A stretch of 64,000 bases of DNA. It comes from Branchiostoma floridae. Lineage: Eukaryota > Chordata > Leptocardii > Amphioxiformes > Branchiostomatidae. This document shows positions 1 through 64,000 of the stretch, one piece after another. The stretch covers positions 11,730,059-11,794,058 of the forward strand of contig NC_049995.1 in NCBI RefSeq assembly GCF_000003815.2, given 5' to 3'. The translations under genes were made by a program, and so were the position numbers. Each line of letters begins with the position of its first letter. The first letter of the stretch is position 1. Below the pieces are notes generated by a model. The model was not told where the DNA came from and did no database searches. It saw only the letters and a program-made list of their open reading frames with translations.

Positions 1-1
1 T

Positions 2-328
2 TTCTGCACGGATTTTGAATTCACTCAGACTATGGTGTACGACACATTGTCAGACGGATGGCAGGAACTGCAAGGCTGGCCGAACCCAGAAAACTTTGAT
101 GTTAAATGCCTGCCCACTTTTTTCGTACTGAAGAACCAGCTGCACATATTATTAACCTGTACATCTGAGTCCCAGGAAGGGTACATTCATCTGGTGTATG
201 TGTATGACAGGTCTGCTGATGCTTGGAGAGAGTTGAAGGCTAATCTGCCTAATAAGGAGTATTATGCAGGTGGTTCTTTTTCCCCTGTGGCACGTATATA
301 CCTGCCATATCTTAAGGGGCATGCATAA
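2..328 (+). CDS. KLHL copy A, 3' end of kelch exon (partial)
   Basis: This is the last part of a BTB-BACK-kelch gene whose earlier exons lie outside the window. The frame is open from base 2 and ends at TAA 326-328. It encodes two kelch-type blades with the typical pattern (VYDTLSDGWQEL and VYDRSADAWREL) and ends in LPYLKGHA. It aligns with the end of copies B-F downstream; the ending is closest to copy E (LPYLKEA). KLHL kelch propellers normally recruit substrates to Cullin-3 ubiquitin ligases; that role is family knowledge. The 3' UTR resembles that of copy E and has AATAAA at 836-841. Confidence 0.9.
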   Translation, partial: FCTDFEFTQTMVYDTLSDGWQELQGWPNPENFDVKCLPTFFVLKNQLHILLTCTSESQEGYIHLVYVYDRSADAWRELKANLPNKEYYAGGSFSPVARIYLPYLKGHA

Positions 329-1086
329 AGCACATCACCTCTTAGGCCCAAACTTTTCAGCACTGATGTGTAGTATAAGGATCTGAAGAGCATTGTCTTC
401 GGATGGGTTTAATAATATTTTTGTTTAGATATTGGGTTTTTGTATGCTCTCACAATGTGAGAGACCTTATGGTATATTTTATATTTTTAAGTAGCATTTT
501 TGAGTAGCATTTTTATCACCAGTAATTAGCAGCCATTATATTTATTGTAAAACTTTGACCATCATTCTACTTGTGTTCCATTATTAGATGGTATATGTTT
601 CCTATAACGTGCTTAACTTTTTGTCGATCTCTTTATATTTTAGTCTAACAACTATCATTTATATCGTCTGTAAGCTCTTTATTATACTTGTATTCTGTTA
701 TTGGAGTCCAAATATTACCCCTAGTTTGCGTAATGTTGTGTTTGGTGATCTCTCTTTATATGTTTAATAGCCTGACTAAATCACGCATCGTGCAGTCCCC
801 GCATGTTTCAGACCCCCCCCCCCCCCCCGAGGGACAATAAAAACCTTGATAGTGGCATTCACCGTGAGGAAGAATGTTGATCACTATAATATATGTACAT
901 GTACTTTGATCTTAACTCCTTCTAAAGAGTCACTTCCATTGTTATGTAAATTTATTTAGGTCACAATAGTTTCTATGTTTCCATATACAATGTATATGTT
1001 TTCACATCTGACTATAAATATTTAGCTTACCGCATACAAGAGAGAAGGCGTCAGTCTGTTGTGTCCTGGTCTTCACTCTTCATGTG
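329..1086 (+). other. 3' UTR and spacer after KLHL copy A
   Basis: AT-rich non-coding sequence with a long C run just before the AATAAA signal at 836-841. The stretch is related to the 3' UTR of copy E (23,634-24,320). No gene is visible. Confidence 0.6.
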
Positions 1087-1875
1087 ACGTACCTGTGACT
1101 CTCCAAGCATTTATCTAGCCTAGACTTGAACTGATTGACACTATCAGCTGCAACTATTGTATCTGGTAAAGAGTTCCAGTTGGGGACAGTTCTATCTAAA
1201 AGTTTGACTTCTCACCCTAGTCCTTGCCAGTGGGACCTTTAGCTTAAGACTGTGCCTTCTAGTTCCACAGGAGTGAAGAAACTGTGGACCAGGATCCTGT
1301 CAATGATTTTGAACACCTGGATTTTGTCCCCTCTCTACCGCCTATTTCCCAAGGTTGGAATCTTGAGTCTCTGAAGTCTGGAACTGTAAGATAGTTCTCT
1401 TAGAGTAGTAATTATTCTTGTGCCCCTTCTCTGTACCTTTTCCAAGTCTTGCTTGCCCACCTTGTAGTGTGGCCCCCAGATGACATTGCCGTATTCCAAG
1501 TGTGGTCTAATCATTGTCTTGAAGAGGATTGGCATTGTTTGTTCGTCCAGGTTAGCAAAATACCTCTTGATCAGCCCCAACATCTGCTTTCCCTTATTCT
1601 TCGCTGTTGCTGTATGTGTATAGAATTTGAGGTGATGATCAAATATCACTCCCACGTCCTCCTCTGTCTCATGTAATTCCTGGTCCCCTGTGGTATAACT
1701 CAGCCTGTTGTTGTTGTTTCTAAGGTGCAACGCTTTACACTTGCCCACATTGAAGGGTAACTGCCAGGATGTAGACCAGTCCCTCAGAGCTTCTAAGTCC
1801 TTTTATAAGGTTTTCCGACCCTTGTTCTTTACACCATGGTAGAGTTTACTGTCATCTGCAAATATTCTGACTGCT
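1087..1875 (-). mobile_element. CR1-like non-LTR retrotransposon fragment (RT C-terminus)
   Basis: Read on the minus strand, this starts with the reverse-transcriptase catalytic box (FADDSKLYHGV, near 1840-1870). It continues with the typical RT C-terminal pattern: GVIFDHHLKF, LGLIKRYFANLD, MIRPHLEYGNVIWGP, LEKVQRRGTRII and LSYSSRLQRL. It ends with a WNSLPDTIVAADSVNQFKSR-like tail near 1100-1180. The frame is broken by stops and at least one shift: one stop just upstream of the 1748 start, another after residue RR at 1335. It is a dead, 5'-truncated copy. The pattern fits the CR1/L2 group of LINEs; clade assignment is by motif only. Confidence 0.85.
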
Positions 1876-2249
1876 ATGCAGATAGATACGAAGTGTCGTG
1901 CCGTGTGCTATTCTGTCTCAAAGACCATTGTAAAGGTAATCATGTAAATGTCATGTTAACAAAGAAATGTCCAAACGGGTACAAGGTTAGTCCCAATGTA
2001 AACCACCAGCAGGCCCACCATCTGATTACTATATAACTTAACACAAATTCAGATCAGGCCAAGACGTGCACATGTCGAAAATCGTGAAAACTCTTTATAA
2101 TCAGGCACATATTTTCACTGCAAAATCAACAATCAAGTAAACTGTACGGATAATATAACATTCCTGCCAGCGGAAAAGATATCGATATCGGTTATTTATA
2201 TTTTCATTGTAGTAACCATTCCTTTCGAGGGATTAAGACAGAACACATA
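1876..2249. other. Spacer before KLHL copy B
   Basis: AT-rich spacer between the LINE fragment and the conserved upstream box of copy B. I see no gene or clear repeat here. Confidence 0.4.
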
Positions 2250-2274
2250 CTGCTACATTATGTGGGTCATAAGT
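2250..2274 (+). promoter_or_regulatory. Shared upstream box of KLHL copy B
   Basis: A CTGCTACATTATGTGGGT-type box about 50 bp before the ATG, found again before copies C, D, E and F. Promoter or 5' UTR role is inferred from this repeated position. Confidence 0.45.
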
Positions 2275-2322
2275 GTATGACTTCCTACCCTTTGACACCA
2301 GGGTCATACCATCATCATTAAC

Positions 2323-5300
2323 ATGGCTGCCGCAGACCAAGAAAGCCACGTCAGCGCAGTTCGTCCTCGTTCCTACCAAGACGAGAGCTATCTGCAAGGG
2401 TTTCTTGGAACTGTGGGCGACTTACAGAAGGCTGGGGAACTGCAGGATGTCGTCCTTGAAGTCGAGGGCCGGCGGTTTCCCTGCCATCGGCTTGTTCTGT
2501 CCGCGGCCAGTCCCTACTTCAGGGCCATGTTTACAAGTGACATGGCGGAAAGCCGGCAGAATACGGTTGTTTTACAGGTAAGGTCGTGCCGGTCGGCATG
2601 ACGTGTGGTTAGAATAGAGCGATCTAGGGGGTATTCAAGGATTCTACGTGTCATAGAGAACATGTAGAAAAGCGAAACCCTTTGTTACCTAAACCAACAA
2701 ACACTGTAAATGCAGAAATGTTCGCGGTCGATTAATGTTCGCGGTTTTCGCGGTGACCACTTCGCGGTGACCACTTCACCGCGAACTTAAAACCAACGCG
2801 AATATTTTTCTATAGTGGTATTAGCATCTTATGACAAGAACAGTCAGCTACAGGAGAGTACTCCTCTCTCAACTGAAGATGGTATCCAGGTATCCAGGTG
2901 TGAATGAATGAATGGTTGGTTTATCAAAACGTGAAACTTTGCAGCCAAAAGCTGAATTACGTATACGGCACAATACAAGTATGGCAAAACAACATCTTAC
3001 AACTTAATCATAAATTTTACAACATCGATATGAAAGTATACACTTTATGTAGTTAAAGGTTGAACATTATTACGTTACTAGTATATTGTTTTGTAGGGTT
3101 TGGATGAAGGCGTGTTTGGAGATATCCTGAGTTACATCTACTCGGGAACCCTCCATGTGTCCCTGGACAAAGTGCAGCCCCTGTACCAAGCAGCTGACCT
3201 CCTCCAACTGGACTATTTGAGAGACACCTGCAGCAGCTACATGGCCATGAACGTGGAGCGCTCCCACTATATGGACTTGTACAAGTTTGCTGATGTCTTC
3301 TCTGTGAACGTTGTCCGTAAAGCTTGTCTGCAGTTGATCCGTAGAAACTTTGTTGAGGTGGGTCTAATGTGTTGGTAGTAGCTCACTCAATTCAATTCCC
3401 TGCCATACAAGGTTTGAATGAGTTTTAAACGTATTACAAATCTTTTGCATATTACACTTTTTATATTTCTGCTCGTTCAAGCATATTGTCAGACGTTATT
3501 TTAGAGGGAATCATCCACATTTTTTATTTTGTGAACATGTTGTCCACAGCATAATATAGAAGAGTAAAGCATGATATAGAAGAGTAAAGCCCATGCCTTA
3601 TTTGTAACTATTAGTATTAACCAATTTAAAGTTGTTCCCCATAGTACCACACATGTACATGTACCCTTGATTTCCAAAGGTTGCCTCCAGCGAGGAGTTC
3701 TACAGCCTGAGTATAAACCAGCTGACTGAGGTCATCAGCCATGATGAGCTGGATGTTAAAGAGGAGATAACAGTGTGGGAGGCTGTGGTGAGATGGGTGC
3801 AGTACAACAGGGAGGACAGGTGGACATCCTTCAATTATGAATATTGATGTATACCTTGTGTTTACATCATTAACCCTATGTATGACTGCGACGTCTTACT
3901 TCTTTATTGACTGATTAAAGTGGCTTCTCTCAGTTTGTGTATGTGATTCAATATGCCTGACTTCTATGTAGTAATGTAAAGAACGGTTAAATTGCCCCCA
4001 TGCCCCCTACCCTTTACCCTACAGACTGCACCATCTACCCAGCATCTTCCCTCACATCCGCTTCAACCTGCTGACCTCAGAGAACATAGCAGCCATCTTG
4101 GAACACCCTCTGGTTAAAGAGGTTCCGGGGAGTTCTGAGGTTATCAGGAATGTAATACAGAAATGGAAGCCCTACCTGAAACCGAGGCTTGGGATGACAA
4201 CAGAAATGGTTATGCTGTCCAATACTGAGTCAGTACATACTTCTTCTTCGTATAAATTTCTAGGTCTACAATCCTTGTGCAGGGTTATTCTTCATGTTGA
4301 GGTCCTGTTTTACGCATTTTCAGAGTCTTACTCTAGCCTCTAGTAGTGCTCTGTATCAACTCATACTGAATCCCATTTCTCTGTGGCTACAAGATTAGAT
4401 CGAAATATGATAGTAGTAGTTGTTGTGATTTCGGCCTTATTTCTGAGGAAAAGCTACGAGTTTCCATTCCAGTTTCATGAAAGAATAATTTGTGTTCTAT
4501 CCTATTCAGTTCGAAAGAGCTCCTTTTCATGAACCCTCTGGAAGGAAGGTACATCAGCTGCAGTTACAAACCAGAGGACTTCCCTTGCATCACAGACGTG
4601 ACAGTCACCAGAGATAACAACATCTACATCCTGACTCGTAAGGGAAAGAGTAACGACGAGTTGTCCGTACTGAAGTACAACTATGCGGGGAATGTGTGGG
4701 AACATGCTGGTATGTCCTCAGTATCTAAATCGCTGAGACTGGACAACGATTCCACATGGTATGATGAGCACCTTGTTGAAGTTGATGGGAGTTTGTACTA
4801 TCTTGCTGCCGATGTAGAGGATGACAGTGGATTGGTGTGGATGAGAAAGTACAACTGGCACACAGACCAGTGGCAGGAGTGTGCACAGCTTCAACTTGAC
4901 AATACGGAATACGACTACAGTGAAGCATTGGCCTGCAGTTCACACCTCTATTTCCTGACGAGCTTAGAGATGCATTGCTATGACCCAAGCCAGGACTGTT
5001 GGTGCAAGCGGAGCCCAGCATCAGACCCCGATCTTGACATTTATTCAGCCGTTACCATGGGAACAGAGCTGTTCTGCGCCGATTTTGACTTCAAACAGAT
5101 CATGGTGTATGACACAGAGTCAGACCGCTGGCAGAAGCTGCAAGGCTGGCCGAACAAAGGAAATCGTAAAATGAAAATGTGTATTTCTCCCTGTCTTTTC
5201 GTAATGGACAACCGACTCCACATATGGTTAAGCTGTGTCAATGACGAGGATGATAAGGAAGAACTTCTCGTATATGTGTATGACAGGTCTGCTGATGTCT

Positions 5301-5434
5301 GGAGGGACTTGAATGCAACTCTGCCTAATAAGACATATTTCTCACCTGGCCCTATGTGCCCTGTGGCACGTATGTACCTACCATACCTTAAAGGGGCACA
5401 AAAACATATCACGTCTTACGCTTATAAACGTTAA
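2323..5434 (+). CDS. BTB-BACK-kelch protein, KLHL copy B (possible splice defect)
   Basis: Exons: 2323-2577, 3097-3357, 3680-3819, 4025-about 4216 or 4232, 4510-5434. Exons 1-2 give the BTB fold, with MAE at residues 74-76 where Cullin-3-binding BTBs have their phi-x-E motif. Exons 2-4 give BACK, and exon 5 gives kelch blades (LKYNYAGNVWEHAG, RKYNWHTDQWQEC, YDPSQDCWCK, VYDTESDRWQKL, YDRSADVWRDL). The protein ends ITSYAYKR, like copy F. The obvious exon-4 donor (GTACAT after 4232) leaves phase 0, but the exon-5 acceptor needs phase 2, so the normal join would shift frame. A weak GT at 4217 would keep frame (590 aa). The likely cause is a few bases lost relative to copy F (GCGTATGTAC). The family role is substrate adaptor of CUL3 E3 ligases. 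AATAAA lies at 6028-6033. Confidence 0.82.
2711..2812. repeat. GTTCGCGGT inverted-repeat MITE fragment
   Basis: Intron 1 of copy B contains ATGTTCGCGGT motifs facing ACCGCGAACTTAAAA, a short inverted repeat with an internal 17-bp direct repeat of TTCGCGGTGACCAC. It looks like a small non-autonomous DNA element. A related ATCGCGAACGTAAAATCACC piece is seen near 12,660. Confidence 0.45.
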
Positions 5435-6484
5435 TGTACAGGATCAGAACACATACAGTTCAGAGCAGTGCAGTCTTTCTATGCTATTTATTCAGCTTTT
5501 AAAGAACGCCTCCACAAGGGGATAGGCATTTTACATAATGTTTTACTTAAGGAAAATTTTGACATAGAAATTATTTTCCCTTTCTTGTAGATATAGGACA
5601 TTTTAAAAATTTGGACTAATTTTCTGTATCGTTAATGTAATTTTGTATCATCTTTGAACATTGAATGTTAACTGATAATCTGATAGATTCGCAGAGTAGC
5701 CCTTTGTCAGTTGCTATTCTGTTTGAAGGAGTATTGTACTTTGTAGTTCTTATATAAAACATAATTTGTGTCGTTTGAATTTTATACTAACTTGCATCTA
5801 ATTTCGTACCTTTCCACTCGCTGTGTCCGTTTGACATGGAAAAAACAATCTTCTTTGTACTGCAAACATTTAAACATTTATTCATGTATTCCCAACGTGG
5901 TTGATGTGTTACTGGTTACGTTTTAATGCAAAATGTTACAGCATTTTATTGCTTATGTAAGTTAAGCAAAAAGTCGCATGCTCACCACTTTAAGGTTCCT
6001 GTTTCCATGTGGGGAAACCAGTATTACAATAAATAAAATCATATTTTTTTAGTGATTGTGTTTCAGAAACTGACGGACAAATAGATGTTATAAGTTTCCC
6101 ATAAAACTGATGGTGCGCAAAAAACTAAGACTTGCCCATGTTCAACATGATTAGAAGTAAATGTCATGTCTATTCATTTATGTTAACAAAGATAATAATT
6201 GGTGAAACGGTAGTTTGACTGTGATCCACAAAAAGGCCCAATATCTGCGCATGCATCAGGATAAACCAATAGCCCATCAGGGGCAAGGTGGCCCATGTAC
6301 AGCTACTTTATAACACTAAAGTCACATCACACGTGCCAACATGCCAAAAATCGTAAAAAACTATCATCTTACGTGATACAAAGTGCCAAATATCAGCTCA
6401 GATAAGAACAAGAAATAGCCATATGTCTTCAAGTGTACTAGTGTATTTGCCTAGGACAGTAAGGCATGGAAGTTATTATCATCA
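5435..6484 (+). other. 3' UTR and spacer after KLHL copy B
   Basis: The first 60 bases match the 3' UTR of copy F (both follow ITSYAY-K/Q-R stop). Poly(A) signals lie at 6028-6037. No other gene is seen. Confidence 0.55.
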
Positions 6485-6939
6485 GTAGGGTTGGGACCCG
6501 GTACCGGTACGAAAACGCATTTGTTTTTTTGATGGACCGGTCCAGAAAACCCGGACCTGAAAAAAAAAGTCGGTGAATCTGATGTTGGACCGATTAGCAG
6601 CTTGGCTATCTGCAGATGATGCCAGTATTACACGTGTTTTGAGGCATATTGGTCCAATAAAATAACAAGAGCGAAGTAGAGGAGATTTAACAGTCATTTT
6701 TATCACTTTTTATCACATATCCAGTACAGTCAAACTTGGTCTAACTTAACAGAGAAAGTTAGTGTTATTTGCGTGAAGGCAGACTACTCCACGAAACAGA
6801 TCCCTTTGTAGCGAAATGGACCATGGTTTTGAGTATCGCCCATTGGTAGTAATTGGATCCAAGTTCAGGACCGGACACCTGGACCTGATCCTCTAGACCT
6901 GAACCGTGCCTGAATTTTCTGTACCGGTACCCACCCTAG
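6485..6939. mobile_element. MITE with GGTACCGGTAC termini
   Basis: The left end reads TAGGGTTGGGACCCGGTACC and the right end GGTACCCACCCTA, inverted copies of each other. Internal ACCGGTCCAGAAAA and GGACCTGAA blocks are repeated in both orientations. There is no coding capacity. A second family member lies at 20,304-20,855. Superfamily not determined. Confidence 0.6.
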
Positions 6940-7280
6940 CCATCATGTCATGTAGAGGACGGTAGTTAGATGCGTGACGACGCAGCTGTCACCCTGTCGC
7001 GTTCATAGATAAAGCATTTATGGTTTTTTTGTGGCTCTTTTGTCCTTGTTCTTTTATGGTTACTGGGCAACACCTCTTAGTGTTGGGGCGATCCACCCGT
7101 TAACGAATGCAGGTATACATGTAACGTTAGTTTTACTGAATATTATGATTGTATACCATTAGCTAGCTCAACTACCGTGGAATGTCAGATATATTATTTT
7201 TATTATCATTTTGTTATTCACAACTGACTTGCCATGCACCAAAAATCCTTCCATCTCGGTGGATGATGGTAGTACTGCAG
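6940..7280. other. Spacer before KLHL copy C
   Basis: AT-rich, no gene or convincing repeat seen. Confidence 0.35.
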
Positions 7281-7305
7281 CTGATACATTATGTGGGTAA
7301 TCAGT
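7281..7305 (+). promoter_or_regulatory. Shared upstream box of KLHL copy C
   Basis: CTGATACATTATGTGGGTAA box 43 bp before the ATG, equivalent to the boxes before copies B, D, E and F. Confidence 0.45.
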
Positions 7306-7347
7306 ACAGGCCTACCCTTTGACCTGTATCATACCATCATCATCAAC

Positions 7348-10300
7348 ATGGCTGCCGCAGACCAAGAAAGCCACGTCAGCGCAGTTCGTCCTCGTTCCTA
7401 CCAAGACGAGAGCTATCTGCACGGGTTTCTTGGAACTGTGGGCGACTTACAGAAGGATGGGGTATTGCAGGATGTCGTTCTTGAAGTCGAGGGCCGGCGG
7501 TTTCCCTGCCATCGGCTTGTTCTGTCCGCGGCCAGCCCCTACTTCAGGGCCATGTTTACAAGTGACATGGCGGAAAGTCGACAGAAGTCGGTTGTTTTAC
7601 AGGTAGGGTTGGCGCGACGTGTGGTTAGAATAGAGTGAAACAGGTAACTTTTGGAAATACATCTAGAACAGGTCAATGTTTGAAAAAACAATTTTTTTTA
7701 TAATAGACTGTATTTGATGTGTCCCACTCTATGCCCCCTCCCCAGTTACTGACCTACTATATGGTATGTAGGGGTTAAAGGTCAACTTCGCGGGCCACAT
7801 ATTGTTATTATGAACATGTATATTTTAAACTAAAAAGTTAGTTTTGCTTACAATTATCAGGAACATGTAGCTATATGTGCAAGTGGCAGAGATTTTGTGG
7901 ATAAAATTGAATGGGATGAAGATTTTACCCTCAATTAAAGACATTTGACATGTTTCCCTGCTGTACATGATGTTACCCTGATCATGATACCATATCTATA
8001 ATAATCTCCACGCAGACTGTACGGTACCATTGGGTACTACATGCATCAAAAGCTGGCAAAGAAGTGTTGCATGCTTGGACTGTGCACTTGCTACTATTAT
8101 GATATTATGATACTATCTTATGCAATCATAGAATCTGCTTGGGCATTATCTATACCCTGATGATATCTATACCATGATAATAGTATATTTTCCTTCTCTG
8201 ATCTACGTATTTCTGTTACATTGTCTTGCAGGGTTTGGATGCGTGCATGTTTGGGGAGATACTGAGTTACATCTACTCGGGAACCCTCCATGTGTCCATG
8301 GACAAAGTGCAGCCCCTGTACCAGGCAGCCGACCTCCTCCAACTGGACTATGTGAGAGACACCTGCTGCAGCTACATAGCAATGAACGTGGAGAGCTCCA
8401 CCTGTGTGAACCTGTTCAAGTTTGCTGATGTTTACTCTGTGGACATTGTCCGGAAAGCTTGTCTGCAGGCTATTGCCAGACACTTCATTGAGGTTAGTGT
8501 TCATATTGGCAACGGACGCTTAACTGTTAACGTAATAGTGATTGGAATAGCATAATATCATGACATCACAGATTGGATGTTCTTAGGCCTGCATGAGAGA
8601 CACTGTCTATCTTCTGTTGTGTGCTTGTATGTAATACCCTCAGGTGATTTAAGGCCTATGACACGCGTGTAGCTATGTTAAAACGCTTCAATCCTCATAA
8701 CTTTTTGTCGCGTAGTCGTATCAAGATGAAACTTCAAACACTGCTTAAACTATTTGAAATGTACTAGACACTGGTGGATCTTTATGTGGATCGATGGAAT
8801 TTGGGGTTAGTAATACACATTTTGGTTAAAAAAGCATCGTTCACTTTGCATGTCCAAGCCTTGGCGAGGACAGCACGTTTAGCCTTTATATTCATCAAAA
8901 TAAGAGATTCCCTCCTATAGATTAATTTTATCCGCGGCTAAAGCAAAAAGCTTGTTTTTTTCCTAAATTTTTGACAAAAATGAGCTGCAGTGAAAATACT
9001 TAAAATCAAAAAAAAAAGCCGCGGACAGTTTCAACAAACAAGTGCTTATACTTCAAAATACACTAACTTTTTCAGCAATACTGCTGTTTTGACCGAGGCT
9101 GAAGCCAATAAATGTGACTATGCAAGATGCTTCAGGCCGTCGTCAATCAAAGCTGTCGTTTTCCCGCCATTTTACATCCCCGCGGGTTCGAACGTTCGAA
9201 CACGGTTCGGGCGGTACCAATGTGCAGCTCCTGCGGGGGCCTCATATTCTTAATGGCATTGAATTATGTCAATATATGATAAACACTTCATCAATACTTA
9301 TACGGTTAGCACTTAGATGTCATTTCAAAATTAGTGTGCCCCATGCATAGTGAGTTCCTGTTTTGTAATGTAACGTTACATTATGAAATTGGACCGTTCT
9401 GAAAACTTGGCGGTCCCGCGGGTCACCTGAGGTTACGGAGTGGTTCGAAATTCATGTTCGGTTCCATCACCCTGGTAACCTTGCGAGGCCACGCCCTTTT
9501 CCCCTCCCCGGCGAACTCCATCGAATCACAGGCCTTAAGTTACCCGAGCCGGGGTGCCAGAGTGGGGCAGTGTACTAGTATTCAAAGATGGGATGGATGA
9601 AGTAGGTACATATACAGTGATCATGTCTTTTAAGGGTAGTTTAAATTGTCAAAGTCGGCAGAGAAGATACCACAATAGGTCCTGTGTACCAGAAACGAGA
9701 TGACTTGTTTTGTTTAGACAGCACACTGTGATATCTGGTCTTCTTGCTGTATCCCGACTGGAAGTTGGCAAGCCAATGGGTAAGTCCTAATCTGAACCCC
9801 ATCTTATTACACCAATGGGCTGGCTATGCAGGTATGGATATACATGTACCCATATGTCCAAAGAAGAGTAAGCCACAAACCTTATCTCGTCTGCACATTC
9901 TTATCTTCTTGTATGCGAGAACAGCATTAAGACACACATTTCTTCAGTATCTTGTTACATGGTATATACTCTTTACCACCAAAGTTTTCCTGCAGCGAGG
10001 AGTTCTGCAGCCTGAGTGTGAATCAGCTACTTGAGATCATCAGCCATGATGAGCTTGGCATTACAGAGGAGACAGCAGTGTGGGAGGCTGTGGTGAGATG
10101 GGTAGAGCACAGCAGGGAGGACAGGTGTGTGTCAGTGATCTATAGACAATTTGTCTAATCTGTCAATAAGTTGATGGGTACAAAAACCTGACTTTGATGC
10201 AGACATTATTATATTGGCCTTTACATTCTGCCAGATTGGGTTCAGTATTCAACTTCCATTGATTTACCACTAGTTTTCTGTTATGTCAAAGAAGAATAAA

Positions 10301-12055
10301 ATTAAAACAAAATAGACTCAAATCACTTTCCCTACCATGTTCCCTACAGACTTCAACGCCTACCCAGCATCCTCCCTCACATCCACTTCAACCTGCTGAC
10401 CTCAGCCGACAAGAATTCTATCTTAGAACACCCCTTGGTCAGGGCGGTTCCTGGGAGTTCTAAGGCCATCAGGAGTCTGGCCAAGAAGACTTCCAACCTG
10501 AAGAAGAGATCTGGAATGGAGACAGTGGAAATGGCTCTGCTTTTCTCTGAAAGGTGTGAAACTAAGCACATGCATATGTCGTTCTCCCATATCAATAAAT
10601 GTCTGGAAAAGGTATATTTTCTTTGATGGCAAGTGCAATTTTAGCCCCCCCCCCCCCGGTTACCGAGAGAGATATTGCTCCTTTTAATTGATGAAAGGCA
10701 ATGCATGCATTTTTCTCTGTCTTGTAAATTGCTGCATATGAAGTTAATGGCAGTCTTTATCTTGTCCATCTTACTTTCTGTAAACTTTCTGCATACCCAA
10801 ATTGCATTGCATGAGGATTGCATATCACACCATATTTGTACTGAATGGAATAAGTTGTATATCTGGACAGATTTTTTTTTGGTTCACTTATTTACTAACG
10901 GCACAATAGAGGTGGTGTTTAGGTATTTTTAATTTTCACCTGAGTGGAGTGAGGAAATTATAATGTAAAGTGCTTTTCCCAAGGGAATAGAATAACAACC
11001 TTTCATGGATCGAACTCAAAGCCCCCAGGTTCCGAGTCAACAACCACAAGGCCGCCAAGGCACATTATGTTACTGCTTTGCATGCAACTTAACATGTGTT
11101 TAATACTTCCATGTCCATGTGTTATGCCCTCCACAGCAGAGACGAGATGCTGTGGATTGACCCGGAGAAAGGGAAGTACATCAGATGTCACAACGACATA
11201 CATCCAATTACAGGAGCAGTAACCAGTGATAATGACATCTACATTCTGGGACTTGAGACTTACGATTTACGCAAAAAGTATGCCCTGTTCAAGTACAACC
11301 ATGCGGAGAACAAGTGGGAACGAAAGTCTTCACTACGATGGTATGACCCGGACACTGATGACGACCTATTCGAGTTCCTTATTGATGTCGATGGACAACT
11401 TTTTTACCTCATTGTGACATTCTCAATGATAGAGTTGAAGAAGTACAACCAGCACACAAACACGTGGCACAACTGTTCCACACCTCAGCATGATGAATGG
11501 TTTGAGTGGTGTGTGGCAGTGTCCTGCAATCGGCGCATCTATCTCTTCACACACGCTGTCTTCACACAGACAGAAGTACTGAGTTACAACCCAAGGGCAG
11601 ACCAGTGGTGCAGGAAACCCAAGTCAGACCATATTCTTGATTTCCAGAACGCTGTTGCCATGGGAACAAAGATCTTCTGTACAGATTCAGACTTCGAACA
11701 GACAATAGTGTACGACACCAAGACAAACAAATGGTTCAGGCTTCCAGGATGGCTGAAGTCGCCGCTGAGCACAAATAAGGAAATCGAACACATCACTCTC
11801 TTTGCACTCCAAAACAAGCTGCATGCAGTTGTAGATCATTCTATAAACTCAAGTTCAGATGGGTTGATAAGAGTCCAGCAGGTGTTCCTGTATGACAGGT
11901 ATGAAGGTATTTGGAAAGAGTTGTCTGTCCTGCCCGAAGGACCTTGGGCAGTATATCATCCGATGGTCCCAGTGGCTCATATGTGCCTACCGTATCTGAA
12001 TGCCCGAAGTCATGCCACACACACACAGGTTACAGCAATCACAGAGGGCACATGA
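7348..12055 (+). CDS. BTB-BACK-kelch protein, KLHL copy C
   Basis: Exons 7348-7602, 8232-8492, 9985-10124, 10350-10553 and 11137-12055 join in phases 0,0,2,2 to give 592 aa. All introns are GT-AG. BTB spans about residues 35-140 and contains MAE at 74-76; BACK is about 143-285. The kelch exon has LFKYNHAENKWERK, KKYNQHTNTWHNC, YNPRADQWCRKP, VYDTKTNKWFRL and LYDRYEGIWKEL blades. Exon 1 is nearly identical to copy B even at silent sites, yet the kelch exon is the most divergent of the cluster and lacks the LPNK-Y motif of its neighbours. The exon-3 acceptor gives FSCSEEF in place of VASSEEF. The intron before exon 5 is short of the acceptor by a SINE-like insert. AATAAA lies at 12,509. Family role: probable CUL3 substrate adaptor. 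Confidence 0.92.
8653..9534. mobile_element. TTAA-flanked non-autonomous element in intron 2 of copy C
   Basis: TTAA at 8649-8652 and 9535-9538 flank an 882-bp segment with short inverted ends (GGCCTATGA on the left, TCACAGGCC on the right). TTAA target duplications are typical of piggyBac (also Kolobok) transposons. No transposase is visible, so it would be non-autonomous. Internally it holds a GTTCGAACGTTCGAAC palindrome near 9188. Confidence 0.5.
10997..11066 (-). mobile_element. tRNA-like SINE piece
   Basis: On the minus strand, TGGCGGCCTTGTGG resembles a Pol III A box. About 30 bases on, GAGTTCGATCC resembles a B box. The spacing fits a tRNA-derived SINE head. It sits about 70 bp upstream of the exon-5 acceptor of copy C. 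No acceptor-stem pairing was established, so a functional tRNA is unlikely. Confidence 0.45.
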
Positions 12056-12682
12056 AGTGCATAGTGTCACCACTACAGCTCGTTGAAGATTTGGTGAATA
12101 CTGCCAGAATGAAGTCCAAAGTTTTTTTAAGTTTGTGTATTTTTACAACGTTTGATAGAGTTTTTTTTCTTAATTACATTATAAGGTAAACGTTTTCCTA
12201 CATCTTGTTCAAACCAATTAGATTAAGTTTAGTGTTGGATGATGCTGAGGACACAGTGAAGGATGTAGTTTTTCCAGTTCACTCACATGTATTTTCCTCT
12301 ATTATTTTTTAAAACATGTACCAGTAAATATTCATGATATACTTCAATGGTCTATCTTCCTTCCTTTTGAGCTACCGCGCTAGTGAATGTCTACTGTGCC
12401 ATATGTTGAAATTATGAGATTATAAAGTTTTTAGGGAACGCAGACGATCTGGTGACTTCTTGACAATATTTTTTATTTACTAAGCCCTACGTCTATTTTT
12501 TTACAATCAATAAACGATTAAGACACAAATTTTAAAGTAGTCTTTATTAATACGAGTTGCAAAGGCCCTATTGAAGGATTATCCTCATAAAGTAAACGGA
12601 AAATGTTCGAGGTGCTTTTATGTTTGCTGTTTTTGTAGCAAAAACAGATCACTTCTTCATCGCGAACGTAAAATCACCACGA
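12056..12682 (+). other. 3' UTR and spacer after KLHL copy C
   Basis: AT-rich 3' UTR with AATAAA at 12,509-12,514. No further gene. Confidence 0.5.
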
Positions 12683-12802
12683 ACATTTCGCTTCGTTCAC
12701 TCGGTGGTTTTATTCGGTGGGTATAGCAAAGAATTTTGACAAGACATAGCAATGACGTTTTGACACCATGTACACATCGGGGCGGGTCATTAGCCCTTAA
12801 TT
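12683..12802. repeat. Single arm of the 29.4-kb hairpin repeat
   Basis: Contains CGCTTCGTTCACTCGGTGGT, TTTATTCGGTGG-TATAGCAAAG and, further on, CACCATGTACAC-TCGG-GCGGGTCATTA. These are the same blocks in the same order as one arm of the hairpin at 29,390-29,561, but here the second arm is absent. Confidence 0.55.
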
Positions 12803-12965
12803 GTATCACACTAAAATAGATACCCTTGGAGACGCTCATTAACCAGTGGGATGGATACCAAGTGTGACAAGTGTGAAGGCTCTATCTTATCGGTATCTCC
12901 AATATCAAACCTACACTCAAGTTAACTTACGAAACACAGAACTTAGTTGTACAGGTATCGTTTAT

Positions 12966-13938
12966 CCCTCAAACACCCGAGTGGGGTCCATTTGGGCCAC
13001 AGGCGTACATTTTGAAGTGCCATTTGAACATTTTTGATCTGAAGAAAAAATCCTTCCGTGACTTTGTCAGTCAATATGTCTTATACCTTCTTCCAAGTTT
13101 TCGCAAAGATTGGTACAATAATGTGGAAATTATAAAAAAAGTTTGTGTTCAGTCCCTCTGGGGTCCAAACAGACCCCAGCAAAAATATGCAGTTTTTAAA
13201 ACAATCTTTGGAAACTAACTCCTGAACCACTTATAGTATGACTACCAAACTTTCAGACAATAATAAGAATGTAAACCTAAATCATCACAAAAATTTCTGT
13301 GTCATCAACATGTAATTTGACGACATTATAACGTCATTTACCTAATCAGGGTGGCCATCTTGGATTTTGAACAATGACGTCGTGAAATTAGCATAAATTT
13401 TAAGTCATGAAAATTACATTGAATTTCATAGAATTTAATTGTTGTCAGAAAACAGGTGTAGTTTACCAAGAAAACCTTTTTCGAATTGAAATTGTCAAAT
13501 TTTGGCAAAAATATGCCTGTTAGAATATGGTTGCCATGGCAACCCCCAAAAATGATAAACTTACTTTATTGACCAAAAACTTTTGCGAACAATATTTTGT
13601 GATAAATTACCGTTAAAATAAGTTTCGTAGCTTTAGCTCTAGCCGGTCATGAGTTATGCGACATAAATGTTGCTGAAGGCCTCAAAATTCCCCTATCTGG
13701 TCGAAATAGGTTTAGTGCAAAACGTGGTCCTTCTGAACTTTTGCATAAATTATGATGATGAGTTGGAATTAGCAACACCTTAACATCTCAAAATCTTCCT
13801 CTTACATTGACGAAGCAATGTATATACAATGATCGCCGATACGAAATGGTACTGAGATTTTATGAACAAAACATTTTGGGGTCCGTTTGGACCCCACTCG
13901 GTCATTTTAGTCGCAAAAAAAGGTCGGGTGCTTGAGGG
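12966..13938. mobile_element. piggyBac-like non-autonomous element, copy 1
   Basis: The 973-bp segment begins CCCTCAAACACCCGAG and ends GTCGGGTGCTTGAGGG (inverted, one mismatch in 15). It is flanked by TTAT on both sides. The CCC...GGG ends next to a TTAN target fit the piggyBac pattern. It has no transposase ORF. The interior shares blocks with the element at 21,837-22,713 (CCATCTTGGATTTT, GGTTGCCATGGCAAC, GTTATGCGACAT, CCTCAAAA), so the two are old relatives. Confidence 0.65.
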
Positions 13939-13987
13939 TTATGTACAGTTATAATAAGCATCTCTCGAGATGAAGGCAAAACTGTTA

Positions 13988-14012
13988 CTGCTACATTATG
14001 TGGGTAATCAGT
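13988..14012 (+). promoter_or_regulatory. Shared upstream box of KLHL copy D
   Basis: CTGCTACATTATGTGGGTAA box 49 bp before the ATG. Confidence 0.45.
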
Positions 14013-14060
14013 ATATCACTAGCCACCTTTAAACCCAGGGGTCATGCCATCATTATCAAC

Positions 14061-17000
14061 ATGGCCGCCGCAGACCAAGAACTCCACGCCAGCGCAGTTC
14101 TTCCCCGTTCCTACCAAGACGAGAGCTATCTGCGCGGGTTTCTTGGAACTGTGTGTGACTTACAGAAGGATGGGGTGCTGCAGGATGTCGTCCTTGAAGT
14201 CGAGGGCCGGCGGTTTTCCTGTCATCGGCTTGTTCTGTCCGCGGCCAGCCCTTACTTCAGGGCCATGTTTACAAGTGACATGGCGGAAAGTCGGCAGAAG
14301 ACGGTTGTTTTACATGTAGGGTTACTGTGATGTGTGGTTAGAATTGAGCGATCTATAGGGGACATTCATGGATTCTACGTATCATAGGGGAAAACCCATT
14401 TTTACCAAAATATAAAAATCTCATTTTCTGTGTCCCTCGCTATGCCCCCTCCCCACTTACTGACGTCTTTGGTATGTAGGGTCAAAGGTCAACATAGTGG
14501 GTCGCAAATTACAATCATGAGCGTATGTTTTTAACAAAAAAATAGTTTCTTATAGTTAATGTCAACATTTCGTTATATGTTCAAGACGTAGTAGAGGTAG
14601 GGTTACCGTGATGTGTGGTTAGAATTGATAGAGTAAAACAGAAAACTTTAAAAGTCCCTACGTATCGTAGAGAACTGTTATTCATTGTTAATCAACCCAA
14701 AGCAAGCAAGGCCCTATCCACTTACTAGTACTGACCTCTTTGTTATTAGCCCTTTCACAGAGGTTACTACTAGCACGCATGTGCGGGAAATAGGTATCCT
14801 AGGAAATTCTAATGTCAAAGGAGCACTTAGTCATTTCGACCAACAATGTCCGGAACGTAATGGCAACGCAAAATGGCGAAATGTTTCCGTTCTGGGCCCT
14901 TCACCTTTGACATACCACCCAGAATTCCTGTCGCCCGCACATCCGTAGTGAATTCTGTGATTTAGCTAATTCATGAGCTAAAAATCAACTTGGAAAAATC
15001 ATTATGAGCATGTATCTTTAGCTAAAATAGAATAGGTTACAGTTATTAGAAACAGATCAGGAACAAGCATGTGAAATAAGAAAAGTAGAGCGTAATCAGC
15101 GTATACAGATAGAATAGCTAAATAGGATAAACATTTGATCTTCATTTGGTAATCAAAGTAATACGTGATATTTTCTCCCTGATAACAATAGGTTAAATGG
15201 AAAACGTTTGGACATTGTTACATTACTTTGTTTTGCAGTGTTTGGATGCAAGCGTTTTGGGAGAGATCCTAAGTTACATCTACTCAGGAACCATCCATGT
15301 GTCCATGGACAAAGTGCAGCCCCTGTACCAGGCAGCCGACCTCCTCCAACTGGACTATGTGAGAGACAAATGCAACAGCTACATGGCCATGAACGTGGAG
15401 CGCTCCACCTGTGTGGACCTGTACATGTTTGCTGATGTCTTCTCTCTGAACAATGTCTTGATACTTTGCCTGCAGTCGATCCATAGAAACTTTGTTGAGG
15501 TGAGTCTATTATTTTAGAAGGTTACGTTTTCTCTCCCAGAAAGGGTTTGGAATCTGTCAAGAAGAGTTTTCATTCATTAGATTCTTAGCTGTTATAGAAG
15601 AATAGAGCAAACTTTTGATGCTATTTTTTTTTTCAGTTTTCACAAACCGTTACCAATGAAACTATATATGTACATGAACTCTGTACCCCATGCACAGGTT
15701 GCCTCCAGCGAGGAGTTTTGCAGCCTGAGTGTGAATCAGCTGACTGAGATCATCAGCCACGATGAGCTGGATGTTACAGAGGAGATAACAGTGTGGGAGG
15801 CTGTGGTGAGATGGGTGCAGCATAGTAAGAAGGAGAGGTATGTTTTGATGTCTACCTTGTCTCTACTTCATTGCATAATTGACTGCAGAAACTTTCTTCT
15901 TTTGGCAAATGGCATTTGCTACTTTTAAGGTTTGTTATCCCAGAAATCTTTGCAGCAAGGTAAAAAATAATGCCATCATCTATCCTGTAGACTGCACCAC
16001 CTACCCAGCATCCTCCCTAACATCCGCTTTAACCAGTTGACCTCAGACGACACGGCAGCCATTTTAGAACACCCCCTTGTTAAGGAGGATTCTGGGATTT
16101 CTGAGGTCATCAATAATTTGATACAGAAAGGGAACCCCGCCCTGAAGTCGAGGCATGGGGTTACCATGGAGATGGCTCTGCTATACAAGTTAGAGCATAG
16201 GTTGGTAAATACTTTTTCTTTATCATTATATATTCGTTGGATTTTCTACGACTTGAACAATTATCTATACTAAAGCAACTTTTTGTAAGACCACAAGACA
16301 AAATTTCGTGACAGTGTATGTTGTGGGTTTGGTCTTATCCGTAAAGAAAAGGCATGACTTTGCTGTCCAGTTTCATTTGAGTTTGCAATTTATTTTATTC
16401 CCCTTCAGTTCAAATGAGCTCCTCTTCATGAACCCTCGGGAAGGGAAGTACATCAGCTGCAGCTATAAAGCTGAAGACTTTCCTGGTTACACAGCCACCA
16501 CAGTCACCGGTGATAACAGCATTTACATCCTGAAAACAAAAAAAGAATCAGAGGGAGAGGAACAGCTTTCTCTCTTCAAGTACAACCATGTAAAGAATGT
16601 TTGGGAACTTGCAGATTTGTCCTCAACATCCAGGGAACCGGGAACCCACATCAAGTACCTTTTTGAAGTTGATCAGATTTTGTATTACATGTATATCATT
16701 ATGGTTGATTATTACGATCCATCTCGAAAAGTTCCGTTGAGAAAGTACAACCAGCACACAAACCAGTGGCAGGAGTGTTCACAGCTACGACCGAAGGACA
16801 GTAGATACCACGGTGACTGTGCAGCATTGTCCTGTGGCGCACACCTCTATTTCCTCACAAGCACGGAAGTGCATCGCTACGACCCAATGGAGGACAGGTG
16901 GAGCAAGCGGACCCCACCGGGGATCATTGATGTAGTCCATACAGCTGTTGCCATGGGAACAGAGATTTTCTGTACAGATCTCTACTTCGATAAGACCATG

Positions 17001-17298
17001 GTGTACGACACAGAGTCAGACCGCTGGCAGAAACTTCAGTTTGCCGCCCCCTGAACACGATTATATGGATGTTGATCCTAGTCTTTTCGTAATGGAGAAC
17101 CAGCTGCACATATTCTTAAGATATATTAGTGACTTTGAGGAAGAAGAAGAAGAAGACAAATATCGGGTATATGTGTATGATAGGTCGGATGACGCCTGGA
17201 GAGACTTGAAGGCTACTCTGCCCAATGAGAGTTATACAACGTGTGCCTGCTATTGCCCTGTTGCACGTATCAGTCTACCATATCTTAATGGTACATGA
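14061..17298 (+). pseudogene. BTB-BACK-kelch gene, KLHL copy D, frameshifted in kelch exon
   Basis: Exons 14061-14315, 15239-15499, 15698-15837, 15991-16200 and 16409-17054 join in phases 0,0,2,2 and stop at TGA 17052-17054, giving 503 aa. Beyond about 17,038 the kelch coding continues in the next frame to 17,298 (PPEHDYMDVDPSLFVMENQL, YDRSDDAWRDL, SLPYLNGT). Alignment with copy E (CGATGCTTGCC against CAGT--TTGCC) shows a 2-nt deletion. The truncated product would lack about the last 80 residues, opening the propeller, so loss of function is likely; an assembly error is the alternative. The exon-1 donor is TACAT|GTAGGG, where the other copies have TACAG|GTAGG. AATAAA lies at 18,347. Confidence 0.85.
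14747..14960. mobile_element. AGCCCTTTCACAG MITE, copy 1 (in intron 1 of copy D)
   Basis: Starts AGCCCTTTCACAGAGGTTAC and ends with a decayed inverted copy (AATTCTGTGA). It shares GGAATTCTA...ATGTCAAAGG-type blocks with the better-preserved element at 54,087-54,316. No coding capacity. Confidence 0.5.
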
Positions 17299-19010
17299 AA
17301 ACATTATGTTGTACTTTCCAATATTTATAAGCAAGATAAGAATATGTCAAAGACAATGCAAAACCGATTAACAACATTTGTTGAGATCTCGAGCTATCTC
17401 CAATGCCCATAAATGGGACAGCTTTTATATTAGATTTCATTGTTGGGTACAACTTTACAGACATACTTTCTTCTTTCTAGTATAAGGGACTGATGTAACG
17501 GTTATGACTTACTTAGACTTACATGTAGACTTAGTATGTCTTGTTTCTAGTAACACATTGGGCAGCAAGCAGTCTCCATTCAGGGCGGTTCTGACTCAAA
17601 TCAGTAGTTAGTACCTGATGTAGTCAGCCAGGTACCATCCTGATTTACTAGGCCTCCCATGCTGTTCTCAAACCAACTCACGATCTAGTTTGTGAGTGGA
17701 GAGTATGTAAGCCCTGGTAAAGTACAAGTAGCCAATGCTGTCACATTTCCAAACGGTGTCCGGGTCGGGCAGCTTTCGGGGACGAAAAGTATAGTATTAA
17801 AGAGAAAGAAGTACACACAACGCAATAAATCGGTCATAATTTGTATATATTCCTTGATGTGAAAATATTTTTGTTAGTTCCCCCAAATATCCCGGCTGAC
17901 CCTAGGTTTGAAAATGTGTCCGTATAAAATGCCATCCATGCTAAGACATATAACCTTTGTGAAGCTTTTGCAATAATTGTACACGTAATTCAACGGTAAT
18001 GTTCAACTTGTACATTTGATACGTTATTTGCGAGGTGTAGGTAACATTTTGTGTTGATTACTTTGCAGTTTTGTTTCACTAAAGAAGCCAGTTGCGAAGT
18101 TACATCTATTCATTTTTAGATCCTGTGTATTTTTTTTCTTGCCGTGTGCGATTAATTTCGTAACTTTATATGTTAGCCTGACTAAGTTGCACTTCTGGAT
18201 ACCCATTACTGACCAGGACCCTCTGGACGTCGTAGAGCCCAGGACGGTGACAATTTGTTCAATACAATTTCATTTAGATTATGCCGGTTGACAAGTTTCC
18301 CAGTTGTGTTTGAAAAATGTATCGTCTTGTGTCATTTTTTTTAAACAATAAACACCTACTGATGGAACAAAGAGTCGTTCTTTTGTGAACTGCTATACAT
18401 TATGATCAATACGGATCATTGTACTTTGTAGAAGCGACCAGGACATGTCAAGTTCCATGGTAGTGTAAGAAACCAAAAATTGCCAGAAATTCTTGTTTTC
18501 ATGCAGTGTCTTGGAAAAAAAAAACATTTATGATTTGTGTCTCTTTGAATACCACTAAAGATGGCAGGTAAAATGCAACTTATACTGTAAAGTGTTAATG
18601 CAGGTTATCAGTCAGATAAACCTCTCGTGGAAGGTTATATTTTGACAAGATTTTTTTATTCACTTCTGGTGATTGTAACTCGCTGCCTCTATGGTCTCTA
18701 TATCTATCAAGTGTCAGGACCTTCTCACGTAGTAGTTGCCCTCGGACTGCCAATGCACCCAAAATCCGTCTTCTTGATATATGATAGTAAGGTATTAATG
18801 TATTACTCCGAGTGGGCCTAAAACGTAGTAAAAGAGATCCGAGCCAAAAAATGAAAGGCTGCATTGAAGCGTGTTTTAGCGGTCAAAAAATTTCTCTAAG
18901 CCAGCTAAAGTGATCTCAAAAGTTAGATTGGTGAAAGTTTGATTTCAACTGAGGAAAGTAGCAGGTAAGGTTTGGCAGCCGCTCACTTGGTCGGAGGTAC
19001 ACAGTGCATA
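17299..19010. other. 3' UTR and spacer between copies D and E
   Basis: The 3' UTR of copy D has AATAAA at 18,347-18,352. A GTTAGCCTGACTAAGT block near 18,172 is shared with the 3' UTRs of copies A and E. The rest is AT-rich spacer with no gene seen. Confidence 0.5.
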
Positions 19011-19035
19011 CTGCTACGCTATGTAGATAATCAGT
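19011..19035 (+). promoter_or_regulatory. Shared upstream box of KLHL copy E
   Basis: CTGCTACGCTATGTAGATAA, a diverged form of the box before the other copies, 42 bp before the ATG. Confidence 0.4.
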
Positions 19036-19076
19036 GTATATAACTCACCTTTGACCTTACTTTAATCATCATCAAC

Positions 19077-22000
19077 ATGGCTGCCGCGGACCACGTCAGC
19101 GCAGATCGTCCTCGTTTCTACCAAAACGAAAGCTATCTACACGGTTTTCTTGGAACTGTGGGTGACTTACAGAAGGATGGGGTACTTCAGGATATCGTCC
19201 TTGAAGTCGAGGGCCAGCGGTTTCCCTGCCATCGGCTTGTTCTGTCCGCGGCCAGCCCGTACTTCAGGGCCATGTTTACGAGTGACATGGCGGAAAGTCG
19301 GAAGGAAACGGTCGTTTTACAGGTAGGTTCGGTGTTACGTATGGTTTTAGTAGAGTGAGAAAGAGAACTTCCAAATGCGGTACGTATCACAGACAACGTA
19401 AAAATAATAGAGAAAACCCATTGTTTACCAAACTACCAAATATTGAAATGTCCTTTGATGCCCATAATCCCCCTCCCCATCTACTGGCCGCTCCTTGGGG
19501 TTAAAGGTCAACTTTGGAAGGAGTGGCTGTAGTAGACACACACGGTGTTATACCGCGCCTTTACGGAGTGGCTGAAAACATGTATTTTCAATTGAAAACA
19601 CAGTTTTACAGTTATCAGAAACGTGTGGCTATACGTGCAAATAGTAGCTGTGGAAGTGAGAGCAAGGAGTGAGTAAGTGAGCAAATAGAGTAGAGTTACT
19701 TATATAGGACCTTAATAATAATATTTAATAATAAAATGAAAATGTGACTCTCATATTACAAAAGAAATAAATTTGTGATATTTTCCCCTACTATATATAT
19801 ACATGTACCCCAATATATGAAACGTTTGCACATTGTTGCATTTTATTATTGTTTTGCAGGGCTTGGATGTAGACATTTTTGGGGAGATCCTGAGTTACAT
19901 CTACTCGGGAACCATCCATGTGTCCATGGACAAAGTGCAGCCCCTGTACCAGGCAGCCGACCTCCTCCAGCTGGACTATGTGAGAGACACATGCGGCACC
20001 TACATGGCCATGAACGTAGAGGGCTCCTCCTGTGTGGACCTGTACAAGTTTGCTGATGTCTTCTCTGTGGACATTGTCACAAAGAGTTGTCTGAAGTGGA
20101 AGGCCAGTCACTTTACTGAGGTTGGCCTTCATACCGGGTTATTCAGATATTACAAATAGCAATTCCATTTTGTATTATTTATATTGCACACACTGAAATT
20201 GATATAGAACTAAAGAAAATATGTGATTGAAATTTGGAAATGAAGCTTTGTATCATTTATGGAAAATAGACCCAGCATAACAAAATGTCTTTGAAAAAAG
20301 ACCAGGGGTGGGTTACGGTACAGAAAATACAGGTTCGGTTCAGGTTCAGAGCATCAGGTCGACCGGTCCATAACCTGGACCTGAACCTGGACCTGATTCA
20401 GTCTGAGAGAACGTGTGAATGGACGATACTCAGAATGATGGTCAATTTCGCAACAAAAAAAATCTGTATTTTTTTTGGGGGGGGGGGGGATTCAACTCCC
20501 ACTGGCATTTTAAAATTATACAAGGCTAACTGCCTCTACAATTGACTGTAAACTTGGTAGAAATGACTATAGACTCTACTTTACTTCGCTCTTGTTATTT
20601 TTCTAGACCGGTAAGCCCCGAAACATGTGAATTCATGATCATATAATCTGTTTATTTTCCAAAAGGTCCAACATTCGGTCTACCAAATTTTTTCAGGTCC
20701 GGTTTTTCTGGACCGGTCGAAGAAGAAAAATTGGTTTGGTACCAGTACCGGTACACGGGTGTACCGGTACTGGTACCAAACCATTTTTTCTTCTTCGACT
20801 GGTCCAGAAAAGGCGGATCTGAAAAAATTACACCAGTGTACCAGTACCCGGCCCCAATATGGACACTTGAAAATAAGAACATTTTGATGTGCAAAGATTA
20901 TGTGTGACAGGTCGTTGAGTGATGAAACAAACTGCTACTTTGCTGCGTGCTTGAGAAGCTGGTGTGTTATGCCGATGTGCGGTTGTACTGGCTGTACAAC
21001 TACAGATACAAAGAATTTAGTTGTATTTTCGATCAGCATAATACAAGTTGCCATATACACATTTACTCTTGTATGTCCGAACAATATTAATTCACACACA
21101 TCGTGTATTTTGCATCTCTACAGGTTGCCTCGAGTGAGGAGTTCTGCAGCCTGGGTATGAATGAGCTGACAGATATCATCAGCCACGATGAGCTGGATGT
21201 TAAAGAGGAGACAACAGTGTGGGAGGCTGTGGTGAGATGGGTACAGCACAGCAGGAAAGACAGGTGGGTGTCAGTGCTGTATAAGTGAATACTGTGGTTT
21301 TAAAATGCAAAAAACATGTAAATAAATGACTATGAAACATGTTTGATAAAGACGCTGCTGCCTTACTACAAAATCAACTGAAGCCACCCCTAACCCTGAA
21401 CCCCACAGACTGCACCACCTACCCAGCATCCTCCCTCACATCCGCTTCAACCTGCTGACCTCAGACGACACGGCAGCCATTTTGAAACACCCGCTGGTCA
21501 AGGAGAATCGTAAGAGTTCTGAGGTCATCAGAAAGGTGACACAGAAAGGGAATCCCAACCTGAGGCCGAGGCTTGGAATGTATACAGAAGTGGCCATACT
21601 GAAAAATTGGGCCGAAAAGTTGGTTTATACTTATTTGTTAGATTTTTGAAGCTGTGAACAGTCCTTGCACAATATTATTCCACATTTAATTGTCCTGTAA
21701 GCATTGGATATACAATGTATCTAATTCAGAACTACATATATTCAAGGCCATTTCCTAACAGACTACATGATTACATTTCATAGAACAGTGCATGCTGTGA
21801 TTTCAGCCTCATTATTATACTAGTAAAAAGATTTAACCCTATTCAGACCAGGCCTTTTTGGGCATCCCTGGTGCTTTTGAGGCCCGCTCTTTCTGACTCC
21901 TATAACTCTAAAACGATTTATCATATGGCCACCAAATTTTTCGAGCATGATGTAGACATAATATCTAACAATTTAAAGATAAATGACGCAACGATGACTC

Positions 22001-23633
22001 AATGTAATGTAATTATGACGTCATCAATTTGACCTTATTGGCTGGAACCATGAAAAGGCGGTATTCCCAGAAAACTTGAAGGCATGCTACAAAAATGTAA
22101 CCGCAAGTGCAGATGACAGTCTCTATCTAAGATACCAGTTGGGCTCCACCATCTTATATCTACCTCCTTGAATGTTCAAAACTATATTATTGGCGATAAA
22201 TAATCGCGAAAGACAACGGAAATAGACTAAGAATGTTCATTTAGACGTTTTTTATGAAAAAATACCAGTTAGTTACAACTTATTAGAGATAATAAGCTAG
22301 TTATTCTTGATCTGTTCACACCGTCCGCCATCTTGGATTTTTGCCCGTGACATCATTACATCAGCATAATTTATGCAAAATTAATTACGAAAGATATTCT
22401 AGATAATGTGCGATGTAATATACGTAAGAAAATAGCAGTGATATAGCAAATAAACGTGAAAATACATTGTTAGAACCGAAATTTGCGATTTTCGTCAAAA
22501 GTGTCTGTCAATAAACGGTTGCCATGGCAACAAGAAAAATTGAATATTTTCAAACATTGTAAAATTCTTCCCAACTAATTTTAGGAAAAGTCACCAAGTT
22601 TGTTTGGTGACTCTAGCGTAAGCCGTTCTTGGTGACTCTAGCGTATGCCGTTCTGGCGTTATGCGACATGAAAGTTCATGGACCTCAAAAGCCTATCCCC
22701 AATCTGAATAGGGTTACGTTTCTTCAAGTCCATATTTATTTACAATTTCCGATGTGTTTTTCCTTCTCTAGTGGCATTGAGCTCCTCTTCATAAACCCTC
22801 GGGGAGGTAAGTTCATCAGCTGCACTTACAGCCCAGAAGACCTTCCTCGTCCTTCACACATGACAGTCACCAGTGATAACGAGATCTATATCCTGACAAG
22901 AGAGGAATCAGAGGTTGAAACTCAGCTGTCCCTGTTTAAGTACAACCCTGCTAAAAACGTGTGGGAAGATGCAGGTGTGCCCTCAATATCTAGAGAGCGG
23001 CATCAGAAGTGGTCTTTCTTCAAGGAACTGCTCTTTGAAGTTGATGGGACTTTGTATTACGTTCCTGTTGATGAAGATCGGTCTTTGGTGCAGATGAAAA
23101 AGTACAACCGGCACACGAAACAGTGGCTGGAGTGTTCACCGTTGCACTTCGACGATTTTGAAGACGGTGATGACCCCCCTCATGCACTGTCTTGCGGTTC
23201 ACACATCTATCTCTTAGCAAACGAGGTCATGCATCGCTACGACCCGAGCCTGGACCAGTGGAGCAAGCGAACCCCACCGATGGACATGCCTGAACTCTCT
23301 ACAGCCGTCGCCATGGGAACAGAGATTTTCTGCGCAGACGTTGACTTTACTGATACCATGGTGTACGACACAGAGTCAGACCGCTGGCAGAAACTGCGAT
23401 GCTTGCCAAACGCAGAAGACCTTGATATTGATGATCTTCCCTATCTTTTCGTCTTGGAGAATCAGCTCCACATATTGGTAACCGGTGCATACAACGCACC
23501 TGTGGTATATGCGTATGACAGGTCTGCTGATTCCTGGAAAGACGTAGCCACCCTGCCCAATGAGAGATATCATGCGTATGGTTGTTCTTCCCCTGTGGCA
23601 CGTATATACCTACCATATCTTAAGGAGGCATAA
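19077..23633 (+). CDS. BTB-BACK-kelch protein, KLHL copy E
   Basis: Exons 19077-19322, 19860-20120, 21124-21263, 21409-21618 and 22772-23633 join in phases 0,0,2,2 to give 572 aa. Exon 1 is 9 nt shorter than in its paralogues, losing three residues after MAAAD. BTB is about residues 32-137, with MAE in the phi-x-E position; BACK follows. Kelch blades are FKYNPAKNVWEDAG, KKYNRHTKQWLEC, RYDPSLDQWSKRT, VYDTESDRWQKL and AYDRSADSWKDV. It ends LPYLKEA. Intron 2 holds a GGTACC MITE and intron 4 a piggyBac-like element, which explains the long gene span. The exon-4 donor GTTGGT is non-optimal but in phase. AATAAA lies at 24,306. Probable CUL3 adaptor by family. Confidence 0.92.
20304..20855. mobile_element. 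MITE with GGTACCGGTAC blocks, second copy
   Basis: Starts AGGGGTGGGTTACGGTACAG and ends TACCAGTACCCGGCCCC. It shares ACCGGTCCA, CCTGGACCTGA and ACCGGTAC blocks with the element at 6,485-6,939. It contains a G run near 20,477 and the strong hairpin at 20,704-20,812. No coding capacity. Confidence 0.55.
20704..20812. repeat. Long near-perfect hairpin inside the MITE
   Basis: Arms of about 50 bp run from TTTTTCTGGACCGGTCGAAG to CTTCGACTGGTCCAGAAAA around a GTACAC-GG-GTGTAC centre, with few mismatches. Each arm contains GGTTTGGTACCAGTACCGGT. Confidence 0.7.
21837..22713. mobile_element. piggyBac-like non-autonomous element, copy 2
   Basis: Inverted ends CCCTATTCAGA and TCTGAATAGGG, with TTAA to the left and TTAC to the right, in intron 4 of KLHL copy E. 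The interior is related to the element at 12,966-13,938. Near the right end, GGTGACTCTAGCGTA-GCCGTTCT is present twice in tandem (22,604-22,660). No transposase ORF. Confidence 0.6.
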
Positions 23634-24581
23634 AAACACTACTTCTTGCGCGCACATTTTTCAGCGTTGATGTAAATTATAATGATCTAGAGAGCACTGT
23701 TCACTGGACCGTTAAGTTCAATGAAAATTTTGTTTAGGTCTCGGGTTTTGCCGAATGCCTCCACTTTGTGAGAGGCCTTATGATATCGCACTTTTATACT
23801 TTTATGTAGCAGTTTGATCTTTGACAAAAGCCTTTGCTTTTTTCTTATAATTATCGGACATTTACGGAATTGAAATTGTGTTTCACGTAAGTGCCAATTT
23901 GGGACTGACCGAAGTGATTTCTTGTGTCTTCAGGTCTAACAACAGTTGTTATATCTTTCGTAAAACTTTGACATTTTCTGTAGTTGTATTGTATTATTAG
24001 ATTTCTAATGTTACTTATAGTGTGCTTAATTTTGTATCTGTTTTTTCGTACGTCATATACGTTAGCCTAACTAAATCACACAGGTAGCAAACCTGACACT
24101 GGCTAGACCCCCCAGGGAGGGACTAGATCCCTGGCTGGTGAAATGTTGTAACGCCGTGAGGAATGATGAGGATCATACGGACTAACTTGTTATATGTTCT
24201 CTGATCTTAACTCTTGCCAAAGAAGCTACTTTCAATGTTATACACATTTAGTTAGATTGCACCAGTTTTTATGTTTCTATATATCTTTTCGGATCGAGTT
24301 TCAACAATAAAGATCTACTGATAGGTACAAATACATCTATGATTTTTAAATTTCTTAATTAAATTACACAAATCAACTGTCGATTTGCATGATATGTATT
24401 TTATTGTGTGCGTCATTACCTAAGCTATATAAACACAGAAAGTCATTGCAATCCTGACTGATGTGTTACGCCAAAGTGTGGTTTTATGCCCTATGTCGAT
24501 ATCGATACAGATACAGATCCGTCAACACATTCTAGAGATATTCTCCTGTAAGCTTTGCGACAAAATCGACCCCCGTACTTA
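23634..24581 (+). other. 3' UTR and spacer after KLHL copy E
   Basis: Shares blocks with the 3' UTR of copy A (GTTAGCCTAACTAAATCAC, CTGATCTTAACTC). AATAAA at 24,306-24,311. No other gene is visible. Confidence 0.55.
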
Positions 24582-24606
24582 CTGTTACATTATGTGGGTA
24601 ATCAGT
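24582..24606 (+). promoter_or_regulatory. Shared upstream box of KLHL copy F
   Basis: CTGTTACATTATGTGGGTAA box 40 bp before the ATG. Confidence 0.45.
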
Positions 24607-24645
24607 GTGTACCTTTTGACCTGAGGTCATACCATCACCATCAAC

Positions 24646-27600
24646 ATGGCTGCCGCAGACCACGAAACCCACTCCAGCGCAGTTCGGTCTCGTTCCTACA
24701 AAGACGAGAGCTATCTACACGGTTTTCTTGGAACTGTGTGTGACTTACAGAAGGATGGGGTACTGCAGGATGTCGTCCTTGAAACCAAGGGCCGGCGGTT
24801 TCCCTGCCATCGGCTTGTTCTGTCCGCGGCCAGCCCCTACTTCAGGGCCATGTTTACAAGTGACATGGCGGAAAGTTGGCAGAAGACGGTTGTTTTACAG
24901 GTAGGGTTGGCGTGACGTGTAGCTAAAATAGAGTGAAGCAATGGCCGTTCAAATGTGCTATGTATTATAGAGAACACATCAAGCAGTAATTTAAAACTCT
25001 TGGTTAAACAAAACCAACAAATGTTTAACTTCCCCTCAATATATTCCTCGCTATGCCCCCCTCCCCACTAACTGACCTCTTTAGTATCTAGAGTTAAAGG
25101 TCAACTTTGCGGGCCACTCGTAATCATCATGAGCATCTGTCAACTTTGCGNNNNNNNNNNNNNNNNNNNNNNNNNNNNNNNNNNNNNNNNNNNNNNNNNN
25201 NNNNNNNNNNNNNNNNNNNNNNNNNNNNNNNNNNNNNNNNNNNNNNNNNNNNNNNNNNNNNNNNNNNNNNNNNNNNNNNNNNNNNNNNNNNNNNNNNNNN
25301 NNNNNNNNNNNNNNNNNNNNNNNNNNNNNNNNNNNNNNNNNNNNNNNNNNNNNAAGAATTGTATGTTGTACATGTATTGTTTTGCAGGGTATGGATGCAT
25401 GCATGTTTGGGGAGATCCTGAGTTACATCTACTCAGGAACCATCCATGTCTCCATGGACAAAGTGCAGCCCCTGTACCAGGCAGCCGACCTCCTCCAACT
25501 GGACTATGTGAGAGACACCTGCTGCAGCTACATGGCCATGAACGTGGAGCGCTCCACCTGTGTGGACCTGTACAAGTTTGCTGATGTCTCGTCTGTGGAC
25601 ATTGTCCGGAAATGTTGTCTGCAGTGGATCACCAGAAACTTTACTGAGGTTAGTCTTCATATTGGGTGGGACAATAAGCATGTTCAGGGTTCCAACTACG
25701 CATGTGTAGTGACAGGAATGCAGCTGATATGTCATGGGCTAAGGCCCCTAAGAATTTGCACATCAAGACATATTCTCAAGGAGAACTTTTACAAGCCAGA
25801 TCTTCAACTTTGACATATTATCCATAGTTTCTGTTGAAGCACATGCATACTGGGAACCATGGATGGGCTTATTGTCTAAAATAGCAATCGCATTTTTACT
25901 AGACTGTATGAGATAAAAGTGAATTACATGGAAATGAAGCTTGCAATGGAAAATAGATTCAGCATAACAAGAAATATTGTTAAAAGAAGACATTTTGAAC
26001 AATTTGTTCAAAGTCAGTTAAGCTAGCCATGTTTGTTACCATGTTTGTGAACAAAGGTTATGTGTGACCTCAGTGTAATATAACCAACTGCTGCTGTGCC
26101 TTGTGCCTACATACTTTGTGTTTTTGCTAAACTGGCTGTACATGTACAGATGCAAAGTAATCACTTCCCTTTTGATTGGACTTTAATCATATGAAAATGT
26201 TCTTGTATATCGAAACTGGATTAAGATACACATACCTATACCTCCACAGGTTGCCTCCAGCGAGGACTTTTTCAGCCTGAGTGTGAATCAGCTGACTGAG
26301 ATCATCAGCCATGATGAGCTGGATGTTAAAGAGGAGACAACAGTGTGGGAGGCTGTGGTGAGATGGGTGCAGCACAGCAGGGAGGGCAGGTGGGTGTCAG
26401 TGTTCTTCTGTTGGTACATAACTGTCTTTTATTGAGATGTAAGCTTGATTTTTCATCAAGCTGATAAGATACCAGACAATCAGCTACATCTGCCTCTACC
26501 CTGTTCCCTACAGACTCGACCATCTACCCAGCATCCTCCCTCACATCCGATTCAACCTGCTGACCTCAGACGACACGGCAGCCATCTTGGAACACCCCCT
26601 GGTCAATGAGGATCCTGGGAGTTCTGAGGTGATGAGGAATGTGGTACAGACAGGGAACTTCAACATGAAACCAAGGCTTGGGATGACCATGGAAATGGTT
26701 ATGCTGTCTGATATATCTGACACAGCGTATGTACATAATTCTTCGCTTCACTCTCTATGTCGAGAATAATCTTAGCAAAATGACAGTCCATACTTTGTGT
26801 TCCTGCAATACTAACTTTCACATTATCAGTCATGTAGGTAACCTCTGCATCTAATTCAAACTTATACTTGCTAAGCACCTTTATCCTAGACCACACGGCG
26901 TGATTTAATGAATGCCATTAGTGCATGTTGTGATACGTATACGTTTCCTAATCGGTTTTATTGACATTCTTTGATGTATTTGATTCAGGTCAGATGACCT
27001 CCTCTACATGAACCCACAGAATGGGATGTACATCACCTGCAGTTACGACTACCTTCCTGATTCCATAACTATGACAGTTACAAATGATAACAACATTTAC
27101 AAGCTCGAAAATGAGCAGGAGGATTATTATCAGTTGTCAATGTTCAAGTACAACCATGCAGAGAACGTATTTGAACATGCTGGTATGTCTTCAGTATCTA
27201 TGTTCCGGAGAGAGTACTCAGGTTTATCATCTCACTGGGATCATTTCCTTGTTGAAGTTGACCAGATTCTATATTACGGTGCTGCTGATCTGGGAGAAGG
27301 CAGTGCATCGGTGCGGATGAGAAAGTACAATCGACACTCGGACAAATGGGAGCAATGTTCACAGCTGAAGCTTGAAGGAACTTGGCGCTTCAGTACGGCA
27401 TTGTCTTGTGGTCCGCACCTCTATATCCTCATGGACTCAGCAATGTATCGCTACGACCCACGCCAGGACTGTTGGTGCAAGCGGGCTCCACCGAATATCA
27501 CAGCTCGTTACTCAACTTTCACAACCGTTGCCATGGGAACAGAGATTTTCTGCTCAGATTTTGACTTCACTCAGACTATGGTGTACGACTCAGAATCAGA

Positions 27601-27904
27601 CCGCTGGCAGAAACTGCAAGGCTGGCCAAACCTAGAAAACCGTAGTGTCTATTGTACTCCGAGTCTTTTTGTGCTGGAAAACGAGCTGCACATATTGTTG
27701 GAAGTCTATGGCAAACAAGGTCCATCAACAGACTATCTCGTATATGTGTACGACAGGGCTACCGATGCCTGGAGAGACTTGAAGGCCATTCTGCCTAATA
27801 AGGAGTATTATGCACCTAATCCCATGTGCCCCGTGGTACGTATGTACCTACCATACCTTAAGGGGGCGCAAAAACACATCACGTCTTACGCTTATCAGCG
27901 TTAA
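24646..27904 (+). CDS. BTB-BACK-kelch protein, KLHL copy F
   Basis: Exons 24646-24900, 25388-25648, 26250-26389, 26514-26726 and 26989-27904 join in phases 0,0,2,2 to give 594 aa. Residues 1-85 (exon 1) and 86-172 (exon 2) form BTB and the start of BACK, with MAE at 74-76; exons 3-4 finish BACK. The kelch exon has FKYNHAENVFEHAG, RKYNRHSDKWEQC, RYDPRQDCWCKRA, VYDSESDRWQKL and YDRATDAWRDL blades. It ends ITSYAYQR, so its closest relative here is copy B, not its neighbour E. Intron 1 contains an assembly gap (25,151-25,353) but no coding part is lost. AATAAA lies at 28,329. Probable CUL3 adaptor by family. Confidence 0.93.
25151..25353. other. Assembly gap (203 N)
   Basis: Run of N inside intron 1 of KLHL copy F. 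Confidence 1.
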
Positions 27905-28509
27905 TGTGCAGGATAAAGACGCACAGAGTACAGAGCAGTACAGTCTTTTTCATGACATATGGATATAAAGACTACAGGACAGGACTGTTCAACGACATTT
28001 AGTTTAGATCTCGGGTTTTGCTGAATATTCTACATTATGGGATAGATGTTCTATATTTCAAAGTTTGGTACTTCCTTTTTTTTTATATAGATAAGAGACT
28101 GAACTAGGGATTTGTGTCGTTAAATCTATTTATGTTTGTATCATTTTTACTTAGATAGGAGATATTTTAAGGTCTTCTATCCTTTCAAGGAGTTCTTAGT
28201 TAAAACATTTATGATTTGTGTCATGATAAGTTTTATATAAGTTTGTTTTCAATTGACAAGCAAGTCAAGCAAAAAGTTGCATGTTTGTCAGTTTAATGTT
28301 CATTCTAATGTAAGTTACCCAATGTTACAATAAACCGACTCTTAACTTGGATGTTACTGTTTCATAACCTTAACCTATGAACAGCTTTTTCAAACAAAGC
28401 AGTCCGTTGCATAAAACAACTAAGACTTCCGAACATTACAACGTTACATGGTTTCTCATCTGACCGATCGACCACATACAAAAAAAAACAAGTGCTTTAA
28501 AAAAAGCTG
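27905..28509 (+). other. 3' UTR and spacer after KLHL copy F
   Basis: Opens with sequence matching the 3' UTR of copy B; AATAAA at 28,329-28,334 ends the cluster. No further KLHL copy follows. Confidence 0.55.
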
Positions 28510-29275
28510 TACCTTGCCGGGTAGTAGGGATTTCGTCAGGAAAAGGTACCTCGGCGCTTCACCAGTGTTCATCAGTTAACATGAGGATCACATCAAAATA
28601 ATCAGAGACAACCACAGAGTTCCACATGTCGCCCCCCTCCCACCCCAATTTTTGTACGGGAAAGCTTTAGTGACTTCTCCAGCTGCCAATCCAGTCTCAA
28701 ATCTATTTTTCACACAATACAAACTCTATCAAGAACATTCATAGTCACAAATGTCTTTAAAATGTACTTACCTGGCTACTAGACCGGAGGTTTGCGGCTA
28801 TTTTTTTGTTTCATGTTGTTGCAATGTACAAAGAGCGACACCTAGCGACTTCAGTATGAAATGCAGCAAAAATCCCCAAGTGTAGGGAAATTTACCTCAT
28901 TAACATAATCTATGTCAGATAAATTATTGGCACAATAAACCGGTATTGTAAAACTTTTTGACCCACAATGAGTATGCATTATTCTTTATTACAAAATAAA
29001 TTCCTTCTGATGCAATTTTTGATATATCTTTATGATAAACATGGGTTAAAGCGTAGATTTATTAACGCTGGACCACATACGTCTAAAATACAGTTTTAAT
29101 ATTGGCCTGCAATGTACCCTTGTCTAACTAAGCCATAAAATTGGGCAAAGAGAAAAGGGCCTTTGGAAGGGCCTTTGGAAGGGCTGGGTTAACATTGAAC
29201 CATTGATTGAACCATTGATTGAACCATGTAAAGATCGGGCCTCATTACCTTGCCGGGCTAAGGCCCGGCAAGGTA
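28510..29275. mobile_element. Candidate MITE with TACCTTGCCGGG ends
   Basis: TACCTTGCCGGG at 28,510 faces CCCGGCAAGGTA ending at 29,275. The right end is itself a palindrome of about 29 bp (TACCTTGCCGGGC-TAA-GGCCCGGCAAGGTA). TA would be the target if the outer TA is duplicated. The interior has GGGCCTTTGGAAGGGCC and TTGAACCAT direct repeats and no gene. Confidence 0.4.
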
Positions 29276-29389
29276 AAAAAACCTTTAAAGTTTTTTACTA
29301 TAGCTAGTTGGGCATTTATTTACTCAAAAATCAACTCTGAAGTTATCTGCACGTAAAATAGAATCATCCTACCAGTGTTGAATTAAGGG

Positions 29390-29561
29390 TTAATGACCCG
29401 CCCCGAGGTGTATATGGTGTCATAACGCCTGGTCCTTTGCTATAACCACCGAATAAAACCACCGAGTGAGCGAAGCGAACGAGGTGGTTTTATGAGGTGG
29501 TTATAGCAAAGGACCAGGCGTTATGAAACCATGTACACCGAGGAACAGGCGGGTCATTAAC
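29390..29561. repeat. 172-bp hairpin (inverted repeat)
   Basis: GTTAATGACCCGCC at the left faces GGCGGGTCATTAAC at the right. The arms of about 75 bp match almost fully, including CGCCTGGTCCTTTGCTATAA/TTATAGCAAAGGACCAGGCG and AAAACCACC/GGTGGTTTT, around a short GAG-TGAGCGAAGCGAAC centre. One arm alone occurs at 12,683-12,802. Confidence 0.75.
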
Positions 29562-29755
29562 GTTATTATCATATAGCCTACCCAAAATTGCAAACTCTTG
29601 TACAACGCATAGATCCCTTGATACTATACGTGTGAATTCTTTTGTCGAATATCAGATATTCACTTTTGTTCTTTGTGACATACATTTGTAAGAAGATTAA
29701 ATATTGCATTTTGAAACCAACATTTCCACAGATAATATTCGAAACATTGCAGTCT

Positions 29756-30434
29756 NNNNNNNNNNNNNNNNNNNNNNNNNNNNNNNNNNNNNNNNNNNNN
29801 NNNNNNNNNNNNNNNNNNNNNNNNNNNNNNNNNNNNNNNNNNNNNNNNNNNNNNNNNNNNNNNNNNNNNNNNNNNNNNNNNNNNNNNNNNNNNNNNNNNN
29901 NNNNNNNNNNNNNNNNNNNNNNNNNNNNNNNNNNNNNNNNNNNNNNNNNNNNNNNNNNNNNNNNNNNNNNNNNNNNNNNNNNNNNNNNNNNNNNNNNNNN
30001 NNNNNNNNNNNNNNNNNNNNNNNNNNNNNNNNNNNNNNNNNNNNNNNNNNNNNNNNNNNNNNNNNNNNNNNNNNNNNNNNNNNNNNNNNNNNNNNNNNNN
30101 NNNNNNNNNNNNNNNNNNNNNNNNNNNNNNNNNNNNNNNNNNNNNNNNNNNNNNNNNNNNNNNNNNNNNNNNNNNNNNNNNNNNNNNNNNNNNNNNNNNN
30201 NNNNNNNNNNNNNNNNNNNNNNNNNNNNNNNNNNNNNNNNNNNNNNNNNNNNNNNNNNNNNNNNNNNNNNNNNNNNNNNNNNNNNNNNNNNNNNNNNNNN
30301 NNNNNNNNNNNNNNNNNNNNNNNNNNNNNNNNNNNNNNNNNNNNNNNNNNNNNNNNNNNNNNNNNNNNNNNNNNNNNNNNNNNNNNNNNNNNNNNNNNNN
30401 NNNNNNNNNNNNNNNNNNNNNNNNNNNNNNNNNN
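29756..30434. other. Assembly gap (679 N)
   Basis: Run of N. Open frames that cross it are artefacts of the N run. Confidence 1.
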
Positions 30435-31564
30435 TGCACGCTCCGTATTTCTCCACTCGCCCATTCTCCAGTTTGTCGAGTTCGTTCGTATCAGGCGCTA
30501 AATCTCTGCCGGCTTTCCTGAGGTATTCCGGGATCCCTGTGCTTCACAGCTCTTGAGAATCTCGTTCACTACGAACCCAGACACGACTTCTCCGAAGAAA
30601 GGTAGCATTTTGGTCCTCCAGCGCCATGACCGCTACTCGATGGCGGACCGTGGTGTTATTGTCGTCTGAACTTGAATGGGCGGGGGTGCAAATAATTTTA
30701 TTTTCCATTTACAGTTTAAATTGGACATGACTTGAAATAGATTTTATTGTCTTAAGTATTATAGGTAATTCAATGTTGTTTTAAGACAGCAAATGTTTTC
30801 TTTGAACAAAGAAACACGCACTACCGATGTTAATAGAGGGAGCCATCCCCCCTGCCATGCCTGTACTTATTCCTCTATCTTGGCAGATGGATGATTCCTG
30901 GATATCTCATTCTGATTGGCCAGCGTCCTGTTTGTCTGTCCTCCTGATTGGTTTAAACTTTCAAAAGTTTTATCACATATGTGATAATCAAAAATTTAAT
31001 GCAGGGCTGTTACGGCGTCATAACCAGCATGAAATGGGGCCTTCTGATTGGCCCACGTCCCCTGGCTATATGATAATATCGGTTATTCGCATGTAATAGT
31101 TGCCATCCTTCCGTCTTAATTATTCTCCGTTCTACTATATGTAAGAACATAACTGATTAGTGAACATAAGGAAGTTGAATAAAAGTACAAATCCCGTTCC
31201 ATTGTCTCTTGTGTGATAGGTGCACAATATTATACTGGCCGTACAAAGGCTAGGTCACAGGTCAGTTTTATTTTCTTGACATAATAGGTCACAATAATTT
31301 TGTATACTAGTATATATTTGAAAGAATGGCCCAGGACGAGCAGAAAGGATTTCTTTCTAATGCATGTCCGGTAAACCACATGACGTAACTCACCAGTGTG
31401 TTACGGCATGTTAAGCGTTAATGGAGTCCTATGGGACATACCGTATGCACCCCCATACGGACTTTTAGATCATTTTGTTTTCGTACAAAGGCTAACAAAA
31501 GTAGCTAACAATATACAGTCTTAGTCTGAAAATTGCAACAAAAAACAACAGTAATTTTTAAGTA
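30435..31564. other. Unassigned region beside the gap, with CpG-rich start and CCAAT boxes
   Basis: The first 200 bases are CpG-rich. On the minus strand they contain short open pieces (an ATG at 30,627 gives only about 27 codons; another frame runs into the gap as IPEYLRKAGRDLAP). This could be a 5' exon of a minus-strand gene lying in the gap, but I do not recognise it. Three inverted CCAAT boxes (GATTGG) occur near 30,914, 30,947 and 31,044. The rest shows nothing clear. Confidence 0.3.
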
Positions 31565-31599
31565 ATGGATGGCAGAAGTGAAAATGAAGTACTGTGGGC

Positions 31600-31990
31600 A
31601 CATACTCTGCACACCATACCAAATTTCAGGACATTTGATTTTGAAATATATATTTGCTGTCAAAAATGGCCAAGTATCACCAAATACCTCATTTTAAAAG
31701 TGTTGCATGCAAACACTGTTGATTGGGTCCAATGGGCATGTGTCTAATGCGCCTCTGTAACCAAATTTCAGGTCATTGGGTTGTAATACTGAGGCACAGG
31801 GGCAAAAAAAATATTTTTGGTCTACAAATGACCAAAAATACTAAATAACGTCTTTTTAAGGCCTTTATATAAAAAAAAGGGAAAAAGAACGTCTATTTAC
31901 TATCTCTAACCCAATGCCAAATTTCAGGTCATTTTGCCCCAAACTAAAATGTTGAATCCATTAGATTTGACAGGAGTAGGAAAAGACGAA
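31600..31990. repeat. Dispersed repeat with CAAATTTCAGGTCATT blocks
   Basis: CAAATTTCAGG-CATT occurs at about 31,619, 31,761 and 31,917, with TTGTAATAC and GGCACAGGGGC nearby, ending GATTTGACAGGAG. The same family forms the 163-bp array at 43,593-44,140. Confidence 0.5.
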
Positions 31991-32374
31991 ACACGACAAA
32001 AATAATATCCATGTTTGGATTGAAATATAAAAATCCAGAAAGACTGTCGGATAATAGTTTATGGGCCTGAGGACATATTGCTACCATCTAAGTTGTCAAA
32101 TTCATGTATAAATATTGGGTACCTCTGAAATAGTGTGGGCGGAACGTACCAATAATGGGTAAGCAGGCATTAGATGACCTTTCACCCCATAGTGCCAGTC
32201 ACCTTTCACCCCTTGCTGCCCCAGACAGACGCTTGCAGGAGGATTGTGCGGAGCACTGGAAGCAGGTAAGAACGAGATTTACGTACAAAAGAACTGCATT
32301 ATTATGAACTGAAGTGGGTAGAGGTCATTTCTATGGTATGTGGGGCAAAACTATGAAAACCTCTCCCTCCTTTT
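31991..32374. other. Spacer before the dyad array
   Basis: A CACCTTTCACCCC-type block is present twice (near 32,180 and 32,205). No gene seen. Confidence 0.35.
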
Positions 32375-32575
32375 TCAGCACTGGAACCCAGTGCTGAAGA
32401 TGGCGTCAGCACTGGATTTCCAGTGCTGAATGTTCGTCAGCACTGGATATCCAGTGCTGACGCGCTCTCAGCACTCGAAACCCAGGGTTCAGCACATGGA
32501 CACCGAGTGCTGACAAACATGCAGAACTGGATATATAGTGCTGACGAACATTCAGCACTGGAAACCGAGTGCTGA
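32375..32575. repeat. Dyad array 1 (TCAGCACTGG...CCAGTGCTGA)
   Basis: Seven units of a roughly 24-nt inverted repeat, starting at 32,375, 32,406, 32,437, 32,468, 32,489, 32,520 and 32,552. Intact units are 10-nt arms TCAGCACTGG/CCAGTGCTGA around 3-4 variable bases; the third, with centre GGATATCC, is a perfect palindrome. Spacers are 7-8 nt and unrelated, so unit starts lie close to 31 bp apart (one of the seven is out of register). Confidence 0.85.
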
Positions 32576-32767
32576 GAGATCGGGAGACTCTGAGATATAC
32601 AGTAATTTGGAATTACGATACGTCCTTTGCCCTACTACTAAAACTTAAGACATTGCTGGATTATAAACGTCACCTATGGCAGACCTCATCCTGTTGGAAG
32701 TTCAGCGGCGCCTCTTCAACGACAACAACAACGAGGAGGCAGGCTGAAGTCTGCCTCACAGCACCCC

Positions 32768-32783
32768 GGCCCTTTTCAGGGCC
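32768..32783 (+). terminator. Histone-type mRNA 3' stem-loop
   Basis: GGCCCTTTTCAGGGCC followed by ACCCA matches the replication-dependent histone 3' processing signal: a 6-bp stem, UUUC loop and ACCCA flank. It would bind SLBP. It lies 20 nt after a TGA (32,745-32,747) that closes a short frame DLILLEVQRRLFNDNNNEEA preceded by an AG acceptor-like site (CTATGGCAG at about 32,683). That peptide is not a core histone C-terminus that I recognise, so the stem-loop appears without a histone gene. Confidence 0.7.
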
Positions 32784-33182
32784 ACCCAAATCTTTCCCAA
32801 AAGGGCTATATCTATCACAATCACACAATAAAGTTGCTTATTGTTATAATGACAGCTATCCCTTAAACACCTCTTACACATATACATATATCTACCTTTC
32901 AATTACACATGTACAACGAATAAAATACACAACTTTACACGAAGTTTTCTTTGCACGAAGTAACTTTAGTCAAATTTGCCCTTTTACTAGTACCGCTATC
33001 AGTACTTTATAAAAAAATGTGCAATAAAGGTCTTCATTCATTCATTCATTCATTTTATAAATGATATATATCCCTTATACAGTATACATATATTCAATTA
33101 AATAACGAATGGATAGCACAACTACAATTTTCTTTGCACGAAATAACTTATCTTTCCTTCGAATTTACGTCTTGTACCCCTC
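32784..33182. other. Spacer between dyad arrays
   Basis: AT-rich. A (TTCA)n microsatellite at about 33,034-33,054 follows an AATAAA near 33,023. No gene seen. Confidence 0.4.
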
Positions 33183-33692
33183 TCAGCACTGGGAGATTCC
33201 AGTGCTGGAAGGACGTCAGCACTGGTTCGCACATCGTTCCAGTCCTTTAAAGACGTCAGCACTCGTTTTCCAGTGCTGAAGATTTCACAGCACTGGTTTT
33301 CTAGTGCTGAAGTGTCCTCGAGCACTGGTAGTGCGGAAGGCGAGGTTTTTGTATATCAGCACTCGGTTCCAGTGCTGACGGCGATTTCAGCACTGGGTAA
33401 CCAGTGCTGAATGACCTTTGACCTGACCCGGCCCCGACATCCCCGTATTTCAGCACTGGTAACCGAGTGCTGGCGGCAGTTCAGCACTGGAAAACGAGTG
33501 CTGACAGAAGTTCAGCACTGGAAAACGAGTGCTGAAAGAAATTCAGCACTGGAAAACCAGTGCTGAGGGAGTTTCAGCACTCGAACAAGGCCGATCAGCA
33601 CTGGAAAACGAGTGCTGAAAGAATTTCAGCACTTGAAAACCAGTGCTGAGGCCGTTCAGACAATTGATTCAGCACTGGAACACCAGTGCGGA
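33183..33692. repeat. Dyad array 2 (TCAGCACTGG...C[C/G]AGTGCTGA)
   Basis: About fourteen full or half units of the same dyad as array 1. Starts include 33,183, 33,256, 33,356, 33,387, 33,450, 33,481, 33,512, 33,543, 33,595, 33,626 and 33,669; most neighbouring full units are exactly 31 bp apart. The left arm varies GG/CG, and the right arm CC/CG. AGTGCGGAAGGCGAGGTTTT occurs both at 33,330 and at 33,687. Confidence 0.85.
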
Positions 33693-33964
33693 AGGCGAGG
33701 TTTTCGTAGACTTGCGTATGTGGGCTACATTAGACGGAAATGTAAGACTTTCCGGGGCGACGAAAATGTGGAAGGGGAGGGGGGCATCTTTACCTTCACG
33801 GAAACAAAGGAAAACATTGTTTTTGATCCGTTTCTTTTAAATCGTCTCCAAAGCACAAATAATGAAGTGAGCAGACAGCTGTCACCATGGTTACTGGAGT
33901 TGTAGCAGACAACCTGTGGTGTTCGGCCACATGTATCAAGTATTTATAACTTAAAGGACAGAGC

Positions 33965-33967
<3 letters not shown>
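33693..33967. other. Spacer after dyad array 2
   Basis: No gene or repeat recognised. Confidence 0.35.
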
Positions 33968-34001
<34 letters not shown>

Positions 34002-34815
34002 CCTTGTTTAACGTCTATTTCACCGCTAGACATGGTCTCTTGGTGCTTTTTCTGCTAGGTGCTCTTTTGGTTTGTTGACCTCGCTGGTGCTTGTACTCTG
34101 GTACTTTGCATATGCGTGTTTGGGGTGTTTATTCTTGCTCGGCAAACCTTCTCGTGTCTTCAATGTATTTGGCGAACGCCAAAATTACATCCTCTTGTTT
34201 GCTTCGTTCGTCAGGTCGCTTCGCATTCCTGCTAGGGATACAACATCTATTGTTCTTTCCTGTTGAGGGATTCCGTGGTCTTCATATATGCTATCAATTT
34301 CCTTCACTAGGCGTTGTCTGGTACTCTCGTATTTTGGGCATTCATACATGTAATGGTTTATGCTTTCCCTTGTACTGCATGTGCTACAGTCTGATGTTGT
34401 CATGGGGTCAATCCAGTTTCTGTAGGCGTTAAGTTCCGTGTGACCGCTCACGAGCTGGTTTATGGAGATCTGAGTCGTTCTTAACCCCCATGTGCTGCAT
34501 TTTTTCTTCAGACTCGTGCTGGCTTTCTGCATATGGCTGTTAGTTGTTTGGTTTTCTCTTCTTCTCTGCCATCTTTCTGCTGCTTGTTCTTCTATGTGTT
34601 TCATTACTTGTTGTTTAGTCCATGCCGTGTTGATCTCTGTGTGTTTAGCCTCCTCTGCAGCTAGCTTAGCTTGCCTATCTGCCCTCTACCCCCATGTGTC
34701 CTGGGCACCATTCAATTTGTATGTTGTGTCCTTTCTGCTGGATTTGCTTGAAGGGCTAGATTATGAAATTCATATGTGTTTTTGTAAGATTATACAGGTC
34801 TTGTCTTAGGCGGCC
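33968..34815 (-). mobile_element. Non-LTR retrotransposon 3' end (RNase H tail)
   Basis: On the minus strand, near 34,670-34,740, the frame reads IEWCPGHMGVEG, the conserved start of the RNase H C-terminal half. It is followed, with a broken frame, by the 34,604-34,185 ORF ending in the post-RNase H region (LVSGHTELNAY, CSTCSTRESINHYMYECP). The + strand (TTG)n run at 33,968-34,000 is the element's 3' (CAA)n tail. RNase H and a simple repeat tail fit the I-like LINE groups. The copy is 5'-truncated and inactive. Confidence 0.8.
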
Positions 34816-35289
34816 AGTCTACCCGCTAAAAGCTACAGATAGATCTACCCAACATGCCGCTGGGGTTACTTGGTCATTGGGAGAGTCTACTGTAAAACTT
34901 GTGGCGCTTTTATGAGGGTTGATTTGCTGTAAGCTGTAGCCAATCACAAAATGCTCGGGGCTAAAATAACACAGCTGTAAATTTTGTGACGATAAAAAAA
35001 TACTCCCTTCTTGGAAATTAAGTACTTATTGTATCATCTTTATCACCTCCTGTCGCTATATAGTGAACGTGAGTAGTATATTGAAAAAATAATTATTATA
35101 TTTGTTAATTGCAAAAAGACAACAAACAGAAAAAGAAAACAACACCTAATGGTAAATAGCTTCTTAGACGACACCATGTAACGGTAAATGTTATGTGTTT
35201 GCTTTCAATTATCTACTTTCAATTCGTCTATTCAAGGAGGTAAATTTTAACCTCCTTGGTCTATTTCATTCTATTCCATTAGATTTGAC
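34816..35289. other. Spacer or 5' region of the interrupted finger gene
   Basis: AT-rich. A likely splice acceptor (TCTATTCCATTAG) lies 7 nt before the finger-gene ATG, as expected if a non-coding first exon lies upstream. Confidence 0.4.
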
Positions 35290-35964
35290 ATGGCAGAGGC
35301 AGGTGCTGGGTCTCAGAACGTCTGTGATGGGTCTCCTACCGAAGGTTCATGCGACCGGGATACAAGTAAAACCAAGGACCAGCCAACAGCGAGCAAAGCC
35401 AGCTCGGTTAGTCAAACGAAAGCAAACACCCGTGAGAAATCCTACATGTGTGGAGAGTGTGGGTACAGGACATCTTGGAAGTCTAGTTTATCCCGACATA
35501 TGTTAACTCATACAGACGTAAAACCCTACAAGTGTCACAAGTGTGACTATTCTACAGCAAAGAAATGTCAGTTGGATTATCATTTAGCCAAACACACTGG
35601 TAACAAACCCTACATGTGCGGGGAGTGTGGCTATAGGACAGCTCAGAAGTCTAATTTATCCCAACATATGAGAACTCATATCGGTAAAAAACCTTACAAG
35701 TGTGACCAGTGTGACTATTCTACAGCAAGAAAATGTTATTTGGACCAACATCTAGCCAAACACACAGGTGAGAAGCCCTACATGTGTGGGGAATGTGGGT
35801 ACAGGACAGTTCGAAAATCTAACCTATACATACACATGAGAACTCATACAGGTTACAAGCCCTACAAGTGTGACCAGTGTGACTATTCTGCAGCACTGAA
35901 ATGCACTTTGGACCAACATCTAGCCAAACATACTGGTGACAAACACTACATGAGTAGTATATAG
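35290..35964 (+). pseudogene. C2H2 zinc-finger gene I, 5' part, cut by a transposon
   Basis: From ATG 35,290 the frame gives a 50-residue head (no domain recognised) and six C2H2 fingers alternating between two types: CGECGYRT...HMRTH and CDQCDYST...HLAKH. At 35,953 the palindromic element begins. The frame then reads only SSI and stops at 35,964, inside the element. The last native codons are TAC ATG (35,947-35,952), which is also the target duplication. The lost 3' part is at 40,861-41,022. C2H2 arrays of this kind bind DNA in the nucleus. A six-finger truncated protein could still be made. Confidence 0.9.
35947..35952. repeat. Target-site duplication TACATG, left
   Basis: The same 6 bp is found at 40,861-40,866, immediately outside the right end of the palindromic element. 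Confidence 0.85.
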
Positions 35965-36004
35965 TCAGCACGCTGACTATCATTATTCAGGAGCAGGAAG
36001 GAGC

Positions 36005-36202
36005 AGGTCAAAGGTCACACGCTGACTATCATTATTCAGGCGGTGCAGGTCAAAGGTCAGATATTATTTATTCAGGCGCAGGTCAGAGGTCAGATATAAT
36101 TTATTCAGGCGCAGGTCAGGGGTCAGATATCATTTATTCAAGCGCTGGTCATGGGGTCAGAGGTCACATATCATTAATTCAGGTGGAGCAGGTCAGGGGT
36201 CA
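36005..36202 (+). promoter_or_regulatory. Six AGGTCA-type direct repeats (DR1), left arm
   Basis: Paired half-sites with a 1-nt gap start at 36,005, 36,047, 36,080, 36,113, 36,154 and 36,190: AGGTCA-A-AGGTCA (twice), AGGTCA-G-AGGTCA, AGGTCA-G-GGGTCA (twice) and GGGTCA-G-AGGTCA. They lie in degenerate repeats with ATTATTCAGG-type linkers. DR1 is the known binding site of RXR, HNF4 and COUP-TF nuclear receptors; binding here is untested. Confidence 0.75.
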
Positions 36203-36339
36203 GATATCAAATATTCAGGTGGAGAAAGGTAACTATGACAACCGCCACGCCCCCAAATGAACCTCCCCCTCCCCATTTGTGAAAGCCATGTCCTTATTTG
36301 GCCTGGTTCTAATTCTCTATCGTATAAGATAAAGATGAC

Positions 36340-37690
36340 AATGCTCCGGAGTAAGTGAGTAAGTATATTTGTTGTAAGTATGTATATTTGTCCTGTACGT
36401 ACGAACATATACCATCTATATGTACATGCAGTGAAACATTGCTTGGGAGTAACTATACGTGTTGCTCCGGAGTAAAATAAACTGCTCCGGAGTATGCTCC
36501 GGAGTAAGTGAGTAAGTATATTTGTTGTAATAAGTTAGTATATTTGGCATGTACGTACGAACATATGCCATCTATATGTACATGCAATGAACCATTGCTT
36601 TGGAGTAGCTATACGTGTTGCTCCGGAGTACAAAAAACACTGCTCCGGAGTAAAATAAACTGCTCCGGAGTAAAATAAAACTGCTCCGGAGTAAAATAAA
36701 ACTGCTCCGGAGCATTCCGGAGTAAGTGAGTAAGTATATCTGTTGTAAGTAAGTATATTTGTCATGTACATACGAACATATCCCATCTATATGTACATTC
36801 AGTGAAACATTACTTTGGAGTATCTATACGTGTTGCTCCGGAGTAAAAACACTGCTCCGGAGTAAAAATACTGCTCTGGAGTATGCTCCGGAGTAAATGA
36901 GTAAGTATATTTGTTGTAATAAGTTAGTATATTTGTCATGTACGTACGAACATATACCATCTATATGTACATGCAGTAGATCATTGCTTTGGAGTAGCTA
37001 TACGTGTTGCTCCGGAGTACAAAAAACACTGCTCCGGAGTAAAATAAACCGCTCCGGAGTAAAAACACTGCTCCGGAGTAAAAATACTGCTCCGGAGTAT
37101 GCTCCGGAGGAAATGAGTAAGTATATTTGTTGTAATAAGTTAGTATATTTATCATGTACGTACGAACATATACCATCTACATGTACATGCAGTGAAACAT
37201 TACTTTGGAGTAGCTATACGTGTTGCTCCGGAGTAAAATAAAGTGCTCCGGAGTAAAATAAACTGCTCCGGAGTATGCTCCGGAGTAAATGAGTAAGTAT
37301 ATTTCTTATAGGTAAGCAGGTTTGTCATGTTCGTACGGCCATCTATATGTACATGCAGTGAATCATTGCTTTCGAGTAGCTATACGTGTTGCTCCGGAGT
37401 AAAATAAACTGCTCCGGAGTAAAATAAACTGCTCCGGAGTATGCTCCGGAGTAAATGAGTAAGTATATTTCTTATAGGTAAGCAGGTTTGTCATGTTCGT
37501 ACGGCCATCTATATGTACATGCAGTGAATCATTGCTTTCGAGTAGCTATACGTGTTGCTCCGGAGTAAAATAAACTGCTCCGGAGTATGCTCCGGAGTAA
37601 ATGAGTAAATATATTTGTTATAGGTAAGCATATTTTGTCATGTACGTACGGACATATGCCATCTATATGTACATGCAGGAAATCATTGCT
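36340..37690. repeat. CTCCGGAG higher-order satellite, left arm
   Basis: About eight units of 150-220 bp. Each has GAGTAAGTATATTTGTTGTA, a CATGTACGTACGAACATAT block, CATCTATATGTACATGCAGT and a run of 2-5 GCTCCGGAGTAAAATAAACT subrepeats. CTCCGGAG is an 8-bp palindrome. Unit starts are near 36,357, 36,507, 36,728, 36,898, 37,114, 37,288, 37,456 and 37,606. Confidence 0.85.
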
Positions 37691-37915
37691 TTGTAGTAAC
37701 CTTGTACGTGTCTGTTATGTAGGCATATATCAACACAACACAAAATACACTTGTGTACGGTGATCCTGTTTATTTCTTAACACTTTACTATCACTTGACG
37801 GCGATCAAAATTGTATTACGGAATTCATAACCAACGCACATGTCGTCCTATGTGTCAAACATGGTATCACATTAGGAAAGAAAAATTGTACTGCAAGCAA
37901 TATGGCGACCTCACA

Positions 37916-38551
37916 TTACTTCAGGACGAGGTAACCATATTTTTTCATCAATGTCTGTTCTGGGACCCAGTTCTTGCTGTGTACAATCTCATTACTGTAA
38001 CGAGGCAACGCAGCGAACTCTATCAGATAAAACTTTTTGCCAGCGCGCTTCGTCTGTTTGATGACACGTTGTGGAACATCGCCTGGCTGGTGAGGTAGTG
38101 CGATGGACCAGTCTCGATAGAGTGTCCACTCCTCCTCGTCACCGCTGTGGTAGCCGCTGTCGTAGCCGGTACATTCACTTTCATCAGATGATACCGTCCC
38201 GGAGGACACATCTGTCCCTGTATCACTCTCGGAACCACTTTGGTCGCTGTCGGTTTCTGATGTGGAGTCTCCCTGCTCGGAGCCCATCACAGATTCGGCG
38301 TCTGAGACGCTTTCTTCATCTTGTGACGCCGTCGAATCCCCATCTTCGGAACCAACCGTGTCCGTATCGTGTTCAGATGACACGTCGGAGTCGTCGAAAA
38401 CATCGCGCTCTCGGTAAGAGCCCGTCTCGGCATCAACGACGACTTCTCCCGAGGCAACACCTGACTTGTCTCGGTGTTTTCTTTCCAGATGACGCTCGAG
38501 GTTGAACGCACGATCAAATTCCCGATCACAAATTTCGCAGACATGAGGCAT
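37916..38551 (-). CDS. C2H2-acidic-chromo-like protein, left-arm copy
   Basis: A 211-aa protein starting at the ATG just before PHVCEICDREF; an in-frame ATG at 38,617 would add 22 residues. Residues 4-26 are a C2H2 finger (C-x2-C-x12-H-x4-H). Residues about 30-140 are rich in D, E, S and T, with repeated SD/SE sites suited to CK2. The C-terminus (GKKFYLIEFAALP...NWVPEQTL) has the spacing of a chromodomain: basic residues, YL-phi-phi, then W-x-P-E. A DNA- and chromatin-binding role is inference. It lies inside the palindromic element and reads outward. It is near-identical to the right-arm copy. Confidence 0.75.
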   Translation of the reverse strand: MPHVCEICDREFDRAFNLERHLERKHRDKSGVASGEVVVDAETGSYRERDVFDDSDVSSEHDTDTVGSEDGDSTASQDEESVSDAESVMGSEQGDSTSETDSDQSGSESDTGTDVSSGTVSSDESECTGYDSGYHSGDEEEWTLYRDWSIALPHQPGDVPQRVIKQTKRAGKKFYLIEFAALPRYSNEIVHSKNWVPEQTLMKKYGYLVLK

Positions 38552-38679
38552 ACTTTTTGTTCGGTGGATAGAAGGGAAATGATAAGGTATCAATGTGCAC
38601 ACATATATTTGTCGCACATGAAAGTTTTTAAGGGATCGTACGTTTATCTCGTATACACCCTGGATGCATCTACGTTTCA

Positions 38680-39018
38680 NNNNNNNNNNNNNNNNNNNNN
38701 NNNNNNNNNNNNNNNNNNNNNNNNNNNNNNNNNNNNNNNNNNNNNNNNNNNNNNNNNNNNNNNNNNNNNNNNNNNNNNNNNNNNNNNNNNNNNNNNNNNN
38801 NNNNNNNNNNNNNNNNNNNNNNNNNNNNNNNNNNNNNNNNNNNNNNNNNNNNNNNNNNNNNNNNNNNNNNNNNNNNNNNNNNNNNNNNNNNNNNNNNNNN
38901 NNNNNNNNNNNNNNNNNNNNNNNNNNNNNNNNNNNNNNNNNNNNNNNNNNNNNNNNNNNNNNNNNNNNNNNNNNNNNNNNNNNNNNNNNNNNNNNNNNNN
39001 NNNNNNNNNNNNNNNNNN
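38680..39018. other. Assembly gap (339 N) at the palindrome centre
   Basis: Run of N between the two arms. The arms still match up to the left edge (ACGTAGATGCAT), so the gap marks the symmetry centre. Confidence 1.
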
Positions 39019-39186
39019 TTCATTCACGACAACAATATTTCAATACCACGTATGCAGTTACGGCATACGTAGATGCATGATGTATACGAGATAAACGTAC
39101 GATCCCTTAAAAACTTTCATGTGCGACAAATATATGTGTGCACATTGATACCTTATCATTTCCCTTCTGTCCACCGAACAAAAAGT

Positions 39187-39822
39187 ATGCCTCATGTCTG
39201 CGAAATTTGTGATCGGGAATTTGATCGTGCGTTCAACCTCGAGCGTCATCTGGAAAGAAAACACCGAGACAAGTCAGGTGTTGCCTCGGGAGAAGTCGTC
39301 GTTGATGCCGAGACGGGCTCTTACCGAGAGCGCGATGTTTTCGACGACTCCGACGTGTCATCTGAACACGATACGGACACGGTTGGTTCCGAAGATGGGG
39401 ATTCGACGGCGTCACAAGATGAAGAAAGCGTCTCAGACGCCGAATCTGTGATGGGCTCCGAGCAGGGAGACTCCACATCAGAAACCGACAGCGACCAAAG
39501 TGGTTCCGAGAGTGATACAGGGACAGATGTGTCCTCCGGGACGGTATCATCTGATGAAAGTGAATGTACCGGCTACGACAGCGGCTACCACAGCGGTGAC
39601 GAGGAGGAGTGGACACTCTATCGAGACTGGTCCATCGCACTACCTCACCAGCCAGGCGATGTTCCACAACGTGTCATCAAACAGACGAAGCGCGCTGGCA
39701 AAAAGTTTTATCTGATAGAGTTCGCTGCGTTGCCTCGTTACAGTAATGAGATTGTACACAGCAAGAACTGGGTCCCAGAACAGACATTGATGAAAAAATA
39801 TGGTTACCTCGTCCTGAAGTAA
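39187..39822 (+). CDS. C2H2-acidic-chromo-like protein, right-arm copy
   Basis: The mirror copy of the gene at 37,916-38,551 has the same length (211 aa) and the same visible protein sequence. The only residue change I see is upstream of the chosen ATG (SVHRTKS against SIHRTKS). An upstream in-frame ATG at 39,073 is possible but lies in the poorly conserved centre. Both genes run away from the centre, so one central promoter could drive both. Keeping two identical open copies suggests recent insertion or conversion between arms. Confidence 0.75.
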   Translation: MPHVCEICDREFDRAFNLERHLERKHRDKSGVASGEVVVDAETGSYRERDVFDDSDVSSEHDTDTVGSEDGDSTASQDEESVSDAESVMGSEQGDSTSETDSDQSGSESDTGTDVSSGTVSSDESECTGYDSGYHSGDEEEWTLYRDWSIALPHQPGDVPQRVIKQTKRAGKKFYLIEFAALPRYSNEIVHSKNWVPEQTLMKKYGYLVLK

Positions 39823-40039
39823 TGTGAGGTCGCCATATTGCTTGCAGTACAATTTTTCTTTCCTAATGTGATACCATGTTTGACACATAGGACGACATGT
39901 GCGTTGGTTATGAATTCCGTAATACAATTTTGATCGCCGTCAAGTGATAGTAAAGTGTTAAGAAATAAACAGGATCACCGTACACAAGTGTATTTTGTGT
40001 TGTGTTGATATATGCCTACATAACAGACACGTACAAGGT

Positions 40040-40472
40040 TACTACAAAGCAATGATTTCCTGCATGTACATATAGATGGCATATGTCCGTACGTACATGA
40101 CAAAATATGCTTACCTATAACAAATATATTTACTCATTTACTCCGGAGCATACTCCGGAGCAGTTTATTTTACTCCGGAGCAACACGTATAGCTACTCGA
40201 AAGCAATGATTCACTGCATGTACATATAGATGGCCGTACGAACATGACAAATCTGCTTACCTATAAGAAATATACTTACTCATTTACTCCGGAGCATACT
40301 CCGGAGCAGTTTATTTTACTCCGGAGCAGTGTTTTTTGTACTCCGGAGCAACACGTATAGCTACTCCCAAGCAATGTTTCACTGCATGTACATATAGATG
40401 GTATATGTTCGTACGTACAGGACAAATATACATACTTACAACAAATATACTTACTCACTTACTCCGGAGCAT
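40040..40472. repeat. CTCCGGAG higher-order satellite, right arm
   Basis: The same higher-order unit as at 36,340-37,690, inverted, but only about three units. This accounts for most of the length difference between arms. Confidence 0.85.
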
Positions 40473-40610
40473 TGTCATCTTTATCTTATACGATAGAGAA
40501 TTAGAACCAGGCCAAATAAGGACATGGCTTTCACAAATGGGGAGGGGGAGGTTCATTTGGGGGCGTGGCGGTTGTCATAGTTACCTTTCTCCACCTGAAT
40601 ATTTGATATC

Positions 40611-40808
40611 TGACCCCTGACCTGCTCCACCTGAATTAATGATATGTGACCTCTGACCCCATGACCAGCGCTTGAATAAATGATATCTGACCCCTGACCT
40701 GCGCCTGAATAAATTATATCTGACCTCTGACCTGCGCCTGAATAAATAATATCTGACCTTTGACCTGCACCGCCTGAATAATGATAGTCAGCGTGTGACC
40801 TTTGACCT
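40611..40808 (-). promoter_or_regulatory. Six AGGTCA-type direct repeats (DR1), right arm
   Basis: Mirror of the left array, with TGACCYYTGACCT motifs. It is the same 198-bp length as 36,005-36,202 and has six pairs, all with 1-nt spacing. Confidence 0.75.
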
Positions 40809-40860
40809 GCTCCTTCCTGCTCCTGAATAATGATAGTCAGCGTGCTGACTATATACTACT

Positions 40861-41022
40861 TACATGTGTGGGGAGTGTGGGTACAGGTCAACTCTGAAGT
40901 CTTCCTTATCTCGACATATGAGAACTCATACCGGTGAAAAACCCTACAAATGTGACCAGTGTGACTATTCTGCAGCAGAGAAAGGCAATTTGGACCGACA
41001 TCTTAGACAACACAAACAGTAA
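40861..41022 (+). pseudogene. C2H2 zinc-finger gene I, 3' part
   Basis: Begins with the duplicated TACATG and continues directly with TGT GGG GAG TGT: two fingers (CGECGYRSTLKSSLSRHMRTH-type and CDQCDYSAAEKGNLDRH-type), then HLRQHKQ and TAA at 41,020-41,022. Joined to TAC ATG at 35,947 it is in frame and completes an 8-finger protein. As it stands it has no start of its own. Confidence 0.9.
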
Positions 41023-42265
41023 CTAGAAAGGCCGACATTTGCTTAAGAGCAAATACAGCATATTTCAGCCATACCCCTTCCCACGCAACATTGGACTGTT
41101 CCAAATCACCCCTGCGCAAAAATGGAACATCCTCTTAACAGTACATTATCCCCCAAAGTGGACTGGTATTGTGAATTGATTCCAGGTAAAAACAGAGCTT
41201 GCTTCTATTTTTCAGAAAATGACAATAATCACACCTTCCATTCAGAAAATTTTCATCATGACTGAAAATTGTTGAATGACTTCATGTCATGTCATTAAAA
41301 ATTTTCAGTACGATAACTAGGTGTAAGTTTAAAAAAGTATAAGCTCCTTGTGATGTGGGTACATTTATTATTGCAGTGAACTTTTTTTTATTCAAGTAGG
41401 GCATACGATTTAATAATTATCAAGCAGGTGCAGGTACTGTAGGAGCGTTTGTTTTCTTCAAGCTGTAAAACTGTTAAACTGTTTTACTTTGTATGCAATC
41501 AGCCATCGAGCCTATTCTTATTTTAGTTTAACAACTTCCTGCCAGACCCGGAAGATACGATTGAACCTTGTTCGAGGATTTATTTTCGTCTGTCTGGTCA
41601 GTCTGTTCATACCCTCGAGGCTGGCACTGAGAGTGTTTTATTGGGCTGAAACTCTGGCAGTTTAAAGTTACTTACAATTTAAATGTTCAACTTCAAAGTT
41701 TATGTCAAACAACAACAGCACTAGGAAATGTGGCCACTATAGACAGGTGGTCACTATAGAGAAAATGCTGATCTATTGACTAGGAGCCATACGTTACACA
41801 TGATCATTAATCATATAAACATTGCACAGGTAAGCCAATTGTTTAGATGTACAATTAAGTTCAAATAATTCTGAAGAGAAATATTGATGAGAAAATAATC
41901 ATTCTCGCCACTGTCTAATTATAATTACGTATCAAAACTAAACGCAGATTTTCTAACTAACGCACCTTTCCCCGACTTCATCAAAGGACCGCCGGCTATC
42001 AATCAAACACGGCTGTTGATTAGACTTAGAGTTTCAAACAGCCATGTGCTGTGTGCCAGTTGACAGCGAACTTCATGCTACGTGATGTTTTACATTGCTT
42101 GGACCTTCTTTCCTACAGCGGTGCTTCTACAAAATATTTAGACTGTAACACTGAGTCCCACATGTTTTATAGAATAGAATTTGACGCAGAACAGCGTTTT
42201 TTGCTGGGTATTTTTCTTGAAACATGTTCGTGGGAATATCAGCGAGGCGGCGACGTAGGGATATC
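41023..42265. other. Spacer after finger gene I
   Basis: AT-rich; short inverted GAAAATTTTC motifs near 41,245. No gene recognised. Confidence 0.4.
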
Positions 42266-43020
42266 AGACCGTCAACAAAAGTCGCACGGCGGCTAACGGC
42301 GCATCGAAGATACTAGCGCTATAAATAAGCGCTTCAACTAAGGATGGCAACCCGTACAATATTTTTGTATACTGTTGAGCTAAGTAAAGTTTGTTGTTTA
42401 TGAGGTTTTAGTTGTCTTTGAAGCTTTGACCCGAAATATTTTAAATTCAAACTGCTGAAGAGAAGTAAGTGACTGCTACGATTATCGTAGATATGGCCCT
42501 AAAAAAACTGATAAAAGAAGCCTTCTCAATAGTCTAAAATGCAAGAGCTTCCGGGGGGGCTTCGCCCACCTGGGTCCCCCCCCCCCCCCCCCCCGAGAGA
42601 TCGGTCCGGCCCCTGGACCCCGCCAGGGACATTCGGCGGCCCCCGGACCCCTGTCCGACGCTTTGAAAAAATCCTGGCGAAAAGTCTGTACGGCCTGAGT
42701 CTTCAAGTTAACGTTTTGTGTGGTCCCGCTTATGAATATTAATTAGCCTTCGCTTTCCTCTTCGCTGATTGGCTGAACCATTAATTGAATTAACTCTTCC
42801 TGCCGGCTAGACGCAGGTGCAGATGTCGGCTCTGTGGGGTGAACGTCCGAAAGATCATGGCATGGAGAACGAAAGAAAACCAATTTCCCCTAAAAAAAGT
42901 GCTGTAATTAAGCCTTTTACAGTACTTTAAGCCAAAAATTTTACTTGGATCATTTTACCAACTATCTTATGCCTATCTATACCAAATGTTACTCATACCA
43001 GGGTACAGGGGTGCAAAATA
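42266..43020. repeat. Direct duplication, unit 1
   Basis: Begins AGACCGTCAACAAAAGTCGC, includes GACTGCTACGATTATCGTAG, a C run and GGGGCTTCGCC block near 42,555, and TATGAATATTAATTAGCCTT with GCTGATTGGCT. It ends with one ACCAGGGTACAGGGG block. Unit 2 starts 765 bp later. Confidence 0.6.
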
Positions 43021-43030
43021 TACCGTTATA

Positions 43031-43592
43031 AGACCGTCAACAACAGTCGCACGGAGCTAACAGCGCAGCGAAAATACCATCGCTAGCGTTTCAACTTCGG
43101 ATAACAAGTTATAAGTACTGTTGAACTCAGTAACATTAAAGTTTGTTTTTAGTTGCCTTTGACGGTTTGACCTGAAATAGTGTTACGCTAAACTCCTGAA
43201 GAGAAGTTAAGTGACTGCTGTGATTATCATAGATATGCCCCTAAGAACTGATACAATATAAAGCCTTCTGAATAGTGTAAAATGCGAGAGCCTTAGGCGG
43301 GCTTCGCTCCCCCTGGCGGGAACACTGCTATATACGGGATCATGAGGCCCCGCTTATGAATATTAATTAGCCTTTGGCCTCCTCTTCGCTGATTGGCTAG
43401 GTCTTTGATTCAATCAACTCTCCGGCTGACGCGCACAGGTGTGGCTCTGTGCGGGGTCACGGAAGGTCACGTCAGGAGGCCAAAAGAAAACAAATTTCCC
43501 CTCAGAAAAGTGCCAAAATTAATCATTTTAAAGTTGTTTATGTCAAAAATTTGACTTGAATCTTGTTACCAAGTATCTAATGCCTATCTATA
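43031..43592. repeat. Direct duplication, unit 2
   Basis: A diverged copy of 42,266-43,020, in the same order and orientation (AGACCGTCAACAACAGTCGC through TATGAATATTAATTAGCCTT). It runs into the 163-bp array. The copies differ by many indels, so the duplication or double insertion is old. Confidence 0.6.
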
Positions 43593-44215
43593 CCAAATTT
43601 CAGGTCATTTAATTGTAATACCAGGGTACAGGAGCCAAAAGTGTCCTTTTTTGGTCAAAAATTGGCCAAAAATCGCAAAAATAAGCATTTTGTTGCACTG
43701 TACACCAAAAGTGTTATTGAATTTATATGAAGGTATTATCAAGGCACATCTGTGTCAAATTTCAGCTCATTTGGTTGTAATACCAGGGTACAGGGGCCAA
43801 AAGTGTCCTTTTTTGGTCAAAAATTGGTCAAAAAATCGCAAAAATAAGCATTTTGTTGTACTGTACACCAAAAGTGTTATCGAATTTATATGGGGGCATT
43901 ATCAAGGCACATCTCTGTCAAATTTCAGCTCATTTGGTTGTAATACCAGGGTACAGGGGCCAAAATATACAGTTTTGGTCTAAAATTGACCAAAAAAATC
44001 TCAATAAAATCATTTTAGAGGCAGATATGAAAAAAACTGAGAAAAAAGCATCAAGGTATTGGCCCATTCTACCCCTGTGCCAAATTTCAGGTCATTCGGT
44101 CCAGGAACGGCAGAGATGAATCACTTTGAAGATTTGACAGGAGAAAGAAGAAAGAAAGAAAGAAACATTACGAATACAATATATTTCACCATACTATGTA
44201 TGGCTGAAATATAAT
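43593..44215. repeat. 163-bp tandem array plus (GAAA)n end
   Basis: CAAATTTCAGSTCATTYGGT blocks start at 43,593, 43,756, 43,919 and 44,081, so the period is 162-163 bp. Each unit carries ACCAGGGTACAGG and TTTTTGGTCAAAAATTG. It ends with TTTGACAGGAG-(AAAGAAAG)n and a TATTTCACCATACTATGTAT hairpin-like end, which looks like the terminus of a dispersed element. Confidence 0.65.
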
Positions 44216-44217
44216 AA

Positions 44218-44375
44218 AAAACCCTACATGTGTGGGGAGTGTGGCTGCAGGACAACTCGGAAGACTACCTTGCTGAACATATGAGGATTCATAGAGGTGA
44301 AAAACTCAACAAATGTGACCAGTGCGACTATATTCTGCAGCACACAAAAATCTTCTTTGTACAACCAACACATTA
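44218..44375 (+). pseudogene. C2H2 finger remnant of the gene I type
   Basis: Reads AACCCTACATGTGTGGGGAG (YMCGECG), then GTGACCAGTGCGACTAT (CDQCDY), as in gene I. It breaks after about 20 codons by a lost base and a TGA, and has no start. It is a dead tail of a second copy of the gene I family. Confidence 0.75.
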
Positions 44376-44717
44376 TTGAGGAGTGTGATTTAGAACATCT
44401 ACGAAAATTTCTTTATCTGCACCGATAGCGTACCAGTGTTGTATATCATCTAGCTGTACATTCATGATAAACTCTGAATGCGTAATAGCGACAGAAATCA
44501 CCCACTGTAATGTAACTGTTTTGGCAGCAGCTTCATGTAACGGCCATATCACTTGGAACTGCAGACCAATAAAAGCATATTATCCATCCCATCATTGCCA
44601 TCTATCAAGCAGGGGCACTAACGTACAAGTCATCATAACCATAAATCGAGCGTCTTTCGTATTAATTATTCTACATCTTGTCTCTACAGAATTCGAAGTT
44701 CCACCAAATAAACAAGG

Positions 44718-45989
<1,272 letters not shown>

Positions 45990-47359
45990 GAAGTACAAGA
46001 GAGATGATGGTCTAGTAGTGAATTTAAAGTATTTCATGTCAACGTCAACATACTTTGTAGATATAAGTACGTTTTGATTACATTTCGTCGGGGTATTATA
46101 TTGGGTATCTTACCTACTTTGTTGTTCAGGTTCACTGGGAAAATTATCAATATCAATCCTTCTGAGTATTTGTCAGTTGATTTCAGATTTTTGCTAGGTT
46201 GCCTATTTATATAGTAGAACCATGCAATTGTATATTGTTAGATTTTGTTACATATCAAATTTGTTTATATTAACCCACACGTTATTTGTTCCTAACTTGT
46301 TTATTTAGTGTTGAGTATTCTTTAAATAGTAGTGATGTTGTTATAAGTTTTATGCTTTCATAGAATATAGCCATGATAATAGGAGAACTGTTGAAATCAG
46401 TTGTACTTGTGCTACGGAAGACTGTTCTTATCACTATTGATCTCTTGAGGAATATAGCATTGTTCATTAATTGTACCAATGTGCATGTAGTAGTTCACTT
46501 TAGCTTTCAGGGGCCCGTTACACCAGTCTAGTTTAGGTAGATAGATGTTGTTTTTTCTTTAGTTTCTTGGGTTTGTAAATATGTAGCAAAGTATGTTCTG
46601 TCAACAAGTGAATTGGGACAAATTTGAAATTCCGATGTATAACAACTAAGGGTCGATAAGATTGTAACATAAAGATAACATAACATCAATCTAATCATGA
46701 GAGGTCAGTTTTATCTAGTGATGTTACAATCAATAACCATTTGTAAAATGTATTTGAGTTAATTAACTTTGGTATAAGCGTAATTGTTTTTTTTTGTTAC
46801 ATTCATTGTTTTGCATGTCATTTATTATTTTTCAATAAAGCTGTAGAGATTTCATTTGATGAATCAGATTTTTGTATTTTCCACTGACATCACAATGAAA
46901 ATTTCTTTTGCAGTATATTGAATAGAAAGGCGCTAGTGTGTCATTATTGAACTTGTTTTTTTCCGACTCCACCACTTAGATTTCATAATGAAGACAAACG
47001 TCTGCATCAGTTTTGAGGTTTTTTTTGTAGATCCCAGGAAGCCATCCATGTAATGGACTGACCATTGCCTTATTACAGAAAAAAACATTAAAAAAACAGT
47101 AAAATGTTTGACATTTTTAGCCTCGGAGAAAGATACTCCATCTCTGCAAATCGCATAAAGAGTTGGGGAAATGCCGTAAATTGCAAACAAAAAAGCATAT
47201 CGAAAAATGGTAACTAATTGTATAGAATAGCAAAGTCAATTCCACAAGTCAAATAAGCTATGGAAGAGCAAAAATGAAGAATCCTTTGTTCTGTATATAT
47301 CATATTCTATGTGTTTATTGATTCGCCAACATTTCTGGCCACGTACTCAGATTTCATAA
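45990..47359 (+). other. 3' UTR and spacer after finger gene II
   Basis: Paralogous to the sequence after gene IV (for example GCTACGGAAGACTG, TCATTAATTGTACCAATGT). AATAAA at 46,834-46,839. No other gene. Confidence 0.55.
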
Positions 47360-49294
47360 TACCCGCCTCACATTATATACGATCTTCGGACGTACTTCGC
47401 GATCGCAGGAAGGTCGGCTGATTTTAAGATCTTAAGATGGTCTTGCGTATTTTTTGCCCAAAACCTGTTCCCCTCACATATAACTTATAAGCGAGCCTCG
47501 TGCGATCGACGGTGAATAAATCTATGATAATGAACCTCCAATGACCTTTTGCACGCGGACAATGGAATACAAAACGTTGCTCAAAAAAGGCAAGAGATCA
47601 ATAAATGTTGCTTATTTTGTTGTCGGAATCTTTTTAACCAATGAATGGAATGCGCGGGCATAATAGAAATGACACAAGAAAGAAAAGTGTGTCACAAAGC
47701 CAGCCTACATACTGCCACAGGGGTCACAATGTTAGAATTACCCTCACATTCCCAGAAATTCAATATTTGTAAACAATCGGAAGTCGGGTGAACGTCGCCC
47801 GAACGTCGCCCGACTAACGGGCGTTCGCCATCCGATGTGCGTTCGATGATTGACTAGAGTTCGGGGACCTCAATCCTCCATGAAATATTTATTGCTTTTT
47901 TGTGGATGGTATGTATGTTTATAGTAGGTTGTATTTGAGAGTAATGGTTATAAATGTTATGGGAAAGTAGTGGTGTATTTATCTAATGACACAGAGAATG
48001 TCCATCTGATTAGTAATTGTTAAATGTGACACTTAATTGTGTAATGTGCGTTTAAGAGGTCGACGGCATATGGTAGCGTGGTGTTCCTTAAGCTTGATGT
48101 TTGGCATTTAAACTGTCTAAGGTTGTCAGCATTATTGAGGTTCGACCATGTGCCTCAGAGCGGTGTGGTGGGAGGAAGTTGGGAAACTCAGAAAGAAGAA
48201 AGGATGTGGCCAACTTTAGTCAGATGTTGATTTGATTTTCCACCAATATGTCATAACATCAGCTGTTCACACGGTACAAAAATGAGATGCACACTTTCCT
48301 CTGACAGCCCTACACCAACTGTAAGATGAATACTTGGCGCCAACCGCGTCTGCTAAAAAACAAGTACCATTGGCTACGAAAGAGACAACTAACAACTGTC
48401 CCTTATCGTAACGAAATCAGAACATCTGTATCGCCCATAAAACTTCTGACACCCAACCCATCTAAGATGAGAGGACCTAATGGCATTTTAATCACCATGT
48501 CACTCAAATCAGCAGTACAGTATGTGAGACATCCATACCAGGTACCTGTTAAGCATTACCGTTAAATGTACCTCAACTTCTTACAATTATACTTACACTT
48601 CACATCTCCATGATATCCTAAGCAGACATAAATAAAACTAATAATCATATTAAAAAAACTCGGGGTTCCCCAAACAGCTGTCATACAAATCACCTCACTA
48701 TCTGCTTGGAGCTAAGACCATTAACAAACAATTAAAGCACGATGCCTGTTCCAATATATCGCAGATATAGGGGTGATTTATGATATTATTACATCGATTA
48801 TAACGACAGATACGGCGCCCAAAATCTCATCGATTCGAGCTTTCATCACACCCCACCAACACAACAAGTATGAAACCAATCTATCCAGCCGTTCTTGAGT
48901 AATTTTGTACACAGACAGAGACACATAACAGAAAATATAACCTCCATGACATTTCATGGAGGTAAAAACTATGTCTGTGATCGCCTATCGGTCTTCAATC
49001 GTTGGATTGACGCAAGACTATTGACCGATACCCTTGCGAGGTACGCACGATTTGCACGCACGATCTGCGACTCGGTAACAAGCTCTGCGATCTCGGAGAT
49101 CTCCTGCGACTTGTCGCTTATGTTAAGAACATGTTTCGCTGCACCGCGACCGTCGTAAGACTACTGAAAATTGCCGGCGATCCCTAAAAATCGCAAGATA
49201 ATCGTGAGAACACCGGACGTCTTACTCACGAAAATGTCATTTAGAGCTCGTAAACTAGTCTTCCGATCGAATCGCGCCTTATGTGTGGCGGGTA
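47360..49294. mobile_element. TAA-flanked 1.9-kb element, Harbinger-like
   Basis: TACCCGCCTCACAT at the left faces ATGTGTGGCGGGTA at the right, with further inverted similarity (GATCTTCGGA/TCCGATC). TAA lies on both sides (47,357-47,359 and 49,295-49,297). TWA duplications are typical of PIF/Harbinger. Internal ORFs are short and not recognisable as transposase. The interior has repeated GTCGCCCGAACGTCGCCCGA near 47,797. Confidence 0.45.
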
Positions 49295-50626
49295 TAAAGA
49301 AGACACCTTGTTTGACAACCTTTCTGTAATCGCACGCTCGCATCAGTTTTGGGGCTTCCATGGTGTCATCCACATTGTCGAATCAAATGAGCCTTGTAAA
49401 AAAATTACCTTCCAAAGACATTAAAAACTGGACATTGTCAGCCACGAAGAAAGATACGCCATCTACTGAGCGGGCGAGCCATTGAGGATCATTGAGCTGT
49501 ATGGGCGAGCTCGCGACAACTTTTGACTAAGCAGGAGGTGCCCTACGACCTAGGGCCATTGAGTACTTCCGGGTCAGCTACCGCGACTTCCTGTTTGCTG
49601 ACAGTGACAAGAGCGTCTGGCAGTTTGGAAAAGTTTCCGACTTTAAAAGCTAAATATACCACAACATTCGCAGTTTTAGGAATCTGAATGGTGTATTGGT
49701 GAAAGACTAAGGTTTCAGCTTTGCTCAGGTAAGATGATATGTTGCATATTTTGATTCTAAAAGCTCCGTATGATTTGATAGAAAAGTGAATCGTTTCGTG
49801 ATAATTTTTGACGCAACCGTCAGTGTGGGTGGTCCAACTACATGTTTGTGTCGTCTTTGGCCGTGTATAAGTAGAGGCGAAGGATGTAGCTTTGAGGAGG
49901 TAAAAGATGCACAAATGTTCTTATGGAAGTTTTTTTTTTTACACCATAGAGGGAGGAAACTGTCGGACGAATGGATAACCTTGGTTAGTTGGATAGCTCG
50001 ACGGGGGTCTGAAAGGGGTTTCCTGAGTCGTTGTTTTCCATAAGAATTTTGCCAATACAAACGTGTTTGAGGTTTTTCTATTTGTAGAACTAAGATTGTA
50101 TACGTGTGGTTCACTGGTGTAAACAAAATCCACACTGGCATGAAGGGCGAAATTGATACAAGTATTGCGGTAAGGTATACTCCGAACCCCTCCGCCCGCC
50201 TCCTTGTCGGAAACTACCCGCCGGTCTAACATCTGGTGTTCATTATGGCGTGTTTGAATTTTTCGGGGAGGTTCAGTATTTGATACTTCATGTCAACCTT
50301 TTTAATTTTAAACTTAGACAAAAGTCAGCATGTGTAAGAACGGCGAAGGCGCGACATGTCGGGCCGAGGCGCGACACTCCTTGGAGGACGGTAAATCGAC
50401 GCCCCCCCCCCCCCTTTCAACAAATAGAAGTCGGCGAAGGAGGCTAGCAGTAGAGAGCAGACCACTGCTTCCTACCCTTTTTATGGTTTATCTGAAAATG
50501 AAAATAAACAATTCTCTACAATAAATACTGACTTGTCAATGTGTCAACAGTTTACTACATGTCTTTTCCAACGATTTAAGATTCGTTTGTCTCATTTTTA
50601 CGTACGGTGATGCAGATATTGTTGAC
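49295..50626. other. Upstream region of finger gene III
   Basis: Blocks at 49,555-49,650 (ACTTCCGGGTCA, GACTTCCTGTTT-CTG) and 50,170-50,290 (CCTCCGCCCGCC, TTTTTCGGG-GGTTC-GTATTTGATAC) recur before gene IV at 53,830-53,950 and 55,600-56,240. This marks a duplicated upstream region. A C run sits at about 50,402-50,414. No coding sequence is convincing. Confidence 0.5.
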
Positions 50627-51790
50627 ATGGCGACAGCAGACAGCGTACAGGGTGTGGATGACGTCAGGAGAGGAGCAGCAGGGGGTTCTGTCAGCAGTGT
50701 TCTCACCTGGCAAGGAGAAAGATGTGAGGAGTCTGGGAAAGAGTCCAGCAGGCAAGGCAAGGGTGTGAGGGTGTTCAGGTGTGAGGAGTGCAACCGGCAG
50801 TTCAATCAGCTGGCTCATTTGAAGAAGCACATGCGGACTCACACAGGTGAGAAACCGTACAGGTGTGAGGAGTGCAGTAAGCAGTTTAGTCAGATGGGCA
50901 ATCTGAAGTCTCACATGCGGACTCATACAGGGGAGAAACCCTACACGTGTGAGGAGTGCAGCAGGCGGTTCAGTCACTCGATAGCCTTAAATAACCACAA
51001 GCTAACTCACACAGGTGAGAAACCCTACAGGTGTAAGGTGTGCAGCAAGTCTTTCAGACAACTGGGTCATCTGAACAAACACATGCTAACTCACACAGGG
51101 GAGAAACCTTACAGATGTGAGGAGTGCAGCAGGCAGTTCGGTGTTCTGGGTGCTCTAAAGAAACACATGCGGACTCACACAGGTGAGAAACCCTACAGGT
51201 GTGAGGAGTGCAACAGGCGGTTCAGTCGGTCAGCTCATCTGAAGCTACATATGCAGACTCACACAGGTGAGAAACCCTACAATTGTGAGGAGTGTAGCAA
51301 GCAGTTCAGGCAGCTTAGTAATCTGAAGTCTCACATGCGGACTCATACAGGGGAAAAACCTTACAAGTGTGAGGAGTGCAGCAAGAAATGCAGTCAGCTG
51401 AGTCATCTGAAGGCGCATATGCGGACTCACACAGGGGAGAAACCCTACAAGTGTGAGGAGTGCAGCAAGCAGTTCGGTTTGCTAGGTACATTGAAGACTC
51501 ACATGCGAACTCACACTGGAGAGAAACCCTACAGGTGTGAGGAGTGTAGCAGGCAGTTCCGTCAGCAGGGTGATCTGAAGAAGCACATGCAGACTCACAC
51601 AGGGGACAAACCCTACAAGTGTGAGGAGTGCAGCAAGCAGTTCGGTTTGCTAGGTAACCTTAAGACTCACATGCGGACTCACACAGGTGAGAAACCCTAC
51701 AAGTGTGAAGGGTGTGGTAAGCAGTCCAGTACTCTGAGTAATCTGAAGTCTCACATGAAAACCCACAGGAAACAAGTCCAACAGAAGTAA
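50627..51790 (+). CDS. C2H2 zinc-finger protein III, 12 fingers
   Basis: An intact 387-aa single-exon CDS. The head of about 47 residues (MATADSVQGVDDVRR...) shows no KRAB, SCAN or BTB domain. Twelve tandem C2H2 fingers then follow, with H-T-G-E/D-K-P-Y/F linkers, from FRCEECNRQF to YKCEGCGKQSS, and a KQVQQK tail. Finger 8 has C in place of the core F (KKCSQLSH) and finger 12 has S (KQSSTLSN). Contact positions -1,2,3,6 vary little (often Q-S/G-N/H-K/T), so the target would be repetitive. Probable nuclear DNA-binding protein; target unknown. An acceptor-like GTGATGCAG lies before the ATG. AATAAA at 53,180. Confidence 0.93.
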   Translation: MATADSVQGVDDVRRGAAGGSVSSVLTWQGERCEESGKESSRQGKGVRVFRCEECNRQFNQLAHLKKHMRTHTGEKPYRCEECSKQFSQMGNLKSHMRTHTGEKPYTCEECSRRFSHSIALNNHKLTHTGEKPYRCKVCSKSFRQLGHLNKHMLTHTGEKPYRCEECSRQFGVLGALKKHMRTHTGEKPYRCEECNRRFSRSAHLKLHMQTHTGEKPYNCEECSKQFRQLSNLKSHMRTHTGEKPYKCEECSKKCSQLSHLKAHMRTHTGEKPYKCEECSKQFGLLGTLKTHMRTHTGEKPYRCEECSRQFRQQGDLKKHMQTHTGDKPYKCEECSKQFGLLGNLKTHMRTHTGEKPYKCEGCGKQSSTLSNLKSHMKTHRKQVQQK

Positions 51791-54086
51791 TGCATTTGGT
51801 TTATGGTTAAGGATGACAAGTTTTGTTATACGTCTTCTGAATCTGATGTATAACATGAGAACTGATTTGATGTTAGGGGAGCAAGCAGGCTACTTTCTGC
51901 ACCAGAGCTTTACCTGTGTAGGAAATTAAGCAGAACACCATTAAATGATGACAGGTTGACGAAGTTGTGTTTTTCCATTTTGCATTTTTTGGACTCCTCC
52001 TAAGTTACTAGTTTGTTATCTTAACTGTATATTTTTATGGCAGCATGAACGCTATAGTTAAAACAGTACATGTAGCCTAATCTGTATCTTTATTCTTTGA
52101 CAGAAAGAAAGATGAGAGAGATAATAAAGAAACGCTTTAGCTTGTTGATTCCTTATACTGTAGCTTAATATACTTGTTTGTTAACAAAGTCGTTATGTTA
52201 GATGTAATATTACTAATAACGGATATGTTTCTGAGGAGGGCACAAAGAGCCAGAGGCTTATAGCAAGCTTCTTTTGTTTATTTGCCATTAGTTTACTATC
52301 TTGTAGAGCACTTCTTTTTTTGCAATTCTATTTCTAGAACACTTGTATGTTGTTTGCGTTAACTGTAGTTCGTTTTTGTTTGCAAATTTTCCCTTAGATG
52401 ACAGGTCTAGTTATTGTAGGTTAAATGTTAGATAACTTAATAGATTAGTTTGTGAAGTTTGTTAGGTAGTTCATCGAGGTATTTAAACCTACATTTTACT
52501 AAGAAATTAACTAATATGCTAACACTTTTCTGGCATGTATTTCTATGTTGTACAGCACTTCTTTTGTTGCATTTCTATTACATTGTTTGGGTCAACTTTG
52601 TTGTTGTGTTGTTCTATCATCTTTTGTCATAAGCTCACCATATCCTGGATTTTGGTTGCTATTGATCGGATAACAAGATGAATGGAAGATGATTTGTACT
52701 TGTATTGAGGTTGATTTGTTAACTGTAACTATTAACCTCTGCGTGATGTTGATGGCATTGTTTGTTGTAGAGATTTACAGTTACTGTAGTGTTAGCGTTA
52801 TCAAAACTCTCATGTACCTGTTGTACCTGCCTAGTTCAAGTTTAGTAGATGCCTCTTTTTTTATTATTGTTAGTTGCCTGGATTTGCTTAACATTTTGTT
52901 TACAAGTAGTGAAGCTGGTTTGAATTTGTTGACAACTGAGAGGAACTTTATGTAGCAGCCATTGATCGATTAAACAGTATTAGTATTATCATTTTATTTC
53001 ATGTTATAAGAAATAAAACATGGATAACATAACATGTTCTACTCGCTCACAATCAATATATTGACGTAATTAGAACAAGATTATCATCTTGCGTACTGAA
53101 ATTTTAGCATGTAGCTAGAAACTTCACATAGACTAGAGGTGTTGTTTGGTTATGTTTGTTCAAGTCATTCATTTTCTTCAATAAAGTTGTTAAATTTTAT
53201 GTTCACTTGTTTTGACATATTATTTGCGGAAGTTTACTTATTCCAGTATGTTCATAGCCGCCATCATTAGTAATGTAATGTACCCTGTCACCTTCCTCAT
53301 GATAACATAGCGTTGACAGAGTGGAGCTGTTGGACATTGATCTTGAGACCATTAGGGCCATGCGTTATAAATTGAATTTCTTAACATGCCCATCTTTAAT
53401 CGATTCCCATGTGCCTTTGTATCCTAGGAGGAAAGCTTTCTTTCTTTCGATACCACATGATATGAATGTTCCCCATAGAGAGGCTCCCCCTAAAACGTGT
53501 TAGTTCACCTTCAAGGTTGGCGAAAAGGGTAACGCTTTCTTTCGAATAAGTAGGACATATAAATAAGTAGTAGATGAAGTACAGTTTCTTGTTCCTTCAA
53601 AAATGCCATTGGGGTCCTTTAAGGGTGGTCTGGAAGGCTAGCATGCGCCCAGCCTTTACGACGAACCCCTACACAGGACAGTGAATATCTGAATAATGTA
53701 ATCCTCGAAGAAAGACAACCATCCCTGCATTCGATTTATCTTGACAGAAATCCCGATTTAGCGAGATTGCGAAAACTGTTGAATAACCAGGAGAAGATGT
53801 TTGACCTTTAGTTGACCTATGACCGTAGTATACTTTCGGGTCACATGATCCCGACTTCCTGTTTTCTGGAACTGTGACGAACGGTCGGCACGTCGTGGTC
53901 TGGAGAGATTTTCGTCCTTTCAAAGTATTTTCGGTCTTTGCGCAAGGCTGGTGTTCAAATCTGTCCAAGTATTATGTTAAAGACGGCCTGTTGTATCTTG
54001 ATTTTGAAGTCTATGTAGATTTGATAAATGAGCTTTTATCAGAGAGGCTAGTAATACTAATAGTAGATGCGTCTGGTAGGGAGTTA
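51791..54086 (+). other. 3' UTR of finger gene III and spacer
   Basis: Long AT-rich 3' UTR. AATAAA at about 52,123 and at 53,180-53,185, the latter in the same TTCAATAAAGTTGT context as genes II and IV. From 53,690 on, the duplicated upstream block of the finger genes begins. Confidence 0.5.
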
Positions 54087-54316
54087 AAGCCCTTTCACAG
54101 AAGTCAGAACGCATCTGCGGCGACAGGAATTCTAGGTAATATGTCAAAGGGTAGGGCCCACAAAAAGTAAACAAACCAATCTGGACATTGTTATGCAAAT
54201 GAGAACAATGGTCAAGACACGGACTGTTTTCAATTTCTGGGCCTTACCGCTTTTACACATACCGAGAAGGTTTAATAAGTCGCCTCACATGCGTTCTAAC
54301 CTCTGTGAAAGGGCTT
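54087..54316. mobile_element. AGCCCTTTCACAG MITE, copy 2
   Basis: AAGCCCTTTCACAGAAGTCA at the left faces CTGTGAAAGGGCTT at the right; the inverted match extends over about 28 bp (to AGAACGCAT). 230 bp, no gene. Related to 14,747-14,960. Confidence 0.65.
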
Positions 54317-56450
54317 ATTGTAGCGACGCCGCGTCGTCTTTCGGATAGGGGTATATGTCTAAAAAAAGTGTCACTCGTATGTCTCCATTGAAATATATTG
54401 TTAAATGTATGATTTACATACCTTACACTACTGTACCTGTGACTTGTATGTACACATGTAATTAGGTCAATTGTGGGGAGGTGGGGCTTGCTCGTTAGTC
54501 GAGGCCTGATTGGTTGAGTCTGGTGAGAGCAGTCCGCTTATTGGCTATGTAGATAGGCTATTGTTATGTTAGTTAAGATTGGAAGATGTATTTGTCTGAT
54601 CAGTCAGTTCAGACCTTGGATTCAGGTATGTGAACGTGTTAGTTAGTCTCTCTCTAGCTTGTAGTTTGTAGAATGTAATACTTAGAGTTAGACCAACTCT
54701 CCCAGCACCCATCTTTGTGTTTTATATACTTGTTGATAGTCACCTTGTATCCTAAACCCGTAACTGTAAATCCGCTGAAACTTAGAAGCACCTTGTATTA
54801 GTGATACTGCAGTATAGCGCAGGTTGAATAAACACAGCTCACAAAAAATAATCGATCTGGTTTGGCCCTGACTTTCTGATAAGCAGATACAAAACTTAGG
54901 AATTAAACCAAATCTCTTCTTACGGCTCATTTCTGATACGTAGAGGAATGCTAGCCTTCTTTAGCTGACTTCGAGCGGGACTGGCTTTTATTTTATGAGG
55001 GAGGACACTGGTTCGCGTTTTTTTCTAACGTTGGTTAGATTCTCTAATGCCGAAGAAGCGAGTTTGTCGTGCGTGGAAGGTAGTTTTGCCCAGCCTTTAC
55101 ATTATACATGGACGAACGTAGCAAAATCGCGCTTCTAGCGGGCGGCCCTGCGGCAGTGAGAGATTGTGTTCCTTGAAGATCATCTCATGAAGTTATCGGG
55201 AAAATAACAACTAGTTGTCGTCATGCAAACGAAGAATGCGAACAGCATACGCTTCATCTTTCCAAGAAGTTTCAATCCGGACAATAGCATATGATTTGAC
55301 CTGCCAAATTCCACTGCAAAACAATGAGACAAAGGACACTTTGTTCCCGCTGTCATTGCGGGATATGCAAATGAGCCTACGAATTACGTTGGCCTCTCCG
55401 ATTTTCACCGAACCCTTGCTGACAAGAAGCGATGTACCGACGATTTTTGTATTTAGAACATTCGGCAGGCGTAGGAAACGTTACCTGCGCGATAGGACAA
55501 GATGGTCGTCATCCAAATGGTTTATTTAAGCTTCAAGTGACGTGTTCTGTGGCACTTGTACAGGTGTAAGCGTGTATCTGTAACAGTGTTAGGTACTGTA
55601 TACCCCAACTCCCTCCGCCCGCCCAGGGCCAGAAACCTCCCGCCGTTGCTCGATGCGGAACCTAGCACAGAACATGGTTTAATCATTTTCTGACAACAAA
55701 GGCTGCAGATCGACCGAACACAAGGCGTAACCAGTAAGGGTGTAAACACGGTTTTGCAACTGTTGTAACATCCGGTTCCGGAACCTTGGAGCAAAGGATT
55801 CTGGAAAGTGGTTAATAGTAGCATTGATACAAATATTTACACCAATTGCAGTGTTGTTGTTTTTTACAATACCTTATCGATGATATCGTACTACTTGTGC
55901 ATCTGATCAGAAAACCCCAAATGCACCAAAAAGCACCCCTCTGAAAGTAATGTATCATTTGTTTATGAATATAATTTTCTTTACTTTCCCATGGCTGTTT
56001 TTGGTGCAGTTTGTTTTCTGATACACAAGATGTTAAGTATCAACAATCAATTGTGTTTTCAGAAATACAGAGCAGTTTGGTGAGGTTTGGATACCATTGC
56101 TGATATGAGTATTTGCATCATAGTTCACCTATCTTTATGGTCCCTTTGTCCGCCTCAACTACCAGCCGGACTTAACATCTGTTGTTCATAATGGAGTGTT
56201 CGTATTTTTCGGGATGGTTCTGTATTTGATACTCGAATGCAGAGAACTACATTTAGGGGAAGTTTCATTGTAATTTGTCTGATTTGGCAGCAGCTGCATG
56301 TTCGGCCATATTCTTCGTCCCAAAAAATTGCCACCAATATAAAGCTAGACGGGGCACCAACGTGCAAGTTATCATAACTATAAATCGAGCGTCTTTTGTA
56401 TTATTTATTCTACATATTGTCTCCACAGACGTTGCAGTAATTGAACGAGG
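54317..56450. other. Spacer and 5' flank of finger gene IV
   Basis: Includes duplicated upstream blocks (55,600-55,660; 56,158-56,240) and, at 56,287-56,450, a stretch paralogous to the flank of gene II (GGCAGCAGCT, ATAAATCGAGCGTCTTT), with an acceptor-like TCTCCACAG 21 nt before the ATG. No recognised CDS. Confidence 0.5.
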
Positions 56451-57266
56451 ATGGCATCAACAAGTAACCTGCATTCTTTAGATGACGTCAGGAGAGAGGC
56501 AGAGAAGGGTTTTGATGGGCAGAAGAAGTCTAGAAGGGAGAGGAAACGCTACAAGTGTGAGAAGTGCAGCCGGCAGTTCGGTCAGCTGGATCATCTCAAG
56601 GTCCACATGCGGACCCACACAGGTGAAAAACCCTACGGATGTGGGGTGTGCAACAGACAGTTCAGTCACCTGAGTGCTCTGAAGACTCACATGCGGACTC
56701 ACACCGGAGAGAAACCCTACAAGTGCGAGGAGTGCAGCAGGCAGTTCCGTCATCTTGGAAATCTGAAGAATCACATGCGGGCTCACACAGGTGAGAAACC
56801 CTACAGGTGTGAGGAGTGCAGCAGGCAGTTCAGTAGACTGGGGGTTCTGAAGAACCACATGCAGACCCACACAGGAGAGAAACCTTTCAGGTGCGAGGAG
56901 TGCAACAGACAGTTCAGTCAGCAATGCAATCTTAAGACCCACATGCGTACCCACGCTGGTGAGAAACCTTACAAATGTGAGGAGTGCAGCAGGCACTTCG
57001 TTGCGCTAGGTGCTCTGAAGATACACATTCGTACTCACACAGGGGAGAAACCCTACAACTGTGAGGAGTGCAGCCGGCAGTTCCGTCAGCTGGGGGTTCT
57101 GAAGAGACACATGTTAACTCACACAGGAGAGAAACCCTATAAGTGTGAGGAATGCAGCAGACAGTTCAGTCGAATTGGTTCTCTCAAGTCTCACTTGCGG
57201 ACTCACACAGGTAAACGTAAGAACCATGCAAGTATGAGAAGTGCAGCAAGCAGTTCAGTAGGTTAG
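56451..57266 (+). CDS. C2H2 zinc-finger protein IV, 8 fingers (9th out of frame)
   Basis: A 271-aa CDS. The head MASTSNLHSLDDVRREAEKG is like gene II, with a basic SRRERKR run before finger 1 ([10 protein letters not shown]). Eight C2H2 fingers with TGEKPY linkers follow. After finger 8 the frame reads GKRKNHASMRSAASSSVG and stops at 57,266. In another frame the same DNA encodes a ninth finger (CKYEKC-type to LGILKDHM), so a small indel near 57,215 has cut the array. Head and 3' UTR match gene II, hence tandem duplication. Probable nuclear DNA-binding protein. AATAAA at 58,131. Confidence 0.88.
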   Translation: MASTSNLHSLDDVRREAEKGFDGQKKSRRERKRYKCEKCSRQFGQLDHLKVHMRTHTGEKPYGCGVCNRQFSHLSALKTHMRTHTGEKPYKCEECSRQFRHLGNLKNHMRAHTGEKPYRCEECSRQFSRLGVLKNHMQTHTGEKPFRCEECNRQFSQQCNLKTHMRTHAGEKPYKCEECSRHFVALGALKIHIRTHTGEKPYNCEECSRQFRQLGVLKRHMLTHTGEKPYKCEECSRQFSRIGSLKSHLRTHTGKRKNHASMRSAASSSVG

Positions 57267-58754
57267 GAATTCTGAAGGACCACATGTGGATTGACAGAGA
57301 AGAAAAAACATTCAAGTGAACAAGGTTAAGAGAATCTTAGCGGACACAAGTAGACTTACAAGGAAGCAAGTAACACAAGTGTGGTATCATAAGAGAGATA
57401 CTGGTCTGGCAGTGAATTTGAAATATTATATTCCAACGTCAATGTATAATTTTTACTTTTTTGTGTTGTATGCTCATCAGTCATCTTACATACTTTGTAG
57501 TTTAAGTTTGCTGGAAAGTTATCAGTATCAATCCATCTGATTTTTTTCTAGTTAGTTTTAGATATTTCTAGCATGCTCACTGTAGAACCATGCATTGTTT
57601 TGTATTAGAGTAGATTTTGTCACATGTTAAGCTTTGTTATTATTAAGGCACACGTAATTTGTTCCTAACTTGATGATTTAATTTTGAATATTCTTTTGAA
57701 TAATGGAGATGTTTCATAAGCTTTATGCTTTCAATGGGACACAGCCATGATATTAAGAGAACTGTTGAAGGCAGTGTCACTTGTGCTACGGAAGACTGCT
57801 GTTGTCACAATTGACCCCTTTGGGAACTTAGCATTGTTCATTAATTGTACCAATGTACATGTAGTAGTTCACTTCAGCTCTTACGTACCTGTTACACCTG
57901 TCTAGTGCATGTATATAGATGCTTTTTTTCGTCGTTAGTTTCTTAGGTTTGTAAACATGTAACGAAGTAAGTTCTTTTGTTTACGTTGTTCTGTCAACAA
58001 CCGAGAGAAATCTTTAAACCGATATTTCAAAACAAAAAAACAGCATCCTGAATTTATTTCAATTAACATTGGTATAAGCGTCATTGTTTTTTCTTACATT
58101 CATTGTTTTACATGTCATTTATTATTCTTCAATAAAGTTATAGAGATTTCATTTGAGGAAACAGATTGATATAATTTCCACTGTCATCACAATCAAAATT
58201 TCTACTTCAGTACTTTGATAGAACGCCGCTAGGGGGCCCGTTATAAAAACATCGTTCTATGGAATAATCATTTTAAATTCATCCTCCCAGTATCTTTGTA
58301 TATTTGGTATGTAGATACCATGAGTGATTATCTATATATTGAAGTGCTAATTATGTTGATTAGGTGCTTGTTTGCATAATTAATAAAGAAAGTTTACAAA
58401 TCCCTGCATTTCAGTGTAAGACCTGATTTTGAGGACACTATCTTGCCGTATGTAGTTGTTGCTTAGCTATGAGGTTGCCATGGTGAAGCTTGGGGCCACT
58501 AAGTCTTGTTTTTCTGCTTTATGAAAACTAACATCAATTGCCATTTATATTGGTTTGCATGGAGGGACAATGAGCTCGTGATTGGCTCTATGAGAACGTA
58601 CTCAGGATCCCCGGCATGTTGCTATGGCGTTACCACAGCCAAGCTATAGGGTTGTTAAACAATGTTTTTCTTTCATAAAAACTGACGTTTGTTCATCAAG
58701 ATGGTTTGAGTGAAGGGACAAAGGGTTTGTGATTGGTCTATACGATCTCAGCAC
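57267..58754 (+). other. Ninth-finger remnant, 3' UTR and spacer after gene IV
   Basis: Finger remnant to about 57,320, then a 3' UTR like that of gene II; AATAAA 58,131-58,136. At 58,500-58,745 a block (TTTTTCT...ATGAAAACT...GAGGGACAA...GTGATTGG) is present twice, about 180 bp apart. Confidence 0.5.
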
Positions 58755-59090
58755 GTCTGTTTGATCGCTCACTCTGCCCAAGGAGTGCAGCTGCTGCTAG
58801 CGTTTCTGCGAAGTTCTCGCCGTTTTCGACAAAAGATCCGCTCTGCCCGGCTCCGCCTCTTTGGCCACCTTGCCCGGGCAGAACCACCTCCCGAACATGT
58901 CGTCCTGTTGAGAGAACCAAGCCCCAGAGGACGACCTAGGCGTACTTGTCTGGACCAACTGGCCAACGACCTGCAGCAGACAGCCCGCCTCACCATCGCC
59001 GCAGCCTGGGTGGCTACCAGCGACAGAACGGTCCGGATATCTGTTTGCCGAGGCCCCATGCTCCTCTCAGGAGCAAGCGGAGCTGAGTGA
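58755..59090 (+). mobile_element. Non-LTR retrotransposon tail fragment
   Basis: The frame ending at 59,090 reads RQKIRSARLRLFGHLARAEP, GRPRRTCLDQLANDL and a final W-V region. This is the usual pattern after the RT domain of many LINEs (R-LR-x-GH-x-R, G-R-P, W/L-D-x-L-x-x-DL). No RT core is left. Confidence 0.6.
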
Positions 59091-59486
59091 GTGAGTCTCG
59101 ACATTGCAACAGGTGGGTAACTCATTACCTGTGGTTCCATCCTTCTCCTCTGCTTTCTGCTTTCTCCATGAGGGCAGTCAGATTCACTCACTCATTTACT
59201 AACGCACACACATACACTTAGATACAAATGAGCTCATTCACTCACACATACACTCACAGATACGCATATTCACTCACTCATTCATTATCACTCACTTAAT
59301 CACACATACACACATAGAGAGATGATTGACAAAAGATTTCACATCCATGTTTTGTTCTTAGACAGTAAAATCATTTTCCTCGTTTCCAGGCTTCACTACT
59401 GTAAACAGCAATCCTTCATTGTGTCATACAGGGCTGTTTTGTAAGCGTCAAAATCGACGGACGACAGAAGAGATCCAATCTTTGCC
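59091..59486. other. Spacer with ACTCAC/ACATAC microsatellite
   Basis: Degenerate ACTCA and CACATA repeats at about 59,180-59,320. Nothing else recognised before the receptor start. Confidence 0.5.
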
Positions 59487-61621
59487 ATGCCTACTGCTGG
59501 AGAGTACATTCTTGTTGTCTCCAACGGAAGTAAGTTTATTTTTCTGTCTTCCGTTTTCCTGTACAATGCGGTGTCTTGACATTTTGTTTCCTCCGTTTTT
59601 ATTTCTTTGTCTGCAGAAAACTGTTATGAAATCAGAAAAGCACAAGACAAAGAAGGTGAATTAGTTTTCAGGGTGCCCAAAATTATGTAATGGCCTGTGA
59701 GGAACAGTTCATGGTTCATGGTTCTTTACTTTGAATTCTATTTGTTACTGATTAGTAAAATAAAATACCACGATCTAATCTAGATTTTTTGTTTGATTGT
59801 TACATTTTCGTCTGCTGATTGAATTCTCCCTGTCTTCTCAGAGGACGGCGATTTTTTAATAGTGATAATTCAATTTCTTCCAAGCCATGCAACCAAGACA
59901 AATGTTGATGTGGTGTACTTTTTGTAAAAAATTACGGGGAAATAAAGAAGGAGTTGATGTTGCTGTAATTTGCTTCATATCAAGTTGTAATATGCGTGGC
60001 AACAGCATTTTTCATATTTCAATGAGATTGAGCCTGTAATGTCCTGTTAAGGCCTAAACAAATGTTGTGTTTCCTGTTTCCCAACAGGGTGGGCAGTGAA
60101 GTCACATAGTTTTCAGTCAGATTTATTTTTATTTACTCTGCTTCCTATTCAAGTAAAAAAAACTGCTTGTCCTATCTGTGTAAATATTCTGCACAAAATT
60201 CAAGTTTGACATTAATATTGACCTCATGCATTTCAGTTTTCCTTTGTTAAATTAGCCAGAGTCTTTAAAAAAAGATAAAGATAATCCCTACCTACCGACC
60301 CTGATTACTTTCAGCACTGAAACAGGAAACGCGACATTTTTCCTAGGTCTAACCACTTTTTTTCACTTTGACAATTTAAAATTATCAATTTTGACCTACA
60401 GTCACCATTGTCCTAACTGTCGTTGGTGGCCTCCTCACCATACTAACCATCTGGACACGTCCGGCCCTACGGAGACTGGTCAACGTTCCCCTGGTCAGCC
60501 TCGGCTGTGCAGATATCCTTTACGCCACTTTCTTCTCCCCCTTATGGATCCATCAAATCCTTAACCCCCATTGGGAGCCCCCAGCAGCACTGTGCTGGCT
60601 TATGGACTATGCCTCCCCTGTGCTGTGGGGGATATCGCTAGCCCACATGTTGTGTATCGCTCTTCAGCGTTACTTCAAGATCTGTACCCACAGTACACGT
60701 CTGAATTCCACGCCTGCCCTCGTTGTCATGCTCTTGCTCGCATGGTTGGTCCCCATCGTTTCCTTCTTGCCTCTTTACCTCATTGAGGAAGTCAAAGTCG
60801 ACCCGAAGTTGAAACGGTGTGCATTGGGAAATTCTGACAACCTCTGGGCAAAGATTCCCCCAGGCATTTTGAACTTAATGCTCCCTTACGTTGCAGCACT
60901 CGTCTTTTACATTCTCATCCAGAATCATGTGAGGAAGAGTAAGAACCGAGTCCAGGCTAATGCACAGGGCCCTTCTGCCGGTTTGGTAGTGCAGGTCGTA
61001 CCAGTGGAAATTGATAACGCCGGTCCTTCTGCAAGCACAAGTATCATCAAGGTGACAAAGCCTTTAAAAGATATGAAGGGTATAACATTGGTGGGGGATG
61101 GCAATTTCTCATCAAGCATTGACGGACCAAAAGGCAAAGATTGCATAGAGCCAGGTAAACCTAACGGCACCGACCTTGTCGCTGCAGCGGCAGACAAAGG
61201 TGAACAAGAACAGGGAAAAAAATCCACACCAAGCGATGAGAAACAAAACGATAATGACCACAATGAGCCATATAGAGCCAAAGGCATCACCCTAAATGCT
61301 GCTACAGTGTCAGATCAGGCAGACAAAGATGAACGAAAACAACACGTTGTCTCGGGTGGCAAGTCACAAAACAGTAGCGCTGCCGAAAGGCAGATTACCA
61401 AAATGATGATGATGCTGTTTGCTGTGTACACCATGTGCAATCTGCCCATTTTCCTCATGGGACTGTTCTCCAGTTATGTCCCTGGTGAGGCCTTCACTGT
61501 CGGCCACTTGCTGGCCTCAGTGAGCGGTGCCCTGAACCCAATCGTATACGGCGTCATGAACAAAAACATTCGCCAGGGGTACAAGCATATCTGGGACCGT
61601 ATTCTCAACTTCATAACGTGA
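59487..61621 (+). CDS. Class A (rhodopsin-like) GPCR, orphan
   Basis: Exons 59487-59529 (14 codons, donor GTAAGT, phase 1) and 60402-61621 give 420 aa. The second exon alone holds almost all seven helices. Seen: LGCAD in TM2 (residues 48-52), C79 and C154 for the extracellular disulphide, QRY at 103-105 in place of DRY, W129 in TM4, P176 in TM5, CNLP in TM6 in place of CWxP, and NPIVY (393-397) in TM7. TM1 lacks the usual GN (VVGGLLTILT). Intracellular loop 3 is very long (about 192-344) and rich in K, E, S and N. It is a plasma-membrane receptor that should couple to G proteins; the ligand is unknown. Exon 1 is inferred from phase, Kozak G at -3 and the hydrophobic start. Confidence 0.85.
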
Positions 61622-61701
61622 GTTTCTGTCAAATGTTTGCTATTCTATTATCTGCGCAACAATATCTGAAAATGACTTGGTAAACTAAGATGCACATATT
61701 T

Positions 61702-62243
61702 GTGCCATAAAGAAAGGGAAACATCAAATGATATAGAACTTAGATTCCTATCAATTGTCCTGGTGGAAAATACAAGTACTAGGTAACAAAATTTGTGGCA
61801 CGAAAAAGGAAACATCAAATTACATAGACTTTAGATTCCTATCAATTGTCCTGGAGGAAAGTACAAGTACTGGGTAACAAAATTTGTGGCACGAAAAAGG
61901 AAACATCAAATTACATAGACTTTAGATTCCTATCAATTGTCCTGGAGGAAAGTACAAGTACTAGGTAACAAAATTTGTGGCACGAAAAAGGAAACATCAA
62001 ATTACATAGAGTTTAGATTCCTTTCAATTGTCCTGGAGGAAAGTACAAGTACTGGGTAAAAAAAATTGTGGCACGAAAAAGGAAACATCAAATTACATAG
62101 AGTTTAGATTCCTATCAATTGTCCTGGAGTGAAGTACAAGTACTAGGTAACAAAATTTGTGGCACGAAAAAGTAAACATCAAATTACATAGAGCTTAGAT
62201 TCCTATCAATTGTCCTGGAGGAAAGTACAAGTGCTAGGTAACA
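61702..62243. repeat. 91-bp minisatellite, about six copies
   Basis: GTGGCACGAAAAAGGAAACA starts at 61,795, 61,886, 61,977, 62,069 and 62,159, with a diverged first copy at 61,702. Each unit holds TCCTATCAATTGTCCTGGAG. It lies just after the receptor stop. Confidence 0.9.
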
Positions 62244-63111
62244 AAAGCAAGCAACCAAAATGCAGTAGATCTAAATTTGTGACCGTCAAAATGATGTTTC
62301 ACCAAAACAAACTTAAATTCAATTTTCACACCAATTAATATTTATCCCTGCATTCATGATGTCAAACTACGTATACACACGTATGTCTCAATTTTTTTAG
62401 TTCACTGTCAGAAAGGTTCAATTCTGTTCGTTCTTTCAGGACACCTGACTGCCTGATAATATTTTCATGGACTAGGAGACGAATTGGCATTCTTGTACTT
62501 GTCTAGCAACCTCGCAGTCAGGTATGATTTGAACTATCTACTAGTGCAAAACATTTCATCCACATTGTGGGCTTTGAGTTATGTCATAAAGTGTTGTGAT
62601 TTAGGTAGTCACAATTGAAAAGCTTGTCGTTGAATGTAAATGTAGCACTAAATATCACAAAACATATGGATCAAATATTGGATACTACAGTGACTACTAC
62701 TACATGACAACTACATGAATTTTGTTTCCCTAGTGCATGAAAATTTAGTTCATCGGTATAAGAGTTGTATTAAGTCACCCTTATCTTGCTAAGGGAAATT
62801 ATGGTACGGTAAAAATCATTTTCGTTTCACGAAAATGTATTTATGCCTACCTTATCGGCCATTAAACATCAACATAAGACCCATAATCACTCCACGCTAT
62901 CTTTTGGTGCGAGTACTAGAACTTTAATTGACTGGCATGAAAAATAAAACATGACAAATACATACTATGTTCAGATTCGAAATGAAAAAATCATTGCTCA
63001 AATTGTTACACCTGGCATATACCATCTTTTCACTCATTTTGTTTCTTAAAATATTTTTAACATACTAGAAATATCCTAATCTACAATTTTTCACAATTTT
63101 TTCTACCCGCC
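62244..63111. other. Spacer between minisatellites
   Basis: AT-rich, no gene seen. Confidence 0.4.
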
Positions 63112-63600
63112 AGTACAAACGTTCTAGTTATGCTAGGATAGTAATAGTAAGATAACTTGGTAACATTTTGCGAAATAACCGAGTAAAGGTAGCTTGAAAC
63201 ATCAAAGCTATAACAATAGGAAGTACAAACGTTCTAGTTATACTACAATAACAATGAACTTGGTAAGATCTTGCGATATAACAGAGTATAGTAGCCTGAA
63301 CAAAACATCAGCGCTTAATCCCCATAGGAAGTATAAACGTTCTAGTTATACTGCCGTAACAATGGACTTGGTAAGATCTTGTGATATAGCAGAGTATCGT
63401 ATCTTGAACAAATTATAACGCTATAACCATAGGAAGTACAGACGTTCTAGTTGTACTGCCTTAACAACAAACGTGGTAAGATCTTACAATATAATTGAGT
63501 ATTGTATCTTGAACAAATTCAACACTGTAACCATATGTAGTTCTAGTTGTACTATCGAACCATGAGCTTGGTAATACCTTGCGATATAACGGATTATCCT
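63112..63600. repeat. About 108-bp minisatellite, five copies
   Basis: AGTACAAACGTTCTAGTTAT starts at 63,112, 63,222, 63,330 and 63,435, with a degraded fifth near 63,533. Units share CTTGGTAAGATCTTGCGATA. The remaining sequence to 64,000 is AT-rich with no gene seen. Confidence 0.85.
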
Positions 63601-64000
63601 AGTTTGAAAACAACAAAACTATGGGCATACATGCCTAATAATCTTCTTTAGTTGAGGTGTATCTAGCAACGACTATTTACTAACAGAATATTAAAGTAAA
63701 TATCCTTATGGCAGGTTCCCATGTTGCAACACATATTGCAATAACCATTAATTATGTAGAACCTACAGGGCAGCACACCACAGTACTATTACAAATTAAC
63801 ATAACTTGGGAATTGCCATACAAGGAACTAAGAACTTACTTCGTTATCTCTTAACATAGCAAGCAACTCGAGAAATTAATACACAAGTCGTATTCCTAAG
63901 CAAACTTATAGACTAGTGCCACTATCCTTAAAGCAAGCCCTAACATAGCAACACATTTTTGTACATGTCGGGCATGTAGAAAAAACAGGGCAACTCACCA

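Follow-up and report, generated by a model that had tools for sequence, protein, structure and literature searches.

Fold-back elements consist of long inverted arms that contain tandem repeats and enclose a small unique centre. Protein-primed linear replicons, for their part, can give rise to derivatives in which one end is duplicated in inverted orientation, such as symmetric defective adenovirus genomes and the hairpin or inverted-dimer derivatives of yeast killer plasmids. Tetris of Drosophila virilis has been presented as a fold-back transposon (PMC4079207). Vertebrate Mavericks (Polintons), as set out by Barreat and Katzourakis (2021, PMC8097293), have (AGT)2//(ACT)2 ends, terminal repeats of 46-1,447 bp, 6-bp duplications and a protein-primed DNA polymerase (PolB), and the same account gives Maverick viral particles as unobserved at the time of its publication. 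Ginger2 elements are described as having TGTNR ends, AT-rich targets of 6 bp (RTATAY) and an integrase akin to the Polinton enzyme (PMC2836005), while ODIRA in yeast is described as a replication error that yields an inverted dimeric molecule able to integrate later (PMC4689423).

The locus reported here lies in a window of 64,000 nucleotides from Branchiostoma floridae (the whole stretch analysed), in which an earlier note had placed a palindromic mobile element with coordinates that proved correct to the base. Its features are as follows (positions in the window, strand, description).

35290..35952, +, host C2H2 finger gene, 5' part; the frame enters the element for 12 bases and stops at 35964
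35947..35952, no strand, 6-bp target site duplication TACATG, left copy
35953-40860, whole palindromic element, ends AGTAGTATATAGTC.../...GACTATATACTACT
35953..38679, +, left arm
35953..36343, +, left terminal repeat core (about 391 bp), common to complete Mavericks; begins with (AGT)2 and holds sub-repeats of about 33 bp
36341..37692, +, tandem repeats of the left arm, unit about 146-216 bp, marker word eight times
37916..38551, -, ZFC left copy, 211 codons; C2H2 finger, acidic middle, possibly chromo-like C-terminus; points outward
38680..39018, no strand, assembly gap (339 N) in the middle of the palindrome
39019..40860, -, right arm
39187..39822, +, ZFC right copy, same as the left copy (636/636 bases)
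40046..40480, -, tandem repeats of the right arm, marker word three times
40470..40860, -, right terminal repeat core, inverted copy; closes with (ACT)2
40861..40866, no strand, 6-bp target site duplication TACATG, right copy
40867..41022, +, host C2H2 finger gene, 3' part, in frame with the 5' part over the joined flanks

When the two ends of the element were compared, the first mismatch was found at base 500; the description of the ends as exact inverted copies thus holds for the outer 499 bp, while the whole arms are near-identical but differ in repeat number. The inner arms are 97.7% identical over a 1410-column alignment (19 mismatches), and the outer parts 86.2% over a 906-column alignment, a value lowered because repeat numbers differ between the arms (8 copies of the tandem-unit marker word in the left arm versus 3 in the right). 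The centre amounts to about 60 bp, located just upstream of ZFC, and almost the whole element is indeed arm. The earlier proposal of a mobile insertion that has Polinton-type ends and is flanked by a clean 6-bp duplication was borne out, with TACATG read at both junctions (35947-35952 and 40861-40866). The reported splitting of a finger gene was likewise confirmed: once the element and one TACATG are removed, the host finger frame is open over the joined flanks.

A site reading ...CACTACATGTGTGGGG... had been predicted for haplotypes lacking the insertion, and what was found is an uninterrupted paralogue with 96% identity (C17:11251774-11252310; query bases 1-537 of 700), unbroken over the junction and with TGTGGGC where the window has TGTGGGG; this empty site is paralogous, not allelic. 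A truncated copy on contig C158 was considered as a second finger-gene insertion and rejected, being a single locus that appears there two times, in opposite orientations; it was left out of the duplication and arm comparisons, yet is counted, as two, among the 69 ZFC loci given below. Finger genes as preferred targets were unsupported: among 14 elements scanned on both flanks (the window's and 13 others), finger motifs within 600 bp occurred only at the window's own.

The earlier note had also proposed an undescribed fold-back family, which is contradicted by the homology of the ends to those of complete Mavericks in the same genome. At many loci, matches to the first 448 bp of the element are inverted ends that can be paired over distances of 2.4-18 kb (paired by hand); one complete Maverick of 18.2 kb has ends with 87-89% identity to those of the element, and the genome search proposed for these ends showed about 390 bp to be common to complete Mavericks. 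Three loci (L009, L010 and L028) contained, above the cut-off, an integrase (rve and Chromo), Bcl-2, the ribonucleotide reductase small chain (RNR2) and a Pox_A32-like ATPase, and, just below it, an adenain-like protease and DNA_pol_B_2. PolB lies inside the gapless 18.2-kb Maverick on C9; it was detected with a family-specific query, none of the 13 matches to PF03175 being the PolB of this amphioxus family. The AGTAGT...ACTACT ends correspond to the Maverick (AGT)2//(ACT)2 motif; the right end of L017 reads ACTTCT instead of ACTACT, and no end motif was found in L061/L062, fetched around another ZFC copy. Of 16 elements in which both ends were read, 15 had an exact 6-bp duplication and one had a match at 5 of 6 bases. 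Within 35953-40860, genome maps of integrase, PolB, RNR2 and Bcl-2 gave no match, and the frame listing of the element held no recognisable packaging ATPase, protease or capsid gene and no long frame other than ZFC. Judged from terminal sequences common to complete members, the element is a non-autonomous Maverick derivative; the shared ends and the duplication length are only hints that it may be mobilised in trans by a complete Maverick.

Like fold-back transposons such as Tetris, the element has long inverted arms with tandem sub-repeats and a scant unique centre; unlike them, it has Maverick ends, an intact conserved gene in its arms and a 6-bp duplication. Symmetric adenovirus genomes and killer plasmid derivatives are seen as free DNA, whereas the amphioxus palindromes derive from an animal mobile element and are inserted in chromosomes. 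The (AGT)2//(ACT)2 ends, inverted terminal repeats and 6-bp duplication agree with Mavericks as characterized in PMC8097293, and the terminal repeats recur in complete members of the family within this genome, but the element is about 4.6 kb long, against 12.7-24.6 kb in that account, matches none of integrase, PolB, RNR2 and Bcl-2 (ZFC being its sole long frame), and is nearly all palindrome, with one gene in both arms. Its AGTAGT ends and TACATG target differ from the TGTNR ends and RTATAY target given for Ginger2 (PMC2836005). With the inverted dimers of ODIRA the proposed origin has in common an inverted molecule that results from a replication error and integrates afterwards, although ODIRA, as outlined in PMC4689423, involves chromosomal origins, short inverted repeats and homologous integration.

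An intact gene in each arm (ZFC) was absent from the earlier note's finding. ZFC matches were found at 69 loci in the genome, and all 102 of 102 matches were used for the neighbour counts described below. With a median dN/dS of about 0.32 and 43, 37 and 76 differences at the three codon positions, ZFC is under purifying selection. At 67 of the 69 loci the mapped integrase copies are either over 20 kb away or on different contigs, and ZFC was found inside none of 12 near-identical integrase-bearing Mavericks (only the C9 one being whole and gapless); therefore, no immediate parent with both ends and ZFC was found among them. In a related Maverick at C13, ZFC is located between PolB and an end reading CTACTATACTACT, and a diverged PolB lies 0.4-3.5 kb from ZFC at 4 of the 69 loci. 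Inverted ZFC pairs were present at 17 of 69 loci in this gapped assembly, the remainder being single, fragmentary or cut by gaps. Pfam and PDB sequence searches gave the N-terminal finger as the sole credible match, and a BLASTP alignment of ZFC with the chromodomain of the Maverick integrase fell short of significance (E 0.12; 31% over 35 residues). An AlphaFold2 model had a mean pLDDT of 59 (C-terminus partly 70-77), and chromo or chromoshadow chains made up 15 of the best 20 Foldseek matches to it, none at E<=0.001; a chromo-like C-terminus in this model is suggestive only. No named match outside amphioxus was obtained among 41 proteins, or 52 with a profile, the named ones coming from Branchiostoma floridae, belcheri or lanceolatum and the others being ENA entries.

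Fold-back derivatives exist for both Maverick ends. L017 is a palindrome of the RNR2/PolB end (99.87% over 3831 columns), L024 a gapless palindrome of the Bcl-2 end (98.3%) and L045 a gapless palindrome of ZFC ends (97.5%); L019 is also gapless. Neighbouring gene copies no more than 12 kb apart were inverted in 42 cases versus direct in 4. The 42 inverted pairs are non-independent, representing 33 distinct loci by hand count (the direct pairs fall at 4 loci, one also among the inverted), and were called from neighbouring genes, duplications and full arms being checked at part of them. For these counts 60 of 74 RNR2, 45 of 60 Bcl-2, 18 of 91 integrase and 19 of 55 PolB matches were kept, the rest being discarded as fragments that were weak or overlapped and, in the case of integrase, also as members of other element families. 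Among inverted pairs, all 13 of RNR2 pointed outward and all 10 of Bcl-2 inward, as these two genes do in the complete C9 element; of the 17 ZFC pairs, 16 pointed outward. ZFC copies within an element were 98.4-100% identical in 9 of 9 elements, while between elements the median was 95.5% (range 91.0-99.7%, 520 pairs). Arm near-identity is not universal, since the inverted parts of four elements (L021, L022, L025 and L040) were 93.0-95.3% alike, no better than separate elements; L022, on C6, showed no palindrome beyond the element ends. L020 joins ZFC with Bcl-2 of the opposite Maverick end, a combination that would need additional recombination. Mirror-image structure at about thirty further loci suggests that fold-back derivatives have arisen from Mavericks again and again and spread by means of the complete element. 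In the titles and abstract openings searched, which took in few subscription journals, no palindromic Mavericks were mentioned.

The element is, in our assessment, quite probably a non-autonomous palindromic Maverick derivative generated by copy-back during protein-primed replication, an origin that we infer from its structure, and subsequently inserted by integrase in trans. The starting material would be a Maverick right-hand end (terminal repeat, tandem repeats and ZFC), of which two copies now stand in head-to-head orientation on either side of an approximately 60-bp centre. In a linear Maverick undergoing protein-primed strand-displacement replication, a strand would switch onto its own nascent copy, and the product would carry one end twice. 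Such a palindromic molecule would retain two replication origins and two integrase sites, and could therefore be copied by Maverick PolB and inserted in trans by Maverick integrase. At each cycle the arms would be re-copied off one another, which would explain why arms are more alike within elements than between them. The likely binding partner of ZFC is the DNA of the element or the chromatin of the host, and the protein probably benefits its carrier element.

The product of copy-back would also arise by end-joining between two sister ends. That the palindrome of this same element arose through joining or homologous recombination of two inverted ends, from sister molecules or a concatemer, nevertheless seems unlikely to us: the product would be structurally identical, the arm tandem repeats supply homology, recombination is evident from chimeric arms in which ZFC stands with pieces of Bcl-2 or RNR2, and the inverted parts of the four elements above are just 93.0-95.3% alike, but the ZFC pairs at 98.4-100% in 9 of 9 elements, against the between-element median of 95.5%, count against it because independent copies would give arms as unlike as separate elements. 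The 339-N run, which sits precisely at the centre, together with the existence of complete Mavericks having these ends, would fit a complete Maverick whose terminal repeats are very long and whose interior is lost, in line with an earlier suggestion that the arms were the ends of a large element. The gap flanks, however, overlap by 4 bases when aligned on the gapless sibling L045 (one sibling), gapless palindromes are known (L024, L019, L045), and integrase, PolB, RNR2 and Bcl-2 are without match in the interval; a hidden interior was accordingly rejected, and we regard this explanation as very improbable. The run looks like a placeholder in this alignment, with no hidden sequence detectable, and the true element length would therefore be about 4.57 kb.

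The same central gap, and contig C158, on which a single truncated copy appears two times next to the same host sequence, might point to an assembly artefact in which one arm was scaffolded twice, but there is little chance of this, as the arms differ in repeat number (8 versus 3) and by substitutions, the outer junctions join different host sequence belonging to one frame, and palindromes elsewhere are gapless. Equally slight is the probability of two separate single-ended insertions, or of a chromosomal inverted duplication after insertion, for which nothing specific speaks: a single 6-bp duplication brackets the entire palindrome, here and in siblings, and at this site the paralogue that lacks the insertion is otherwise unchanged. 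Least credible of all is a fold-back family with no relation to Polintons, which would account for the long inverted arms with tandem sub-repeats known from classic fold-back elements, but is contradicted by ends 87-89% identical to those of the complete 18.2-kb Maverick and by an end motif and duplication length that are the same as in Mavericks.

Palindromic derivatives of either end with 6-bp scars are the expected residue of a linear genome that replicates from both ends by strand displacement, and the Maverick replication model is therefore testable from sequence. The conserved ZFC at 69 loci, none of them inside a mapped integrase-bearing element, suggests satellite-helper relations among animal transposons. 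Going further, it is conceivable, if rather doubtful, that amphioxus Mavericks routinely yield copy-back genomes, like defective viruses, and that one lineage became a gene-bearing satellite, palindromic with a shared centre and with arms re-made each cycle, its finger-chromo gene being selected for spread on the helper Maverick. If this satellite reading is true, the chromosomes would constitute a fossil record of how a free, linear, protein-primed animal Maverick replicates.

The element at 35953-40860, in the window C17:11730059-11794058, was flanked on both sides by TACATG, and joining the flanks with a single TACATG gave one open finger-protein frame, as the earlier note had observed, with a stop near 41020; best protein matches were from Branchiostoma floridae (98%), which makes that amphioxus very probably the host species. 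The claim of exact inverted copies held for the outer 499 bases, which contained no mismatch, but not for the whole arms, which were similar but unequal in length because the marker word of a tandem unit of about 146-216 bp occurred eight times in the left arm and three times in the right. When the joined flanks (700 bases) were used as a query against the genome (513.4 Mb, 431 contigs), C17:11251774-11252310, 0.51 Mb away, matched bases 1-537 of the 700 at 96% without interruption, and the 121 bases fetched at that locus read AAACACTACATGTGTGGG across the insertion point. The empty site that the earlier note proposed to look for in other haplotypes was matched in paralogous, not allelic, form: this locus is a paralogue, and as such shows precise insertion, not a second allele. 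Elsewhere in the window, five open frames resembling one another lie in a row ahead of the finger genes, on their upstream side (4529-5434, 11111-12055, 16428-17054, 22668-23633 and 27008-27904), and looked by eye like kelch-type repeats.

The first 448 bp of the element matched, in many places, inverted ends pairing 2.4-18 kb apart (202 candidates, 40 of them scored; pairing was done by us). The proposal of an unrelated fold-back family was therefore abandoned, since these ends match those of complete Mavericks in the same genome. A gapless 18.2-kb member (L009/L010, C9:16355111-16373289), with (AGT)3 at its left end and (ACT)2 at its right, carried the genes listed below.

Genes of the complete 18.2-kb Maverick on C9
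Bcl-2, accessory, at one end
Integrase, rve and Chromo
Protease, adenain-like (20.7 bits, cut-off 21.3)
ATPase, Pox_A32-like (25.1 bits, cut-off 22.8)
PolB, found with a family-specific query
RNR small chain, accessory, at the end opposite Bcl-2

PolB frames in L028 gave a zf-C2H2 match and a DNA_pol_B_2 match of 21.7 bits (cut-off 25.8), similar genes were seen by eye in L012 and L013, and two candidate capsid frames had no match in a Pfam search. Mapping of the genome yielded 12 integrase copies of at least 97% and 11 PolB copies of at least 95% over the whole query length. L013 (C7:19091400-19101000) is a nested or recombined copy, a rearranged Maverick with an internal second terminal end and Bcl-2, and with its protease-to-integrase block reversed.

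With ends located via the AGT motif, the 6-bp duplication was exact in 15 of 16 elements read at both ends (the window element, 12 of 13 in one set, C11:16.76 Mb and, by eye, C11:9.39 Mb), five of six bases matching in the single inexact case; for C158:1539 kb the reading covered a single end, and L061/L062, which surround another copy of the arm gene, showed no end motif. Ends were mostly AGTAGT/ACTACT (the right end of L017 was ACTTCT), and PMC8097293 gives the same motif and duplication for vertebrate Mavericks. Three elements (C9 18 kb, C7 and C11:9.39 Mb) had one extra AGT/ACT at one end relative to the other, which could be a trace of the jumping-back step in protein priming.

Each arm of the window element contained one 211-codon frame, named ZFC, in which an N-terminal C2H2 finger (23.4 bits, cut-off 25.2) is followed by an acidic middle. 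Its C-terminus was modelled as strands plus one helix, and chromo/chromoshadow domains made up 15 of the top 20 rows of nearest solved structures for it, none significant. The 102 genome matches (42 of them stop-free over query 1-211 by hand count) merged into 89 copies, which occupy 69 loci when fragments and the C158 locus that is present twice are counted. Median dN/dS was 0.32 (interquartile range 0.24-0.42; 359 of 378 pairs from 28 frames, the pairs not being independent and three frames truncated), and 12 disjoint pairs had 43, 37 and 76 differences at codon positions 1, 2 and 3, respectively (chi-square p 0.0002). The sole pair formed by two arms of a single element had 5, 4 and 1, as decay after insertion would give. 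Four of six diverged copies fetched were full length (L063, L066, L067 and L068), L064 had a stop at 140 codons, and the sequence fetched for L065 held no intact frame. Many B. belcheri copies bear the database names 'Crystallin, lambda 1', 'dbp-8-like' or 'EVI1-A-like', which look like mis-annotated transposon genes; two B. belcheri gene models (P0042, P0043) fuse a piece of an AlkB-like dioxygenase to ZFC, so elements there may have an AlkB gene beside it.

ZFC looks like a right-end accessory gene of a related Maverick that also moves in integrase-less elements, to judge by its surroundings. As far as the map shows, it lay inside the element at none of the 12 integrase copies, of which the one on C9 alone was viewed in full (two ZFC loci were about 20 kb from an integrase, outside that element's end); four diverged copies lay 0.4-3.5 kb from diverged PolB; the order on C13 was PolB, ZFC and, 0.85 kb past ZFC, an end-like CTACTATACTACT, the only end read there; and a single-copy 61% relative occurred on C11 in a 4.4-kb element with terminal repeats of 771 bp (99.35%) and the duplication CACGTA. 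Pieces beside this relative had no detectable nucleotide similarity to the window arm. At C5:7444106-7452250, an inverted pair of diverged, broken PolB adjoining a 74% ZFC copy is possibly a palindrome of yet another Maverick lineage. One truncated copy within a C2H2 finger gene was present twice on C158 (L026, C158:1394000; L027, C158:32400), in opposite orientation and with matching host flanks, and is a segmental or haplotype duplication or a scaffolding error.

Palindromes were formed from both Maverick ends. Both arms carried RNR2 and the PolB start in L017 (99.87% over 3831 columns) and Bcl-2 in L024 (gapless, 98.3%), while ZFC was repeated whole or partly in L018, L019, L020, L031, L034, L045, L052 and L057 (best self-inverted alignments 97.5-99.84%). 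L023 had 832-bp arms (100%) with ZFC seen in one arm only, adjoining a gap, and the inverted parts were less alike in L021 (95.3%), L022 (94.4%, ends only), L025 (94.7%) and L040 (93.0%). Same-gene neighbours at most 12 kb apart were inverted in 42 cases versus 4 direct (33 versus 4 loci by hand count); inverted pairs pointed outward for RNR2 (13/13) and inward for Bcl-2 (10/10), both as in the complete C9 element, and outward for ZFC (16/17), the direction on C13. Differing gene content means that the turning points differ, and hence that the palindromes arose independently several times. At C6:25538715-25549427, two inverted integrase copies 8.3 kb apart, with one stop each, are 67% to family A and come from another family of Mavericks, the second here; they probably mark a further palindromic derivative.

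The centre of the window palindrome was a gap of 339 N. On L045, a gapless ZFC sibling, the left side stopped at base 65 and the right began at base 62, and given this 4-base overlap the gap is probably empty and the true element about 4.57 kb. Centre sequence was common to three ZFC palindromes, namely the window element, L045 and, by eye, L036.

The sequences show shared ends, the duplication, fold-back from either Maverick end and a conserved gene, ZFC, whose copies are alike within elements: identity was 98.4-100% within all nine compared, versus a median of 95.5% between elements (range 91.0-99.7%; 520 pairs, 34 sequences). We infer that copy-back during protein-primed replication would make the palindrome, end joining in its place being an improbable route to the same structure. 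Copy-back products have analogues in symmetric adenovirus defectives and yeast hairpin plasmids. Elements made by copy-back would then be mobilised in trans, and their arms may be re-copied. Yeast ODIRA (PMC4689423) is another analogue for the mechanism. The observation is sound and reaches beyond a single insertion; the element is a variant of the Maverick kind, and the reading as an unrelated fold-back family is rejected.
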